From Pseudomonadota bacterium (GTDB lineage Bacteria > Pseudomonadota > Gammaproteobacteria > Acidiferrobacterales > Acidiferrobacteraceae), in assembly GCA_021777335.1 (NCBI GenBank), contig JAJYDT010000012.1:1-49927 (forward strand): a stretch of DNA of 49,927 bases. The letters run 5' to 3'. This document shows, one piece after another, positions 1 through 49,927 of this stretch (position 1 is the first letter of the stretch; every line of letters starts with the position of its first letter). Both the position numbers and the translations under genes were made by a program. The notes under the pieces are model-generated. The model did no database searches. It saw only the letters and a program-made list of their open reading frames with translations, and had not been told where the DNA came from.

Positions 1-81
1 GCATTCGAGACACCGCCCGGCAATTTGCCGGGCGACATCGGCATCCTGGTGCTGTTCACGGTCGCATCGCCCTTGCCCTAG
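1..81 (+). CDS. 3' end of an unidentified protein (partial)
   Basis: An open frame runs from the first base to a TAG at 79-81 and encodes 26 residues, including a hydrophobic stretch (GILVLFTVASPLP) just before the stop. It could be the C-terminus of a gene beginning outside the window. A short GC-rich inverted repeat follows the stop. No family can be named from so few residues, and chance openness is a real alternative. Confidence 0.3.
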   Translation, partial: AFETPPGNLPGDIGILVLFTVASPLP

Positions 82-96
82 TCACACCCGGACCTG

Positions 97-119
97 CCGG
101 GCGCAATCATCCCGCCCGG
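97..119 (+). terminator. possible GC-rich hairpin after the partial gene
   Basis: CCGGGCG at 97-103 pairs with CGCCCGG at 113-119 around a 9-base loop, 15 bases after the TAG. There is no T-run after it, so it is at best a weak intrinsic terminator or a pause/stability hairpin. Confidence 0.25.
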
Positions 120-506
120 TATGGGCATCCCTCGCCTTTGTAACACAACCGCTGACCTCTTCCCACACCTAACCGGAGGGATTCCTGCCCCACGCAGACC
201 GCAGGGCCGCAATCGCCTCGGTGGGCTCGTGGGCCAAGCATCGACCATGGGCTCGCCCCCCCTACACAGGTGTGTGACGTTCCGGCTGTCCGCCAGTAGG
301 TTTTGCGACAGGCGTATCAGACAGACATATCATAGGACGCCTGCGGCGTCCGCGCTATCCTTCCCCCCACGCTGAATGGCGAGGCTAGGCGCGCAGAAGG
401 GCAATGTCGCGACACTGGGCGATGGGACCACATCCTCCGGCCAAACCCCCTGCCCGACATCCGGGGGACCGATCATGGTGCCTGGCGTTCCCCCGAACAG
501 ACCCTT
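120..506. other. non-coding stretch, no gene recognised
   Basis: This is GC-rich sequence between the partial gene and the 3' end of the DUF190 gene. Short open frames occur on both strands but lack ribosome binding sites and look like no known protein. I see no tRNA, repeat or riboswitch in it. Confidence 0.5.
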
Positions 507-839
507 TCAGGGCGCCGAATCGGGACAGGAACAAAGCGCGTTCCATTGCACCATGTGGCCCGCTGGGATCAAGCCGTTCAGGACCTTGAGGGCGGATCTC
601 ACCACCTCGGGCTCATCGAAAAACTCGATCACGAGCGGCAGGTTGGCGGTCAGCCTGAGGAGATCCGCCGAATGCACTTCGCCCTTGGTACCGAAACCCG
701 CTATTCCGCGGAACACAGTAACACCATGCACGCGGTGTTCATCGTGCAATAGACTGAAGATCTCCTCCATCAAATTTGTCCGCCGCCCGTGATCAGCTTC
801 GCTGACATAGATGCGCACCATAGTGACGTTCTTTTCCAT
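507..839 (-). CDS. DUF190 (UPF0166) family protein
   Basis: This encodes a 110-residue soluble protein with the DUF190 signature: an early YVSEADH segment, a central HGVTVFRGIAGFG segment, and a later LPLVIEFFDEPE segment. The fold is a small alpha/beta (PII-like) domain. DUF190 genes commonly sit beside crcB fluoride channel genes, as here, where it starts 12 bases after the crcB stop. Its exact role is unknown; a regulatory or accessory role in fluoride resistance is inferred from that linkage. The ATG at 839 is preceded by GGAGG at good spacing, which fixes the start. It is the last gene of the minus-strand run beginning at the hyfC-like gene. Confidence 0.85.
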   Translation of the reverse strand: MEKNVTMVRIYVSEADHGRRTNLMEEIFSLLHDEHRVHGVTVFRGIAGFGTKGEVHSADLLRLTANLPLVIEFFDEPEVVRSALKVLNGLIPAGHMVQWNALCSCPDSAP

Positions 840-851
840 ATTGCCTCCAGA

Positions 852-1226
852 CTATAGATTGCGAGCAATGTAAGCGCCGGCAAACGCCGCGCCCAGTCCC
901 ATAGCCAGCGATAACGCCACATATAGCGCCGCCCTGGCCGCTTCGCCTTGCTGCACAAGCAGCACAACTTCCATAGAAAAGGTGGAGAACGTCGTGAAGC
1001 CGCCGAGCACGCCAGTAAGGACTCCAGTTCGGACGGCGGGCGTTATCGCGACACGCTCCAGGGTTTCGATAAACAGAAAACCCATAAAGAACGCGCCGAG
1101 GACATTGATCGTCAGGGTGGCGTAAGGGAAGCCGCTGCCAAATATCTCCGGGATCAGACCCTCGAGGTAGAACCGGGCCACACAGCCGAACGCCCCGCCC
1201 ACAGAGATTGCCAGATAATTCCGCAC
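852..1226 (-). CDS. crcB: CrcB/Fluc fluoride ion channel
   Basis: This 124-residue protein has four hydrophobic helices, the usual CrcB/Fluc size. Recognisable motifs are GGAFGCVARF near the N-terminus, TLTINVLGAFFMG (the conserved Asn of the pore) and GVLGGFTTFSTFS (the phenylalanine-box region with the central Na+ site). Family members form dual-topology dimers that export fluoride from the cytoplasm. The gene starts 12 bases after the hyfB-like stop, so it appears co-transcribed with that complex, leaving no room for its own fluoride riboswitch. The start at 1226 follows a purine-rich AAGGAGGA. The functional link to the upstream complex is unclear. Confidence 0.93.
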   Translation of the reverse strand: MRNYLAISVGGAFGCVARFYLEGLIPEIFGSGFPYATLTINVLGAFFMGFLFIETLERVAITPAVRTGVLTGVLGGFTTFSTFSMEVVLLVQQGEAARAALYVALSLAMGLGAAFAGAYIARNL

Positions 1227-1238
1227 CGCGCGTCCTCC

Positions 1239-3230
1239 TTACCGGAATAACGACAGAGCGAGAATACCGACCAGCAACGCGCCGATCAGCACGAGATAGA
1301 AATTCAGGTTCCCTGACTGCAACGCGCGCAGTTTTCCTGACACGTACCAGACGCCCCGGGTCACCGGTGAAAACAGGTAAGGACCAAAAAGTGGCGCGAT
1401 GCGGTAATTGAAGATCAGGCGCTTGACGAAGTATGGCTGACCCTCATGCTCCCGCCGGGCCTGTAGGACGGGGCGATAGACGAAACTATAAAAAGTACGC
1501 AGCGCGTTGGAAAATGAGAGCGCAGTAGTCGCGGCGCGTGTGGCGTCCTCCCGCATGCCACCAAACCAGACTGGTACCCGGGACACGGGCCTGCCGCGTG
1601 CCGAGATGGCAAGGAACGCAAGCGGAATCAGTGCCAGCAGTGGCATCACAATGATCAACAGGCTAGGTGAAATGAAGGCGAAGCTCGCACTGAGCGGGAC
1701 AAGCAGCCATCCGCTTCGCATCGATGTCACTACCGGCGCGCTGGAGATGCCTGCTGAAGCGGCATTGAGTGCCAGAAGCCAGTGTGGCATGCCCGCGGCA
1801 AGCACCAGACTTGCGAAACCAAGGAAAAACACCCCGAGACTGACAGACCACGCGACACCAGGACTGCGATCTTTACCGTTGCCGAGGAGCGCAAGGCCGA
1901 ACAGTTTGACAAAGGTCGCAAGGGCAATAGCCGCGGTTAGAGCGAGCCCAGCGCCCGCAAGCGCAAGGGTCAGGCGGCCAACGATGCCGGTGAGATGAAA
2001 ACCCTGAAAGACGGTCTCAAAAACATACCATTCGGTCACGAATCCTGCCTGTGGGGGAAGTGACGCAAGGCTCATGGCAGCAAGCAGCAGGCCAACTCCA
2101 AGCGGCCAAGGGCTGCGCCGCATCAGCCCCCGCTGCGTGATGTGGTAACTTCCAGAACTGCGGTATACGCCATCCGCGCCGAGAAAAAGCGCACCCTTAG
2201 TCAGGGCGTGGCTGGCAAGATGCAGAAGTGCCACGATCCAAGCCAGCCCGGCGAGCGCAAGCAGCCCGTCTCTGCGAAATAATACCGCGGCCCCCAGCAT
2301 GGTCACTGCAATGGCCGCGTTCTCGGCGGACGACAGACTCAGCATCGTGCGCCAGTCTTCCTGCTGAAAAGCATAAAGGGCAGCCAGGATCGCGCTGAAC
2401 ACGCCGGCGACGGTGATCACGACGCCGAGAGCGAGCACCTCCGTGGTGTGGCCATGTGGAAGCCAATCGAGCAATGCCCGGCCCAACCCAAAAAAGGCAG
2501 CATTCAGGATCACGCCGGAGAGCAACGCGCCAGTGGCGCCGCTCGCCGAGCCATAGGCGCCCGGAAACCACTCGTAAAAAGGCAGGATACCAAGCTTCGC
2601 ACCGAAACCCGCGAGCAGCAAGAAACCAATAAAGAACGCCCCGATGCCCGATAGATGCGTAACCGGGGATAGGAACCCTACGAATGCCATTGCCCCCGAC
2701 TGACGACTCAGCAGAAGCATCGCCAGCAGAAGCGCCACCGCCCCAGCCTCAAGCAGGGTCAACATGAACAAGACTGCTCGTCCGGCCTGCCTGTCCAGAC
2801 CGTCCGCGAGGATCATAAGAGCGCCCCCCAGACTCATGAGTTCCCACGCGATGAGGAAGGAAACCGCGTCCTGCAGACCGAACACACCCAGGGCGCCGAT
2901 GAGGGCGACCCCGGCGCCGAAGAACCAACGTTGCCCACCGGCGGGCACGGGCGTTCCAAGACCGCAGGCGATCGCCGCCGGAATGAGGCCGAAACCCATG
3001 AGCCATAGAGCGGCCGGCGTGTAGCGCACGAAGACTGGTTGCCCAGCCAAAGTAACTGGCAAGGCCAAGGGTGCAATCCCATGCGGCAGCGCCACAAACG
3101 CAGCCAGGATCCCTCCGGCAGCGCCGAGAACCAGCAAGATCCTCGTGATTAGGGCGTGCGCCCCGATCAGGGTACTTGCCAAGGCAAACGCCCAAAAGAT
3201 CGCTGCGGCCTGCAGGAGGTCAGTTGCCAA
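1239..3230 (-). CDS. HyfB-like proton-translocating membrane subunit (Ehr complex)
   Basis: This is a large polytopic membrane protein (663 residues) of the NuoL/NuoM/MrpA antiporter-like family, closest in style to hydrogenase-4 subunit B. The helix with AWELMSLGGALMIL carries the conserved glutamate of this family, and later helices hold the Lys/His residues typical of the ion channel (FGAKLGILPFYEWFPGAY, LLHLASHALTKGALFLGADG). I chose the TTG at 3230 because GGAGG lies six bases upstream and the frame then overlaps the upstream gene by 11 bases. An upstream start would force a much longer overlap. It is the last of the hyf-like genes and should form one ion-translocating arm. Confidence 0.85.
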   Translation of the reverse strand: MATDLLQAAAIFWAFALASTLIGAHALITRILLVLGAAGGILAAFVALPHGIAPLALPVTLAGQPVFVRYTPAALWLMGFGLIPAAIACGLGTPVPAGGQRWFFGAGVALIGALGVFGLQDAVSFLIAWELMSLGGALMILADGLDRQAGRAVLFMLTLLEAGAVALLLAMLLLSRQSGAMAFVGFLSPVTHLSGIGAFFIGFLLLAGFGAKLGILPFYEWFPGAYGSASGATGALLSGVILNAAFFGLGRALLDWLPHGHTTEVLALGVVITVAGVFSAILAALYAFQQEDWRTMLSLSSAENAAIAVTMLGAAVLFRRDGLLALAGLAWIVALLHLASHALTKGALFLGADGVYRSSGSYHITQRGLMRRSPWPLGVGLLLAAMSLASLPPQAGFVTEWYVFETVFQGFHLTGIVGRLTLALAGAGLALTAAIALATFVKLFGLALLGNGKDRSPGVAWSVSLGVFFLGFASLVLAAGMPHWLLALNAASAGISSAPVVTSMRSGWLLVPLSASFAFISPSLLIIVMPLLALIPLAFLAISARGRPVSRVPVWFGGMREDATRAATTALSFSNALRTFYSFVYRPVLQARREHEGQPYFVKRLIFNYRIAPLFGPYLFSPVTRGVWYVSGKLRALQSGNLNFYLVLIGALLVGILALSLFR

Positions 3231-4023
3231 GGTGTCCTCCCTGAACCCGCTGAGGCGCGCGCCCGAGCAGCATGAGGAGGGCGTCAATCATAGCCGCCGG
3301 GTTTGGCGGACAGCCAGGTAGATAGAGATCTACTGGCAGCACACCGTCCAGGCCCCGGCCGCAGGCATAACCGTCCGCGATAACACCTCCGGATACGGCG
3401 CAGGTGCCCATTGCCATCACCCAGTGTGGTTCGGGCATGGCGCGGTAGGCCTCAAGAAGTGGTCCCCGCATCGCGTAGGTAATCGGACCCGTAACCAAAA
3501 GCAGGTCCGCCGCACGCGGCGAGGCAGTGAAAAAAATGCCAAGACGGTGCAGGTTGTAAAATGGGTTATTTAGTGCCTGCAGTTCCGATTCGCAGCCATT
3601 GCAGGACCCCGCGTCCACATGCCGTACATGCAGGCTGCGGCCGAAAACTTTCTGGATCTTACCCGGCAGTTGCCGTCCCGGTTCAGACGCAAGCGCCTCC
3701 TGCCATACAAGATCATCACGTCTGCGTACACCAAAGGCCCAGTCTGAGGAACGGGCGAACGCGCCCTCGGGGCACGCCTCGATGCAGAGCTGACACACGA
3801 TGCAACGCCCATAGTCGACCTGCACGGTACGGGCCGGCCCGGGATCAATCCGGATTGCACCGGGCAGACAGACCACGGCACATGCCTCGCAATCCGGCGC
3901 GCAGCGTGCGGGGTCATGGCGCGGCATGCCGCACAGCCCTTCCTGACCGTCCTGATCGCCGGCAAACGGCCAATCGATGGTGGCTTTCCCTCGTTGTAAA
4001 CCGAACAGCGTCCACACAGGCAT
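3220..4023 (-). CDS. fused ferredoxin (HyfH-like) and NuoB-like (HyfI-like) subunit
   Basis: This 267-residue protein joins two modules that are usually separate. Residues about 35-90 form a 2x[4Fe-4S] ferredoxin domain with cysteines 41, 45, 48, 52 and 74, 77, 80, 84. Residues about 130-255 form a NuoB/hydrogenase small-subunit domain with the proximal cluster ligands in CNGCESE (141, 144), GTCAVSGG (208) and PGCPPNP (238). All expected cluster ligands are present, so electron transfer through this arm looks intact. It sits between the hyfG-like and hyfB-like genes, with 8 bases separating it from the former. In Escherichia coli the equivalents are hyfH and hyfI, two adjacent genes. Confidence 0.88.
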   Translation of the reverse strand: MPVWTLFGLQRGKATIDWPFAGDQDGQEGLCGMPRHDPARCAPDCEACAVVCLPGAIRIDPGPARTVQVDYGRCIVCQLCIEACPEGAFARSSDWAFGVRRRDDLVWQEALASEPGRQLPGKIQKVFGRSLHVRHVDAGSCNGCESELQALNNPFYNLHRLGIFFTASPRAADLLLVTGPITYAMRGPLLEAYRAMPEPHWVMAMGTCAVSGGVIADGYACGRGLDGVLPVDLYLPGCPPNPAAMIDALLMLLGRAPQRVQGGHLGN

Positions 4024-4031
4024 GACTCCTC

Positions 4032-5513
4032 CTAACGATCGCAGCCAGAAACGGTGAGACCAAAGCTCGCCTCGTTGATGGCGTAGTCCATCATGTTGCT
4101 ATCGTGTACCGTGTAGGGAAACACCCGCCAGTTGGAAAAAGAGGGCGACTTGACCTTCACCCGGGCGATCGCACCGTCCCTGCTAAGATGCACCGCGTAG
4201 AACACCGTTCCGCGGGCCGATTCTGCCCAACCAAGACCCTCCGCGGCCTGGCACGGCGTGCACGCGCTACGCACTGACCCCTCTGGCAGGAGCGGTAATA
4301 CATGCTGGATCAAGGCAATTGCGATCTCGATCTCCTCGATGCGTACCTCCATGCGTGCCTGGGCATCGCCATCCTCCCGGATGGCCACGGTCACCGGCAG
4401 TTGTGCGTATGCAGCATAGGGGTGATCTCGGCGCGTATCGCGGTCAAGACCGGATGCCCGCTCGACGGGACCGGTTGCCCCCTGATCAAACGCAGTCTGA
4501 CGCGCAAGCACGCCGGTCGTGATCAAGCGATCGAGATGACTGTTCGTCGCCAAGAGGCGGCGTGTATAGTTGTGGATCTCCCGGCGCAGAACCTCAAGTT
4601 CACTTCCGAGCCACCGTGGCGCAAGATCCCGCTGCAAACCGCCCGGCACCAGCACACCCCGCAGAAAACGGCTGCCGCTGAGACGCGCATTGATCTGCTT
4701 GACGCGCTCCTCCAGAAATTTTCCTTCGGCTTCGCCGACCTTGAGGGTCGTGGTATGGCACAGATAACCCAGATAATGAAGATGGTTATAGATCCGCTCG
4801 AGCTCCGCGAGCAGTACCCGCAGCCATTGTGCACGCGGCGGGGGCTCGCAACCGCATGCGCTCTCAACAGCCTGACAAAACGCTAGGGCATGGGCAAGGC
4901 TGCCCACACCGGATACCCGTTCGGCGAGCAAAGTGCCATGCGACACCGAAAGGCCCTCGAAACGCTTTTCCATCCCGCGGTGTTTGAAGAACAGATGCGC
5001 ATCGTAATGGAGAATACCTTCTCCAATATAGATAAACGTGAACTGGGCCGACTCTTGGACGTCACCACGGATCGGCCCGAACGGCAGTTGCTGCACATCC
5101 TCGCCTTGGACAGGCGGCAGGCGGCGGGGCTCTGGCACAAAAGGCATCGGCTCGTTGCGTCGATAAACCGGACTGAGGGGCGGTGCCGAAGGTCGAGCCC
5201 CTTCATGCAACACCAGCGGATAAGGCTCCGGATGCCCCGAGAACCGGACGCCGCAGAGATCCATCATCTCGCGTTCATACCAACCAAGGAGCGGCGAGAT
5301 CGAAGCGAGGCTTGGTGTCGCTTCCCCGGGAGCCACGCGCCATATCTCAAATGGGCGCCCGCTGCCATTGTCCGCGATATAGCGAAGCTCGGCGGCTTCG
5401 ACATCCGGGAACCAGGCATAGGCCATCTGCATACGCCCACCCTCGTGCAGCACCCGCATACAGGCGTCCGGAAGCGCATCGGAGCGAAGGTCCTGAACTC
5501 CCGCGCTGTTCAT
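4032..5513 (-). CDS. HyfG/NuoCD-like large subunit lacking NiFe ligands (Ehr complex)
   Basis: This 493-residue protein has a NuoC-like N-terminal domain (about 1-130; GWYEREMMDLCGVRFSGHP is typical) fused to a NuoD/hydrogenase large-subunit domain. Group 4 hydrogenases carry two CxxC motifs that hold the NiFe centre. Here the first is ERVSGVGS (residues 198-205), with Ser201 and Gly204 where cysteines belong. The C-terminal motif is reduced to TVSGCDR, with no CxxC. The protein therefore should not bind NiFe. This matches the energy-converting-hydrogenase-related (Ehr) complexes known from comparative genomics, whose substrate is largely unknown. Its 3' neighbour starts 8 bases away and its 5' neighbour overlaps by 4. 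Confidence 0.88.
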   Translation of the reverse strand: MNSAGVQDLRSDALPDACMRVLHEGGRMQMAYAWFPDVEAAELRYIADNGSGRPFEIWRVAPGEATPSLASISPLLGWYEREMMDLCGVRFSGHPEPYPLVLHEGARPSAPPLSPVYRRNEPMPFVPEPRRLPPVQGEDVQQLPFGPIRGDVQESAQFTFIYIGEGILHYDAHLFFKHRGMEKRFEGLSVSHGTLLAERVSGVGSLAHALAFCQAVESACGCEPPPRAQWLRVLLAELERIYNHLHYLGYLCHTTTLKVGEAEGKFLEERVKQINARLSGSRFLRGVLVPGGLQRDLAPRWLGSELEVLRREIHNYTRRLLATNSHLDRLITTGVLARQTAFDQGATGPVERASGLDRDTRRDHPYAAYAQLPVTVAIREDGDAQARMEVRIEEIEIAIALIQHVLPLLPEGSVRSACTPCQAAEGLGWAESARGTVFYAVHLSRDGAIARVKVKSPSFSNWRVFPYTVHDSNMMDYAINEASFGLTVSGCDR

Positions 5514-6970
5514 GTCGCACCTCCCAGGGCATGGTCAACCGCGCCGAAATAATGCCACAGCGCCTGCGGCCACCAGAGCCCGAAGACCAGGAGCGGCACG
5601 ATGGCAAGCCACATAGGCGCGATGCACCAGAAGCTCAGACGGTCAGGCTCAACAGGATCCGGAATCTGCGGCGTGAACATCATGTGGCGAAAATGATTGA
5701 GGAAACCCACAAAGATTACAACCAGGAGCACCGCCATCACGAACACGGCCCAGGTATTTGCCCCGGACATGCCCGCTCTGAGGATTGTCACTTCACTCAG
5801 AAAGAGTCCGAAGGGTGGCGCCCCGGTAATCGCGACGGCGCCCGCAAGCCACAGAACTCCTGTGACCGGAAGACGCTGCAGCACACCACCGATCTTTGGG
5901 ATCTCTTTTGTTCCAAACGAGCGCATCACATTGCCCGCACCGAAGAACATAAGAGGCTTGTTGAGAGAGTGATTCAGCATGTGATACAGGGCGGCAGCGA
6001 CCCCCAAGGGGCCACCGAAACCGAAACCGAGCGCCATGATACCCATGTGCTCGACGCTCGAGTAGGCCATCAGGCGTTTCACGCCCTCCTGCCGTACGAT
6101 GAAGAGCACAGCAATGAAGAGTGAAAAGATACCGAGGATCACGAGCGCTGCACGAGGGATGGGGCCGAGACGGGCCCGGTCTGTGATCGCGAGAAACCGC
6201 ACAATTCCGAGCATGGCCGTGTTGAGCAATGCCCCGGAGAGCATGGCGGAGACCGGTGCCGGACCTTCGCTGTGCGCATCCGGAAGCCAAGTATGCATCG
6301 GTGCGAGTCCTGCCTTCGTACCGTATCCCACGAGTACCAGCAGAAACGCGAGGATCAGAAGGGTAGGGTTCATCCGCGCCGCGGCATCACCAAGCACGGA
6401 CCATGTCATGTCATAACTTGGGCCGAGAACAAGACTGCCCGCCCAATAAAACAGGATCGTGCCGAGCAGGGCAAGGCTGATGCCGGCGGACACGATGATG
6501 ATGTACTTCCATGCAGCCTCAGTGCTCTCGGCACCGCGTTCGAAACCGACAAGAAAGGTGCTGACCAGAGTGGTCAGTTCGACGGTGATCCAGAATACGC
6601 CTACGTTATTCATGAGCGGGGCCACCAACATGGTGAGTGCGAAACCCGCGAAAAGCGCGTAGAAAACGTACAGGCGCGGCTCCTCGTCGAGCAGCCGCAT
6701 GTATCCCACGGCATAGATCGACGACAGCAGGTAGACAATCGCCACGCACAGCAGCACCCACGCCCCTGGGGGATCCAGCAGCACGTAACCGTCCCAGTAA
6801 AGGTGTGGACCGCCGAGACTCAGAAAGGGCAGTGGCAGTGCGGCCAACGCGACGACAATGCTCGCCGCGAGATTCAGGTGCTCAGCAACCCGTGGTCGCC
6901 GTGCGACAAGGCTCCCGATGATCGCAAGAACGGGTGAGAACGTCAGAATCAGCAGCAGACAGCCCCGCAT
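5510..6970 (-). CDS. HyfF-like antiporter-type membrane subunit (Ehr complex)
   Basis: This 486-residue membrane protein of the NuoM/NuoN/MrpD family resembles hydrogenase-4 subunit F. Key segments are VFWITVELTTLVSTFLVGFE, with the conserved helix-5 glutamate, GTKAGLAPMHTWLPDAHSE, with the conserved lysine and the discontinuous-helix proline, and LYHMLNHSLNKPLMFFGAGN. It is the second antiporter-like channel in the operon beside the hyfB-like gene. Its ATG overlaps the end of the hyfE-like gene by one base, and its end overlaps the hyfG-like start by four bases, typical of translational coupling. Confidence 0.87.
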   Translation of the reverse strand: MRGCLLLILTFSPVLAIIGSLVARRPRVAEHLNLAASIVVALAALPLPFLSLGGPHLYWDGYVLLDPPGAWVLLCVAIVYLLSSIYAVGYMRLLDEEPRLYVFYALFAGFALTMLVAPLMNNVGVFWITVELTTLVSTFLVGFERGAESTEAAWKYIIIVSAGISLALLGTILFYWAGSLVLGPSYDMTWSVLGDAAARMNPTLLILAFLLVLVGYGTKAGLAPMHTWLPDAHSEGPAPVSAMLSGALLNTAMLGIVRFLAITDRARLGPIPRAALVILGIFSLFIAVLFIVRQEGVKRLMAYSSVEHMGIMALGFGFGGPLGVAAALYHMLNHSLNKPLMFFGAGNVMRSFGTKEIPKIGGVLQRLPVTGVLWLAGAVAITGAPPFGLFLSEVTILRAGMSGANTWAVFVMAVLLVVIFVGFLNHFRHMMFTPQIPDPVEPDRLSFWCIAPMWLAIVPLLVFGLWWPQALWHYFGAVDHALGGAT

Positions 6971-7650
6971 CAGCCCACCAGCCTTTTAAGCTCGCGACTG
7001 CTGGTGCTGCCGACGTGCACCATCAGATAACGCACGAGGACACCAAAACTTGCTACAACCACAAGCAGGTCAAAGAGAATCACCAGCTCGATCAGGAGTG
7101 GCATACCCGGAACCAGGATCTGCGATCCAAGGAAAATCCCGTTTTCCAGCACCAGAAGGCCAAGAATCTGGCTGATCGCCTCGTGCCGTATCGCCAGCAT
7201 CAGGAACCCAATGAGCTTCATGGAAAGCATCACGGTGAGCGCAAGGACCGCAATGGTCGAGAGCAGCCCGAGGCTCGCGCTGATGTGTCTTGCAACGATG
7301 AACGCGAAAACTACCAGGAACGCCCCGATCACCAGGCTCGAGCTTGGCTGCAGCACAGCCTGCAGTTCACGCGCGACATGTAGACGGCGGATGATACGTA
7401 GTAAGAGATAAGGCAGCAGAAGACCGCGGAACAGCGCCGTCAGTATAGCAATGAAATAGAGCTCCGGATAATGGCCATAGTAGCCCACAACGGCAGACAG
7501 GAGCGCGATCATCCAGCTCTGCGCCGTGAACGCGTATAGATAGCTCATGATCCAGCGGGAGCCCAGCATGACAAACGCAGCCAGCAGGCTCGCGATCGCA
7601 AGGAGGCTGAAGAGCGAGGAGGCAACTGGACTGAGATGCGTGATGAGCAT
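6970..7650 (-). CDS. HyfE-like membrane subunit (Ehr complex)
   Basis: This 226-residue hydrophobic protein has six or seven predicted helices and matches the size and character of hydrogenase-4 subunit E. Its middle part corresponds to the small NuoK-like/MrpC-like subunit (GLLVLENGIFLGSQILVPGMP has the conserved glutamate). It is three bases downstream of the hyfC-like gene and overlaps the hyfF-like gene by one base. By family it sits between the antiporter modules and the hydrophilic arm. No hyfD-like gene is present, so hyfB- and hyfF-like proteins are the only antiporter-type subunits here. Confidence 0.83.
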   Translation of the reverse strand: MLITHLSPVASSLFSLLAIASLLAAFVMLGSRWIMSYLYAFTAQSWMIALLSAVVGYYGHYPELYFIAILTALFRGLLLPYLLLRIIRRLHVARELQAVLQPSSSLVIGAFLVVFAFIVARHISASLGLLSTIAVLALTVMLSMKLIGFLMLAIRHEAISQILGLLVLENGIFLGSQILVPGMPLLIELVILFDLLVVVASFGVLVRYLMVHVGSTSSRELKRLVG

Positions 7651-7653
7651 GGA

Positions 7654-8601
7654 CTATTTCAGCTGATTGGCGACGATCGCAAGTATGGCAAGCAGAAACG
7701 AGGCCGCCAGCGGTTCCTGATAACGGTAGAAACGCAGTCGCGATTGGGCCGTCTCCACCGTTGCGACCACGAGACCCACGAGGGCGCACTTGCCAAGCAG
7801 CGCGAGGGTCGCTCCAGCGACACCGGGAATGGTGCCGGCGCTAGAAAGTCCCCACGGAAGGATCAGTACGTTGCAGAAAATCGTGTACAGGATGAACTGC
7901 TTCATCATTGAAGACCATTTGGCGAGCGCGAGCAGGGGCCCGGAGTATTCAAGGACTCGGGCCTCTTCGATCATGTACACCTCGATGTGCGTGCTGGAAT
8001 GGATCGGCAGACGATCCGTTTCGACTAGAAGCAAGATAAAAAATGCGAGCACCAGAAACACATGCGCCGGACTCCAGTAGACAGCGAGATCGGCTACCAA
8101 GAGATGGTTGACCACAAACGGCAGCATGGACTTCGCGAGCAGTGTGATCCCAACGAATACAAGGATCAGGGTGGGTTCGGCAAGGATACCAAGCATGACC
8201 GCGCGGCTCGAGCCGATTCCGCCGTATGCACTGCCAGAATCCAGACCGGCCAGCACGATCACGAACGAGCCAAGCGTAAGGATCAATCCGCCGCCCAGGA
8301 TGTCTCCCATGCTGGAAAGGGGCAGAGGATAGTTGGTCAAGACCGGGATCAGGATCGGAACGGTCAGCATCGCGGTGAAGGAGACCACGGGGGCTGCCCA
8401 GTAGACCCAACTCGCGGTGTCCGGTACGACGCGCTGCTTGTGAAACAGTTTCCACAAATCCCGATAGGGCTGGAATATCCCCGGTCCCTGGGCGCGCTGT
8501 ATGCGTTCCTCGGTCTGCACAATGATGCCCTGCAGCAACGGCGCCAAGAGCAGCACGGTCAGTACCTGGGTGCACTGCAAAAGGATCTCGCGCACGATCA
8601 T
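7654..8601 (-). CDS. HyfC/NuoH-like membrane anchor subunit (Ehr complex)
   Basis: This 315-residue membrane protein of the NuoH/HyfC/HycD family links the hydrophilic arm to the membrane arm. The early loop EERIQRAQGPGIFQPYRDLW is the classical RRGP-like signature region, and YMIEEARVLEYSGP matches the conserved EREL-type loop near the presumed quinone or coupling site. I start it at the ATG at 8601 (MIVREILLQ) because homologues begin with this helix; a longer frame upstream adds 24 unlike residues. It is the first gene of the six-gene hyf-like operon, so the promoter should lie within 8602-8819. Confidence 0.85.
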   Translation of the reverse strand: MIVREILLQCTQVLTVLLLAPLLQGIIVQTEERIQRAQGPGIFQPYRDLWKLFHKQRVVPDTASWVYWAAPVVSFTAMLTVPILIPVLTNYPLPLSSMGDILGGGLILTLGSFVIVLAGLDSGSAYGGIGSSRAVMLGILAEPTLILVFVGITLLAKSMLPFVVNHLLVADLAVYWSPAHVFLVLAFFILLLVETDRLPIHSSTHIEVYMIEEARVLEYSGPLLALAKWSSMMKQFILYTIFCNVLILPWGLSSAGTIPGVAGATLALLGKCALVGLVVATVETAQSRLRFYRYQEPLAASFLLAILAIVANQLK

Positions 8602-8819
8602 ACGGTAACATCCCGAGAAAAATGACGCGCGATCAGCGGAAAACACCGACGCAAGCAGCGGAGGGCATAACAATTGGCACGTGTCGCCTGCATGACTCCC
8701 ACTTCCAGTCAGGATGAGCAGGAGTTATCAGCCAATGCGGCGGTTCAAGGCGAACCCCATCGCCATTTGTTATGTGTTGCGCTGACCATAGCGGTTCCCC
8801 CTCTCGGTGTCAACACGAT

Positions 8820-9656
8820 CTACGGGCTTGCCGCTGACAACCTCTGGACCGGCAGTAGGCTGAGAACACGCCGGACTACACCTGGCACGAATCGCGGGCG
8901 CAATAGACGACAATCGTAAGGCGCGAAACGCCGCTCATTCTCTTCGAGACAAATTTCAAGGAAGCGGCGCGTGCTGATGTCAGCCGCAACCTCCTGGTGA
9001 CCCTTCATCGTGAAGTTCTCATCCCTCTTGCCGAAGCCACGGGCGGTCTTGGCGCGATTCACAATTTGCAGGGCAGTGACCGCCGCGCGCCGCAGGTCGT
9101 AATCCGGACGTCGCCACCAGTGCCGCCTGATCCGGTGATAGGCTACCCAGTTTACAAAAAACAGAATGTGTCGCGCTTCCTCCTGGATAACAGGCTCGAA
9201 AATATTAACCAGATCCTTTGAAAAGTACCCTGATTCGCGTGCAACCCGGATCAATCCAAAGGCGAAGAATGAGTCGAAGCACTCACCGTACCCTGCGTAG
9301 AGGTAATCCCAAGCAACATGCCGCGTGGACCGCGACGGGGGTAACTCACCCACATCAATTCCGTAGAATGTCGTCAAGCTGCGCAAGAGCGCTGAATGAC
9401 GCGCCTCCTCATCACCTTGAATCGCGAGCGCCGCACGCATCGTCGGATCCGCTTCATGTTCCGCTGCGGCCTTGACGATACGTGCAGTGGTACTTTCGGT
9501 CAGCACCGCCTCTCTCCAGAAGGGCAACCCAACAAGGCGCGTGCGTGCGTCACCCTCGAGCCGTGGCCAGGGCACGTGTTCAGCATCAAACTCAATATGC
9601 GAATCAACAAAAAATTGGCAAAAAAGATCTCGATGCTCAAGAGAACCGATTTCCAT
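8820..9656 (-). CDS. ferritin-like diiron domain protein of unknown function
   Basis: This 278-residue helical protein has two EARH motifs (E84-H87 and E160-H163), with acidic residues between them (E125, E154) and before them (E53, E66). The pattern E...ExxH...E...ExxH is that of ferritin-like carboxylate-bridged diiron proteins, including N-oxygenase (AurF-like) and hydroxylase types. The ATG at 9656 is chosen because GGAGG lies five bases upstream; the frame is open further but less plausibly. It lies between the hopanoid genes (hpnL ends 228 bases upstream) and the hyf-like operon, on the same strand. A role in modifying hopanoids or fatty acids is possible but only by position. Confidence 0.7.
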   Translation of the reverse strand: MEIGSLEHRDLFCQFFVDSHIEFDAEHVPWPRLEGDARTRLVGLPFWREAVLTESTTARIVKAAAEHEADPTMRAALAIQGDEEARHSALLRSLTTFYGIDVGELPPSRSTRHVAWDYLYAGYGECFDSFFAFGLIRVARESGYFSKDLVNIFEPVIQEEARHILFFVNWVAYHRIRRHWWRRPDYDLRRAAVTALQIVNRAKTARGFGKRDENFTMKGHQEVAADISTRRFLEICLEENERRFAPYDCRLLRPRFVPGVVRRVLSLLPVQRLSAASP

Positions 9657-9883
9657 GATCGCCTCCATCATCGGCCTGTGCTCTTTACTTCCCTGTAGGG
9701 CGCGAAGGCCGGAATCAGTGTCGGGGTTGCGCCCTGCTATTTGACAGCATACGGGCGAAACCGACCCAGAAGAGTAATCATGAGACAATGGGCTCGTCAA
9801 TACGGACGAGAACCCTGGGCGATCACGGTTGCCCCTTCATACCACATGCGGAATTAGCAAGATCACCATAGCGATCCTGCTGC

Positions 9884-10945
9884 CTAACGTGGGATCTCAG
9901 TCTCCTGTGCTCGAAGGCGAAGCCGCAGATGCCGCGCCTCAACCCATTGCCAGGAAACAAGCATGGGAATACCGAAGCCCAGCTGACGCAACCGCCTTGC
10001 AAGCGACAACGCGAGTGAGACATCCGGCGCGAGCCCAAGAACGGCGCCGAGGAATACAAAGCTCCCCTCCTGGACCCCGAGACCTGCTGGGACAAAGAAA
10101 GAGGCGCTCTGTATGGTCTGTGCCAAACTTTCGAAGAATAGCGCTGCGAGCGGGCTCACCGGATATCCGAATAAGTGAAGTGCAAACCAGATCTCCACGG
10201 AACCGGCCACGAGTCCGCTGGACTGCCATAACGCGGTTGCCGCAAGGAGGCGTGGCTTCCGATAAAGAGCCTGGACCGCCCTATCAAGGCGTTTGGGGTC
10301 AGCCATGCCCAGAAAATTCCTGCCTCCTGTGATCGTCTTGAGAATCCGCGCGAGCCGCTGAAACAACCCTCCGCGACGCTGGAGCACCAGAAAGACCGCT
10401 ACGACGGGGACAAACGCCGCAAAGCCAAAGAAGACGTCGCGCGCGGCACCGTGATCATCCAGATAGGAGAAGAGAATGGCAATCCCGAGCAAGGTGAATA
10501 CGAATTGTACAAGCAGCGTCACCGTAACCTCGACGATGATGCTTGCGCCAGCCTCGCTGCCTGGCACGCCCCGGATCATGAGAAGGCGCAGCCCAGCCAC
10601 CTCTCCACCGACCCGCGCCACAGGCAAAAGCGTATTGACTGAATCCCGTACGGCCGCGACCCAGACCAGAAAAAGCGTGCTTGCCCGGCGCTGCCCCTGC
10701 AAGAGGAGACGCCAGCCGCTCGCGTCCAGGACAATCGGAAGTAACCTAAGAGGAATCAGCCAGAGCAGGCCCCAGCCGCCACGGGCAAGAACGCGCACCA
10801 CATCATAGACGCCACCGTGTACCAGGAGCCCGATTGCGAGCGCGAGTCCCGCGAGACCGGTTAATGTGACGATGATTCGGGCTTTATGATTGCCGCGCCT
10901 CTGCCGTCCCGACGGAGGATATCCACCTCCCGAGTCACTGGTCAT
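9884..10945 (-). CDS. hpnL: HpnL, hopanoid-associated flippase-like membrane protein
   Basis: This 353-residue membrane protein of the lysylphosphatidylglycerol synthase transmembrane (flippase-like) superfamily has about eight helices. Typical motifs are NTLLPVARVGGEVAGLRLL and the late SFFVPAGLGVQEGSFVFLG, with the PAGLGxQEG signature. Within hopanoid clusters this family is called HpnL; its biochemical role is unproven, with lipid movement across the inner membrane suspected. The ATG at 10945 overlaps the hpnN stop by 11 bases and has AAGGAAGG upstream. It closes the hpnI-J-K-N-L run. Confidence 0.85.
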   Translation of the reverse strand: MTSDSGGGYPPSGRQRRGNHKARIIVTLTGLAGLALAIGLLVHGGVYDVVRVLARGGWGLLWLIPLRLLPIVLDASGWRLLLQGQRRASTLFLVWVAAVRDSVNTLLPVARVGGEVAGLRLLMIRGVPGSEAGASIIVEVTVTLLVQFVFTLLGIAILFSYLDDHGAARDVFFGFAAFVPVVAVFLVLQRRGGLFQRLARILKTITGGRNFLGMADPKRLDRAVQALYRKPRLLAATALWQSSGLVAGSVEIWFALHLFGYPVSPLAALFFESLAQTIQSASFFVPAGLGVQEGSFVFLGAVLGLAPDVSLALSLARRLRQLGFGIPMLVSWQWVEARHLRLRLRAQETEIPR

Positions 10946-13592
10946 CCGGGCCGCCTTCCTTCAACTTCAAGTCCCCAGGCTTCGCGGTTCTCAACAACAA
11001 GAGCACCGGTAAAAGAAACAGAATTGAGATCAGGATCGCCGTTACCGCGATGCACAGTGTCTTGCCGAGCACCGCCATGCCAGGATTCGATGATACCGCG
11101 AGGCTGCCGAACGAGCTTAGGGTAGTCAGCGCACTAAACAGTACGGCGTCCGGCGTGCTGGTCCGCAGCAGATGCACAGCGTCTACTCCGTCGCGCCAGC
11201 GTGTCACGAGGTAGATTCCAAAGGCGACACACAGGCCGATCTCAAGCGGCAGCACGATGATATTGGCGAGGTCAAATGAGATTCCTGTAAGCTGCATCCC
11301 AGCAACCGTCAGCATCGCTGCAAAACCGATCGAAACAAGCACCATCAGGACATCGCTGACCCGGCGCAAGGTGAGCAACAGGAGGACGGCTATCAGTATA
11401 AGTGAGATTATGGTCGCTTCACGAAATGCCTGCACAACGGCGTTACCCCCTTCGACCAGCAGGATCGGCGTTCCAATTGCCGCTGGAGCCACCTTCTGAA
11501 CTTCGGTCACGAACCGCCTCAGGTTACGATTACTGTTGAGCAGAAGACGCGAGAATACCTGGACACGTGCGCTGCCGTTGGGGCTGAGATACCGATGTCG
11601 CAGTGATGCCGGCAATGTGCCCAAGGTCACGGGCTCGGCGCGGAGGGAGCGGCGGAGAGCCTGCAGCTCAAGTGGCAAATCTCCGATCACGCGCCTCTGC
11701 AGACCGACAAGATTTTTCGGTGCGCGACCAAAATGCTTCAGATAATGACCCAGTGTATTTCCGAGATGCCGTGCTGCAGGCACAAGCTCCGATCGTGGCC
11801 CTCGGGCCACGAATGCCTTAAGGTCGCCCTGCAGCTGCTCGAGCGCCGCACGGATCGCCTCCGGATGAACCGTGACGGACGCTGCCGGCCGAAGCGCGAA
11901 GACCGGGATCACAAGCGCCATCTGCTGGATGATAGCGAGCTTCTGAGCTTGATGCGTTGGCACATAACTTGCGAGTGTGACAGCGTGTGCAACAACATCA
12001 AGCTTTCCCAGACGGGCTGCAACACGCTCTGCCGCCGCAAGGTCGGGCTCGAGAACATCGATCGGGTAGGGCGACGGTTTTTCGCGTTTCAATAGCTGAC
12101 GAAAGGTGCGCACTGCCTCATTGTGGCTATTTTGCAGATGCATGGGGTCAAAATCGAAGCGTGCTGCCATGATTATGGGGATCGTTGCAACTGCGACCAA
12201 CCCCGAAAGCGCAAGCACCAACCACACGTGGCGATGGATCGGTACACGCTCAAATGATAGGGACCGCCGGAAGCGGTGCTCCTTGAGACGACTGACGCCG
12301 GTCAGAGAAAGCATCGCCGGCAACACAGTGAAGTTCGCGAGCAGTGCAATAAACATGCTTGTTCCGGAAATGATGCCGAGATCGCGGATACCGGCGTAAT
12401 GGGTCGGAACGAACGAATAGAAACTGATTGCCGCAGCAAGAGCGGCAAGGGTCAGCGCCATGCTCAGTCCAGAGACTGTACGGCGCAGAGCGGTCTCGTG
12501 ACCATGATTGAGACGTTCCTCGCGATAGCGCATACAGAACTGAATGCCAAAATCGACGCCGAGACCTACGAACAAAACGGCAAACGCGATGGAAATCAGA
12601 TTGAATGGCCCAGTGGCGAAAAGGGCAAAAGCAGCCGTCCAGATAAGCCCAACAAAAAGCGTCACGAGGGTGGCAAACACAAGACGCACGGTGCGCAGGG
12701 CAAATGTAAGGAGCGCCAGGACCAGGAATACCGACAGGGCAACGGCAACTCCGGCGCTGTGGGATATCGTCTTGAACTGGGCGTTGTCAAGCGCGGCTGA
12801 ACCCGTGATGCGTACGCGTACACCATGCGCGGTATTGAGGCGAAGCGCGCGGATCCCGCGCCGTATGCTGTTGATCGCCTTCTGCACAGGCCGGACGTTG
12901 CGATAATCGTAGCGCGGTTTGGCTACCACAAAGCTCCACCGGCCACCGGTCGGGCTACCGCTACCCATGAGATCACCCCAAGGTAGCTGGAAGAACTGCC
13001 CGGACTCCTGCGCGGTAATCGTCTTCCCGAGAGCATGGAAGAGAGCACCAAGCTCAGCGGCATCCTCACCATGTGCACCGGCGCGGCCGAGCGCCTCACC
13101 AAGGACAGTCACAAGACTCGGGATTGTTGGCTCCCGGGACAGGCGCGCAAGGAATGGTTGCGCCTGGGAGAGGTGATCAGATAGAGCCCAAAGATTCTTG
13201 GTCGAGAGATACAGGAGGCCATTTCGTTCGAAAAATCTGCCGCCTCCTGGCTGGTATACGCTCGATATCCCCGCGCCACGCCTTCTGAGCCAGGCGGAAA
13301 GCCGATCCGCCGCGCGGCGTGCGAGTTCCGCCGACTCACTCTTTACGACAATGACGATTGTGTCGTTGCTCTGGGGAAAATTTTGATTGAATCGATTCTG
13401 AAGCCGCTCGAATGGTAAGTCCCGGGACAACATGCCGCTCGTGTCCGTGCTGATCGCAAAACGGACAACCACGTAGTAGAGCGCCGACGCGGTAAGGACA
13501 AACGCTACTACGAGTAACCAGATACATCGGCGCCGGGAGAAATCTACCAGCGCGGTCAGCATCCGGATATAGTTCTGACGTACTCCGTTCAC
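10935..13592 (-). CDS. hpnN: HpnN, RND-family hopanoid transporter
   Basis: This large RND-superfamily (MMPL-type) inner-membrane protein of about 885 residues has two sets of six helices and two big periplasmic loops. GVDFGIQFCMRYREE (first half) and the LEIGLCVAFGIYLVTRWRDG region (second half) are the expected transmembrane-4 signatures. HpnN moves hopanoids from the inner to the outer membrane in Rhodopseudomonas and Burkholderia. I chose the GTG at 13592 because GGAG lies eight bases upstream and this places the start after the hpnK stop. An ATG at 13562, directly before helix 1, is the alternative. The 3' end overlaps hpnL. Confidence 0.88.
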   Translation of the reverse strand: MNGVRQNYIRMLTALVDFSRRRCIWLLVVAFVLTASALYYVVVRFAISTDTSGMLSRDLPFERLQNRFNQNFPQSNDTIVIVVKSESAELARRAADRLSAWLRRRGAGISSVYQPGGGRFFERNGLLYLSTKNLWALSDHLSQAQPFLARLSREPTIPSLVTVLGEALGRAGAHGEDAAELGALFHALGKTITAQESGQFFQLPWGDLMGSGSPTGGRWSFVVAKPRYDYRNVRPVQKAINSIRRGIRALRLNTAHGVRVRITGSAALDNAQFKTISHSAGVAVALSVFLVLALLTFALRTVRLVFATLVTLFVGLIWTAAFALFATGPFNLISIAFAVLFVGLGVDFGIQFCMRYREERLNHGHETALRRTVSGLSMALTLAALAAAISFYSFVPTHYAGIRDLGIISGTSMFIALLANFTVLPAMLSLTGVSRLKEHRFRRSLSFERVPIHRHVWLVLALSGLVAVATIPIIMAARFDFDPMHLQNSHNEAVRTFRQLLKREKPSPYPIDVLEPDLAAAERVAARLGKLDVVAHAVTLASYVPTHQAQKLAIIQQMALVIPVFALRPAASVTVHPEAIRAALEQLQGDLKAFVARGPRSELVPAARHLGNTLGHYLKHFGRAPKNLVGLQRRVIGDLPLELQALRRSLRAEPVTLGTLPASLRHRYLSPNGSARVQVFSRLLLNSNRNLRRFVTEVQKVAPAAIGTPILLVEGGNAVVQAFREATIISLILIAVLLLLTLRRVSDVLMVLVSIGFAAMLTVAGMQLTGISFDLANIIVLPLEIGLCVAFGIYLVTRWRDGVDAVHLLRTSTPDAVLFSALTTLSSFGSLAVSSNPGMAVLGKTLCIAVTAILISILFLLPVLLLLRTAKPGDLKLKEGGPDDQ

Positions 13593-13614
13593 GCCGAACA
13601 CTCCGTGGTGATCG

Positions 13615-14448
13615 CTATATGAGGTCACCGAAGGCGGTGCGGATGAAACCCCCGCCTTCCAACATGGCGCGCACTTTTGGACTGATCAACGCATTGAGCT
13701 CCGCACCGTGACGGGTTGCCGCCATCGGCAGTTTGGTATCGGGATGATTCTGGGTCGCGGGATGGAAGTAGATTTCACTCACGCCCGATGGAAGCCGATG
13801 CAATATGTGCAGAAACATCTCCTCGGTCATCGATCCACTGGTAGTAAGACCGAAGACAAACTCGTTGAAGCGCAGCCCCGCGTGCCTCAACCGCCAGCGC
13901 AGCAACGCGACCCAGGGTGCCATGATAACTGATTCTATGCGATGCCCAGGCGCTTTGGAGCAAGGCTCGTATGGCAGACGCATCGCACCCATTCCGTAAT
14001 CGCGCCCGACACGCAGGATCATCCCAAGGATCGTCGGATGAAGGTGCATATGTTTATGGGCGTTGACGTGGTCGAGCCGGAGACCGGTTGCCCGGAACGC
14101 TTCGAACTGGGCGCGGATCTCCGCATACAGCTGCCGGCGCACCAGTGGTGACCAGAAAAACCGCAGACCAGCCCGGAGTAGACGGTCATCGAACCACCCG
14201 TCGGCATTGACAAGACCCGGAATGCGTTCCGGTGGCAACACAGGACGACCGTCCACAACAACAATATGCAGCCCGACGCGCAGCGACGGAAGCCGTTTCG
14301 CTCGGATGATCGCATCCTCCGTCGCAGCCTCCCCCATCATCAGGCTCGCGCCGGTCAATACCCCCTCGCAATGAGCCACCTCGATGGCCTCATTCACTGC
14401 CAACGCCAAACCGAAGTCATCTGCGGTGATGATGACCTGTCGCTTCAC
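13615..14448 (-). CDS. hpnK: HpnK, hopanoid glycan deacetylase (YdjC-like)
   Basis: This 277-residue YdjC/ChbG-type polysaccharide deacetylase begins MKRQVIITADDFGLALAVNEA, where the two aspartates are metal/catalytic residues. HVNAHKHMHLHP supplies the metal-binding histidines, and the late YFHPATQNHP contains another conserved histidine. In Burkholderia, HpnK removes the acetyl group from N-acetylglucosaminyl bacteriohopanetetrol made by HpnI, before HpnJ acts. Gene order here (hpnI, hpnJ, hpnK) keeps the three pathway genes together. It follows hpnJ by 18 bases. Confidence 0.92.
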   Translation of the reverse strand: MKRQVIITADDFGLALAVNEAIEVAHCEGVLTGASLMMGEAATEDAIIRAKRLPSLRVGLHIVVVDGRPVLPPERIPGLVNADGWFDDRLLRAGLRFFWSPLVRRQLYAEIRAQFEAFRATGLRLDHVNAHKHMHLHPTILGMILRVGRDYGMGAMRLPYEPCSKAPGHRIESVIMAPWVALLRWRLRHAGLRFNEFVFGLTTSGSMTEEMFLHILHRLPSGVSEIYFHPATQNHPDTKLPMAATRHGAELNALISPKVRAMLEGGGFIRTAFGDLI

Positions 14449-14466
14449 GGACGTCTAATGGGGTGG

Positions 14467-15882
14467 TCAGCGCTGTCTGAAGAAGCGCAGAAATTCCGCC
14501 CCTTCACGCAGACGGCGGCCGATCATCTCCGGATGCCTGATCATCTCGCCTGTCATCTCCGCGATCTTGCCCGCGCGGAAGTAGAACCGCTTATAGAAGG
14601 TCTCTACGGAGTCGAAGATCTCCGTGTGATTAAGGTGCGGATAGCTGATCGGGCTGATCTGTACGCCCCGGTCATTGACGAGATGCTCCTCGTCCTGTTC
14701 ATGGAGCCATCCGTTTTCGAGGGCCTGCTGGTAAAGATAGGTCCCCGGGTAAGGTGCAGCGAGCGACACCTGGATCGTATGGGGATTAATCTCCTTGGCG
14801 AACCGGATGGTCTCCTGGATCGTCTCTCGGGTCTCGCCCGGCAGACCGAGAATGAAGGTACCGTGGATGGTAATACCGAGCGACCGGCAGTCACGGGTAA
14901 AACGACGCGCAGTGTCGACGCGGAGGCCTTTCTTGATATTATGCAGAATCTTCTGGTTCCCGGACTCGTACCCGACAAGCAGGAGCCTCAGCCCGTTGTC
15001 GCGCATCACCTTCAGCGTGTCATAGGGAACGTTCGCCTTGGCGTTACAGGACCATGTGACCCCCAGCCGGCCCAGACGCCGCGCGATCTCCTCCGCGCGC
15101 GGGCCATTATCGGTAAAGGTGTCATCATCGAAGAACACCTCTTGCACATTGGGGAAGTAGCGCTGGATCAGCGCGACTTCCTCGGCGACATGTTCCGGGC
15201 TGCGCGTCCGGTAGCGGTGCCCACCCACGGTCTGTGGCCACAGACAGAAGGTGCAGCGCGACTTGCATCCGCGACCGGTATAGAAAGAGACATAGGGGTG
15301 TTTCAGGTAGCCAATGAAGTAGTCTTCGATCTGCAGATCACGCTTGTAAACCTCGGTCACAAACGGAAGCTCATCCATGTTCTCGATCATTGACCGATCA
15401 ACATTGTGCACGACGAGCCCGTCTGCGCCTCGGTAGCTTAATCCTGCCGTCTCGCTCAGAGGGCGTCCTTCGGCGACCTCCTTGATGGTAAAATCGAACT
15501 CTTCGCGGGCGACAAAATCGATCACGGGAGATGCCTGCAGGGATTCGTCTGGTGACACCGCGACCTTGGCGCCTACCAATCCGATCATGAGCGCCGGATT
15601 TTCCTGCTTCAGCGCCTCAGCAACTTTGATGTCCGAGTGAAATGAGGGAGAGCTCGTATGCAATATTGCAAGATCATGTTGCGTCGCGAGCGGCAGCACG
15701 TCGTCAAGCCCGAGCCCTGCGGCGGGCGCATCCACAAGCTTGCTGCCCTTGACCAGCGCTGCGGGCTGCGCAAGCCATGTCGGGTACCAGAAGGAACGGA
15801 TCTCCCGCTTCGCTTGGTAGCGAGAACCCGCGCCCCCATCAAAACCATCAAAGGACGGGGGATGTAAAAATAGTGTCCGCAT
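14467..15882 (-). CDS. hpnJ: HpnJ, radical SAM hopanoid-sugar rearranging enzyme
   Basis: This 471-residue B12-binding-type radical SAM protein has an N-terminal Rossmann-like domain (about 1-150) and the radical SAM motif GCKSRCTFCLWP with CxxxCxxC near residue 210. VFFDDDTFTDN and LLVGYESGN are typical barrel strands of this family. HpnJ converts glucosaminyl bacteriohopanetetrol into the cyclitol ether, contracting the sugar ring. The start ATG at 15882 lies five bases after the hpnI stop, with AAGGAGTAG across the junction as ribosome binding site. Confidence 0.92.
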   Translation of the reverse strand: MRTLFLHPPSFDGFDGGAGSRYQAKREIRSFWYPTWLAQPAALVKGSKLVDAPAAGLGLDDVLPLATQHDLAILHTSSPSFHSDIKVAEALKQENPALMIGLVGAKVAVSPDESLQASPVIDFVAREEFDFTIKEVAEGRPLSETAGLSYRGADGLVVHNVDRSMIENMDELPFVTEVYKRDLQIEDYFIGYLKHPYVSFYTGRGCKSRCTFCLWPQTVGGHRYRTRSPEHVAEEVALIQRYFPNVQEVFFDDDTFTDNGPRAEEIARRLGRLGVTWSCNAKANVPYDTLKVMRDNGLRLLLVGYESGNQKILHNIKKGLRVDTARRFTRDCRSLGITIHGTFILGLPGETRETIQETIRFAKEINPHTIQVSLAAPYPGTYLYQQALENGWLHEQDEEHLVNDRGVQISPISYPHLNHTEIFDSVETFYKRFYFRAGKIAEMTGEMIRHPEMIGRRLREGAEFLRFFRQR

Positions 15883-15887
15883 GACAA

Positions 15888-17042
15888 CTACTCCTTGTTA
15901 GCTTCGATGTGTCCGTCTGGCCGCACGCTGAGATTCCGCCCTTGCCAACGCACGCGACGGCTCGCGAACCCGGCGATCCACAGGCCGAACGACACGAAAT
16001 CGCGCACCGGAATCACCCACAATGGGGATCCGCATACGCCCATAGTCTTCTTCCTGCGCGTCTCGAAATATAACATGACGCGGAATAGCAAGACCACAAA
16101 GGGCAAAATCAGTACGGCGGGACGGCTGCGGGCGAGTGCCGCACCGAGAAGCGAGACCGGCAGGGCGTAGGTAATACCCGAGAAGAGATACCCCCAAGGT
16201 TCGAGCGTACGAATCGTTCTGAGCCAGCGTAGCTCGTGTGAAAGAAAACTGCGTATGCTGGGTTCATCCACGGTGGTCTCGACCACATAGGGTGAAAGCA
16301 CCGTACGCAGCCCCTGGCGACGTGCGAGCGCTCCGAGCAGATAATCGTCGGCGAGGTGCTGGGAAACCGTGGAAAAACCGCCAATTGCCTCAAGCGTTGC
16401 ACGGCGCAGCCCCATCGTCGCGCCAGAACAGTAGGATCGGGACCCAAGAAAGTGTGCCACAAGCACCGATGGTGCAAAACCATTATTGATGGATTCAGCG
16501 CCGAGCACTGACCACAAACCGGCCCAAGGCCGCGCACGGTAGAGGCAGGTGACGACACCGGTACCGGGCTCCTGTAACGGCCCCATCAAGCAACTGAGGT
16601 AATCGCGGCCAACACGGATATCGGCGTCAGCCGCAATCACATAACCATGGCGTGCACGCCCCATCATGTTTGCGAGATTGCTTGCCTTGTGGTTGCCTCC
16701 ATGGAGACGCGGGTCAACTACAATGTCAAACTGGCGGTCTGGAAATTCTTTTTCCAGGCGACGCGCAACGTTAAGAGCAGGATCGTCCGGGTTCTGCGCT
16801 CCAAAAATGATCTGGAACTCGGGATAGTCCTGATCACAGAATGACCGCAGGTTCTCGTAAAGCCCGTGCTCAATCCCATGGAGAGGCTTAAGTACAGTGA
16901 CCGGGGGCAGGTTCGAGGCAAGCTGCATGCGCCGTCGTCCCCACCGCCGCATCGCGTATACCGCACCCATGACATAGAGCAGGGCCATGATCCCGATGAG
17001 TACGCCAGCGAAAAACTGGATCCCGTCAGGCACCACAATCAT
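15888..17042 (-). CDS. hpnI: HpnI, hopanoid N-acetylglucosaminyltransferase (GT21-like)
   Basis: This 384-residue membrane glycosyltransferase of the ceramide glucosyltransferase (GT21) type has an N-terminal helix (residues about 5-27), then PPVTVLKPLHGIE, GNHKASNLANMM, VIAADADIRV (the DxD-like motif), DDYLLGALARR and the late HELRWLRTIR (a QxxRW-equivalent). Helices at the C-terminus anchor it. HpnI adds N-acetylglucosamine to bacteriohopanetetrol, the step before HpnK and HpnJ. It is the first gene of the minus-strand hopanoid arm; its promoter must lie in the 292-base divergent region shared with ispH. Confidence 0.9.
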   Translation of the reverse strand: MIVVPDGIQFFAGVLIGIMALLYVMGAVYAMRRWGRRRMQLASNLPPVTVLKPLHGIEHGLYENLRSFCDQDYPEFQIIFGAQNPDDPALNVARRLEKEFPDRQFDIVVDPRLHGGNHKASNLANMMGRARHGYVIAADADIRVGRDYLSCLMGPLQEPGTGVVTCLYRARPWAGLWSVLGAESINNGFAPSVLVAHFLGSRSYCSGATMGLRRATLEAIGGFSTVSQHLADDYLLGALARRQGLRTVLSPYVVETTVDEPSIRSFLSHELRWLRTIRTLEPWGYLFSGITYALPVSLLGAALARSRPAVLILPFVVLLFRVMLYFETRRKKTMGVCGSPLWVIPVRDFVSFGLWIAGFASRRVRWQGRNLSVRPDGHIEANKE

Positions 17043-17334
17043 GGCGTCTGATCAGACATCACACGCTCCGGCAAGATACGGTGAACCCGGGAACACACTG
17101 GATCGAAGACCATGCCTGGCCCCAATTTACGCTCTAGGAACGCCTCACTTTACACGGGAGTCCATAAATACGACAATCGATCGGCATTACGATGCGCCAG
17201 GGTATAGGAGTAGACCACAGGGGAGTCTGGAAGGATGTCACTGACTTCGGTGAAGACAGTGGGACTGCGCGCCCGAGGAGGCTCAAGGTCAGGGCAATGT
17301 TCCGGCTTCAGCCTACTCGTTTAGTGAGGAGCTC
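17043..17334. promoter_or_regulatory. divergent promoter region between hpnI and ispH
   Basis: These 292 bases separate two divergent hopanoid/isoprenoid operons and must contain both promoters. No consensus -35/-10 pair is obvious. A GAGGAGCTC ribosome binding site for ispH ends just before its ATG. Confidence 0.55.
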
Positions 17335-18297
17335 ATGATAAATAAACGAATGGAGATCATTCTTGCGCAGCCCCGCGGTTTTTGCGCCGGCGTTGTGCGA
17401 GCGATTGAAATCGTTGAACGGGCCCTCGAGGTCTATGGCCCCCCGGTGTATGTGCTCCACGAGATCGTCCATAATCAGCACGTGGTGGAAGATCTCCGGT
17501 CTCGCGGCACCGTATTCGTCAAGATGCTTGCGGAGGTGCCCAAGGGAGCAGTGACAATTTTCAGCGCGCATGGCGTGGCAGCAGCGATGGTGGAGGAGGC
17601 TGCGAGCCGCGGACTCGAGATAATCGATGCCACCTGTCCGCTTGTTACCAAAGTACATCTTCAGGCACAGCGCTATAGCGCCCAGGGATTTGAGATCATC
17701 ATCATTGGACACCCCGGCCACCCAGAGATAGAAGGTACTCGCGGCCGAATCCGCGCCGGTCGGGTACACGTCGTGTCGGACGCCGAAGAGGTTCAGCAGC
17801 TCGAGGTTGAGGACCCGAGACGTCTTGCCTATGTCACTCAGACGACGCTCAGTGTCGACGATACTCGTGACGTGATCACGGCGTTGCGGCAACGGTTCCC
17901 GCTGATTCGGGGTCCAGAGCTGGACGGTATCTGTTACGCGACGCAAAACCGCCAGAACGCCGTGCGGCGGATGTCCACCGAGGTAGACCTGCTGCTCGTA
18001 GTAGGAGCGCGTAACAGTTCCAACTCGAACCGGCTCCGGGAGGTCGGAGAGCGGCCGGGGGCATCCGCCTATCTTGTGCAGGATGCAAGCGAACTTGATG
18101 CGTCTTGGTTCAGGCCCGGCATGCGCGTGGGTATCACGGCAGGAGCGTCGACCCCTGAGGTATTGGTCCAAGGCGTATTGAGCGCACTGCATGGCTATGG
18201 GGTCAAGCAGGTCACGGAGATGGACGCTGAGCCCGAGAACATCACTTTTCGTCTGCCCACCCCGCTCCAAAAGGGGCGGCGACAGTACTCATCCTAG
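17335..18297 (+). CDS. ispH: IspH, 4-hydroxy-3-methylbut-2-enyl diphosphate reductase
   Basis: This 320-residue iron-sulfur enzyme of the non-mevalonate pathway makes IPP and DMAPP. The three cluster cysteines are visible in PRGFCAGV (Cys17), [10 protein letters not shown] and [10 protein letters not shown], and the conserved histidine loops are present ([24 protein letters not shown]). [11 protein letters not shown] and ITAGASTPE are the substrate-phosphate motifs. The ATG at 17335 has GAGG seven bases upstream. Its place at the head of the hpnH-hpnB-hpnA run suggests dedicated precursor supply for hopanoid synthesis; a second ispH copy elsewhere would support that. Confidence 0.96.
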
Positions 18298-18324
18298 CAT
18301 TACCTTGAGGGTAAGAGCACGATC

Positions 18325-19437
18325 ATGAGCGTTCCCCTAAGACAGCAGTACGAGGTGGCCCGCTACATCCTCACGCAGAAACTGCGGGGCGGGCATCGGT
18401 ATCCTCTAGTGCTCATGCTGGAACCTCTGTTTCGGTGCAATCTCGCCTGCGCGGGCTGTGGCAAGATTGATTATCCAGAAGAGATCCTCAACAGGCGGTT
18501 GAGTGTCAAAGAATGCCTGGAGGCGGTCGATGAATGCCCTGCTCCGATTGTATCGATTCCCGGCGGAGAACCACTGATCCATAAGGAAATGCCTGAGATC
18601 GTCGCGGGCATCGTGGCACGCAGACGTTTTGTCTACCTATGCACAAACGCGCTGCTGCTTCCCCGGAAGATCGACCTGTACCAACCGTCTCCGTATTTCA
18701 CGTTCTCGGTACACCTGGATGGCAATCAGGAGCGGCACGATCGGTCCGTATGCCGCGAGGGCGTGTTCGACAAGGCCGTCGAGGCGATACAGCTTGCACG
18801 TGGGCGCGGATTCCGGGTGACCGTAAACTGCACGCTGTTTCAAGGTGAAGACCCGCAGGAAGTCGCCGATTTCTTCGATTTTGCGACGAGCCTTGGGGTC
18901 GAAGGGATCACCATTTCTCCAGGATACAGTTATGAGCACGCACCGCGCCAAGACGTGTTTCTGCCACGACGGCAGAGCAAGGAGCTCTTTCGGGCTATCT
19001 TCCAGCGCGGGAAGGAGCGTGGCCACAGATGGCCGTTCAACCAGTCCAGCCTGTTTCTCGATTTCCTCGCGGGCAACCAGTCGTACCAGTGCACACCTTG
19101 GAGCAATCCGACGCGTAACATCTTCGGCTGGCAGAAACCCTGTTATCTGATGAGCGAAGACGGCTATGCCGCAACCTTCCAGGAACTATTGGAGAATACG
19201 CCATGGGAGCAGTATGGCGCTGGGAGGCATCCCAAGTGCGATAACTGCATGGCACACTGTGGCTATGAGGGAACAGCGGTCAACGACACGATCGCACATC
19301 CGTTGAAGGCGTTAAAGGTGTTCCTGTCGGGTCCGCGCACCACTGGACCGATGGCACCTGAGCTTCCGACTCTTTATGGCGATGACGCGAGTAAATCGTC
19401 CGCATCAGTCGATATACCGAGCCTCGCAAACCGGTGA
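18325..19437 (+). CDS. hpnH: HpnH, radical SAM adenosyl-hopane synthase
   Basis: This 370-residue radical SAM protein has the cluster motif RCNLACAGCGK (CxxxCxxC) at about residues 40-50, a SIPGGEPL strand that binds SAM, and a C-terminal cysteine region (KCDNCMAHCGYEG) typical of HpnH. HpnH joins the 5'-deoxyadenosyl group to diploptene, the first side-chain step towards bacteriohopanepolyols. It begins 27 bases after the ispH stop with GAGGGTAAGAG upstream. The next step, adenine removal by HpnG, has no gene in this window. Confidence 0.95.
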   Translation: MSVPLRQQYEVARYILTQKLRGGHRYPLVLMLEPLFRCNLACAGCGKIDYPEEILNRRLSVKECLEAVDECPAPIVSIPGGEPLIHKEMPEIVAGIVARRRFVYLCTNALLLPRKIDLYQPSPYFTFSVHLDGNQERHDRSVCREGVFDKAVEAIQLARGRGFRVTVNCTLFQGEDPQEVADFFDFATSLGVEGITISPGYSYEHAPRQDVFLPRRQSKELFRAIFQRGKERGHRWPFNQSSLFLDFLAGNQSYQCTPWSNPTRNIFGWQKPCYLMSEDGYAATFQELLENTPWEQYGAGRHPKCDNCMAHCGYEGTAVNDTIAHPLKALKVFLSGPRTTGPMAPELPTLYGDDASKSSASVDIPSLANR

Positions 19438-19528
19438 GACAGCAGATTGTCCGGCGCTCTGCCATAAAAAGGCGGGCCGCATCCCTCGGGATCCTATCTC
19501 CAGACACGACATTGACCATGTGGTGCTG

Positions 19529-20650
19529 ATGGATCTGCGCATAGCCGATCTTGCCGCTGCTTCCGCGTTCCTATGGACACTAATCGCCTTGCTGCCGTGG
19601 CAGCCGTGGCGGGTAGGCGAATCCCTCGATGCCAAACCCTCAGTCCCACTGGAAGACCTTGCGGACGTGACAGTCCTGATCCCGGCAAGGAACGAATCCA
19701 GGGTCATCACGCAGACGCTTACAGAACTCGCACTCCAAGGGCCGGGGTTGCGAATCATCGTCATTGACGACGAGTCGACCGATAATACAGCGGCGGCGGC
19801 GCGCGCTATCCCATTGCCACAGCTGACCATCATCTCCGGAACGACGCCCCCCTCGGGATGGACCGGCAAGCTATGGGCCCTAGAGCAGGGGAGACGGGAG
19901 GTCACTACACCGAAAGTGCTGCTGCTGGATGCAGATATCGCTCTGGACAACGGGATAGTTGCGGCACTACACCGCAAGATGGATCAGGAACATCTCCAAC
20001 TCGTGTCGCTGATGGCGGCCCCAAGCATGAACAGTGTATGGGAACGGCTCCTGATGCCGGCCTTTGTCTATTTTTTCAAACTGCTATACCCGTTTCGCTT
20101 ATCAAATTCACGCAGCCCGGTGGTTGCAGCCGCAGCTGGCGGCTGTCTGCTCGTCGAGGCACGGGTTTTGACCGAAATCGGAGGGTTCGCCGCGATCCGT
20201 GGTGCACTGATCGATGACTGCTCGCTGGCGCGGAGCGTGAAAGCGGCCGGCCACCGGACCTGGATCGGGCTTTCGCATTCAGCGAGAATGGTGCGGCACA
20301 ATGGGTTCGTGGACATCTGGCGCATGGTGACCCGGACCGCTTATACGCAACTACGCTACTCTGTCACTCTTCTTCTGCTCTGCGTGGTCATACTCACGCT
20401 CGCCTTCATCGTCCCGGTAGCTGGCCTGTTTGCCAGTCGCGAAAGCGCCGCATTTTCTACTGTAGCACTCGCACTCATGGCCCTTAGCTATCGACCGGTT
20501 CTGGGTTTCTATGGGCTGTCGCGGGTATGGACGTTCTCCCTGCCCTTAGCTGGAACTCTGTATCTTGCAATGACGTTGGCCTCGGCCTTACGCCGCCGCT
20601 CACGTTGGAGGGGCCGCGACTACCCGCGGACAGCCAACGGCACATCATGA
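19529..20650 (+). CDS. hpnB: HpnB, hopene-associated glycosyltransferase
   Basis: This family 2 glycosyltransferase of about 373 residues has a helix at the N-terminus, then DVTVLIPARNESRVI, IIVIDDESTDNTAA, LLLDADIALD (DxD) and further C-terminal helices. This arrangement is that of HpnB. The frame is open from 19376, inside hpnH, but the extra residues are unlike the family, so I use the ATG at 19529. No good Shine-Dalgarno sequence precedes it and a start between the two cannot be excluded. HpnB is recurrent in hopanoid loci, with a presumed role in sugar transfer to the hopanoid; its exact product is not established. Confidence 0.85.
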   Translation: MDLRIADLAAASAFLWTLIALLPWQPWRVGESLDAKPSVPLEDLADVTVLIPARNESRVITQTLTELALQGPGLRIIVIDDESTDNTAAAARAIPLPQLTIISGTTPPSGWTGKLWALEQGRREVTTPKVLLLDADIALDNGIVAALHRKMDQEHLQLVSLMAAPSMNSVWERLLMPAFVYFFKLLYPFRLSNSRSPVVAAAAGGCLLVEARVLTEIGGFAAIRGALIDDCSLARSVKAAGHRTWIGLSHSARMVRHNGFVDIWRMVTRTAYTQLRYSVTLLLLCVVILTLAFIVPVAGLFASRESAAFSTVALALMALSYRPVLGFYGLSRVWTFSLPLAGTLYLAMTLASALRRRSRWRGRDYPRTANGTS

Positions 20651-20717
20651 ATGCCGTAGCCGCAGTATCGAATTCATTTCCATTGAAAACCAACGGCCTA
20701 CGGAGAGTTTGGGTGCA

Positions 20718-21707
20718 ATGACTACGCTGATTACCGGCGCCTCAGGGTTCGTGGGCTCGGCAGTGCTCCTGCGCCTGCTTGCGGCGAGACATGACGTGCG
20801 CGTCCTCACGCGTGCTGGAAGTGATGTCCGGCACCTGAGAGGATTGCCGGTGGAATCGGTGACGGGCGACCTTACCGAACCGGCCTCGTTTGAAAAAGCA
20901 CTGGCGGGGTGCGAGGCTCTATTCCATGTGGCTGCCGACTACAGGCTATGGGTGCCCGATCCAAAAATCATGTACGCGACTAACGTGGAGGGTACGGCCG
21001 CGCTCATGAGGGCAGCGCTCAAGGCCGGAGTCAGACGCATCGTTTATACAAGCAGTGTTGCGACCCTCGGCATCGATCCGCATCGGGATCAATCGGACGA
21101 AGCAACTCCGGTGCACCTGGACGATATGATTGGTCCGTACAAGCGATCCAAGTTCCTTGCGGAGCAAGAAGTACTTCGCGCCGTGCGCGAGGCGGGCCTG
21201 CCGGCCGTGATCGTCAACCCATCGACTCCCATCGGCCCCCGGGACCGTAAACCGACTCCCACGGGACGGATTGTCCTTGACATGGCACGGGGACGTATAC
21301 CGGCTTACGTCGACACGGGGCTCAATATCGTTCATGTAGACGACGTCGCCGAGGGCCATTGGCTCGCCTTCGAACATGGCCAAGTCGGCCAACGTTACGT
21401 ACTAGGATCCGAGGACCTGAGCCTGAAAGAGATCCTGACAAGGATCGCCAGCCTTACGGGTCAGACACCACCCCGCATCCGGTTGCCCCACAACCTGCTC
21501 CTGCCGCTTGCCTATGGAGCCGAGACCTGGGTCCGGTTGCGCGGTCACGGGCGACCGATCGTGACCGTGGATGAGTTACGCATGTCCCGCAAGCGCATGT
21601 TCTTCTCCTCGGATAAAGCGCGTCGCGATCTTCATTACCGTCCACGTCCCGCGCAGGCCGCACTCGTTGATGCTGTCGACTGGTTTAAACAGCAGCATTA
21701 CCTGTAG
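20718..21707 (+). CDS. hpnA: HpnA, hopanoid-associated NAD(P)-dependent sugar epimerase
   Basis: This 329-residue extended short-chain dehydrogenase/epimerase begins MTTLITGASGFVGSAVL, the TGxxGxxG nucleotide-binding motif. The catalytic pair is in YKRSKFLAE (YxxxK), with the serine in YTSSVATLG. HpnA is a recurring member of hopanoid clusters with an unproven sugar-modifying role. The ATG at 20718 follows GGAGAG about ten bases upstream. It is the last gene of the plus-strand hopanoid arm. Confidence 0.9.
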   Translation: MTTLITGASGFVGSAVLLRLLAARHDVRVLTRAGSDVRHLRGLPVESVTGDLTEPASFEKALAGCEALFHVAADYRLWVPDPKIMYATNVEGTAALMRAALKAGVRRIVYTSSVATLGIDPHRDQSDEATPVHLDDMIGPYKRSKFLAEQEVLRAVREAGLPAVIVNPSTPIGPRDRKPTPTGRIVLDMARGRIPAYVDTGLNIVHVDDVAEGHWLAFEHGQVGQRYVLGSEDLSLKEILTRIASLTGQTPPRIRLPHNLLLPLAYGAETWVRLRGHGRPIVTVDELRMSRKRMFFSSDKARRDLHYRPRPAQAALVDAVDWFKQQHYL

Positions 21708-22008
21708 ACGTCACAGCCAATTAAAAAGGAACTTTATCAACTATCCCTTTGGCGACTGCTGAAGTACGTCTTTCTCATACATGAAGGGTGGCAGGCGCGC
21801 ATCCGCGCCAAAGTCTCAGCATGACCTGATTCACTCAACGTTATGAATATAAACGCACAGTAGTCATCTAGGCGGCCAGCCCAATAGACCGCCTGCCAAA
21901 TCGGTCCTAGCCCTGCACTAACCGTCCATCGGACGAACCGCCGGTACCACATGGACTGCGCCACAGGCGAGGATAGAATAACAAACACCAGTCTGCGTGG
22001 AGTGGGTT
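21708..22008. other. intergenic region after hpnA
   Basis: No gene is seen. Two small hairpins without T-runs occur: GGCGCG/CGCGCC near 21793-21808, and AGGCGG/CCGCCT near 21870-21894. The second part must hold the promoter of the creatininase-family gene. Confidence 0.4.
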
Positions 22009-22821
22009 ATGAGTTCTAGGGGGGTTCGTGTCATATTTTTTGTTTTTCTGGTGTTCGTTCGGCCCGCGCTCGCCCAACCACCCAGAACCGTGTTTCTTGA
22101 GGATCTGACGTGGACCGAACTGCGTGACGAGATCCATGCGGGCAAGACCACAATCATCATCCCCATCGGGGGGACCGAACAAAGTGGGCCTTATATTGCG
22201 CTCGGCAAGCACAATGCTCGCGTAAGGGCGCTCTCGCAGAGGATTGCCGAGGGCCTCGGAGACGCAATCGTTGCACCGGTAATCGCCTATGTTCCCGAGG
22301 GGGGTTACGATCCTCCCACCTCACATATGCGATTTCCGGGTACTATCACCATACCGGATAGTGCGTTTGAGGAGACACTTGCGTCCGCGGCTAACAGTTT
22401 CCGGATCCATGGGTTCACGAATATCGTCTTTCTAGGCGATCATGGAGGCTACCAGGGTCTACTGCGTATTGTCGCTGCGCACTTGAATCGGGAATGGTCC
22501 CATACCCGCGCTCGGGCTTTTGTGCCGAAAGCCTATTACGAAACAAGCTCCGTGGGCTTCGACCAGATATTGAGACACATGGGATACCGCAACGACCAGA
22601 TTGGAACCCACGCGGGGCTCGCGGATACCTCGCTGCTCCTTGCCGTGGCACCCGAGATGGTGCGGCTGCGGGAATTACGCGCTGCGCCTAAGCCAGGGCC
22701 TGGCGACGGTGTTTACGGAGGGGATCCCCGGCGCGCAAGCGCCGCATTGGGGCAACTGGGCGTCCATGCAATCGTTTCAGAAACAATCAAAGCGATCAGA
22801 AAAGAAACAGCGGGGCGCTGA
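22009..22821 (+). CDS. secreted creatininase-family protein
   Basis: This 270-residue protein starts with a Sec signal peptide (hydrophobic VIFFVFLVFVRPALAQ) and continues as a creatininase-family amidohydrolase. PIGGTEQSGPYIALGKHN is the first metal-site motif, FLGDHGGYQG the second, and THAGLADTS the third. Compared with classical creatininase, the EQHG histidine is Ser, the Asp at LGTD is His, and the HAGE-type Glu is changed; GGTEQ..P...LGKHN fits a distinct secreted subfamily. Substrate is unknown. The ATG at 22009 has GGAG six bases upstream. The next gene, also secreted, starts 35 bases downstream, so the two probably work together. Confidence 0.8.
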   Translation: MSSRGVRVIFFVFLVFVRPALAQPPRTVFLEDLTWTELRDEIHAGKTTIIIPIGGTEQSGPYIALGKHNARVRALSQRIAEGLGDAIVAPVIAYVPEGGYDPPTSHMRFPGTITIPDSAFEETLASAANSFRIHGFTNIVFLGDHGGYQGLLRIVAAHLNREWSHTRARAFVPKAYYETSSVGFDQILRHMGYRNDQIGTHAGLADTSLLLAVAPEMVRLRELRAAPKPGPGDGVYGGDPRRASAALGQLGVHAIVSETIKAIRKETAGR

Positions 22822-22856
22822 CCCGCATTCATTTGAAATCTTTCAGGGAGTGGATT

Positions 22857-24029
22857 ATGCGTTCACATTTTTTTCATCAGTTGCATAGATTGACACTCAT
22901 TGTTGTGATCGCAATGGCCGGAGTGACGGTCCGGGTTGCGGCGGCGGACACGCGCATCAGCACGGTGCCTGGGATGCCACCCGTCGTGAATCCAAATAAT
23001 CTTTACAGTCAGGCAGGGCCTGATATGTTCAGTCCAGCTGTTGCCGGTGCGCTAGCCCGTGTCTACGTGCCAAACCTGCGTTCAGATTCCGTCTATGTTA
23101 TCGACCCAAAGACCTTTAAGGTGGTGGATCATTTCAGGGTCGGCGACGAGCCCCAGCACGTCGTTCCGTCTTGGGACCTCAAAACCCTATGGGTAACCGA
23201 CAATGCGGAAGGGCGCACCGACGGGGGCCTTACTCCGATCAACCCAAAAACGGGACAACCGGGAAAAGAAATTATGGTACCCGATCCGTACAACATGTAT
23301 TTCACGCCGGACGGGCATTCGGCTATTGTGGTGGCCGAAGCGCTCAAGCGACTCGACTTCCGTGATCCGCATACGATGGCACTCCAATTCTCGCTACCGA
23401 CTCCGGGCTGCGCAGGTATCAATCATGGGGATTTTTCCATCGACGGAAAATACGCGATCTTCACCTGTGAGTTCAATGGGGACCTCGTCAAGATTGACAT
23501 GGTCCATCATAAGGTGCTTGGCTACCTCAGACTATCGCCGCACGGCATGCCGCAAGATATCCGTATCTCACCCGATGGGAAACTTTTTTACGTTGCCGAC
23601 ATGAAGAAGAACGGCGTGTTCCTGGTTGACGGCGCTCGCTTCAAGAAGGTGGGATTTATCCCAACGGGTGTGGGGACGCATGGGCTCTATCCGAGCCGTG
23701 ATGGGACCAAGCTCTATGTTGCGAACCGCGGCTCAAATCTGATCCATGGACCTCGTCACGGGAAAGGAAGCGTCTCGGTCATCGACTTTGCAACCCGTAA
23801 AGTCATTGCGACCTGGCCAGTACCAGGTGGTGGAAGCCCGGACATGGGCAATGTCAGCGCCGATGGGAAAACGTTGTGGCTTTCCGGACGTTTTGACGAT
23901 GTCGTCTATGCGATCAACACGAAATCCGGTGCCATGAAAATAATCCCGGTCGGGATGGAACCACACGGGCTCACGGTCTGGCCGCAGCCGGGGAGATATT
24001 CGCTGGGGCATACTGGAAATATGCGATAG
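22857..24029 (+). CDS. secreted YVTN-type beta-propeller protein
   Basis: This 390-residue protein has an N-terminal signal peptide (about 1-31, ending near VAAADT) followed by repeated blades, for example RVYVPNLRSDSVYVIDPKTF, DIRISPDGKLFYVADMKKNG and GTKLYVANRGSN. These are the YVTN/lactonase-like seven-bladed propeller repeats. No catalytic motif is recognised; such proteins bind ligands or partners in the periplasm. The ATG at 22857 follows GGGAG. It forms a two-gene unit with the creatininase-family gene. The C-terminus ends without an anchor. Confidence 0.82.
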   Translation: MRSHFFHQLHRLTLIVVIAMAGVTVRVAAADTRISTVPGMPPVVNPNNLYSQAGPDMFSPAVAGALARVYVPNLRSDSVYVIDPKTFKVVDHFRVGDEPQHVVPSWDLKTLWVTDNAEGRTDGGLTPINPKTGQPGKEIMVPDPYNMYFTPDGHSAIVVAEALKRLDFRDPHTMALQFSLPTPGCAGINHGDFSIDGKYAIFTCEFNGDLVKIDMVHHKVLGYLRLSPHGMPQDIRISPDGKLFYVADMKKNGVFLVDGARFKKVGFIPTGVGTHGLYPSRDGTKLYVANRGSNLIHGPRHGKGSVSVIDFATRKVIATWPVPGGGSPDMGNVSADGKTLWLSGRFDDVVYAINTKSGAMKIIPVGMEPHGLTVWPQPGRYSLGHTGNMR

Positions 24030-24063
24030 AAGGTGCGGCAGTCAGACCGCTGCAAATCCGTTA

Positions 24064-24111
24064 CTTGCCCTGACCAGCCCCACAACGCGGGAGCAAGACG
24101 GGCAGGGCAAG
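24064..24111. repeat. inverted repeat downstream of the beta-propeller gene
   Basis: CTTGCCCTG at 24064-24072 is exactly complementary to CAGGGCAAG at 24103-24111, giving a 9-bp stem with a 30-base loop. No T-run follows. It could be a terminator-like hairpin, or a regulatory structure for the following permease gene, whose start lies about 80 bases downstream. Confidence 0.45.
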
Positions 24112-24188
24112 CCGAACAACCTGATCAGCAATGGAAACCTGATGGTCGCGCGCCATAATGCCACGGGCTTTGCCTTGCTTTGTCTCTC

Positions 24189-24968
24189 ATGCTGCGCACC
24201 GCGCTGATGCCACACTCCATGACGTTTCGTCCTGAAGATCTACTCCATCATCCAGCCCTCTTTGGAGCCGCAATCGCGGTAGTATTTGGCGCATTTTATG
24301 TACGTGCGATCATCGGTTTCGGGTCTGGGCTGATTTCCGTTGCAATGCTATCGCTGGTCTTTCCGATCAAGCAGGTAGTCCCCCTGGTGCTGTTGCTTGA
24401 TCTTTTGGGTTCGATTGTTCTTGGGGCCTACGATTTTCGTGAAATGCAGTGGCCGGAGATATCATGGCTCTTACCGGGAAGTCTCCTTGGCCTTATGATT
24501 GGAGCGGTGATTTTGGCTCATACGGACGCCCAAAGCCTCACACGTTATCTCGGTATTTTCATCCTGGCCTATGTTCTTTATGCGCTGCTGATCCACCCCG
24601 AGCGATTGCCAAAGGTTTCCCGGCGCTGGGCGCTCCCGCTCGGAATTTTCGGAGGACTAATTGGCAGTCTTTATGGGGGTGGCGGACCCCCTCTGGTGGC
24701 CTATCTGCAAATGCGTCACCTCCAGAAACGCGCCTTTCGCGCGACGTTTCAGGCCATTGCACTGATCGACAGCATCGCGAGGGCCCTGATGTATATCACC
24801 TTAGGTCTTCTCAATATGACCCTCGGTATTGCGTTTTTGGCATTCATCCCAGCCGTCGCCCTTGGGCTGTACCTCGGCAATCATTTACATCTGCGAATCC
24901 GTCAGCAGGCGTTTTTGCGCGCGACGTTGGCGTTGCTGGCGGTGGTTGGGATCAAATATCTGCTCTAG
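24189..24968 (+). CDS. TauE/SafE family anion permease
   Basis: This roughly 259-residue membrane protein has about eight helices and the two-fold repeat of the TauE/SafE (DUF81) family. FYVRAIIGFGSGLISVAML in the first half and GLIGSLYGGGGPPLVAYLQM in the second are the paired signature loops. Family members export sulfite or sulfoacetate or move other organic anions. In a sulfur-oxidising host, sulfite is a natural candidate, but this is inference. No clear ribosome binding site marks the start: ATGs at 24189, 24207 and 24219 are all possible, and the last fits the first helix best. Confidence 0.82.
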   Translation: MLRTALMPHSMTFRPEDLLHHPALFGAAIAVVFGAFYVRAIIGFGSGLISVAMLSLVFPIKQVVPLVLLLDLLGSIVLGAYDFREMQWPEISWLLPGSLLGLMIGAVILAHTDAQSLTRYLGIFILAYVLYALLIHPERLPKVSRRWALPLGIFGGLIGSLYGGGGPPLVAYLQMRHLQKRAFRATFQAIALIDSIARALMYITLGLLNMTLGIAFLAFIPAVALGLYLGNHLHLRIRQQAFLRATLALLAVVGIKYLL

Positions 24969-25050
24969 CCAACACCGAGGCCCCCTCCTTCCCCTGGTAG
25001 GTATAATTGCGCATAAGGTATATTATGTAAAATATAAACAGGGAGTTGGA

Positions 25051-25088
25051 CATCTACAGCAGTGAACTTGGAATAAACCATCTACAGC
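25051..25088. promoter_or_regulatory. direct repeat in the porin upstream region
   Basis: CATCTACAGC occurs at 25051-25060 and again at 25079-25088, 28 bases apart start to start, inside the leader of the porin gene. A TATAAT at 25002-25007 could be a -10 element, although no good -35 precedes it. The repeats may bind a regulator; chance is possible. Confidence 0.3.
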
Positions 25089-25148
25089 TGACGTCTCTCG
25101 CCAAGAAAGCTCACATAATTAAATCTAACCATTAGGAGGAATCAGGAG

Positions 25149-26552
25149 ATGGGGGAAAACAAATATGTGCAAAAATCGCCTATACCCGCAAACTTAAAAA
25201 AACCCCGCAGTGGCGTTGCCATTGTGGTCACCCTAGCCACATCCATGATTGGTACCACCCCCGCCTTGGCCGCCAACTGGTTTCAGCTGCAGGGGGTTTC
25301 TCCTCCTGATGCCTCACGAGTCGCAGTGTCTGGATTTCTGGAACCTGACTACAGCGCCTTCCAGGGTGGTGGAACCCCGACGATCAACGGTTTTGTCCCC
25401 AACAGCAATATGGCAGGACCTAATTTCACGTCGAGCGACACGTTCCAAATCTTGCGTGCCCGCCTCATGATCCGGGGAAACCTGAACAAGAATATCTCCT
25501 ACTTCATGGGCGGTGAATTTGGCGACAATGGCCTCACCCACACGGGAAACGGCTACGCCCCGAGCCTCATTGACGCACACGTCACGTTCAGTCATTACAT
25601 TCGGGGAGTCCGGATCGAGGGAGGAATCATCCGGGCACCGGGCCCGGAACAGGCGATGCAGGGGTATATGGGTTACAACTTCACGAACTTTGCCGGTGTC
25701 ACGCAACAGCTGATGCTGCAGCCTTTTTATAACCCCGACGTGCCGACTGGTACGTATCTTTCGGGCGGCCTTATTCCACCCGGAGCCCAAGCCATCCCCG
25801 ACGCTTACGGCGAAGGGGTGAATGGTTTCCGCTATCCTGGGGTGATGGCTATGGACTGGTTCAATTACGGACGATGGCAGACTGCATATGGGATCATGGC
25901 CGGGAATTTCAGCCCGCTGACTGGAACAAACTCCGGGAACAGCCTTCTTTATGCTGCCAGAGCCCAGGAATCTTACATCTTCGGGGGACGAGGCCCATTT
26001 CGCAGCGACGTAACCGGTTTTGCCTGGTATCAGAATGCGGACCCGCTGTTCAACGGGCTAAACTATCAAATGCGTCGTTACGGCACGGGCGTGACCTATA
26101 GTCAGGGCTACATGCACCCTTGGGGCCGATGGATAAAAGCCGAGTACATGAAAGGGTCGGGAATGATTTCGACGCCCGCCGTATTCAGTTCGGCGACGGG
26201 GCTTCCGGCACAACTCACGGACGCGTTGCTGTATCCTGGATCCAATAATACCGCGCACGGCTACTACATCGGTGCTGGCCTGTTTGTCACAAAACGGCTC
26301 GAAGTCGACCTGCGTTATGACGTGTACAACCGATTACCGAATCTGCCAGTCCAGAACCGTGTGTTCACTACCTATGCTGCGGGCCTGCAGTACCACTTTA
26401 CACCACTGACCCGCGTCATGCTGGATTACTATGCGCGCACTGCCAGTATTCCTGACCCAAACGCGATTACGCCAAGCGCAAGACCGCTCGCGGAGAGTGT
26501 CACAAGCCAATTAGACAACGAGGTAATGATGGAAGCCGTCCTTTCATTCTAA
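25149..26552 (+). CDS. outer-membrane porin (OprO/OprP-like)
   Basis: This 467-residue protein has a long signal peptide (to about residue 41, TTPALA|A) and alternating beta strands through to a C-terminal phenylalanine (EAVLSF), as outer-membrane barrels require. The strands RVAVSGFLEPDY, LRARLMIRGNLNKNISYFMGGEFG and RLEVDLRYDVYNRL resemble phosphate-selective porins O and P. A strong AGGAGGAATCAGGAG precedes the ATG, and an intrinsic terminator follows the stop, so it is likely a single-gene unit with high expression. Substrate is not deducible; anions are typical for the family. Confidence 0.82.
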   Translation: MGENKYVQKSPIPANLKKPRSGVAIVVTLATSMIGTTPALAANWFQLQGVSPPDASRVAVSGFLEPDYSAFQGGGTPTINGFVPNSNMAGPNFTSSDTFQILRARLMIRGNLNKNISYFMGGEFGDNGLTHTGNGYAPSLIDAHVTFSHYIRGVRIEGGIIRAPGPEQAMQGYMGYNFTNFAGVTQQLMLQPFYNPDVPTGTYLSGGLIPPGAQAIPDAYGEGVNGFRYPGVMAMDWFNYGRWQTAYGIMAGNFSPLTGTNSGNSLLYAARAQESYIFGGRGPFRSDVTGFAWYQNADPLFNGLNYQMRRYGTGVTYSQGYMHPWGRWIKAEYMKGSGMISTPAVFSSATGLPAQLTDALLYPGSNNTAHGYYIGAGLFVTKRLEVDLRYDVYNRLPNLPVQNRVFTTYAAGLQYHFTPLTRVMLDYYARTASIPDPNAITPSARPLAESVTSQLDNEVMMEAVLSF

Positions 26553-26619
26553 TTCAGTGGCATGGGCATGCTATGGTTGTGATCCGTCCCAACGATCTTC
26601 CACAGGAAAAGAATACCTA

Positions 26620-26645
26620 ACGGGGCCGCTGGCCCCGTTTCTTTT
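26620..26645 (+). terminator. intrinsic terminator after the porin gene
   Basis: ACGGGGCC (26620-26627) pairs with GGCCCCGT (26631-26638) around a three-base loop and is followed by TTTCTTTT. This is a textbook rho-independent terminator 67 bases after the porin stop. The stretch from here to 26926 holds no other gene that I can support. Confidence 0.9.
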
Positions 26646-26926
26646 ACCAAAACTACAAAAACTCCTGCTTTCAATAAGCAGGTCGCCTATTATACCGAGA
26701 TTGCGCTAGTGACGCTGTGCGATTATCGTCAATACACAGTCAGCGCACGGATTCCATTGCACGTCACGATGCGACACTTGGCGCTTCCAATCCATGTGAT
26801 TCTTTAACACTGAACAAGCACGCATGTTTTCTGATTCCGGTGGGACCTTGCTCTGCGCTCTGCGTCCAGCGCCCGTCTTAGGCGCCGAGCCCAAGCATCA
26901 AGGTAGTTTTGGAATAGAGCGTTACC

Positions 26927-28189
26927 ATGCCTAAGTCACCGCCGCATGAACGGGCAAATGATCACCGGAAACATGGCCAAGGATCGCGCAACGCGCGGTT
27001 TCTCATCGGCGCGCGCGCCGCACGCAGCGTGGGTCAAGGACTGTTAGCAGTTGATTTCGCGCTGTATCTCAAAACACTCCGATGGCCCGCCACCGAGATC
27101 GGCGCGCTCTTCATGGGGGGGCTGCTGCTTTCGTCCCTGGTTGCAGCCTTCATGGGGCCTCTGAGTGACCGCTTGGGGCGACGACGATTCCTCCTCGGAT
27201 ACGAGATCAGCCAGATGCTGGCATCTTTACTCGCCCTGTCGAGTTCACACCCGGCTGTCATCGTTACAGCAACACTTGTCGGCGGGTTCGGACACGGTCT
27301 GAATGGAGGTGCCGGGCCCTTTGCACCGGTCGAACTCGCTTGGCTATCGCACTCGGTCCCGACCCGCAACCGGCCACGTATCTACTCGATCAATATGGCC
27401 ACAGGCTTTGCGGGCATGGGGCTTGGTGCGCTGCTCGCCGCCCTACCCCACTTCTTTAAACACTTGCTGTCACCAGCCGCCGCGTTCCGGGCTTTGTTTC
27501 TATTCGTGATTGCGGGTTCAGTGACATGCATTGTTCTGATATGGATGACGGTTGATATGCCTCAGGAACAACCCGCGACCGGCGAGACCAAGACGCTCGA
27601 TCGTACGGAGAACCGATTCTTGTTACGACTGATGTCCATCAACGCACTGAATGGAATCGGGATTGGCCTGATCGGACCGCTCATGGCCTACTGGTTCGCC
27701 GTGCGCTATGGCAAGGGCCCATATGAGATCGCCCCGGTGATGGCCTCAGGTCTGTTCCTGACTGCCCTGTCTTCACTGCTGTTGCAACGGATTGCGCGGC
27801 GGCACGGGGTTGTACGCTCAGTCGTCGCCATGCGCGTTGCGGGTGCAGTGCTGCTCTTCATCATGCCATTCGCGCCGACCTTTTCCGTGGCCACAGCGCT
27901 CTATGTGCTGCGCTCTGCGATGAACCGTGGTACTGCCGGCGCCCGGCAGGCGATCAACATGGGTATCGTTCGGGCCCATAGGCGTGGACTCGCGGCCAGC
28001 CTGAACAATATCTCACTCCAGATACCACGCGCGATCGGGCCAGTGCTCACAGGAGTATTGTTCTCTGCAGGAGCCCTGGCCGCTCCATTCGTAATTGGGG
28101 CAAGTTTTCAGCTGCTTTATGTCTTCTTTTACCAGCGCATGTTCCGCGACTACGATCGTGACCCTGGGGAAGGAGAAGCTACCGCGTAG
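26927..28189 (+). CDS. MFS transporter
   Basis: This 420-residue protein has twelve helices in two halves. The loop 2-3 motif is MGPLSDRLGRRRFLLG, the canonical MFS motif A (GxLaDrxGrkxxl). An N-terminal tail of about 25 hydrophilic residues precedes the first helix. Substrate class cannot be decided; drug or metabolite efflux are the usual options. There is little Shine-Dalgarno sequence before the ATG. It converges with the glucan operon, whose opgG gene ends 358 bases downstream on the other strand. Confidence 0.85.
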   Translation: MPKSPPHERANDHRKHGQGSRNARFLIGARAARSVGQGLLAVDFALYLKTLRWPATEIGALFMGGLLLSSLVAAFMGPLSDRLGRRRFLLGYEISQMLASLLALSSSHPAVIVTATLVGGFGHGLNGGAGPFAPVELAWLSHSVPTRNRPRIYSINMATGFAGMGLGALLAALPHFFKHLLSPAAAFRALFLFVIAGSVTCIVLIWMTVDMPQEQPATGETKTLDRTENRFLLRLMSINALNGIGIGLIGPLMAYWFAVRYGKGPYEIAPVMASGLFLTALSSLLLQRIARRHGVVRSVVAMRVAGAVLLFIMPFAPTFSVATALYVLRSAMNRGTAGARQAINMGIVRAHRRGLAASLNNISLQIPRAIGPVLTGVLFSAGALAAPFVIGASFQLLYVFFYQRMFRDYDRDPGEGEATA

Positions 28190-28547
28190 AAAAGTCAGCG
28201 GCCAGCCCTTTGTGCGTCGGGGCATGGTGAGACACTACATGGGTGAGTACACTTTCTGTATTGAAGCTACGCTTTGGCGACACCGTATTGCGGATGCCGA
28301 CCTCGCCGGTCGGGGCACAAACCCCATTGCTCGACGCATTGGCTTAATATCGATCCAAGACCGCTATGACGATCGTATGTCCGGTCTCGGTCCGAGAGAC
28401 GGCACACCGTCTTGTCAACGCGCAGATTTCTGTCTCCATCGTAGCGTCGACGGTGTCGGTAATGACCCTGTGGCCTTTCCACTTGATGATCACACCGTTC
28501 GGTCACAGGAAGTAGCCGGGCCCAGCAACCTTGGCGTTAATCTTGCC
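28190..28547. other. convergent intergenic region with a possible 49-residue frame
   Basis: This lies between two converging genes. On the minus strand a frame from a GTG at 28493 to TAA at 28344 encodes 49 residues beginning VIIKWKGHRVITDT. The composition is protein-like, but there is no convincing ribosome binding site and no family is recognised. It may be a decayed gene fragment. Confidence 0.3.
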
Positions 28548-30275
28548 TCAGTGTAGCGGAAATACGTCAGCCCAGGTCTCCGTCAGGCGAGTCTTGCCAT
28601 TGGCAAGCGCTGCATGCAGCATAACCGGCCCTGACCCGGTACTAACGGCGGTGAACTGAAGGCGCCAATCGTCTCCAGCCTGATCCCATGCCACCCACGG
28701 ATTCACGATCCTCGCCGGTCCCTGGACATGAATAACCGGATGCACGGCACCTGCGGCCTGCTTTGATAGTCGCACCCCACGGAAATTGATCACATACGTT
28801 TCGCGACCTTTGTGGTCATTATGGCGGCTTGCGGACACATAGCCTGTGCTGGCGCCAGGCGGATTGGCCCCCTGCCAGGCAATTCGGTACGAAAAGATCA
28901 AAGGCTGACCGGGTTTAGCTTGATCCTTTGGCACCCAGAAAACTGAGATATTGTCGTTGGTCTGGGAGTTGGTTGGCAGCTCGACCAACAGCAGATGCCC
29001 CGGCCCCCAATTGCCGCGCGGCGTTATCCAAGCACTTGGCCGGTCCTCGTAATGCATGCCGAAGGCGCGATAATCCTGCGCACGGCGCGCGCGCTGCATA
29101 AGACCAAACCCCTCAGGATTGGTGAGCGGAAACCGGTACAAGACCAAACGCCTGGGATTACGTAATGGCCACCATAAATGTTGACCACCACCGGTCGCAA
29201 CCAAGAGGCCATCGGAGTCATGCGCGCTGCGGATAAGTCTGTGAAAACGGTGATGGCTGAAGCGTCCTTGCAAAAACATGCTCGTCAGCGGCGCGATACC
29301 CAGTCGACGTATATGATGTCGCTCGAATAACACCGCCTTCACATCGATGGTCGTTGTGATGCCGGGCTTAACCACGAATCGGTACGCCCCGGTTAGACTC
29401 CGGCTGTCAAGCAGTGCGCAGAAACTCAAACGACGTGAACTCGGGGCGGGTGCGAGGATCCAGAACGCCCGAAAAAATGGAAACTCTTCGGCGCGGTGCG
29501 AAAGCGCGGTGTCGACCGCGACACCCCGCGCAGACAATCCTAAGGACTGATTGGCGCCGACCGCACGAAAGTAACTTGCGCCTAAAAACGACAGAAACTC
29601 ATCGACTCCAGGCCCCGTCCCGAATGGCGTGTACACGCTGAATCCGGCTGGCAGCACCGGTCCATGGATCTGTTTGGCCAAAGCAGGGTCACCTTTCACC
29701 GCGACCGGCAACTGCGCAAGCCGCGTCTTACCGTCAGCCACCACGTAAATCTTTTCAGGCCATCGGAAGAGGTAGCCGGTGGGGGCTAGCTGGACGTGAA
29801 AACGTGTGCCGGACGGCCATCCAGGCACTCGCCCGATCAGTCTTACTTTGCCATAATCTACAAAGCTTAACTTCTGAAGGACTGGCGCAATAGGTGCCGG
29901 CACCTTATATGCGGTTGCGGCAAGAGCCCTGGCCCGCGCCACAACGCCGCTAAAAATCGCGTCAGTCCTCGCATTTGTCAACTGCTGACGCGATGGCGTA
30001 GTCGCAACCGTAGTGACGCGCGTCGCCACAAGCCTGCGCTCAAGCACCGACTCGCTAGCTGCTAGCTTGGCGACCTCCGCACGCAATGTCTGCTCGGCGC
30101 GCCGCTCGCGAGCCGCCTCGGCACGACTCACTGCCAGTGCCTGGTTGCTTTTGGCAAGCGCCTTATGTGCCTGATACCTGATACGCTTAATGGTGCTGGG
30201 CGGTGCGCAACCACTCAACATAAGCGCAACCGCTGCTGCCACACCGACAGCGCACATCAAAATATTCTTCCGCAA
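28548..30275 (-). CDS. opgG: OpgG/MdoG-family periplasmic glucan protein, lipoprotein form
   Basis: About 575 residues. The body (roughly 110-575) is an OpgG/OpgD domain: FRWPEKIYVVADGKTRLAQL, GASYFRAVGANQSLGLSARG, EEFPFFRAFWI and a late immunoglobulin-like part (YVINFRGVRL). OpgG acts in the periplasm on beta-glucans made by OpgH. Two features differ from E. coli OpgG. The signal peptide ends in a lipobox LSGC (Cys23), so it should be lipid-anchored. A charged helical segment of about 70 residues follows. The TTG at 30275 gives a normal signal peptide (MRKNILMCAV) with a GGGGGCGG ribosome site overlapping the opgH end; the start codon is inferred. Confidence 0.85.
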   Translation of the reverse strand: MRKNILMCAVGVAAAVALMLSGCAPPSTIKRIRYQAHKALAKSNQALAVSRAEAARERRAEQTLRAEVAKLAASESVLERRLVATRVTTVATTPSRQQLTNARTDAIFSGVVARARALAATAYKVPAPIAPVLQKLSFVDYGKVRLIGRVPGWPSGTRFHVQLAPTGYLFRWPEKIYVVADGKTRLAQLPVAVKGDPALAKQIHGPVLPAGFSVYTPFGTGPGVDEFLSFLGASYFRAVGANQSLGLSARGVAVDTALSHRAEEFPFFRAFWILAPAPSSRRLSFCALLDSRSLTGAYRFVVKPGITTTIDVKAVLFERHHIRRLGIAPLTSMFLQGRFSHHRFHRLIRSAHDSDGLLVATGGGQHLWWPLRNPRRLVLYRFPLTNPEGFGLMQRARRAQDYRAFGMHYEDRPSAWITPRGNWGPGHLLLVELPTNSQTNDNISVFWVPKDQAKPGQPLIFSYRIAWQGANPPGASTGYVSASRHNDHKGRETYVINFRGVRLSKQAAGAVHPVIHVQGPARIVNPWVAWDQAGDDWRLQFTAVSTGSGPVMLHAALANGKTRLTETWADVFPLH

Positions 30276-30285
30276 CCCGCCCCCG

Positions 30286-32415
30286 TTACATCGGTACAAC
30301 ATGATCAACCAACGTCCACATGGCAGGTGGCTGTGGTACAGACTCCTCGGCCCGGAAATATTGGTCACCAAGCCAGCGCCGGGCACGGGGTCCTTTCAGC
30401 GCCCACACCTTCCAGTGAAGGGCCATGAGCGTCTCCCGATCACTGAGCAGATGCAGTCGATCACTGCCGCTCAGCGCCCCTGGGCCATCCTTTAAGGCGC
30501 TCAGCATCAGCTGCTGGCGGCTCAGCGCAAGGCCCTCGCCGATCGCACCTCGACTGGTCAATAACGCGCAGTGTAAGGCGTTGACACCGGGATCGACAAC
30601 CGCCGCCATGAAGCCGCGGTGGTCCATGCGCCGTACGCCCGGAAGGGTTTGCCGCAATCGCGCGAACAGTTGTAGTAGTGGCGGCGGCTGGATCTCCTCT
30701 GGGGTCGCAAAAAGCCCTACACGCTGAGCAGCCCGACCTAGTCCTACTCGGCTGATCCAGACCGAGATCGGAATCGCTACCAACCATGCACCCATGACCG
30801 GCATGAGCCACCAGAAGTAACTTGGGTTCAAAAGGTAGATCGCACCACCCCATACCATGGCCAAAATGGTGCCGAAGCTATGGTAACGCAATGCCTGACG
30901 CCATGACGTGCTGGTATCACCGCGCTCCTGGGGCTCCCAGCTGGTCTTGCGGCCAATCAGCACCGACACAACGAACGCGGTATGAAACAACATGCGGACC
31001 GGCGCCAGTATTGCTGACAACAGACTCTCCATCACAACACCGAGCACAACCCGCCACCATCCACCAAACGCACGTGTCTCGCCGTGGATGACCGTCAGCG
31101 CGATTGCGAGCAGTTTTGGTAAAAACAAGATCGCGGCGGTAAACCAGAACAATGCCAATGCCCAGTGCGGATGCCAGACCGGCCAGATCGGGAACAGCAT
31201 GTGGGTCTTTGGAAAGTAACGGGGTGGCACAAGACCATGGAGCACGGCCTCGACACTCGACAAAACCAGAAACGCCAACCACAACAGCGACGACACATAG
31301 GACATGATGCCATTTAGGAAAACTACCCGATGCGGCACCGCTAACCCGCGCGCGAATATCAGACGCCCGTGCTGGAGATTACCTTGTGCCCACCGCCGGT
31401 CCCGCTTCAGTTCATCCAGCAACGTCGGCGGTGTCTCCTCATAACTACCTTCAAGCCCCGGCTCAAGCCAAACCCCCCAACCGGCGCGACGCAACAGCGC
31501 GGCCTCAACAAAGTCATGGCTCATAATCTCGCCGCCAAATACGCCATTGCCTGGTAATCGTGGCAAGCCACAATGCCGCATAAAGGGGGCAATCCGGATG
31601 ATCGCATTGTGGCCCCAGTAGTGACCGGCATTGACATGCCAGAAATTGAGGCCTGCGGCAAATACCGGCCCGTATAGCCGGTTGGCAAACTGCTGTACCC
31701 GCCCAAAAAGCGTATGTTGGTGCACCGCCACCGGCAATGTTTGAATGAGACCAACAGCCGGATTGGCCTCCATCTTATCAACGAGCCGCGTCAGGATCGA
31801 TCCATTCATGAGGCTGTCTGCGTCTAAAATCACCATATACCGGTACTGGGCACCCCAGTGGCGGCAGAAATCGGCAATATTGCCGCTCTTGCGTTTGGTA
31901 TTGTTCCGGCGACGACGGTAAAATACGTGGGCGCCGGCACCAAGACGCTTCCGTAACGCAGCCCACGCGACCTCCTCCTCCACCCATGCATCGGCATCGT
32001 GGCTGTCACTGAGAATAAAGAAATCAAACTCGGAAAGCCTACCGGTATCGGTCACCGAGCGATAAACTGCTTCAATCCCGGCGCAGACCCGCTCAGGATC
32101 CTCGCGAAATATTGGCATAATGACTGCAGTGCGGACATCAGCGCTCTCGACCCGGAACTTTGTTTCAACCAACGAAGACCGCCGCTGAAATAACAAAACC
32201 ACCGCACCAGCAATCGAAATCCAGAGACCAATCGATATCCAACCGAAGAGAAAACCGAAGAGTACTGCCAGACTGTCGTTAATCAGACCAAAACCGGGAT
32301 GGGGCAGAACCTGAAGCATGAACTCGCTGGCGATAAAGCTCGGTATCAATACCAACACAGCCAATAAAACACCACGCCATGGCGCTAGAGGCTGAAACGA
32401 CCGGACGGCCCGCAT
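30286..32415 (-). CDS. opgH: OpgH/MdoH glucan glucosyltransferase
   Basis: This 709-residue inner-membrane family 2 glycosyltransferase makes the linear beta-glucan backbone of osmoregulated periplasmic glucans. VRTAVIMPIFREDPERV, FILSDSHDADAW, RRRRNNTKRKSGNIADFCRHWG, VILDADSLMNG (DxD) and LLDELKRDRRWAQGNL (QxxRW-like RRW) match OpgH closely. Hydrophobic helices lie at both ends. It lacks the cytoplasmic N-terminal extension of about 130 residues of E. coli OpgH; a separate 131-residue protein is encoded immediately upstream. It overlaps that gene by one base and ends just before opgG. Confidence 0.95.
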   Translation of the reverse strand: MRAVRSFQPLAPWRGVLLAVLVLIPSFIASEFMLQVLPHPGFGLINDSLAVLFGFLFGWISIGLWISIAGAVVLLFQRRSSLVETKFRVESADVRTAVIMPIFREDPERVCAGIEAVYRSVTDTGRLSEFDFFILSDSHDADAWVEEEVAWAALRKRLGAGAHVFYRRRRNNTKRKSGNIADFCRHWGAQYRYMVILDADSLMNGSILTRLVDKMEANPAVGLIQTLPVAVHQHTLFGRVQQFANRLYGPVFAAGLNFWHVNAGHYWGHNAIIRIAPFMRHCGLPRLPGNGVFGGEIMSHDFVEAALLRRAGWGVWLEPGLEGSYEETPPTLLDELKRDRRWAQGNLQHGRLIFARGLAVPHRVVFLNGIMSYVSSLLWLAFLVLSSVEAVLHGLVPPRYFPKTHMLFPIWPVWHPHWALALFWFTAAILFLPKLLAIALTVIHGETRAFGGWWRVVLGVVMESLLSAILAPVRMLFHTAFVVSVLIGRKTSWEPQERGDTSTSWRQALRYHSFGTILAMVWGGAIYLLNPSYFWWLMPVMGAWLVAIPISVWISRVGLGRAAQRVGLFATPEEIQPPPLLQLFARLRQTLPGVRRMDHRGFMAAVVDPGVNALHCALLTSRGAIGEGLALSRQQLMLSALKDGPGALSGSDRLHLLSDRETLMALHWKVWALKGPRARRWLGDQYFRAEESVPQPPAMWTLVDHVVPM

Positions 32416-32810
32416 CAGCGTTTGCGCTCCGACGCCATCGGCCGCCGCACAAACGGCGGCCTTACAACCCAGTCCGCCATCTTGGGATCAGTTTGTCCAA
32501 GCCACACGGCCAGCCGCCATAGGGCCGACCCGCCCACTTCGTCTTCGGCCTCAATGCCAACTGCCCCTGCCTCCTTCACCATCAACGCCTGTAAAGCAAT
32601 AAACGCTTGGCTGGCATGAGCCGCGCCTTGGCTTGCAGTCTTGACCCATACTGCCCGCAACTCTTCCGGGACTCCCAACACCCGTAAATACGTCTGTAAT
32701 CGTGCCTTGATTGCGGCCGGTTCAGTAACGTCGAGGGACATCATCTGTACTCGTCCCTGTGTTCTCCTTTCGAAAACCACGAACTGAACCCGGTCGTTAG
32801 AAGTGGCCAT
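32415..32810 (-). CDS. conserved-looking small protein upstream of opgH
   Basis: This 131-residue soluble protein is not recognised. It contains an early FVVFERRTQGRVQMMSLDV segment, helical middle parts (AAIKARLQTYLRVLGV) and a basic C-terminus (PPFVRRPMASERKR). Its stop overlaps the opgH start by one base (TGATG-type coupling), which argues that it is real and functionally linked. Its length is close to that of the N-terminal extension missing from OpgH here, but I see no clear similarity. The start ATG at 32810 has a poor ribosome binding site. Confidence 0.6.
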   Translation of the reverse strand: MATSNDRVQFVVFERRTQGRVQMMSLDVTEPAAIKARLQTYLRVLGVPEELRAVWVKTASQGAAHASQAFIALQALMVKEAGAVGIEAEDEVGGSALWRLAVWLGQTDPKMADWVVRPPFVRRPMASERKR

Positions 32811-34055
32811 CGTAAATGTTAATTATGCGGCCAGCTATTGTAGATAGTATTGTTGTGCGCAGATAGCCGTGAGACGGGACCGACCCATTCTTGCTTTTCC
32901 TGCTCCGTCATGGCGCAGCGTGCTATCCCTGTATTTCGTGGCACTCGCGGCGCACAATCTCATGTTCCCCACCCACCTCCTGCCATGAAACGCTCCATAG
33001 ACACCTAGTCGTCGGCGATACATGATCACCTTCCTCGATCGAACGGAGCAATGGGTTTCGTGCTCGCGTTCGCTTCGTTTTTCCTGCTCTGAAACACAGC
33101 GTAGACAGCATCCACCGCAGATTTTCCGTTTGAGACCCGACAGTCAGCGAAACCAATGAGCTGTTCTTGTGGTTTCCATAAAGATAATGCTTTAAAATTC
33201 ATGCGGTTGAGGTCCTGTCCCTAATGGAAAATCTGGGTCCCTATAACCATCGCCCGCCACCCCGCCTCATTGCCACGTGCGCCAAAGAGTTGTCGTGAAT
33301 ACGGCTGTTCCGACGCCTTCGGATGTAGGCTACTGGAAGTTACGAGAAGTTCCCTTAGACCCCCATACCGTTCTATCCAGCGGGTAAGGGTAACATTTTG
33401 CGGGAACTTACAGGCGGCCGCAATCCGCCCTTAAATAGTGCAATTTCCCGCGGAACAGCGGGCTCGCTGATGGCCGCGATTGAGCCACAGCCACAGGCAA
33501 CACCATGCTGATCTGATCCGGATGGAGGTTTCTGCCAGCAAATACCTCAAGGAGCTCGGTCATACCCCACCCGTGACAGCGCGGCAGGAACTTTCCTTTG
33601 TTAGTTAAGCACGGAATTTAAGACGCTTGACCCCACCAGCACCACCCTTGTTTCCGCATAATGAAGTTCCTGAATTTCATCGCGTAGGTATCGGCCGGGA
33701 CGGTGTTCGACTACGGGCGCGGAGACTCTGGTCAGCATGGACTGTTTAACCGCCTTCTTCATTTCCATGGTCGCGCACCCGTTGTCGCCCTATCAGGTAT
33801 TGCGTGCTTAAGAACAGCAGAGCCTGATATTCCCCGACTTCGGTCTGATCAATAGCAAACGCACCGTCTCCGAATATCTATATGGTCTGCCCAATCTCAT
33901 CACAAAACCCCACATCGAAACACAGGCGGCGTACGGTAGATGCAGCATGGGATGAATAAGGCCACAATGGCACGCCAGGGGCGCTGATGATGAGCGGGCG
34001 CATTTTGTCTACAATCCGTAGCTGTATTGCCAAAAGAGAGCGACGGGCTTCTGTG
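32811..34055. other. 1.2-kb stretch without an intact gene, probably decayed
   Basis: No intact gene is seen. A minus-strand frame at 32923-33156 (77 residues) has no recognisable family. On the plus strand, around 33738-33954, a frame with one internal stop reads like decayed coding sequence (after the stop: EQQSLIFPDFGLINSKRT...), again without a family. The left end must contain the promoter of the glucan operon. The mixture of broken frames suggests remains of lost genes or mobile DNA. Confidence 0.4.
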
Positions 34056-34433
34056 ATGATCAAAAACATGAGGGATCGATTGGCGAACGAGCGCACCTAT
34101 CTCGCATCATTGCGTACAGGAATTGCAGTCATGGCATTTGGCTTTCTCGTTGAGCGATTCAACATTTTTCTAAGCTACATCGGCCGGTCTCTCGGGGCTA
34201 CTCCTCTGCAGAGTGGACAGTCTGCAGCTCGCATCATTGGCGTCGGACTCATTGGTGTCGGGGTACTGGCAATGCTGGTATCAACCGTGCGTTACGCCCT
34301 GCGTGAACGCGAGATTGACCGTGAGATCGAGCGGAAAGGTCTCGCCATCCTGCCTGACATTGCCCTTGGGCTCCTGCTTGCTGCCCTAGGGACATTTCTT
34401 GGGTTCTATCTACTGCATATTGGATTGCGCTAA
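34056..34433 (+). CDS. DUF202 membrane protein (YidH-like)
   Basis: This protein of about 125 residues begins MIKNMRDRLANERTYLASLR, which has the DUF202 signature LANERTxLAxxR, followed by three hydrophobic helices (GIAVMAFGFLVERF, IIGVGLIGVGVLAMLV, IALGLLLAALGTFLGFYL). DUF202 proteins are small bacterial inner-membrane proteins of unknown function. The frame is open upstream to 33987, but the conserved part starts here. The Nudix gene follows after 9 bases, so they are probably one unit. Confidence 0.8.
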   Translation: MIKNMRDRLANERTYLASLRTGIAVMAFGFLVERFNIFLSYIGRSLGATPLQSGQSAARIIGVGLIGVGVLAMLVSTVRYALREREIDREIERKGLAILPDIALGLLLAALGTFLGFYLLHIGLR

Positions 34434-34442
34434 CAGGGACAC

Positions 34443-34871
34443 TTGGCGGACACGAAGATCAGGAAACGCTCGGCTGGCGTTGTTGTCTTTCGTGAGACAC
34501 GGCACGAACTCCTGTGTCTGCTGCTGCGGTTCTATGCCCAGTGGGATTTTCCGAAAGGAGAGATCGAAGCTGGCGAGGAGCCCATCGATGCTGCGATACG
34601 GGAAGTTCGCGAGGAAACTACGATTAACGACCTATCCTTCTGTTGGGGACACTCGTTCCAGGAGACCGTCCCGTATAACGGAAAAGTTGCTCGGTATTAT
34701 GTGGCAACCACTTTCTCGTCCAGGGTTTCGCTACCCATCAACCCGGCACTCGGCCATCCCGAACACCACGAATTCCGGTGGATGGATTACACTGCCGCAC
34801 AGCGTGTGCTCCCGGACCGTCTTATGCCTATCTTTGAATGGGCCTACGATCTCGCGGCGCGCCGCGGATAA
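34443..34871 (+). CDS. Nudix hydrolase
   Basis: This 142-residue protein has a full Nudix box, GEIEAGEEPIDAAIREVREE (GX5EX7REUXEE form), preceded by WDFPKGE as in diadenosine-polyphosphate hydrolases. It should cleave nucleoside diphosphate derivatives; the AQWDFPKG pattern and size favour Ap4A-type or NTP substrates. The start is a TTG at 34443 (reading ADTKIRKRSAGVVVF next) with AGGGAC upstream, 9 bases after the DUF202 stop. It ends two bases before the converging barrel gene. Confidence 0.88.
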   Translation: MADTKIRKRSAGVVVFRETRHELLCLLLRFYAQWDFPKGEIEAGEEPIDAAIREVREETTINDLSFCWGHSFQETVPYNGKVARYYVATTFSSRVSLPINPALGHPEHHEFRWMDYTAAQRVLPDRLMPIFEWAYDLAARRG

Positions 34872-34873
34872 GT

Positions 34874-35392
34874 TTAATCTGGGTAAAAGACAAGATTCGC
34901 CTGCAGCGAATCGACTGTCTGCCGTGTCACGTATTCGAATCGCAGTTGCGCATCATGACTCATATTGATTCCTACCCCGATCCCTCCCATCAAGCCGCTG
35001 TCGTCGCCAAGATCGGCCCCTACTCGACCCAGAAGATCCACCTCGTGGTTCAGTGGCAAAGTGAACACCCCATTCACCCACGGACCCTGGTATCGGTTAT
35101 CCACGATCATAGCTCCCCCGGGGGTATCCACGAGGCGCTGAAAATCTCCCGTATCCATGTAACCACCCTCGACTGCGAAATCGATTGGCGTACGGACACC
35201 GGGATTGATACGGCCGAAGTTATAACCACCAAAGAACTGAAAGCCGGTGGCGTTACCCCATCCGGAAACCGAATTTTCGCTAAGGCCGGCACCAAGATAG
35301 AGCGGCTGCCGCGCTGCTGCCAGAGGAGCCGCTTGAGCGGACGATGCATAAACGAGCCCCACAATCAGCATACCCGCCAACACATTCTTCAT
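34874..35392 (-). CDS. small outer-membrane beta-barrel protein
   Basis: This 172-residue protein has a clean signal peptide (MKNVLAGMLIVGLVYASSAQA) followed by alternating strands (PLYLGAGLSENS, GFQFFGGYNFGR, IDFAVEGGYMDTG, DAQLRFEYVTRQ). The size and glycine/aromatic pattern fit an eight-stranded opacity/OmpA-like barrel. It has no obvious partner. The ATG at 35392 is preferred over a GTG three codons earlier because it starts the signal peptide. Confidence 0.75.
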   Translation of the reverse strand: MKNVLAGMLIVGLVYASSAQAAPLAAARQPLYLGAGLSENSVSGWGNATGFQFFGGYNFGRINPGVRTPIDFAVEGGYMDTGDFQRLVDTPGGAMIVDNRYQGPWVNGVFTLPLNHEVDLLGRVGADLGDDSGLMGGIGVGINMSHDAQLRFEYVTRQTVDSLQANLVFYPD

Positions 35393-35557
35393 GAGGAACA
35401 CGCCCGCTGGATTGATGGCGCGCTAGTGTGCCGGACACATACCACCGAGTCAATGATCACCAGCCTCGTGAACTGTTTCATATATGTTATGCCCTACCGT
35501 AACCTGCACTTAATATGCCCGGGCTTTCCGTAAGTCCCAGCGCCTGGAGAGCACTGC

Positions 35558-35785
35558 GTGAGAAAATTATTCTGCACGCTTGTCGCGCTATTTCTGCCGT
35601 TGGTACCCCGGTATGTATCGTCGGTCGCCATAATCAACCTCAGCGCCCTCGGTCTGGATATCAACTTCGGTTTTTTCGGTAACCCAGACTTAAGCCTACA
35701 GATGGCATACACTGCTGGCGCAAAAACAGCTAGAGCGTCTGTCTCAAACAATAACAACACCAGCTACAGCGGTCAGATCCGCTAG
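35558..35785 (+). CDS. possible small secreted protein
   Basis: A 75-residue frame begins at GTG 35558 with GGAG eight bases upstream. The N-terminus (RKLFCTLVALFLPLV) looks like a signal sequence, and the remainder is short and Asn/Ser-rich near the end (SNNNNTSYSG). No family is recognised. It may be a genuine short exported protein or a chance frame. Confidence 0.4.
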   Translation: MRKLFCTLVALFLPLVPRYVSSVAIINLSALGLDINFGFFGNPDLSLQMAYTAGAKTARASVSNNNNTSYSGQIR

Positions 35786-36077
35786 TGCTGTATTCCGCTC
35801 CTCACCGACTACACGCCATAAGCCGGCATCTTGCCTGTTGGCATCGGCCGGATCAGACGAGATCAGAAATCGGAAGAGATCACAGCAACCGGGTAGCTGA
35901 TGCGTCCGGCAATACACAGCGGAGGACACAGGCTACCCTGCCTGCGCGCTGCCCAAGTCACTCCAAAATAGTGGCCACCTTATTTCCCGGCGTTGCCTGG
36001 GGAACCGATTCCAATGAAGCCAAGGACTCGGTTTCGGGGCTGGTCCAGACGCTGTGCTCCAAGGGAGCCCACAAACG

Positions 36078-36842
36078 TTAGGTGTCGTCCGGTTTCGTCT
36101 TGTTTTTTGGCATAGCTGAAGTGTTGATATGTCCCTCAGCATCACGACGATCGTCAATGTCCTTCCAGTAGGCTTTCTTAAGCAGATACGACACTAAACT
36201 CAACAACACCAGCGCACCCAAGACGTAAGGGCCGAGGGCCTCACGGGCAAAAATCGATGGATCGCTTGCGTAGCGCAGGAATGCGACGATTGCCGCTACT
36301 TGTCGATGATATGCTGCTGGTGATTCGCTGCCAGCCTTGAGCTGTTTTCCGCTCTTTGTATAGATACCTCCCCAAGACGCCAGCACGTTGGGCATGGCCA
36401 CCTCCGGAAATACCCGGTTGTTCCAGCCAGACGGCCGCGTTGGATCCCAGTAGAAGGACGTGAGATAGGTATAGACCCACGGTTCACCCTCCGCCCGCAC
36501 GATGTGGCTCAAGTTGGGTGGTGGTATGCCGAACCACTTCTTGGCTTCGGCTTGGCTCATCGCCGGCTTCATACCATTCAAGTAATTGGCACCACTAGGG
36601 AGCATGATGTCTTTTTTGATCTCGGCTTTTGACATGCCAAGATCGATTGCCAAGCGGTTATAGCGCAGATTGCTGACCGCGTGGCATGCGCTGCAGTGAT
36701 CGGCAAAAAGTTTAGCTCCGGCAATCACCGTGGACTTGCTGAATGACCCCGGCGGTGAAATCAGCGAGCCGGCATGTGCCACCGTGACACCGAGAGACAG
36801 TAGCGCTCCCACCAGCACCGGTACCCCTTTTTTTCGCATCAT
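36078..36842 (-). CDS. petC: cytochrome c1 of the bc1 complex
   Basis: This 254-residue protein has a signal peptide (ending near TVAHA), a CSACH haem-binding motif (residues about 50-54), a methionine-containing region (NYLNGMKPAMS) for the axial ligand, and a C-terminal membrane anchor (LGPYVLGALVLLSLVSYLL). It transfers electrons between the Rieske protein and soluble cytochrome c. The ATGATG start overlaps the petB stop. It is the last gene of the cycA-sdrA-petA-petB-petC operon. Confidence 0.94.
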   Translation of the reverse strand: MMRKKGVPVLVGALLSLGVTVAHAGSLISPPGSFSKSTVIAGAKLFADHCSACHAVSNLRYNRLAIDLGMSKAEIKKDIMLPSGANYLNGMKPAMSQAEAKKWFGIPPPNLSHIVRAEGEPWVYTYLTSFYWDPTRPSGWNNRVFPEVAMPNVLASWGGIYTKSGKQLKAGSESPAAYHRQVAAIVAFLRYASDPSIFAREALGPYVLGALVLLSLVSYLLKKAYWKDIDDRRDAEGHINTSAMPKNKTKPDDT

Positions 36843-38047
36843 GCTTGTACCCTTTCCGGTACTTTCCTGGTCGGTTCAATTGAGCTCACGATCGGCAGCA
36901 GCACATAGAAGCCGATGTAGATCGCGGCCCCCAATCGTTCGATGAAAAAATACTTTGGAAGAGGCGGCTGTTCTCCCACCCAGGCCAAAGTGAAGAATAC
37001 GACCGCCATCAGGATAATCATGGCGCGGTAGACAGGGCGATATCGGCTTGAATGGACAGGATTGCGGTCCAGCCATGGCAGGAAGAATGGCAACACGATC
37101 GCCAGCGCCATCAAGCCGATACCCCAGTACTTGTTGGGAACCGCGCGCAGCATGGCGTAGTAAGGTGCAAGATACCAAGGCGGCGTGACATCTGGCAGAC
37201 CCACCATCGGGTTAGCGCGAAAGAACGTTGTACGCTCGAGAAAGACACCATGCATGGTGGGCGCATAGAAAATAATGGCGGCGAAGATCGTAAGCCATAC
37301 CGCCACGCCAAAGATATCTTTCACCGTGTAGTAGGGGTGGAAAGGGATACCGTCGAGCGGATGGCCGTCTGGACCCTTCAGGGCCTTGATCTCGATGCCA
37401 TCGGGATTGTTTGAGCCCACCTGGTGGAGGGCCAAGATGTGCATAAGAATCATGGCCACCAGCATCAAGAACCACAATACCGTGTGCAGGGCGAGAAAAC
37501 GCTCCAGGGTTGCTGTACCGATACCCGGGCCACCCCGTGCAAGTGTAGTGAGCCCTGGCCCAATAAATGGTATGGCATGCAGGATGGAGGTGATCACTTG
37601 CCCGGCCCAGTACGAGAGGTTACCGAACGGCAGGATGTAACCAAAGAATGCCTCGCCCATCATAAGAATGTAGATCACGTACCCTATGATCCACAGCAGT
37701 TCGCGCGGTCTCCGGTAAGAACCGTAGAGCATCCCGCGGCCAATATGTAGGTAGAGCAGCACGAAAATGAGCGACACCCCGTCGACATGCATGTAACGTA
37801 TGAGCCAGCCCCACTTGGTGTCATACATGATCCCCTGCACCGAATTGAAGGCATCCTGGCTGGTCGGCACGTAGTGCGCCATGAGCAGGAAACCCGAGAT
37901 GAGCTGCAGGAAAAACATGAACAACAGAAGCGAGCCGGTATAGTAGAGGATGTTGAAGTTTTTTGGCGCGTAGTACTCTGTCATGTGCTCCCGCATCATC
38001 TCACGCGCGGGGAACCTGTCATTCAGCCAATCAGCAAACTTACTCAT
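36839..38047 (-). CDS. petB: cytochrome b of the bc1 complex
   Basis: This 402-residue membrane protein has eight helices. The haem-ligand histidines lie in the second and fourth helices (MHVDGVSLIFVLLYLHIGRGM and HTVLWFLMLVAMILMHILALHQ), and the quinol-oxidation motif is PPWY (DVTPPWYLAPYY, PEWY equivalent). PPWY in place of PEWY matters because the Glu takes part in quinol proton transfer in most bc1 complexes. GGAGAG before the ATG fixes the start. It lies between petA and petC. Confidence 0.94.
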   Translation of the reverse strand: MSKFADWLNDRFPAREMMREHMTEYYAPKNFNILYYTGSLLLFMFFLQLISGFLLMAHYVPTSQDAFNSVQGIMYDTKWGWLIRYMHVDGVSLIFVLLYLHIGRGMLYGSYRRPRELLWIIGYVIYILMMGEAFFGYILPFGNLSYWAGQVITSILHAIPFIGPGLTTLARGGPGIGTATLERFLALHTVLWFLMLVAMILMHILALHQVGSNNPDGIEIKALKGPDGHPLDGIPFHPYYTVKDIFGVAVWLTIFAAIIFYAPTMHGVFLERTTFFRANPMVGLPDVTPPWYLAPYYAMLRAVPNKYWGIGLMALAIVLPFFLPWLDRNPVHSSRYRPVYRAMIILMAVVFFTLAWVGEQPPLPKYFFIERLGAAIYIGFYVLLPIVSSIEPTRKVPERVQA

Positions 38048-38079
38048 GTGGCTCTCCTACCGTAATCCGAGTCTTGCGC

Positions 38080-38694
38080 CTAACACAGGTGCGCTTTGGG
38101 GTACATCTTGGTAATGGTCACCGACTTGCCGTCCGCCGCGAAGGTGTATTCCGGCACCGCCATGTTGTGCGGCGCAGGGGATCCCTTGATTACGCGGCCC
38201 GATAGGTCGTACATCGAGCCGTGGCACGGACAGTGGAACCCACCGAGCCACCACGGCGTGACACTCGCCTTCTTTGGACGGTAGTGCGGGATGCAACAGA
38301 GATGGGTGCAGATGCGCACCATCACGAGCCACTCTGGTTTGCGTGAACGGTATTGGTTTTTGCAATACGGAGGTTGCTGTGGCACGTTGCTATTTGGGTC
38401 CTTCAACAGACCTTTTGCCTCAACCATCTTAAGGGTAGTCAACATGTCCGGCACGCGGTTCACGATAATCACCGGCTTCTTCTGCCACGGCACCGTCAAC
38501 TGCATCCCCGGCTCTATCGGCGTGAGATTCACAACGGTGGACGCCCCTGCTTCTTCGGCCGCCGTAGGCTCGAGGCTATCGACCATCGCCACAGCCAGTG
38601 TACCCGCTACAGCCGCCCCCACAACCGTCGTGGCACGCGTCAGGAAACGCCGCCGCGCCATGTCGGGTTTTTCTTTCTGACCTTGGACTGTCAT
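38080..38694 (-). CDS. petA: Rieske iron-sulfur protein of the bc1 complex
   Basis: This roughly 204-residue protein has a twin-arginine type N-terminus (ARRRFLTRAT followed by a hydrophobic stretch) that serves as signal and membrane anchor. The [2Fe-2S] motifs are CTHLCCIP and CPCHGSMYD, with two Cys-His pairs plus the disulfide cysteines. The ATG at 38694 follows AAGGAAGG. It is the third gene of the operon, upstream of petB by 32 bases. Confidence 0.94.
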   Translation of the reverse strand: MTVQGQKEKPDMARRRFLTRATTVVGAAVAGTLAVAMVDSLEPTAAEEAGASTVVNLTPIEPGMQLTVPWQKKPVIIVNRVPDMLTTLKMVEAKGLLKDPNSNVPQQPPYCKNQYRSRKPEWLVMVRICTHLCCIPHYRPKKASVTPWWLGGFHCPCHGSMYDLSGRVIKGSPAPHNMAVPEYTFAADGKSVTITKMYPKAHLC

Positions 38695-38773
38695 CACCCT
38701 TCCTTCATTTCAGCGTGCAACATTTATATCCCGGATCAACGAGACCCCCACTCCCTTTAAATTGTTCCGCGCC

Positions 38774-39556
38774 CTAGCCCAGCCCACCCTGGCCGGTATC
38801 CATAGCCCATTCGATCCACTCATGGGCTTTTTCCAACCGGCCCCGCTCACCTCTGCTGTCGGGTCCCATAAAATAGACAAACAACGGCGCAAGCACCTCT
38901 GGTAACGGCCAGAACGACAGCGGTGCACCGGGATGCGTGCGCAATCGCATAGCGGTGCGCACGGGACCGGTATCGATGATGTTCACGCGTACGGACGTAT
39001 CACTCAACTCCTGAGCCCACATGGTAGCCAGATTGTTGAGGCCGGCCTTGCTAACCGCGTAGGCGCCCCAGTACCCCTTGGCGGTCCCTGCGCATTCATC
39101 GCTTGCAAACACGATTGCGCTATCAGCTGCCTCCTTTAGAAGCGGTAGGCACGCTTGGGTCAGCAAAAACGGCGCGGTCAAATTGACCTTCAAGGTCTCA
39201 TCCCATACGTCCACCGGATGAAACTCGAGCGGCGTAAGTAACTCAAGGGCAGCAGCGCAATGCACCAAACCCTCCAGATGACCGATCTTCTCCCGTACAT
39301 TCGCCGCAAGCTCCCGATGGTCCCCGTCGGTGGCCCCACTGAGATCCATCGGGTACATGGCTGGTTCGCGTCCCCCGGCCTTGACGATTTCGTCGTAAAC
39401 TGTTTCTAGTTTTGACACCGTCCGCCCAAGCAGAACCACTTCCGCGCCATAGCGCGCATAAGCCAAGGCAACTGCCCGTCCCACACCCTCGCCTGCTCCG
39501 GTAACCAAGACCGCTCGCCCCTGCAGGCAATCCGCCAACGGCTCATAACGCGACAT
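38774..39556 (-). CDS. sdrA: short-chain dehydrogenase of the petI-type operon (SdrA-like)
   Basis: This 260-residue classical SDR has the cofactor motif TGAGEGVGRAVALAYARYG, the active serine in IVFASDECAG, and the catalytic pair in YAVSK. It resembles YciK-type reductases. In A. ferrooxidans an SDR gene sits in the petI operon between the cytochrome c gene and petA, the same order as here; its substrate is unknown. The start ATG has AGGA overlapping the cycA stop, six bases upstream. Confidence 0.88.
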   Translation of the reverse strand: MSRYEPLADCLQGRAVLVTGAGEGVGRAVALAYARYGAEVVLLGRTVSKLETVYDEIVKAGGREPAMYPMDLSGATDGDHRELAANVREKIGHLEGLVHCAAALELLTPLEFHPVDVWDETLKVNLTAPFLLTQACLPLLKEAADSAIVFASDECAGTAKGYWGAYAVSKAGLNNLATMWAQELSDTSVRVNIIDTGPVRTAMRLRTHPGAPLSFWPLPEVLAPLFVYFMGPDSRGERGRLEKAHEWIEWAMDTGQGGLG

Positions 39557-39562
39557 GGCGTC

Positions 39563-40183
39563 CTATAGGGTACGGATGAACTCCGCCAGTTCGGTCATTT
39601 GTTTGGTCGACAACTTGGCCGCGATGCTGCGCATGATATCCAGGGGGTCATTGGTCCTCTCCTTGGCCTTAAAATACCCCAACTGTGTGGTGACATACGC
39701 TATGTGCTGACCGGCAAGACGCGGGAACAGTGGCGGCAAACCGCGCCCGGTCGGGCCATGACAGGCCATGCAGGCGGGCAAATGATCGCTTGCTACCCCA
39801 CCCATGTAAATCTTGCGCCCAGCCTCGACCAGCGCGGGGTTTTCGGGTGTCCCAGGTGCCCCTTTCTGGCTCGCGAAATAATTGGCAACTTCCTTAATTT
39901 TGCTCTTTGGAATTGTGGCGGCCATACCCCACATGATTGATTGTGCAAGAGGATCAGCGCGCTTGTGAGACTGAAAATCTCTAATTTGCTTTATGAGATA
40001 GGGTGCCCCTTGGGCGGCAAGATCAGGGAAAGTAGGGACCATAGATACGCCGTTCAGACCATGACAAGCTGCACAAGTGGTCACGATCTTTGGCGGCGCG
40101 CCGGGCACCGCTGCAAACGCGCTTCCTGAAAATAGCGCAATCACAACCCCCGCAAACACCACCTTATGTGACAAACGGGCCAT
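39563..40183 (-). CDS. cycA: dihaem cytochrome c4
   Basis: This 206-residue protein has a signal peptide (ending near GSAFA) and two c-type haem motifs, CAACHGLNG (first domain) and CMACHGPTG (second), each followed by a methionine ligand region (AQSIMWGMA; LDIMRSIA). It is a periplasmic dihaem c4 cytochrome, likely electron partner of the bc1 complex encoded behind it. AGGAAGGTAGGTGA before the ATG is a good ribosome binding site. It is the first gene of the operon. The promoter lies within 40184-40314, bounded by an IS3 remnant. Confidence 0.92.
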   Translation of the reverse strand: MARLSHKVVFAGVVIALFSGSAFAAVPGAPPKIVTTCAACHGLNGVSMVPTFPDLAAQGAPYLIKQIRDFQSHKRADPLAQSIMWGMAATIPKSKIKEVANYFASQKGAPGTPENPALVEAGRKIYMGGVASDHLPACMACHGPTGRGLPPLFPRLAGQHIAYVTTQLGYFKAKERTNDPLDIMRSIAAKLSTKQMTELAEFIRTL

Positions 40184-40314
40184 TCACCTACCTTCCTTTC
40201 TGGTCTGACGACCTTTGACGGCCGACTAAAATTATCCGGAACATTCGCAACCGTGCGGCCCGGATCTTCTGAAGACTGAGCCCCTCTAATTTTTCTATCT
40301 TTCAAGAGGAGTGA

Positions 40315-40720
40315 TCATGCGGCCAAATTCTGCTCCACCAAGCGCTTATTCAGTTCCGCCGGAACCAAACAGGCATCAGACACTTGAGCATGTGGCGTGG
40401 CGGCGACGCGGATTGTAAAACAACTCGAGGCACGTGAACAAGTCGGCAATCGTTTCCTGCCATATTTTGTATCACGCCCCATGTGCCCATTCAATTTAGA
40501 TCCATTTTAAAAGACTTTCGACCGGGGCCTTGTCCAGCGGTTGCGCTTACAGCCCACCGACAGACCATGCCACACTTGCAAACCTCTCCTGAAATACGAG
40601 ACCACATACTGGCTGTCCCTGCTTGGAGTAGTGAGCGGACCACCATACAGTGGCGTCCGCCCTTATTGAACCATCTCCGCGCAGCCACTATGACCTCGTG
40701 GCCGTGGCAATATTTTTAGT
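40315..40720 (-). pseudogene. remnant of an IS3-family transposase (orfB 3' part)
   Basis: In shifting frames on the minus strand the typical end of an IS3-family transposase can be read: a SQYVVSYF segment near the beginning, then DKAPVES at 40514-40534 (usually DNAPVES), then FYNPRRRH at 40397-40420, and a final PAELNKRLVEQNLAA with TGA at 40315-40317. Frameshifts and stops interrupt it, so it is dead. The boundary at the right is approximate, and terminal repeats were not found. It lies directly upstream of the pet operon. Confidence 0.75.
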
Positions 40721-41882
40721 AGCCTTGTTGCGGTGACACACCCGCTTTGCATTTCGTCCATACACTGAGTGGCTGGAGCCTCGTATGCGATATCCATACA
40801 GATTCCATTCCGAGCACCTGCACAGACACAGATACTCGGGGTACTCAACAACGCCCCGCGGCCGCTGGCGTGCGAGATGGAGACCCGTCTTTTTGTGTTG
40901 GCCATCGGAAGCCTGTACGGCAATTGCCACCGTGTGAGAGAGACCCTAATGCTGCCCGGAGATGAACGTACCAAAAAACTGTAGGCGCCTGCACCGCCTC
41001 CTTATTGAAGGGTCTGGGGTCATCCGGCACAACTTGGCAGACAGTGGCGCCATTGTCTGGCACTGATTTTTTTATAGTTGGTGCCACCTGCCGTCTCCCG
41101 TAATCGTTCTCCTCGTAGGCCGATGCGTTGCTAGGCGCGCGCCATCCACGGCAATGGCGAATCTGTAGTATCTACAACCCCCGTTGGTGCAGGCGCAGAC
41201 ACTGGTCCGGGGCACCATTGATAGCACGCAGGCGCGCGTCATGCAGAATCTGACCCACCTGCGTTTTGTACACCTAGCACCAAGACACGTTACTCATAAG
41301 TCAGTACGTTAGACAATATATTGAAGGTTTCAGATTCTTCCATGGCAGGACGCGGAATGAAATGCAACGGGCACACGAGTCTACTCAGCGTTCGCTCGTC
41401 CCGCGGTCTGCCTGCTATCGAGGTCACTGAGATGACCGTTTAGACCAAGGGCCCCACTCCCTTGCCACCTCCAGATTGCTCGATTAAGTGACCCTTCCGG
41501 GCAAACTTCGCAGCCAATTGGAAATAATTATGTCTTCGCACAGCACAGGGAAATCTGGGTTTCAATTGTGCGCCAGCTCTCGGTATGCACGACATCCCCC
41601 CGTGGCCTCGGCGCAGCTGTTGTCCCTGCGCCTCGCTCCGGGGACGATGCGACTACCTGTGGTCGAGCACTGTGCACCGGCAGCAGACCCAACGCTCGCC
41701 CGCACTGGCGGGGCATCCTTGTGCAGACGGGAGCCTTCGGCCATTTTCCCTGACCCTACGCCTACTAGGGACTATTCGCCCTCGCTTCGCCCTCCCTGGC
41801 TTGCAGCGACGGCATGTAACTTGCATACAGGTGTTGCTGCTCGGTTTTCCATTTACCCAGAACTCGCAAGGGATCATTGGCT
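40721..41882. other. 1.1-kb stretch with no intact gene
   Basis: Only short, unconvincing frames occur on either strand. The first part may extend the IS3 remnant (a RVCHRNKAT-like string on the minus strand near 40750). A palindrome with a T-run lies at 41038-41073. TTCAATAAGG occurs twice in the same orientation on the minus strand, near 40662 and 41003. The right end must hold the promoter of the small membrane protein gene. Overall it looks like a decayed insertion region. Confidence 0.45.
41038..41073 (+). terminator. palindrome followed by a T-run
   Basis: CAGACAGTGGC (41038-41048) is nearly complementary to GCCATTGTCTG (41049-41059), with one mismatch and no loop, and seven T residues follow a few bases later. 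It could be a terminator from the lost mobile element, or a dyad operator; no gene ends close to it. Confidence 0.35.
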
Positions 41883-42287
41883 ATGAGCGCGCGCACGTAC
41901 AGACTCATCCTAGGCACACTGTTGTTGACCTTTCTTTACTTCAATCTCACCAATCTTATATTTACGCTGATTGCCATCGTGCTGATCGAGGGAGCAACTA
42001 ATCTGCGTATCGAAAAGCTGATCACCACTGCTCGTCATGCGATTGGTACATATGCGCCGTTGACGGCAGACACCGCTTCAGGTCCAGCGACCACTGGCTA
42101 CAACTTTAATTTTGAAGCAGAACGGGCTTGGCGTCTGATCATTGGGTTGATGCTGCTAATAACTTATGTATTGTTCCGCAGTTCACTATGGTTTTTCCCT
42201 TGGTTTATGGGATTTGCCATTCTTGGTGCCGGTGTAAGCGATGTTTGTCCAATGCTCATTGGCGTCAAATGGTGCGGTTTTAAATGA
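41883..42287 (+). CDS. small DUF2892-like membrane protein
   Basis: This 134-residue membrane protein has a hydrophobic helix near the N-terminus (LILGTLLLTFLYF and LIFTLIAIVLIEGA), a middle soluble part, and a hydrophobic C-terminal part ending VSDVCPMLIGVKWCGFK. The CP..LG ending resembles DUF2892/YgaP-type membrane domains. The ATG at 41883 follows AAGGGAT. Its stop overlaps the start of the GGDEF-EAL gene (ATGA), so the two are translationally coupled and it may sense or tune that protein. Confidence 0.65.
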   Translation: MSARTYRLILGTLLLTFLYFNLTNLIFTLIAIVLIEGATNLRIEKLITTARHAIGTYAPLTADTASGPATTGYNFNFEAERAWRLIIGLMLLITYVLFRSSLWFFPWFMGFAILGAGVSDVCPMLIGVKWCGFK

Positions 42288-44761
42288 GCGCCACAAAGAC
42301 TGCCGACAACCCTCGCCTCATCATGCATGGCGGCCTGCCAGCAAAGATTTCTGGCATTGTATTCTGGGGGATGGTGCTTGTAGGACTGTTGGCAGCAATG
42401 ATCCTGCTGCATGGACAGAAGCGTGATCAATTATCGCGCGACGCCGGTAACGCTTTACTGCTAACCAACACGATCGGCGATGGGCTGAGGCGCTATCAGG
42501 GGCCATCCCTGTTGCGAGCCAACCACAAATATCTGCTGCAGGCTGCTGAGCGGCTGCGCAAGACCCTAGGTTTTGAGGCAGTAGAGATTATCCGCCCGAA
42601 CCACCCGAACCATAGACTGGGTTTTGGAGCAATACGGCCTTCCCAGTTCGTCATCACACATACCCTGTTGCTCCCCCCGATTCAGCCGGACCATCCTCTG
42701 CGCCGCTTGCGAGTCAGAATCTACTTCCCGAGCATCGCCCACTCTGTTACGACACAGCGTAACCATCTCATGCTCGTAATGGGGCTAGTGATGATCCTGT
42801 TTGGCCTGGTCCTGCAGAAAATTCTGCAATACCTGTTGTCCCGACCATTTGCCAGCATGGTCGCTTCCGCCAGGAAATTCGCCGACGGCGATACCGGGGC
42901 TCGCATCTATGAAGGATTACCTGATGAATTCGGATTTCTCGCCCAATTTGTCAATCGAGCACTCGATTCTCTAACACAGCAACAGGTGGAGCTTAAAGCG
43001 GCTGTGACGCGCGCAGAACAGTCCGAAGCCGCACTGTTCAGAGAAAAAGAACGCGCGGAAGTGATGCTGTATTCAATCACCGATGCTGTAATTGCAGGCG
43101 ATGAGCAGGGCCTCATTCAGTATGTGAATCCCGTTGCTGAGAGACTAACAGGGTGGGGCAATGACGAAGCACGTGGCGTTCCGCTCGAAACTGTGCTGCA
43201 GATTGTGCATGACACAACGAGAGAGCACCTTCCGCACCCAGCGTACGCTTGCCTGCATAACAATGCTGTAGAAACCATCCGCGACAATGCAGCGCTGCTG
43301 CGACGCGATGGAGGGTGCGTGGCAATCGAAGTATCCGCCGCTCCCATGCATAATAGCCAAGGCGTTGTCGTTGGTGTGGTGATGGTATTTCAGGATGTCC
43401 GCCATGCACGTCATATGGCAGCCCAGCTTTCTTATCAGGCGAATCATGATGCTCTCACCGGCCTACTCAATCGCTCGCGATTCGAGAAAATCCTTGATGA
43501 CTTAGTTGCCTCCGTCAGAGAAAGTGGTCAGGTGCATGCGCTTTTTTATCTGGACATGGACCAATTTAAAATAGTTAACGATACGTGCGGTCATGTTGCT
43601 GGCGACGAATTACTGCGGCAGATCTCTGTCGTGCTACGTGAAGGTATCCGTAAGCAAGATATTTTAGCGCGTTTGGGTGGCGACGAATTCGGCGTCTTAT
43701 TGGCGGATTGTCCTCTAGCACGAGCCATACAGATCGCTGAGCAGCTACGCCAACACATCAAGGCGCTTCGCTTCGTATGGCAGGACAAAACATTTGAGGT
43801 GGGCGTTAGCATAGGGGTAGTGGCTATTACCGCGAGCCATCTTGACTCTGCCAGTCTCCTGGGTACCGCAGACCTGTCGTGCTATGCCGCTAAAGATATG
43901 GGGCGCAACCGTATACACATCTATCAGCCAACCGATGAAACCCTAGCCCGACGCCACCGAGAAATGCGCTGGACCAGCCGGATTGTAGAAGCATTGGAGG
44001 CCAACCATTTTCGCTTATTCCGGCAGGTCATACGGGGGCTAACCCGGAGTGGCGCCAATCTGGAATATTACGAAGTTCTGATCCGCATGCAGGGCGATGA
44101 TGGTCATCTTATCATGCCAAGCAGTTTTATTCCGGCGGCAGAACGATACAACCTTATGCCAAGCATAGACCGATGGGTGATCCGCAATACCTTTTCAACC
44201 ATCAGCGAAAATGGGTTCTGGCGGACTGGCAGAGGAAACGGGCGCATGGTCGCGATCAACCTGTCTGGGGCGTCTTTAGACGACGAGGGATTGCTCGATT
44301 TCATACAGACCAGCCGCGACGAATTCGGTATCCCCTTCAACGAAATCTGTTTCGAAATCACAGAAACTGTTGCGATCAGTAATTTAGTGCAAGCCACTCA
44401 CCTAATTACAGAATTGCGGACACTCGGCTGCCGCTTTGCGCTGGATGATTTTGGCAGCGGGCTCAGCTCCTTTGGCTATCTGAAAAGTCTTCCGGTGGAC
44501 TACATAAAGATCGATGGTCGGTTCGTCAAGGATATAGTGACGGATCCGGTGGATCGCGCCATAGTAGAGACGATTAATGAGATTGGACAGATGATGCGGA
44601 TACAAACCATGGCGGAATGGGTAGAAGATGAAGCGACACTGACAGTTCTTAGGGAGATCGGGGTAGATTTTGCCCAAGGGCACCGCATTGGTAAACCGCG
44701 AGCAATACCATCACGGGATAGTGCAGTCGCGAGGAGCCGTACCCTGTATCGGGAAACCTGA
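42284..44761 (+). CDS. membrane PAS-GGDEF-EAL cyclic-di-GMP protein
   Basis: 825 residues: transmembrane helix (about 21-42), periplasmic sensor region, second helix (160-181), HAMP-like linker, coiled coil (230-262), PAS domain (263-375), GGDEF domain and EAL domain. GGDEF is intact (465-469) with an inhibitory RKQD site at 456-459, so it can probably make c-di-GMP and be product-inhibited. In the EAL domain the signature is EVL (597-599) and AEGVE is AEWVED, while FEITE (690-694), DDFG (721-724) and the lysine in YIKID remain. Phosphodiesterase activity is therefore possible but uncertain. The N-terminus overlaps the small membrane protein gene. Confidence 0.92.
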   Translation: MSATKTADNPRLIMHGGLPAKISGIVFWGMVLVGLLAAMILLHGQKRDQLSRDAGNALLLTNTIGDGLRRYQGPSLLRANHKYLLQAAERLRKTLGFEAVEIIRPNHPNHRLGFGAIRPSQFVITHTLLLPPIQPDHPLRRLRVRIYFPSIAHSVTTQRNHLMLVMGLVMILFGLVLQKILQYLLSRPFASMVASARKFADGDTGARIYEGLPDEFGFLAQFVNRALDSLTQQQVELKAAVTRAEQSEAALFREKERAEVMLYSITDAVIAGDEQGLIQYVNPVAERLTGWGNDEARGVPLETVLQIVHDTTREHLPHPAYACLHNNAVETIRDNAALLRRDGGCVAIEVSAAPMHNSQGVVVGVVMVFQDVRHARHMAAQLSYQANHDALTGLLNRSRFEKILDDLVASVRESGQVHALFYLDMDQFKIVNDTCGHVAGDELLRQISVVLREGIRKQDILARLGGDEFGVLLADCPLARAIQIAEQLRQHIKALRFVWQDKTFEVGVSIGVVAITASHLDSASLLGTADLSCYAAKDMGRNRIHIYQPTDETLARRHREMRWTSRIVEALEANHFRLFRQVIRGLTRSGANLEYYEVLIRMQGDDGHLIMPSSFIPAAERYNLMPSIDRWVIRNTFSTISENGFWRTGRGNGRMVAINLSGASLDDEGLLDFIQTSRDEFGIPFNEICFEITETVAISNLVQATHLITELRTLGCRFALDDFGSGLSSFGYLKSLPVDYIKIDGRFVKDIVTDPVDRAIVETINEIGQMMRIQTMAEWVEDEATLTVLREIGVDFAQGHRIGKPRAIPSRDSAVARSRTLYRET

Positions 44762-44893
44762 GTAACTGTGCTGTCATCATAGAATACCCGCCCAGCATTC
44801 CCGGTTGATGCCTTGTGTTGCAGCAATATAACGGCAGTATTAAGCGTGATGATAACGCACCAGATGCCGAATCGCTTCTAAAAGCACGCCTTA

Positions 44894-44956
44894 CCTCCCC
44901 CATCCTGATGGTAGCCAAGGTTGTTATCAGGTTGTCAAATTTGGGAGGCTTTTTTT
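44894..44956 (+). terminator. probable terminator after the GGDEF-EAL gene
   Basis: CCTCCC (44894-44899) can pair with GGGAGG (44943-44948), with an inner CCTGAT/ATCAGG pair, and GGAGGC is followed by seven T residues. It lies about 130 bases after the stop. The long nested loop makes this less certain than a simple hairpin. The rest of 44762-44992 holds nothing else recognisable. Confidence 0.5.
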
Positions 44957-44992
44957 GAGGGTTTTGTTTTATGGAAGTGCGTTGTTTTATAG

Positions 44993-45076
44993 TGCCCGGA
45001 GCCGGGCTCGAACCGGCACGACCTTGCGGCCGAGGGATTTTAAGTCCCTTGCGTCTACCTGTTCCGCCACCCGGGC
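44993..45076 (-). tRNA. tRNA-Leu (anticodon UAA)
   Basis: The 84-base minus-strand sequence folds as a class II tRNA. The acceptor stem is GCCCGGG with TCCGGGC and discriminator A, the anticodon loop is CTTAAAA on an AGGGA/TCCCT stem, the long variable arm is closed by a GCAA loop, and the T arm is GCCGG-TTCGAGC-CCGGC. The anticodon TAA reads leucine UUA (and UUG by wobble). CCA is not encoded; CTA follows the discriminator. Confidence 0.97.
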
Positions 45077-45533
45077 TTACGACCACGCTACGCGACCTTC
45101 TGGACCAGCTGACCGCTGATACCGGAATCAACCGGCACCGCGATTTTGCGGGAACCAGAGATTAGAATAAAACAGCAACCCATTCAACGAGCAATCGAAC
45201 TTGTGTCACTGTCCAATCTCTTTGCAACAGACGAAGCCGCGAGACGTTTAAGCCTGGCATCAGTCAGGTATTCCTGGCTGCGAGATTGGGGTTGCGGAAG
45301 CCGGACACGCGCGCGCTGATGCCATAACATCAGGTGTCTCACGCCCAATCCTGCGACAAGGGTATTATCCAGAAATGTTTCTGAGCGAATATAAGACGCT
45401 CGGCCTCGTGTCCGGGAGTACCACAAACGCTCAACCCGCACAACCGCTGGAATATCCTGCCACCCTAGGCGTACATCGTGCCGTTGAGGCTCAATATAGC
45501 AGGATAGCAGGATCCTGACCTGTATAATGGGGG
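45077..45533. other. intergenic region between tRNA-Leu and the tRNA-Cys fragment
   Basis: Only a long minus-strand frame that reads across the tRNA-Cys fragment and the first CRISPR repeat covers this stretch; it is not protein-like. No other RNA gene is convincingly visible. Confidence 0.45.
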
Positions 45534-45579
45534 TGGAGGCTGGGGCCGGAATCGAACCGGCATACACGGCTTTGCAGGC
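45534..45579 (-). other. 3' fragment of tRNA-Cys (likely attachment-site remnant)
   Basis: On the minus strand this reads GC-CTGCAAA-GCCGT, a four-base variable loop, T arm GCCGG-TTCGATT-CCGGC, acceptor strand CCCAGCC, U73 and an encoded CCA. The loop carries the GCA anticodon, so it is the 3' portion of tRNA-Cys. The 5' half (acceptor and D arm) is absent, and the anticodon stem breaks after two pairs. Such fragments arise when an integrase recombines in the 3' part of a tRNA gene. The fragment cannot be a functional tRNA. Confidence 0.8.
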
Positions 45580-45717
45580 TTGCGCTTGCCATTTAACATC
45601 AATGCATTGCGGATGTCGACACCCAGAACGCGGTCCTTGACGCCTGTGTGATACGGCTTCAGCCCGCGCGTTAGTGTGCTGCGTTCCCGCAATATCCGCA
45701 AGTATACAGGTATAAGG

Positions 45718-45754
45718 ACTTGTTCGTGCGTTTGGGTGGGTCCAACCATCGAAC
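45718..45754 (-). repeat. decayed terminal CRISPR repeat
   Basis: This 37-base segment ends with ATCGAAC like the repeats and lies 34 bases, one spacer length, before the first intact repeat. It matches the consensus at CATCGAAC and GGTC in its last 16 bases but not in its first half. Read on the minus strand this is a repeat with an intact beginning and a decayed end, the usual form of the leader-distal terminal repeat. Confidence 0.55.
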
Positions 45755-45788
45755 TCCTGGCCCAGCTCGAGCCGATCCTGGGCGTGGA

Positions 45789-48700
45789 GTCGTAATCCCT
45801 TCTTCATCAGGTCTGCTCATCGAACCCCCAAGCCGAAGCGGAAGGTGAAGAAGTATCGAGCGTCGTAATCCCTTCTTCATCAGGTCTGCTCATCGAACTT
45901 ACAACCCCGAGGACTCGCGCGGCCGAGTTAGTCGTAATCCCTTCTTCATCAGGTCTGCTCATCGAACACTGAGGATTCCAGCGGAAGATTGGGAAGAAAG
46001 TGTCGTAATCCCTTCTTCATCAGGTCTGCTCATCGAACTGTAGGGATTTGGGAGCATGAGCAGTATGAGGCGTCGTAATCCCTTCTTCATCAGGTCTGCT
46101 CATCGAACACCGCGCTAACCCACCATCCACCATAGACCACAGTCGTAATCCCTTCTTCATCAGGTCTGCTCATCGAACTTGTTGGGTATGGTGTTAGGGC
46201 CGGATGCCGTGGTCGTAATCCCTTCTTCATCAGGTCTGCTCATCGAACGTATAGCCCTGAGACGCTGGGCTGCGGATAAGTCGTAATCCCTTCTTCATCA
46301 GGTCTGCTCATCGAACGACATCAACGCGGACATCACGAACAACCGGGGTCGTAATCCCTTCTTCATCAGGTCTGCTCATCGAACCGGTGTCTCTACACTA
46401 AACAGCTTGAACGATGCGTCGTAATCCCTTCTTCATCAGGTCTGCTCATCGAACGGATCATCGTATCAGATGGCGCCGCTTTCATGGGTCGTAATCCCTT
46501 CTTCATCAGGTCTGCTCATCGAACCCACAGGCCCGCAAGCAATCGCCCTCACCATTGCGTCGTAATCCCTTCTTCATCAGGTCTGCTCATCGAACACATG
46601 CTCGTGTGCAGTATGTAAGGCTATTAAGTCGTAATCCCTTCTTCATCAGGTCTGCTCATCGAACTCAATTTGCGCGGGAAATCTCAACATTTTCCCAATG
46701 TCGTAATCCCTTCTTCATCAGGTCTGCTCATCGAACGAATGGACCTATACGGGCAGTGCCTATGGAGGCGAGTCGTAATCCCTTCTTCATCAGGTCTGCT
46801 CATCGAACGGGAGACCCTCACCTCATATCGGCACGGGGAGTCGTAATCCCTTCTTCATCAGGTCTGCTCATCGAACGCATTACCCCCGAGTATATGAGTC
46901 ATGAGATGGCCGGTCGTAATCCCTTCTTCATCAGGTCTGCTCATCGAACGATGGGAAAAACTAAGAGGATCGCCTTTGGCGAGTCGTAATCCCTTCTTCA
47001 TCAGGTCTGCTCATCGAACATGGGCAAGACGAAGCGGGTCGCCTTTAGCGTCGTAATCCCTTCTTCATCAGGTCTGCTCATCGAACCAACCCCGAAGATA
47101 GCCGGGATTCTCCGACTACGTCGTAATCCCTTCTTCATCAGGTCTGCTCATCGAACCCTAAATGGGCCGCACTCATCATCTTCTGTATGTCGTAATCCCT
47201 TCTTCATCAGGTCTGCTCATCGAACTCTTGTTCTTGATGTCCTTCGGCTGGGACTGCTTAGGTCGTAATCCCTTCTTCATCAGGTCTGCTCATCGAACCT
47301 CGAACGAATGGTATGGACGTGGCGAAGGGGGTCGTAATCCCTTCTTCATCAGGTCTGCTCATCGAACCCCGAGCAGACCGTGACTTGGTATGGCGATTTT
47401 GGGTCGTAATCCCTTCTTCATCAGGTCTGCTCATCGAACCTGCGCGCGCATTCATTGAGCTTGATCCTAAATGTCGTAATCCCTTCTTCATCAGGTCTGC
47501 TCATCGAACGTCGATCGGCCTTCAGTGCGGTGGATTGGCAATAGGTCGTAATCCCTTCTTCATCAGGTCTGCTCATCGAACGCCCCAACCGCTGCACTGT
47601 CCCCGTTGCCACTCACGTCGTAATCCCTTCTTCATCAGGTCTGCTCATCGAACACCGCGACCGCAAGCTCATAGATGCCGTGCAGGCGTCGTAATCCCTT
47701 CTTCATCAGGTCTGCTCATCGAACACCGTAGTTGATAACTGCGGCGGGATAAGTCTGTCGTAATCCCTTCTTCATCAGGTCTGCTCATCGAACGTTCTCG
47801 ACGAGAAGCAGAAGAAGCAGAGTTAGGTCGTAATCCCTTCTTCATCAGGTCTGCTCATCGAACACAAACTGCTCCCGCCGTTTATGGCGCCATTGCCGAG
47901 GTCGTAATCCCTTCTTCATCAGGTCTGCTCATCGAACGGATTCCCGTGGTCGGGTTACGACTCGGGAAATTATGTCGTAATCCCTTCTTCATCAGGTCTG
48001 CTCATCGAACGCGGGACTGCGTGATGGCGAGAAACGCGAAATTGTCGTAATCCCTTCTTCATCAGGTCTGCTCATCGAACGAAGACAGTCGGGATTCTCC
48101 GACTACCCGGGGTCGTAATCCCTTCTTCATCAGGTCTGCTCATCGAACGATCAATGGAGCGCGAGCGTGGAGGCCAGCCTGGTCGTAATCCCTTCTTCAT
48201 CAGGTCTGCTCATCGAACCTCCCATGCGACTGAACCGACCGGCACACATCAGTCGTAATCCCTTCTTCATCAGGTCTGCTCATCGAACCCCCTTCCGGAT
48301 CGGGAATTGATTTACAACCCGGAGGGTCGTAATCCCTTCTTCATCAGGTCTGCTCATCGAACGCGGGGGGATAAGCCTTACCTCCGCAGAAATGGAGTCG
48401 TAATCCCTTCTTCATCAGGTCTGCTCATCGAACAATTATCGACCCAGACTCGGGAGATAGCGTGATTCGTCGTAATCCCTTCTTCATCAGGTCTGCTCAT
48501 CGAACAAACCGGCGAGTAGCAATACGTCGAGTGCCTTGGTCGTAATCCCTTCTTCATCAGGTCTGCTCATCGAACCGTTTCTATCTGTTCATTCCGCTGG
48601 CACGTGCGGTCGTAATCCCTTCTTCATCAGGTCTGCTCATCGAACGATATTCTCCGCGACCAGAAACGCCGGATAAGTCGTAATCCCTTCTTCATCAGGT

Positions 48701-49927
48701 CTGCTCATCGAACTTGATAACTGCGGCGGGATAAGTCTTACCTCCGCAGGTCGTAATCCCTTCTTCATCAGGTCTGCTCATCGAACATTAGCTGGATGGG
48801 AAAGACGAAGCGGGTCGCTGTCGTAATCCCTTCTTCATCAGGTCTGCTCATCGAACATCATTCAGCAATTAATCGAATCTCATAAGATGGGTCGTAATCC
48901 CTTCTTCATCAGGTCTGCTCATCGAACACTTAGCGACCTGGACGGTCGTACAGTAGTTGAGTCGTAATCCCTTCTTCATCAGGTCTGCTCATCGAACCCT
49001 CTGGGGTCACGGCGTCCTGCCGACAATCCTTAGTCGTAATCCCTTCTTCATCAGGTCTGCTCATCGAACGCCGTTTATGGCGCCATTGCCGAGGTACAGG
49101 CGGTCGTAATCCCTTCTTCATCAGGTCTGCTCATCGAACTCTATGACGCTGGCGTCAAAGCTGCTCAGCCGTTGTCGTAATCCCTTCTTCATCAGGTCTG
49201 CTCATCGAACAAACCAGGGCGGAGAACGCCTACGATGAAGTCCGTCGTAATCCCTTCTTCATCAGGTCTGCTCATCGAACGTCGCTTTTAGCGACCTGGA
49301 CGGTCGCACCATAGTCGTAATCCCTTCTTCATCAGGTCTGCTCATCGAACAGACGAAGCGGGTCGCTTTTAGCGACCTGGACGGTGTCGTAATCCCTTCT
49401 TCATCAGGTCTGCTCATCGAACAGACGAAGCGGGTCGCTTTTAGCGACCTGGACGGTGTCGTAATCCCTTCTTCATCAGGTCTGCTCATCGAACAAATGG
49501 AGGAGGGGTATACGTACGCCCTTCCGGAGTCGTAATCCCTTCTTCATCAGGTCTGCTCATCGAACCTTCTGCGAGCAAGCACTGAAACTTCAAGCAAAAG
49601 TCGTAATCCCTTCTTCATCAGGTCTGCTCATCGAACATGGCCGCGTGCACATACATGGCCGCCTAATGTCGTAATCCCTTCTTCATCAGGTCTGCTCATC
49701 GAACGGCCGCGCGTGCCGCATACTGGCAGGCTCGTGGGTCGTAATCCCTTCTTCATCAGGTCTGCTCATCGAACAGCGAGAAATTGCAGATATCCCAGCG
49801 CCCGCACGTCGTAATCCCTTCTTCATCAGGTCTGCTCATCGAACCGCCTCCCATCACCACAAGGCACGGGTGAAGCTCGTCGTAATCCCTTCTTCATCAG
49901 GTCTGCTCATCGAACGCTGCACTCGCG
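45789..49927 (-). CRISPR. CRISPR array, 59 repeats visible, continuing past the window
   Basis: A 37-base repeat (plus strand begins GTCGTAATCCCTTC and ends GGTCTGCTCATCGAAC) recurs 59 times from 45789 to 49915, effectively without variation, with 58 complete spacers of 30-37 bases and the beginning of another at the edge. No cas gene lies within the window. Transcription is inferred to be leftward (minus): the terminal repeat at 45718 is decayed in the half that would be its 3' end, and fifteen spacers on the plus strand match the sense strand of one gene. Subtype is not determined; the strand bias favours type III. Spacers 51 and 52 (49351-49385 and 49423-49457) are identical. Open frames spanning the array are artefacts of the repeat. 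Confidence 0.99.

What the first reader, a model, noticed from the sequence alone, without database searches (positions are those of the whole stretch)
45899..49528. Fifteen CRISPR spacers tile the 5' end of one target gene, same strand, with mostly synonymous variation
Numbering spacers from the left, plus-strand sequences of spacers 43, 17, 18, 51, 52, 50, 45, 28, 42, 37, 53, 36, 2, 19 and 33 overlap end to end in one reading frame. Spacer 43 holds nine upstream bases then MGKTKRVA; 17 reads MGKTKRIAFG; 18 reads MGKTKRVAFS; 51/52 continue TKRVAFSDLDG; 50 VAFSDLDGRTI; 45 SDLDGRTVV; 28 TVVDNCGGIS; 42 DNCGGISLTSA; 37 GGISLTSAEM; 53 MEEGYTYALP; 36 PLPDRELIYNPE; 2 YNPEDSRGRV; 19 NPEDSRDSPT; 33 EDSRDSPTTR. 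Overlaps are long except 53/36 (10 bases). Differences are mostly third-position: GGA/GGC, AAA/AAG, ACT/ACG, AGG/CGG between 17, 18 and 43; GAT/GAC and AGC/AGT between 19 and 33. About a quarter of the array thus samples diverged alleles of the first ~58 codons of one unknown gene. All point the same way, so crRNAs made leftward would be antisense to the mRNA near its start codon. I do not know of a described array with this density on one gene start; it suggests acquisition from, or selection against, one specific transcript family.
Basis: seen in the sequence. Interest (0 to 1): 0.92.

Follow-up and report, generated by a model that had tools for sequence, protein, structure and literature searches.

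The report
CRISPR array fixated on one gene
A quarter of the stored memories in one bacterium's CRISPR array come from the same 190-letter stretch of a single unknown gene, probably an invader's, all facing the same way and in many slightly different versions, as if the cell had to learn that one message again and again while it changed.

Summary
The window is a whole contig ending in a CRISPR array of 59 perfect 37-nt repeats and 58 complete spacers. The 15 named spacers (14 distinct; 51 and 52 are identical) overlap on one strand in one open frame. I add a sixteenth, spacer 31. Together they span 191 nt and about 60 codons. Overlapping pairs number 15 on the same strand and 0 on opposite strands; shuffles give about 0.03 and 0.05. 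Differences fall mostly at third codon positions, so the spacers sample diverged alleles of one protein-coding sequence. Weak joints exist (37/53 is only 7 nt), and the start codon is inferred, because the frame is open upstream. A decayed repeat at the left end, and sister arrays, put the leader on the right, so crRNAs would be antisense to the mRNA. No cas genes were found in the assembly. A relative with a sister repeat carries a type III-B (cmr) locus with an RT-less cas1, and its array shows the same same-strand overlaps. The target matched nothing in any collection searched. Best reading: a type III array shaped by repeated selection for crRNAs against one transcript family. RNA-sourced acquisition or an RNA phage is not excluded.

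The parts
45718..45754 (+). decayed copy of the repeat: trailer (oldest) end of the array, followed by a 34-nt spacer-like stretch 45755-45788
   Evidence: 12 of the last 16 repeat positions match; among the three best partial matches in 45.8 kb and exactly one spacer length from the first perfect repeat
45789..49915 (-). CRISPR array: 59 identical 37-nt repeats (plus strand GTCGTAATCCCTTCTTCATCAGGTCTGCTCATCGAAC), 58 complete spacers of 30-37 nt; inferred transcription leftward; cut by the contig end on the leader side
   Evidence: repeat present nowhere else in the assembly
48787..48819 (+). spacer 43, target nt -9 to 24 (ISW-MGKTKRVA)
46950..46982 (+). spacer 17, MGKTKRIAFG
47020..47049 (+). 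spacer 18, MGKTKRVAFS
49351..49385 (+). spacer 51, TKRVAFSDLDG
49423..49457 (+). spacer 52, identical to 51
49281..49313 (+). spacer 50, VAFSDLDGRTI
48928..48960 (+). spacer 45, LSDLDGRTVV
47725..47756 (+). spacer 28, TVVDNCGGIS
48714..48749 (+). spacer 42, DNCGGISLTSA
48363..48396 (+). spacer 37, GGISLTSAEM
49495..49528 (+). spacer 53, MEEGYTYALP (joined to 37 by 7 nt only)
48289..48325 (+). spacer 36, PLPDRELIYNPE
45899..45930 (+). spacer 2, YNPEDSRGRV
47087..47119 (+). spacer 19, NPEDSRDSPT
48081..48111 (+). spacer 33, EDSRDSPTTR
47938..47973 (+). spacer 31, DSRGRVTTREI: sixteenth member, not in the original list
   Evidence: in-frame match to spacers 2 and 33
48434..48468 (+). spacer 38, IIDPDSGDSVI: possible continuation after spacer 31 (6-nt in-frame overlap, weak)
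47864..47900 (+). spacer 30: overlaps spacer 47 by 24 of 24 nt on the same strand, a second target
49070..49102 (+). spacer 47: partner of spacer 30

Best explanation
This is the trailer-side part of a type III (most likely III-B-like) CRISPR array. Its crRNAs are transcribed leftward, so the 16 spacers yield guides antisense to one invader mRNA. The host met related invaders repeatedly. Cells kept spacers against this transcript because type III interference protects only when the guide pairs with RNA that is made, probably early or abundantly. As the invader drifted, mostly at silent sites, new spacers against new alleles of the same stretch were added and kept. Shown here: one frame, one strand, diverged alleles, members spread over spacers 2 to 53, and the same same-strand overlap pattern in a relative whose sister repeat lies beside a cmr locus. 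Inferred: array orientation, III-B type, invader origin of the target, and selection as the cause of the bias.
For: Overlaps 15 same-strand versus 0 opposite, against 0.03 and 0.05 in shuffles. Fifteen distinct members all on one strand, 0.5^14 = 6e-5. Third-position bias of variable sites, 18 of 31, p = 0.004. Members lie throughout the array with no significant clustering by age (Mann-Whitney p = 0.21), so this is not one burst. The relative G007 has the sister repeat GTCTTAATCCCTTCTTCATCAGGTCAATCGTTCAAT next to Cas10/Cmr2, Cmr3-6, a TIGR02221 protein and an RT-less Cas1. Its array shows same-strand overlaps at 20 versus 3 opposite and a coding-strand excess of 27 of 37. Published precedent: in Thermus without RT, extreme strand and position bias of type III spacers came from selection for protective guides (PMC7515739); type III spacers match the coding strand about 2:1 overall (PMC8482600).
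Against: No cas1, RAMP or Cas10 gene was found in the window's own assembly, so the type is by resemblance only. The target is unidentified, so 'invader' and 'early transcript' are inferences. Selection for an early transcript alone does not explain why only about 190 nt is hit: the hot region in Thermus was kilobases. A codon-usage test did not recover the coding strand for the tile (6 of 15), though it has only 64% accuracy. Database type III spacers average only 65% coding-strand, so 15 of 15 is unusually strong.
Confidence: 0.58

Rival explanations
1. Spacers were taken directly from RNA by a reverse-transcriptase-linked Cas1, either from the genome of an RNA phage or from one very abundant short mRNA. 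Strand uniformity, silent-site diversity and the short tiled stretch then reflect the RNA source itself.
For: One strand, narrow stretch, many alleles. The target is absent from large, mainly DNA collections. The literature shows RT-Cas1 acquisition from RNA (PMC5576922) and spacers of RT-linked III-B arrays without a known source (PMC5513706).
Against: No cas1 in the assembly to examine. The relative's cas1 is a plain Cas1 with no RT seen in its 20-kb locus, its RT genes lying hundreds of kb away, yet its array has the same strand pattern. RT-Cas1 in Marinomonas inserts spacers in both orientations with only a moderate bias (PMC5576922), so selection would still be needed. No match to any RNA phage in the phage set.
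Confidence: 0.22
2. DNA-sourced acquisition with a physical hot spot (a free DNA end, a pause site or a primed region) next to this gene, with strand fixed by the insertion mechanism rather than by transcript targeting.
For: Hot spots at entering DNA ends are known from other systems (phage T5 region discussed in PMC7515739).
Against: It would predict spacers on both strands, or a fixed strand set by a motif rather than by the coding strand. The second target (30/47) is also on one strand, and the relative's several overlapping targets read as coding on the same side. No protospacer motif could be tested because no target was found.
Confidence: 0.1
3. The target is a gene of the host lineage itself (self-targeting or a domesticated element), for example in strains that lack the array.
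For: A conserved protein with silent variation is also what a chromosomal gene in related strains would show.
Against: The frame was found only in the array itself in the own 97.8% complete genome and had no credible match in 59 relatives; it was not found in the scan of 84,980 species genomes, which uses exact 7-8 residue seeds.
Confidence: 0.04
4. Chance overlaps chained together by eye.
For: Some joints are short (37/53 7 nt; 45/28 and 53/36 10 of 11).
Against: 15 overlapping pairs against 0.03 expected; three blocks joined by long overlaps with mostly silent differences.
Confidence: 0.02

Closest known systems
Type III spacers acquired by Thermus thermophilus during phage phiFa infection (PMC7515739)
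   Same: Extreme strand and position bias; retained guides complementary to transcripts of one early region; the bias was shown to come from selection, without RT
   Different: Laboratory infection with one phage; hot region of several genes within a 6.6-kb terminal repeat. Here it is one natural array, about 191 nt of one frame, and several diverged alleles of the target
RT-Cas1 type III-B system of Marinomonas mediterranea (PMC5576922, PMC5513706)
   Same: III-B family (by resemblance), interference requires antisense guides; RT-linked III-B spacers likewise often have no known source
   Different: No RT-Cas1 seen here or in the closest relative's locus; Marinomonas spacers go in both orientations with only a moderate bias
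Type III-B (cmr) locus and array of the relative G007
   Same: Sister repeat (AATCCCTTCTTCATCAGGTC core shared), same decay side, same-strand overlapping spacers
   Different: Its overlaps fall partly in low-complexity alanine-rich coding repeats, which inflate overlaps; no single short stretch dominates as here
Type III-A plasmid array of Rhodothermus marinus (NC_015970) and plasmid array of Methylocaldum szegediense (NZ_OX458334)
   Same: Related repeat sequence and same decay side
   Different: Different host phylum (Rhodothermus) or no cas genes listed on the plasmid (Methylocaldum); a single dominant target stretch was not seen on reading the spacers, but no overlap count was run on them

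Membership tests
CRISPR array | regular identical repeats separated by unique spacers of similar length | tested here: met
   59 perfect 37-nt repeats, 58 spacers of 30-37 nt
Type III-B CRISPR-Cas | cmr effector genes (Cas10/Cmr2, Cmr3-6) next to the array | tested here: inconclusive
   Absent from the assembly, but the contig ends inside the array on the leader side; present beside the sister repeat in relative G007
Type III-B CRISPR-Cas | repeat related to repeats of proven type III loci | tested here: met
   Shares the core AATCCCTTCTTCATCAGGTC with the cmr-linked G007 repeat and resembles the csm-linked Rhodothermus repeat
Type III-B CRISPR-Cas | guides complementary to target mRNA | tested here: inconclusive
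   All tile members are on the coding strand; orientation inferred from the decayed trailer repeat, crRNA not measured
RT-Cas1 (RNA-acquiring) system | RT fused or adjacent to cas1 | tested here: inconclusive
   No cas1 in own assembly; RT genes in own genome lie on other contigs; relative's Cas1 has no RT
Anti-RNA-phage array | spacers match an RNA virus genome | tested here: inconclusive
   No match in the phage set or IMG/VR; these collections hold mainly DNA viruses (my understanding, not tested)
Self-targeting array | target in own chromosome | tested here: not met
   Only the array itself matches in the own genome

The most novel reading that the evidence does not exclude
The array is a record of RNA-sourced immunity against an unknown RNA phage, or against the 5' end of one dominant transcript, in which adaptation or retention favours the beginning of messages. 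The diverged silent-site alleles would then be a fossil sample of an RNA virus population.
Probability: 0.15. Interest if true: 0.9.

Novelty: new variant of a known kind. Interest (0 to 1): 0.6.

Why it matters
A single array that tiles one 190-nt stretch with 15 different guides against diverged alleles gives a natural, ordered series of an arms race over one message. It provides about 60 codons of an unknown gene to search for in metatranscriptomes. It can help separate two explanations of type III strand bias (selection of working guides versus acquisition from RNA) in the wild. If the target proves to be an RNA virus, it would be one of few CRISPR records of RNA phage immunity.

Tried and rejected
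Homology of the joined frame: Pfam, PHROGs, NCBIfam, PDB, phage records, plasmids, IMG/VR by protein and by DNA pattern, 84,980 genomes, and the own genome plus 59 relatives. All were negative, or weak hits with E about 0.2 to 1 (for example Pseudomonas jumbo phages) that I do not trust. Whole-array blastn against phages and plasmids gave no convincing spacer match, only related repeats. The repeat was absent from IMG/VR and relatives; a Treponema hit has one match and was not pursued. Codon-usage strand calling was too weak for the window's other 42 spacers (25 of 42). Spacers 3 and 25 as further members reach only scores expected 0.37 times by chance. A possible target of G007 spacer 27 in G009 sits among unrelated genes and was taken as a chance hit. 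My first automatic chaining of the tile misplaced spacers 53, 36, 2, 19, 33 and 31 because the 37/53 joint is too short; placement was redone by hand in frame. Structure prediction was not used because a frame joined from many spacers is not a sequence of the window.

Full report
The window is one whole contig (C164 of a 164-contig, 97.8% complete genome). Its last 4.1 kb is a CRISPR array of 59 identical 37-nt repeats with 58 complete spacers, and the contig ends inside the array. The remaining 45 kb looks like ordinary chromosome with a tRNA-Leu near the array; cas1, RAMP and Cas10 searches found nothing in it.

Observation. I placed the named spacers in one coordinate system. All lie on the plus strand and read one open frame. 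Spacer 51 equals spacer 52. Spacer 31, not in the list, joins in frame with spacers 2 and 33. The 16 spacers (15 distinct) span 191 nt and translate to MGKTKRVAFSDLDGRTVVDNCGGISLTSAEMEEGYTYALPDRELIYNPEDSR(GRV/DSP)TTREI. There are 15 overlapping pairs on the same strand in the whole array (30/47 among them) and none on opposite strands; shuffles give 0.03 and 0.05. Eighteen of 31 variable columns are third codon positions (p = 0.004). The blocks 43-17-18-51-50-45, 28-42-37 and 2-19-33-31 are secure. The joints 45/28 (10 of 11), 37/53 (7 nt), 53/36 (10 of 11) and 36/2 (13 of 14) are in frame but short, so it remains possible that the block from 53 onward belongs to a second gene. The start codon is plausible but unproven, since spacer 43 is open upstream (ISW).

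If 57 spacers were drawn evenly even from a 3.5-kb genome, 15 in one given 191-nt stretch would have probability about 2e-8. This is not corrected for choosing the stretch, but the margin is large. The other 42 spacers contain one clear overlap (30/47, 24 of 24, same strand) and several short dovetails. Counting pairs that are not both in the tile at a score of 6 or more, 8 are same-strand and 0 opposite, which hints that other transcripts are sampled in the same direction.

Orientation. A decayed repeat lies at 45718-45754, one spacer length left of the first perfect repeat. Arrays with related repeats in G007, Methylocaldum and Rhodothermus also decay on that side, and in G007 the opposite end faces cas1. 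The leader is therefore probably on the missing right side, and crRNAs run leftward, antisense to the target frame. Members sit from spacer 2 to spacer 53 with no significant age trend, so the stretch was sampled repeatedly.

Type. No cas1, RAMP or Cas10 gene is in the assembly; the locus is probably on an unbinned contig. The relative G007, in the same family, carries the sister repeat beside Cas10/Cmr2, Cmr3 (just under its cut-off), Cmr4, Cmr5, Cmr6, a TIGR02221 protein and Cas1. Its Cas1 is a plain 329-aa protein, and its RT genes are far away. Its array has 20 same-strand overlaps against 3 opposite and a coding-strand excess (27 of 37), though part of this comes from alanine-rich coding repeats. 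The window's array is thus best called type III, III-B-like, by resemblance.

Mechanism. Type III guides work only if antisense to a transcript (PMC5576922). [quoted passage not shown] Across databases type III spacers match the coding strand about 2:1 (PMC8482600). The simplest account is repeated selection of guides against one transcript family while its alleles drifted at silent sites. What this account does not explain is the narrowness: about 190 nt. A short early transcript, a 5'-end preference, or an RNA genome as source would each explain it. A post hoc hint of 5'-end preference is the excess of ATGG on the coding side in non-tile spacers (13 of 42 against 17% in host genes; Methylocaldum 5 of 15 and Rhodothermus 6 of 20); the pattern was chosen after looking, and G007 does not show it.

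Target. It matched nothing usable in protein families, solved structures, phages, plasmids, IMG/VR or 84,980 genomes, nor in 59 relatives. The genome and IMG/VR protein scans use exact 7-8 residue seeds, so they find close relatives only.

Verdict. The array itself is of a known kind; the concentration on one short stretch, with allele variation, is unusual. Interest 0.6.

Noticed in passing
window 47864-47900 and 49070-49102: Spacers 30 and 47 overlap perfectly over 24 nt on the same strand, a second repeatedly sampled target; an exact 23-nt pattern from it is not in IMG/VR.
   Followed up: partly
window 47440-47472 and 47157-47188: Spacers 24 and 20 share a 7-nt dovetail in a common open frame (ARAFIELDPKWAALIIFC), possibly a third sampled transcript.
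   Followed up: partly
window 46877-46912, 49637-49667, 49705-49737: Spacer 16 dovetails with 55 (7 nt) and with 56 (5 nt), which resemble each other; possibly variants of one gene.
   Followed up: no
window 45789-49915: ATGG is enriched on the plus strand of non-tile spacers compared with host genes; similar in Methylocaldum and Rhodothermus arrays but not in G007. Post hoc hint that spacers sample gene starts.
   Followed up: partly
L037 16876-19560: The III-B array of relative G007 holds many same-strand spacers from alanine-rich coding repeats (AAAYDAAAAED, DAAADAYAAER, AAARAADAAGA) and from LAASGYGS repeats, suggesting repeated sampling of repetitive genes.
   Followed up: partly
L037 14605-16432: G007 has two cas1-like genes in tandem next to its array, the second matching only a short part of the Cas1 model.
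   Followed up: no
G000 contigs C108, C120, C162: Three reverse transcriptase genes in the window's genome, one with an internal stop; whether any is CRISPR-linked was not tested.
   Followed up: no
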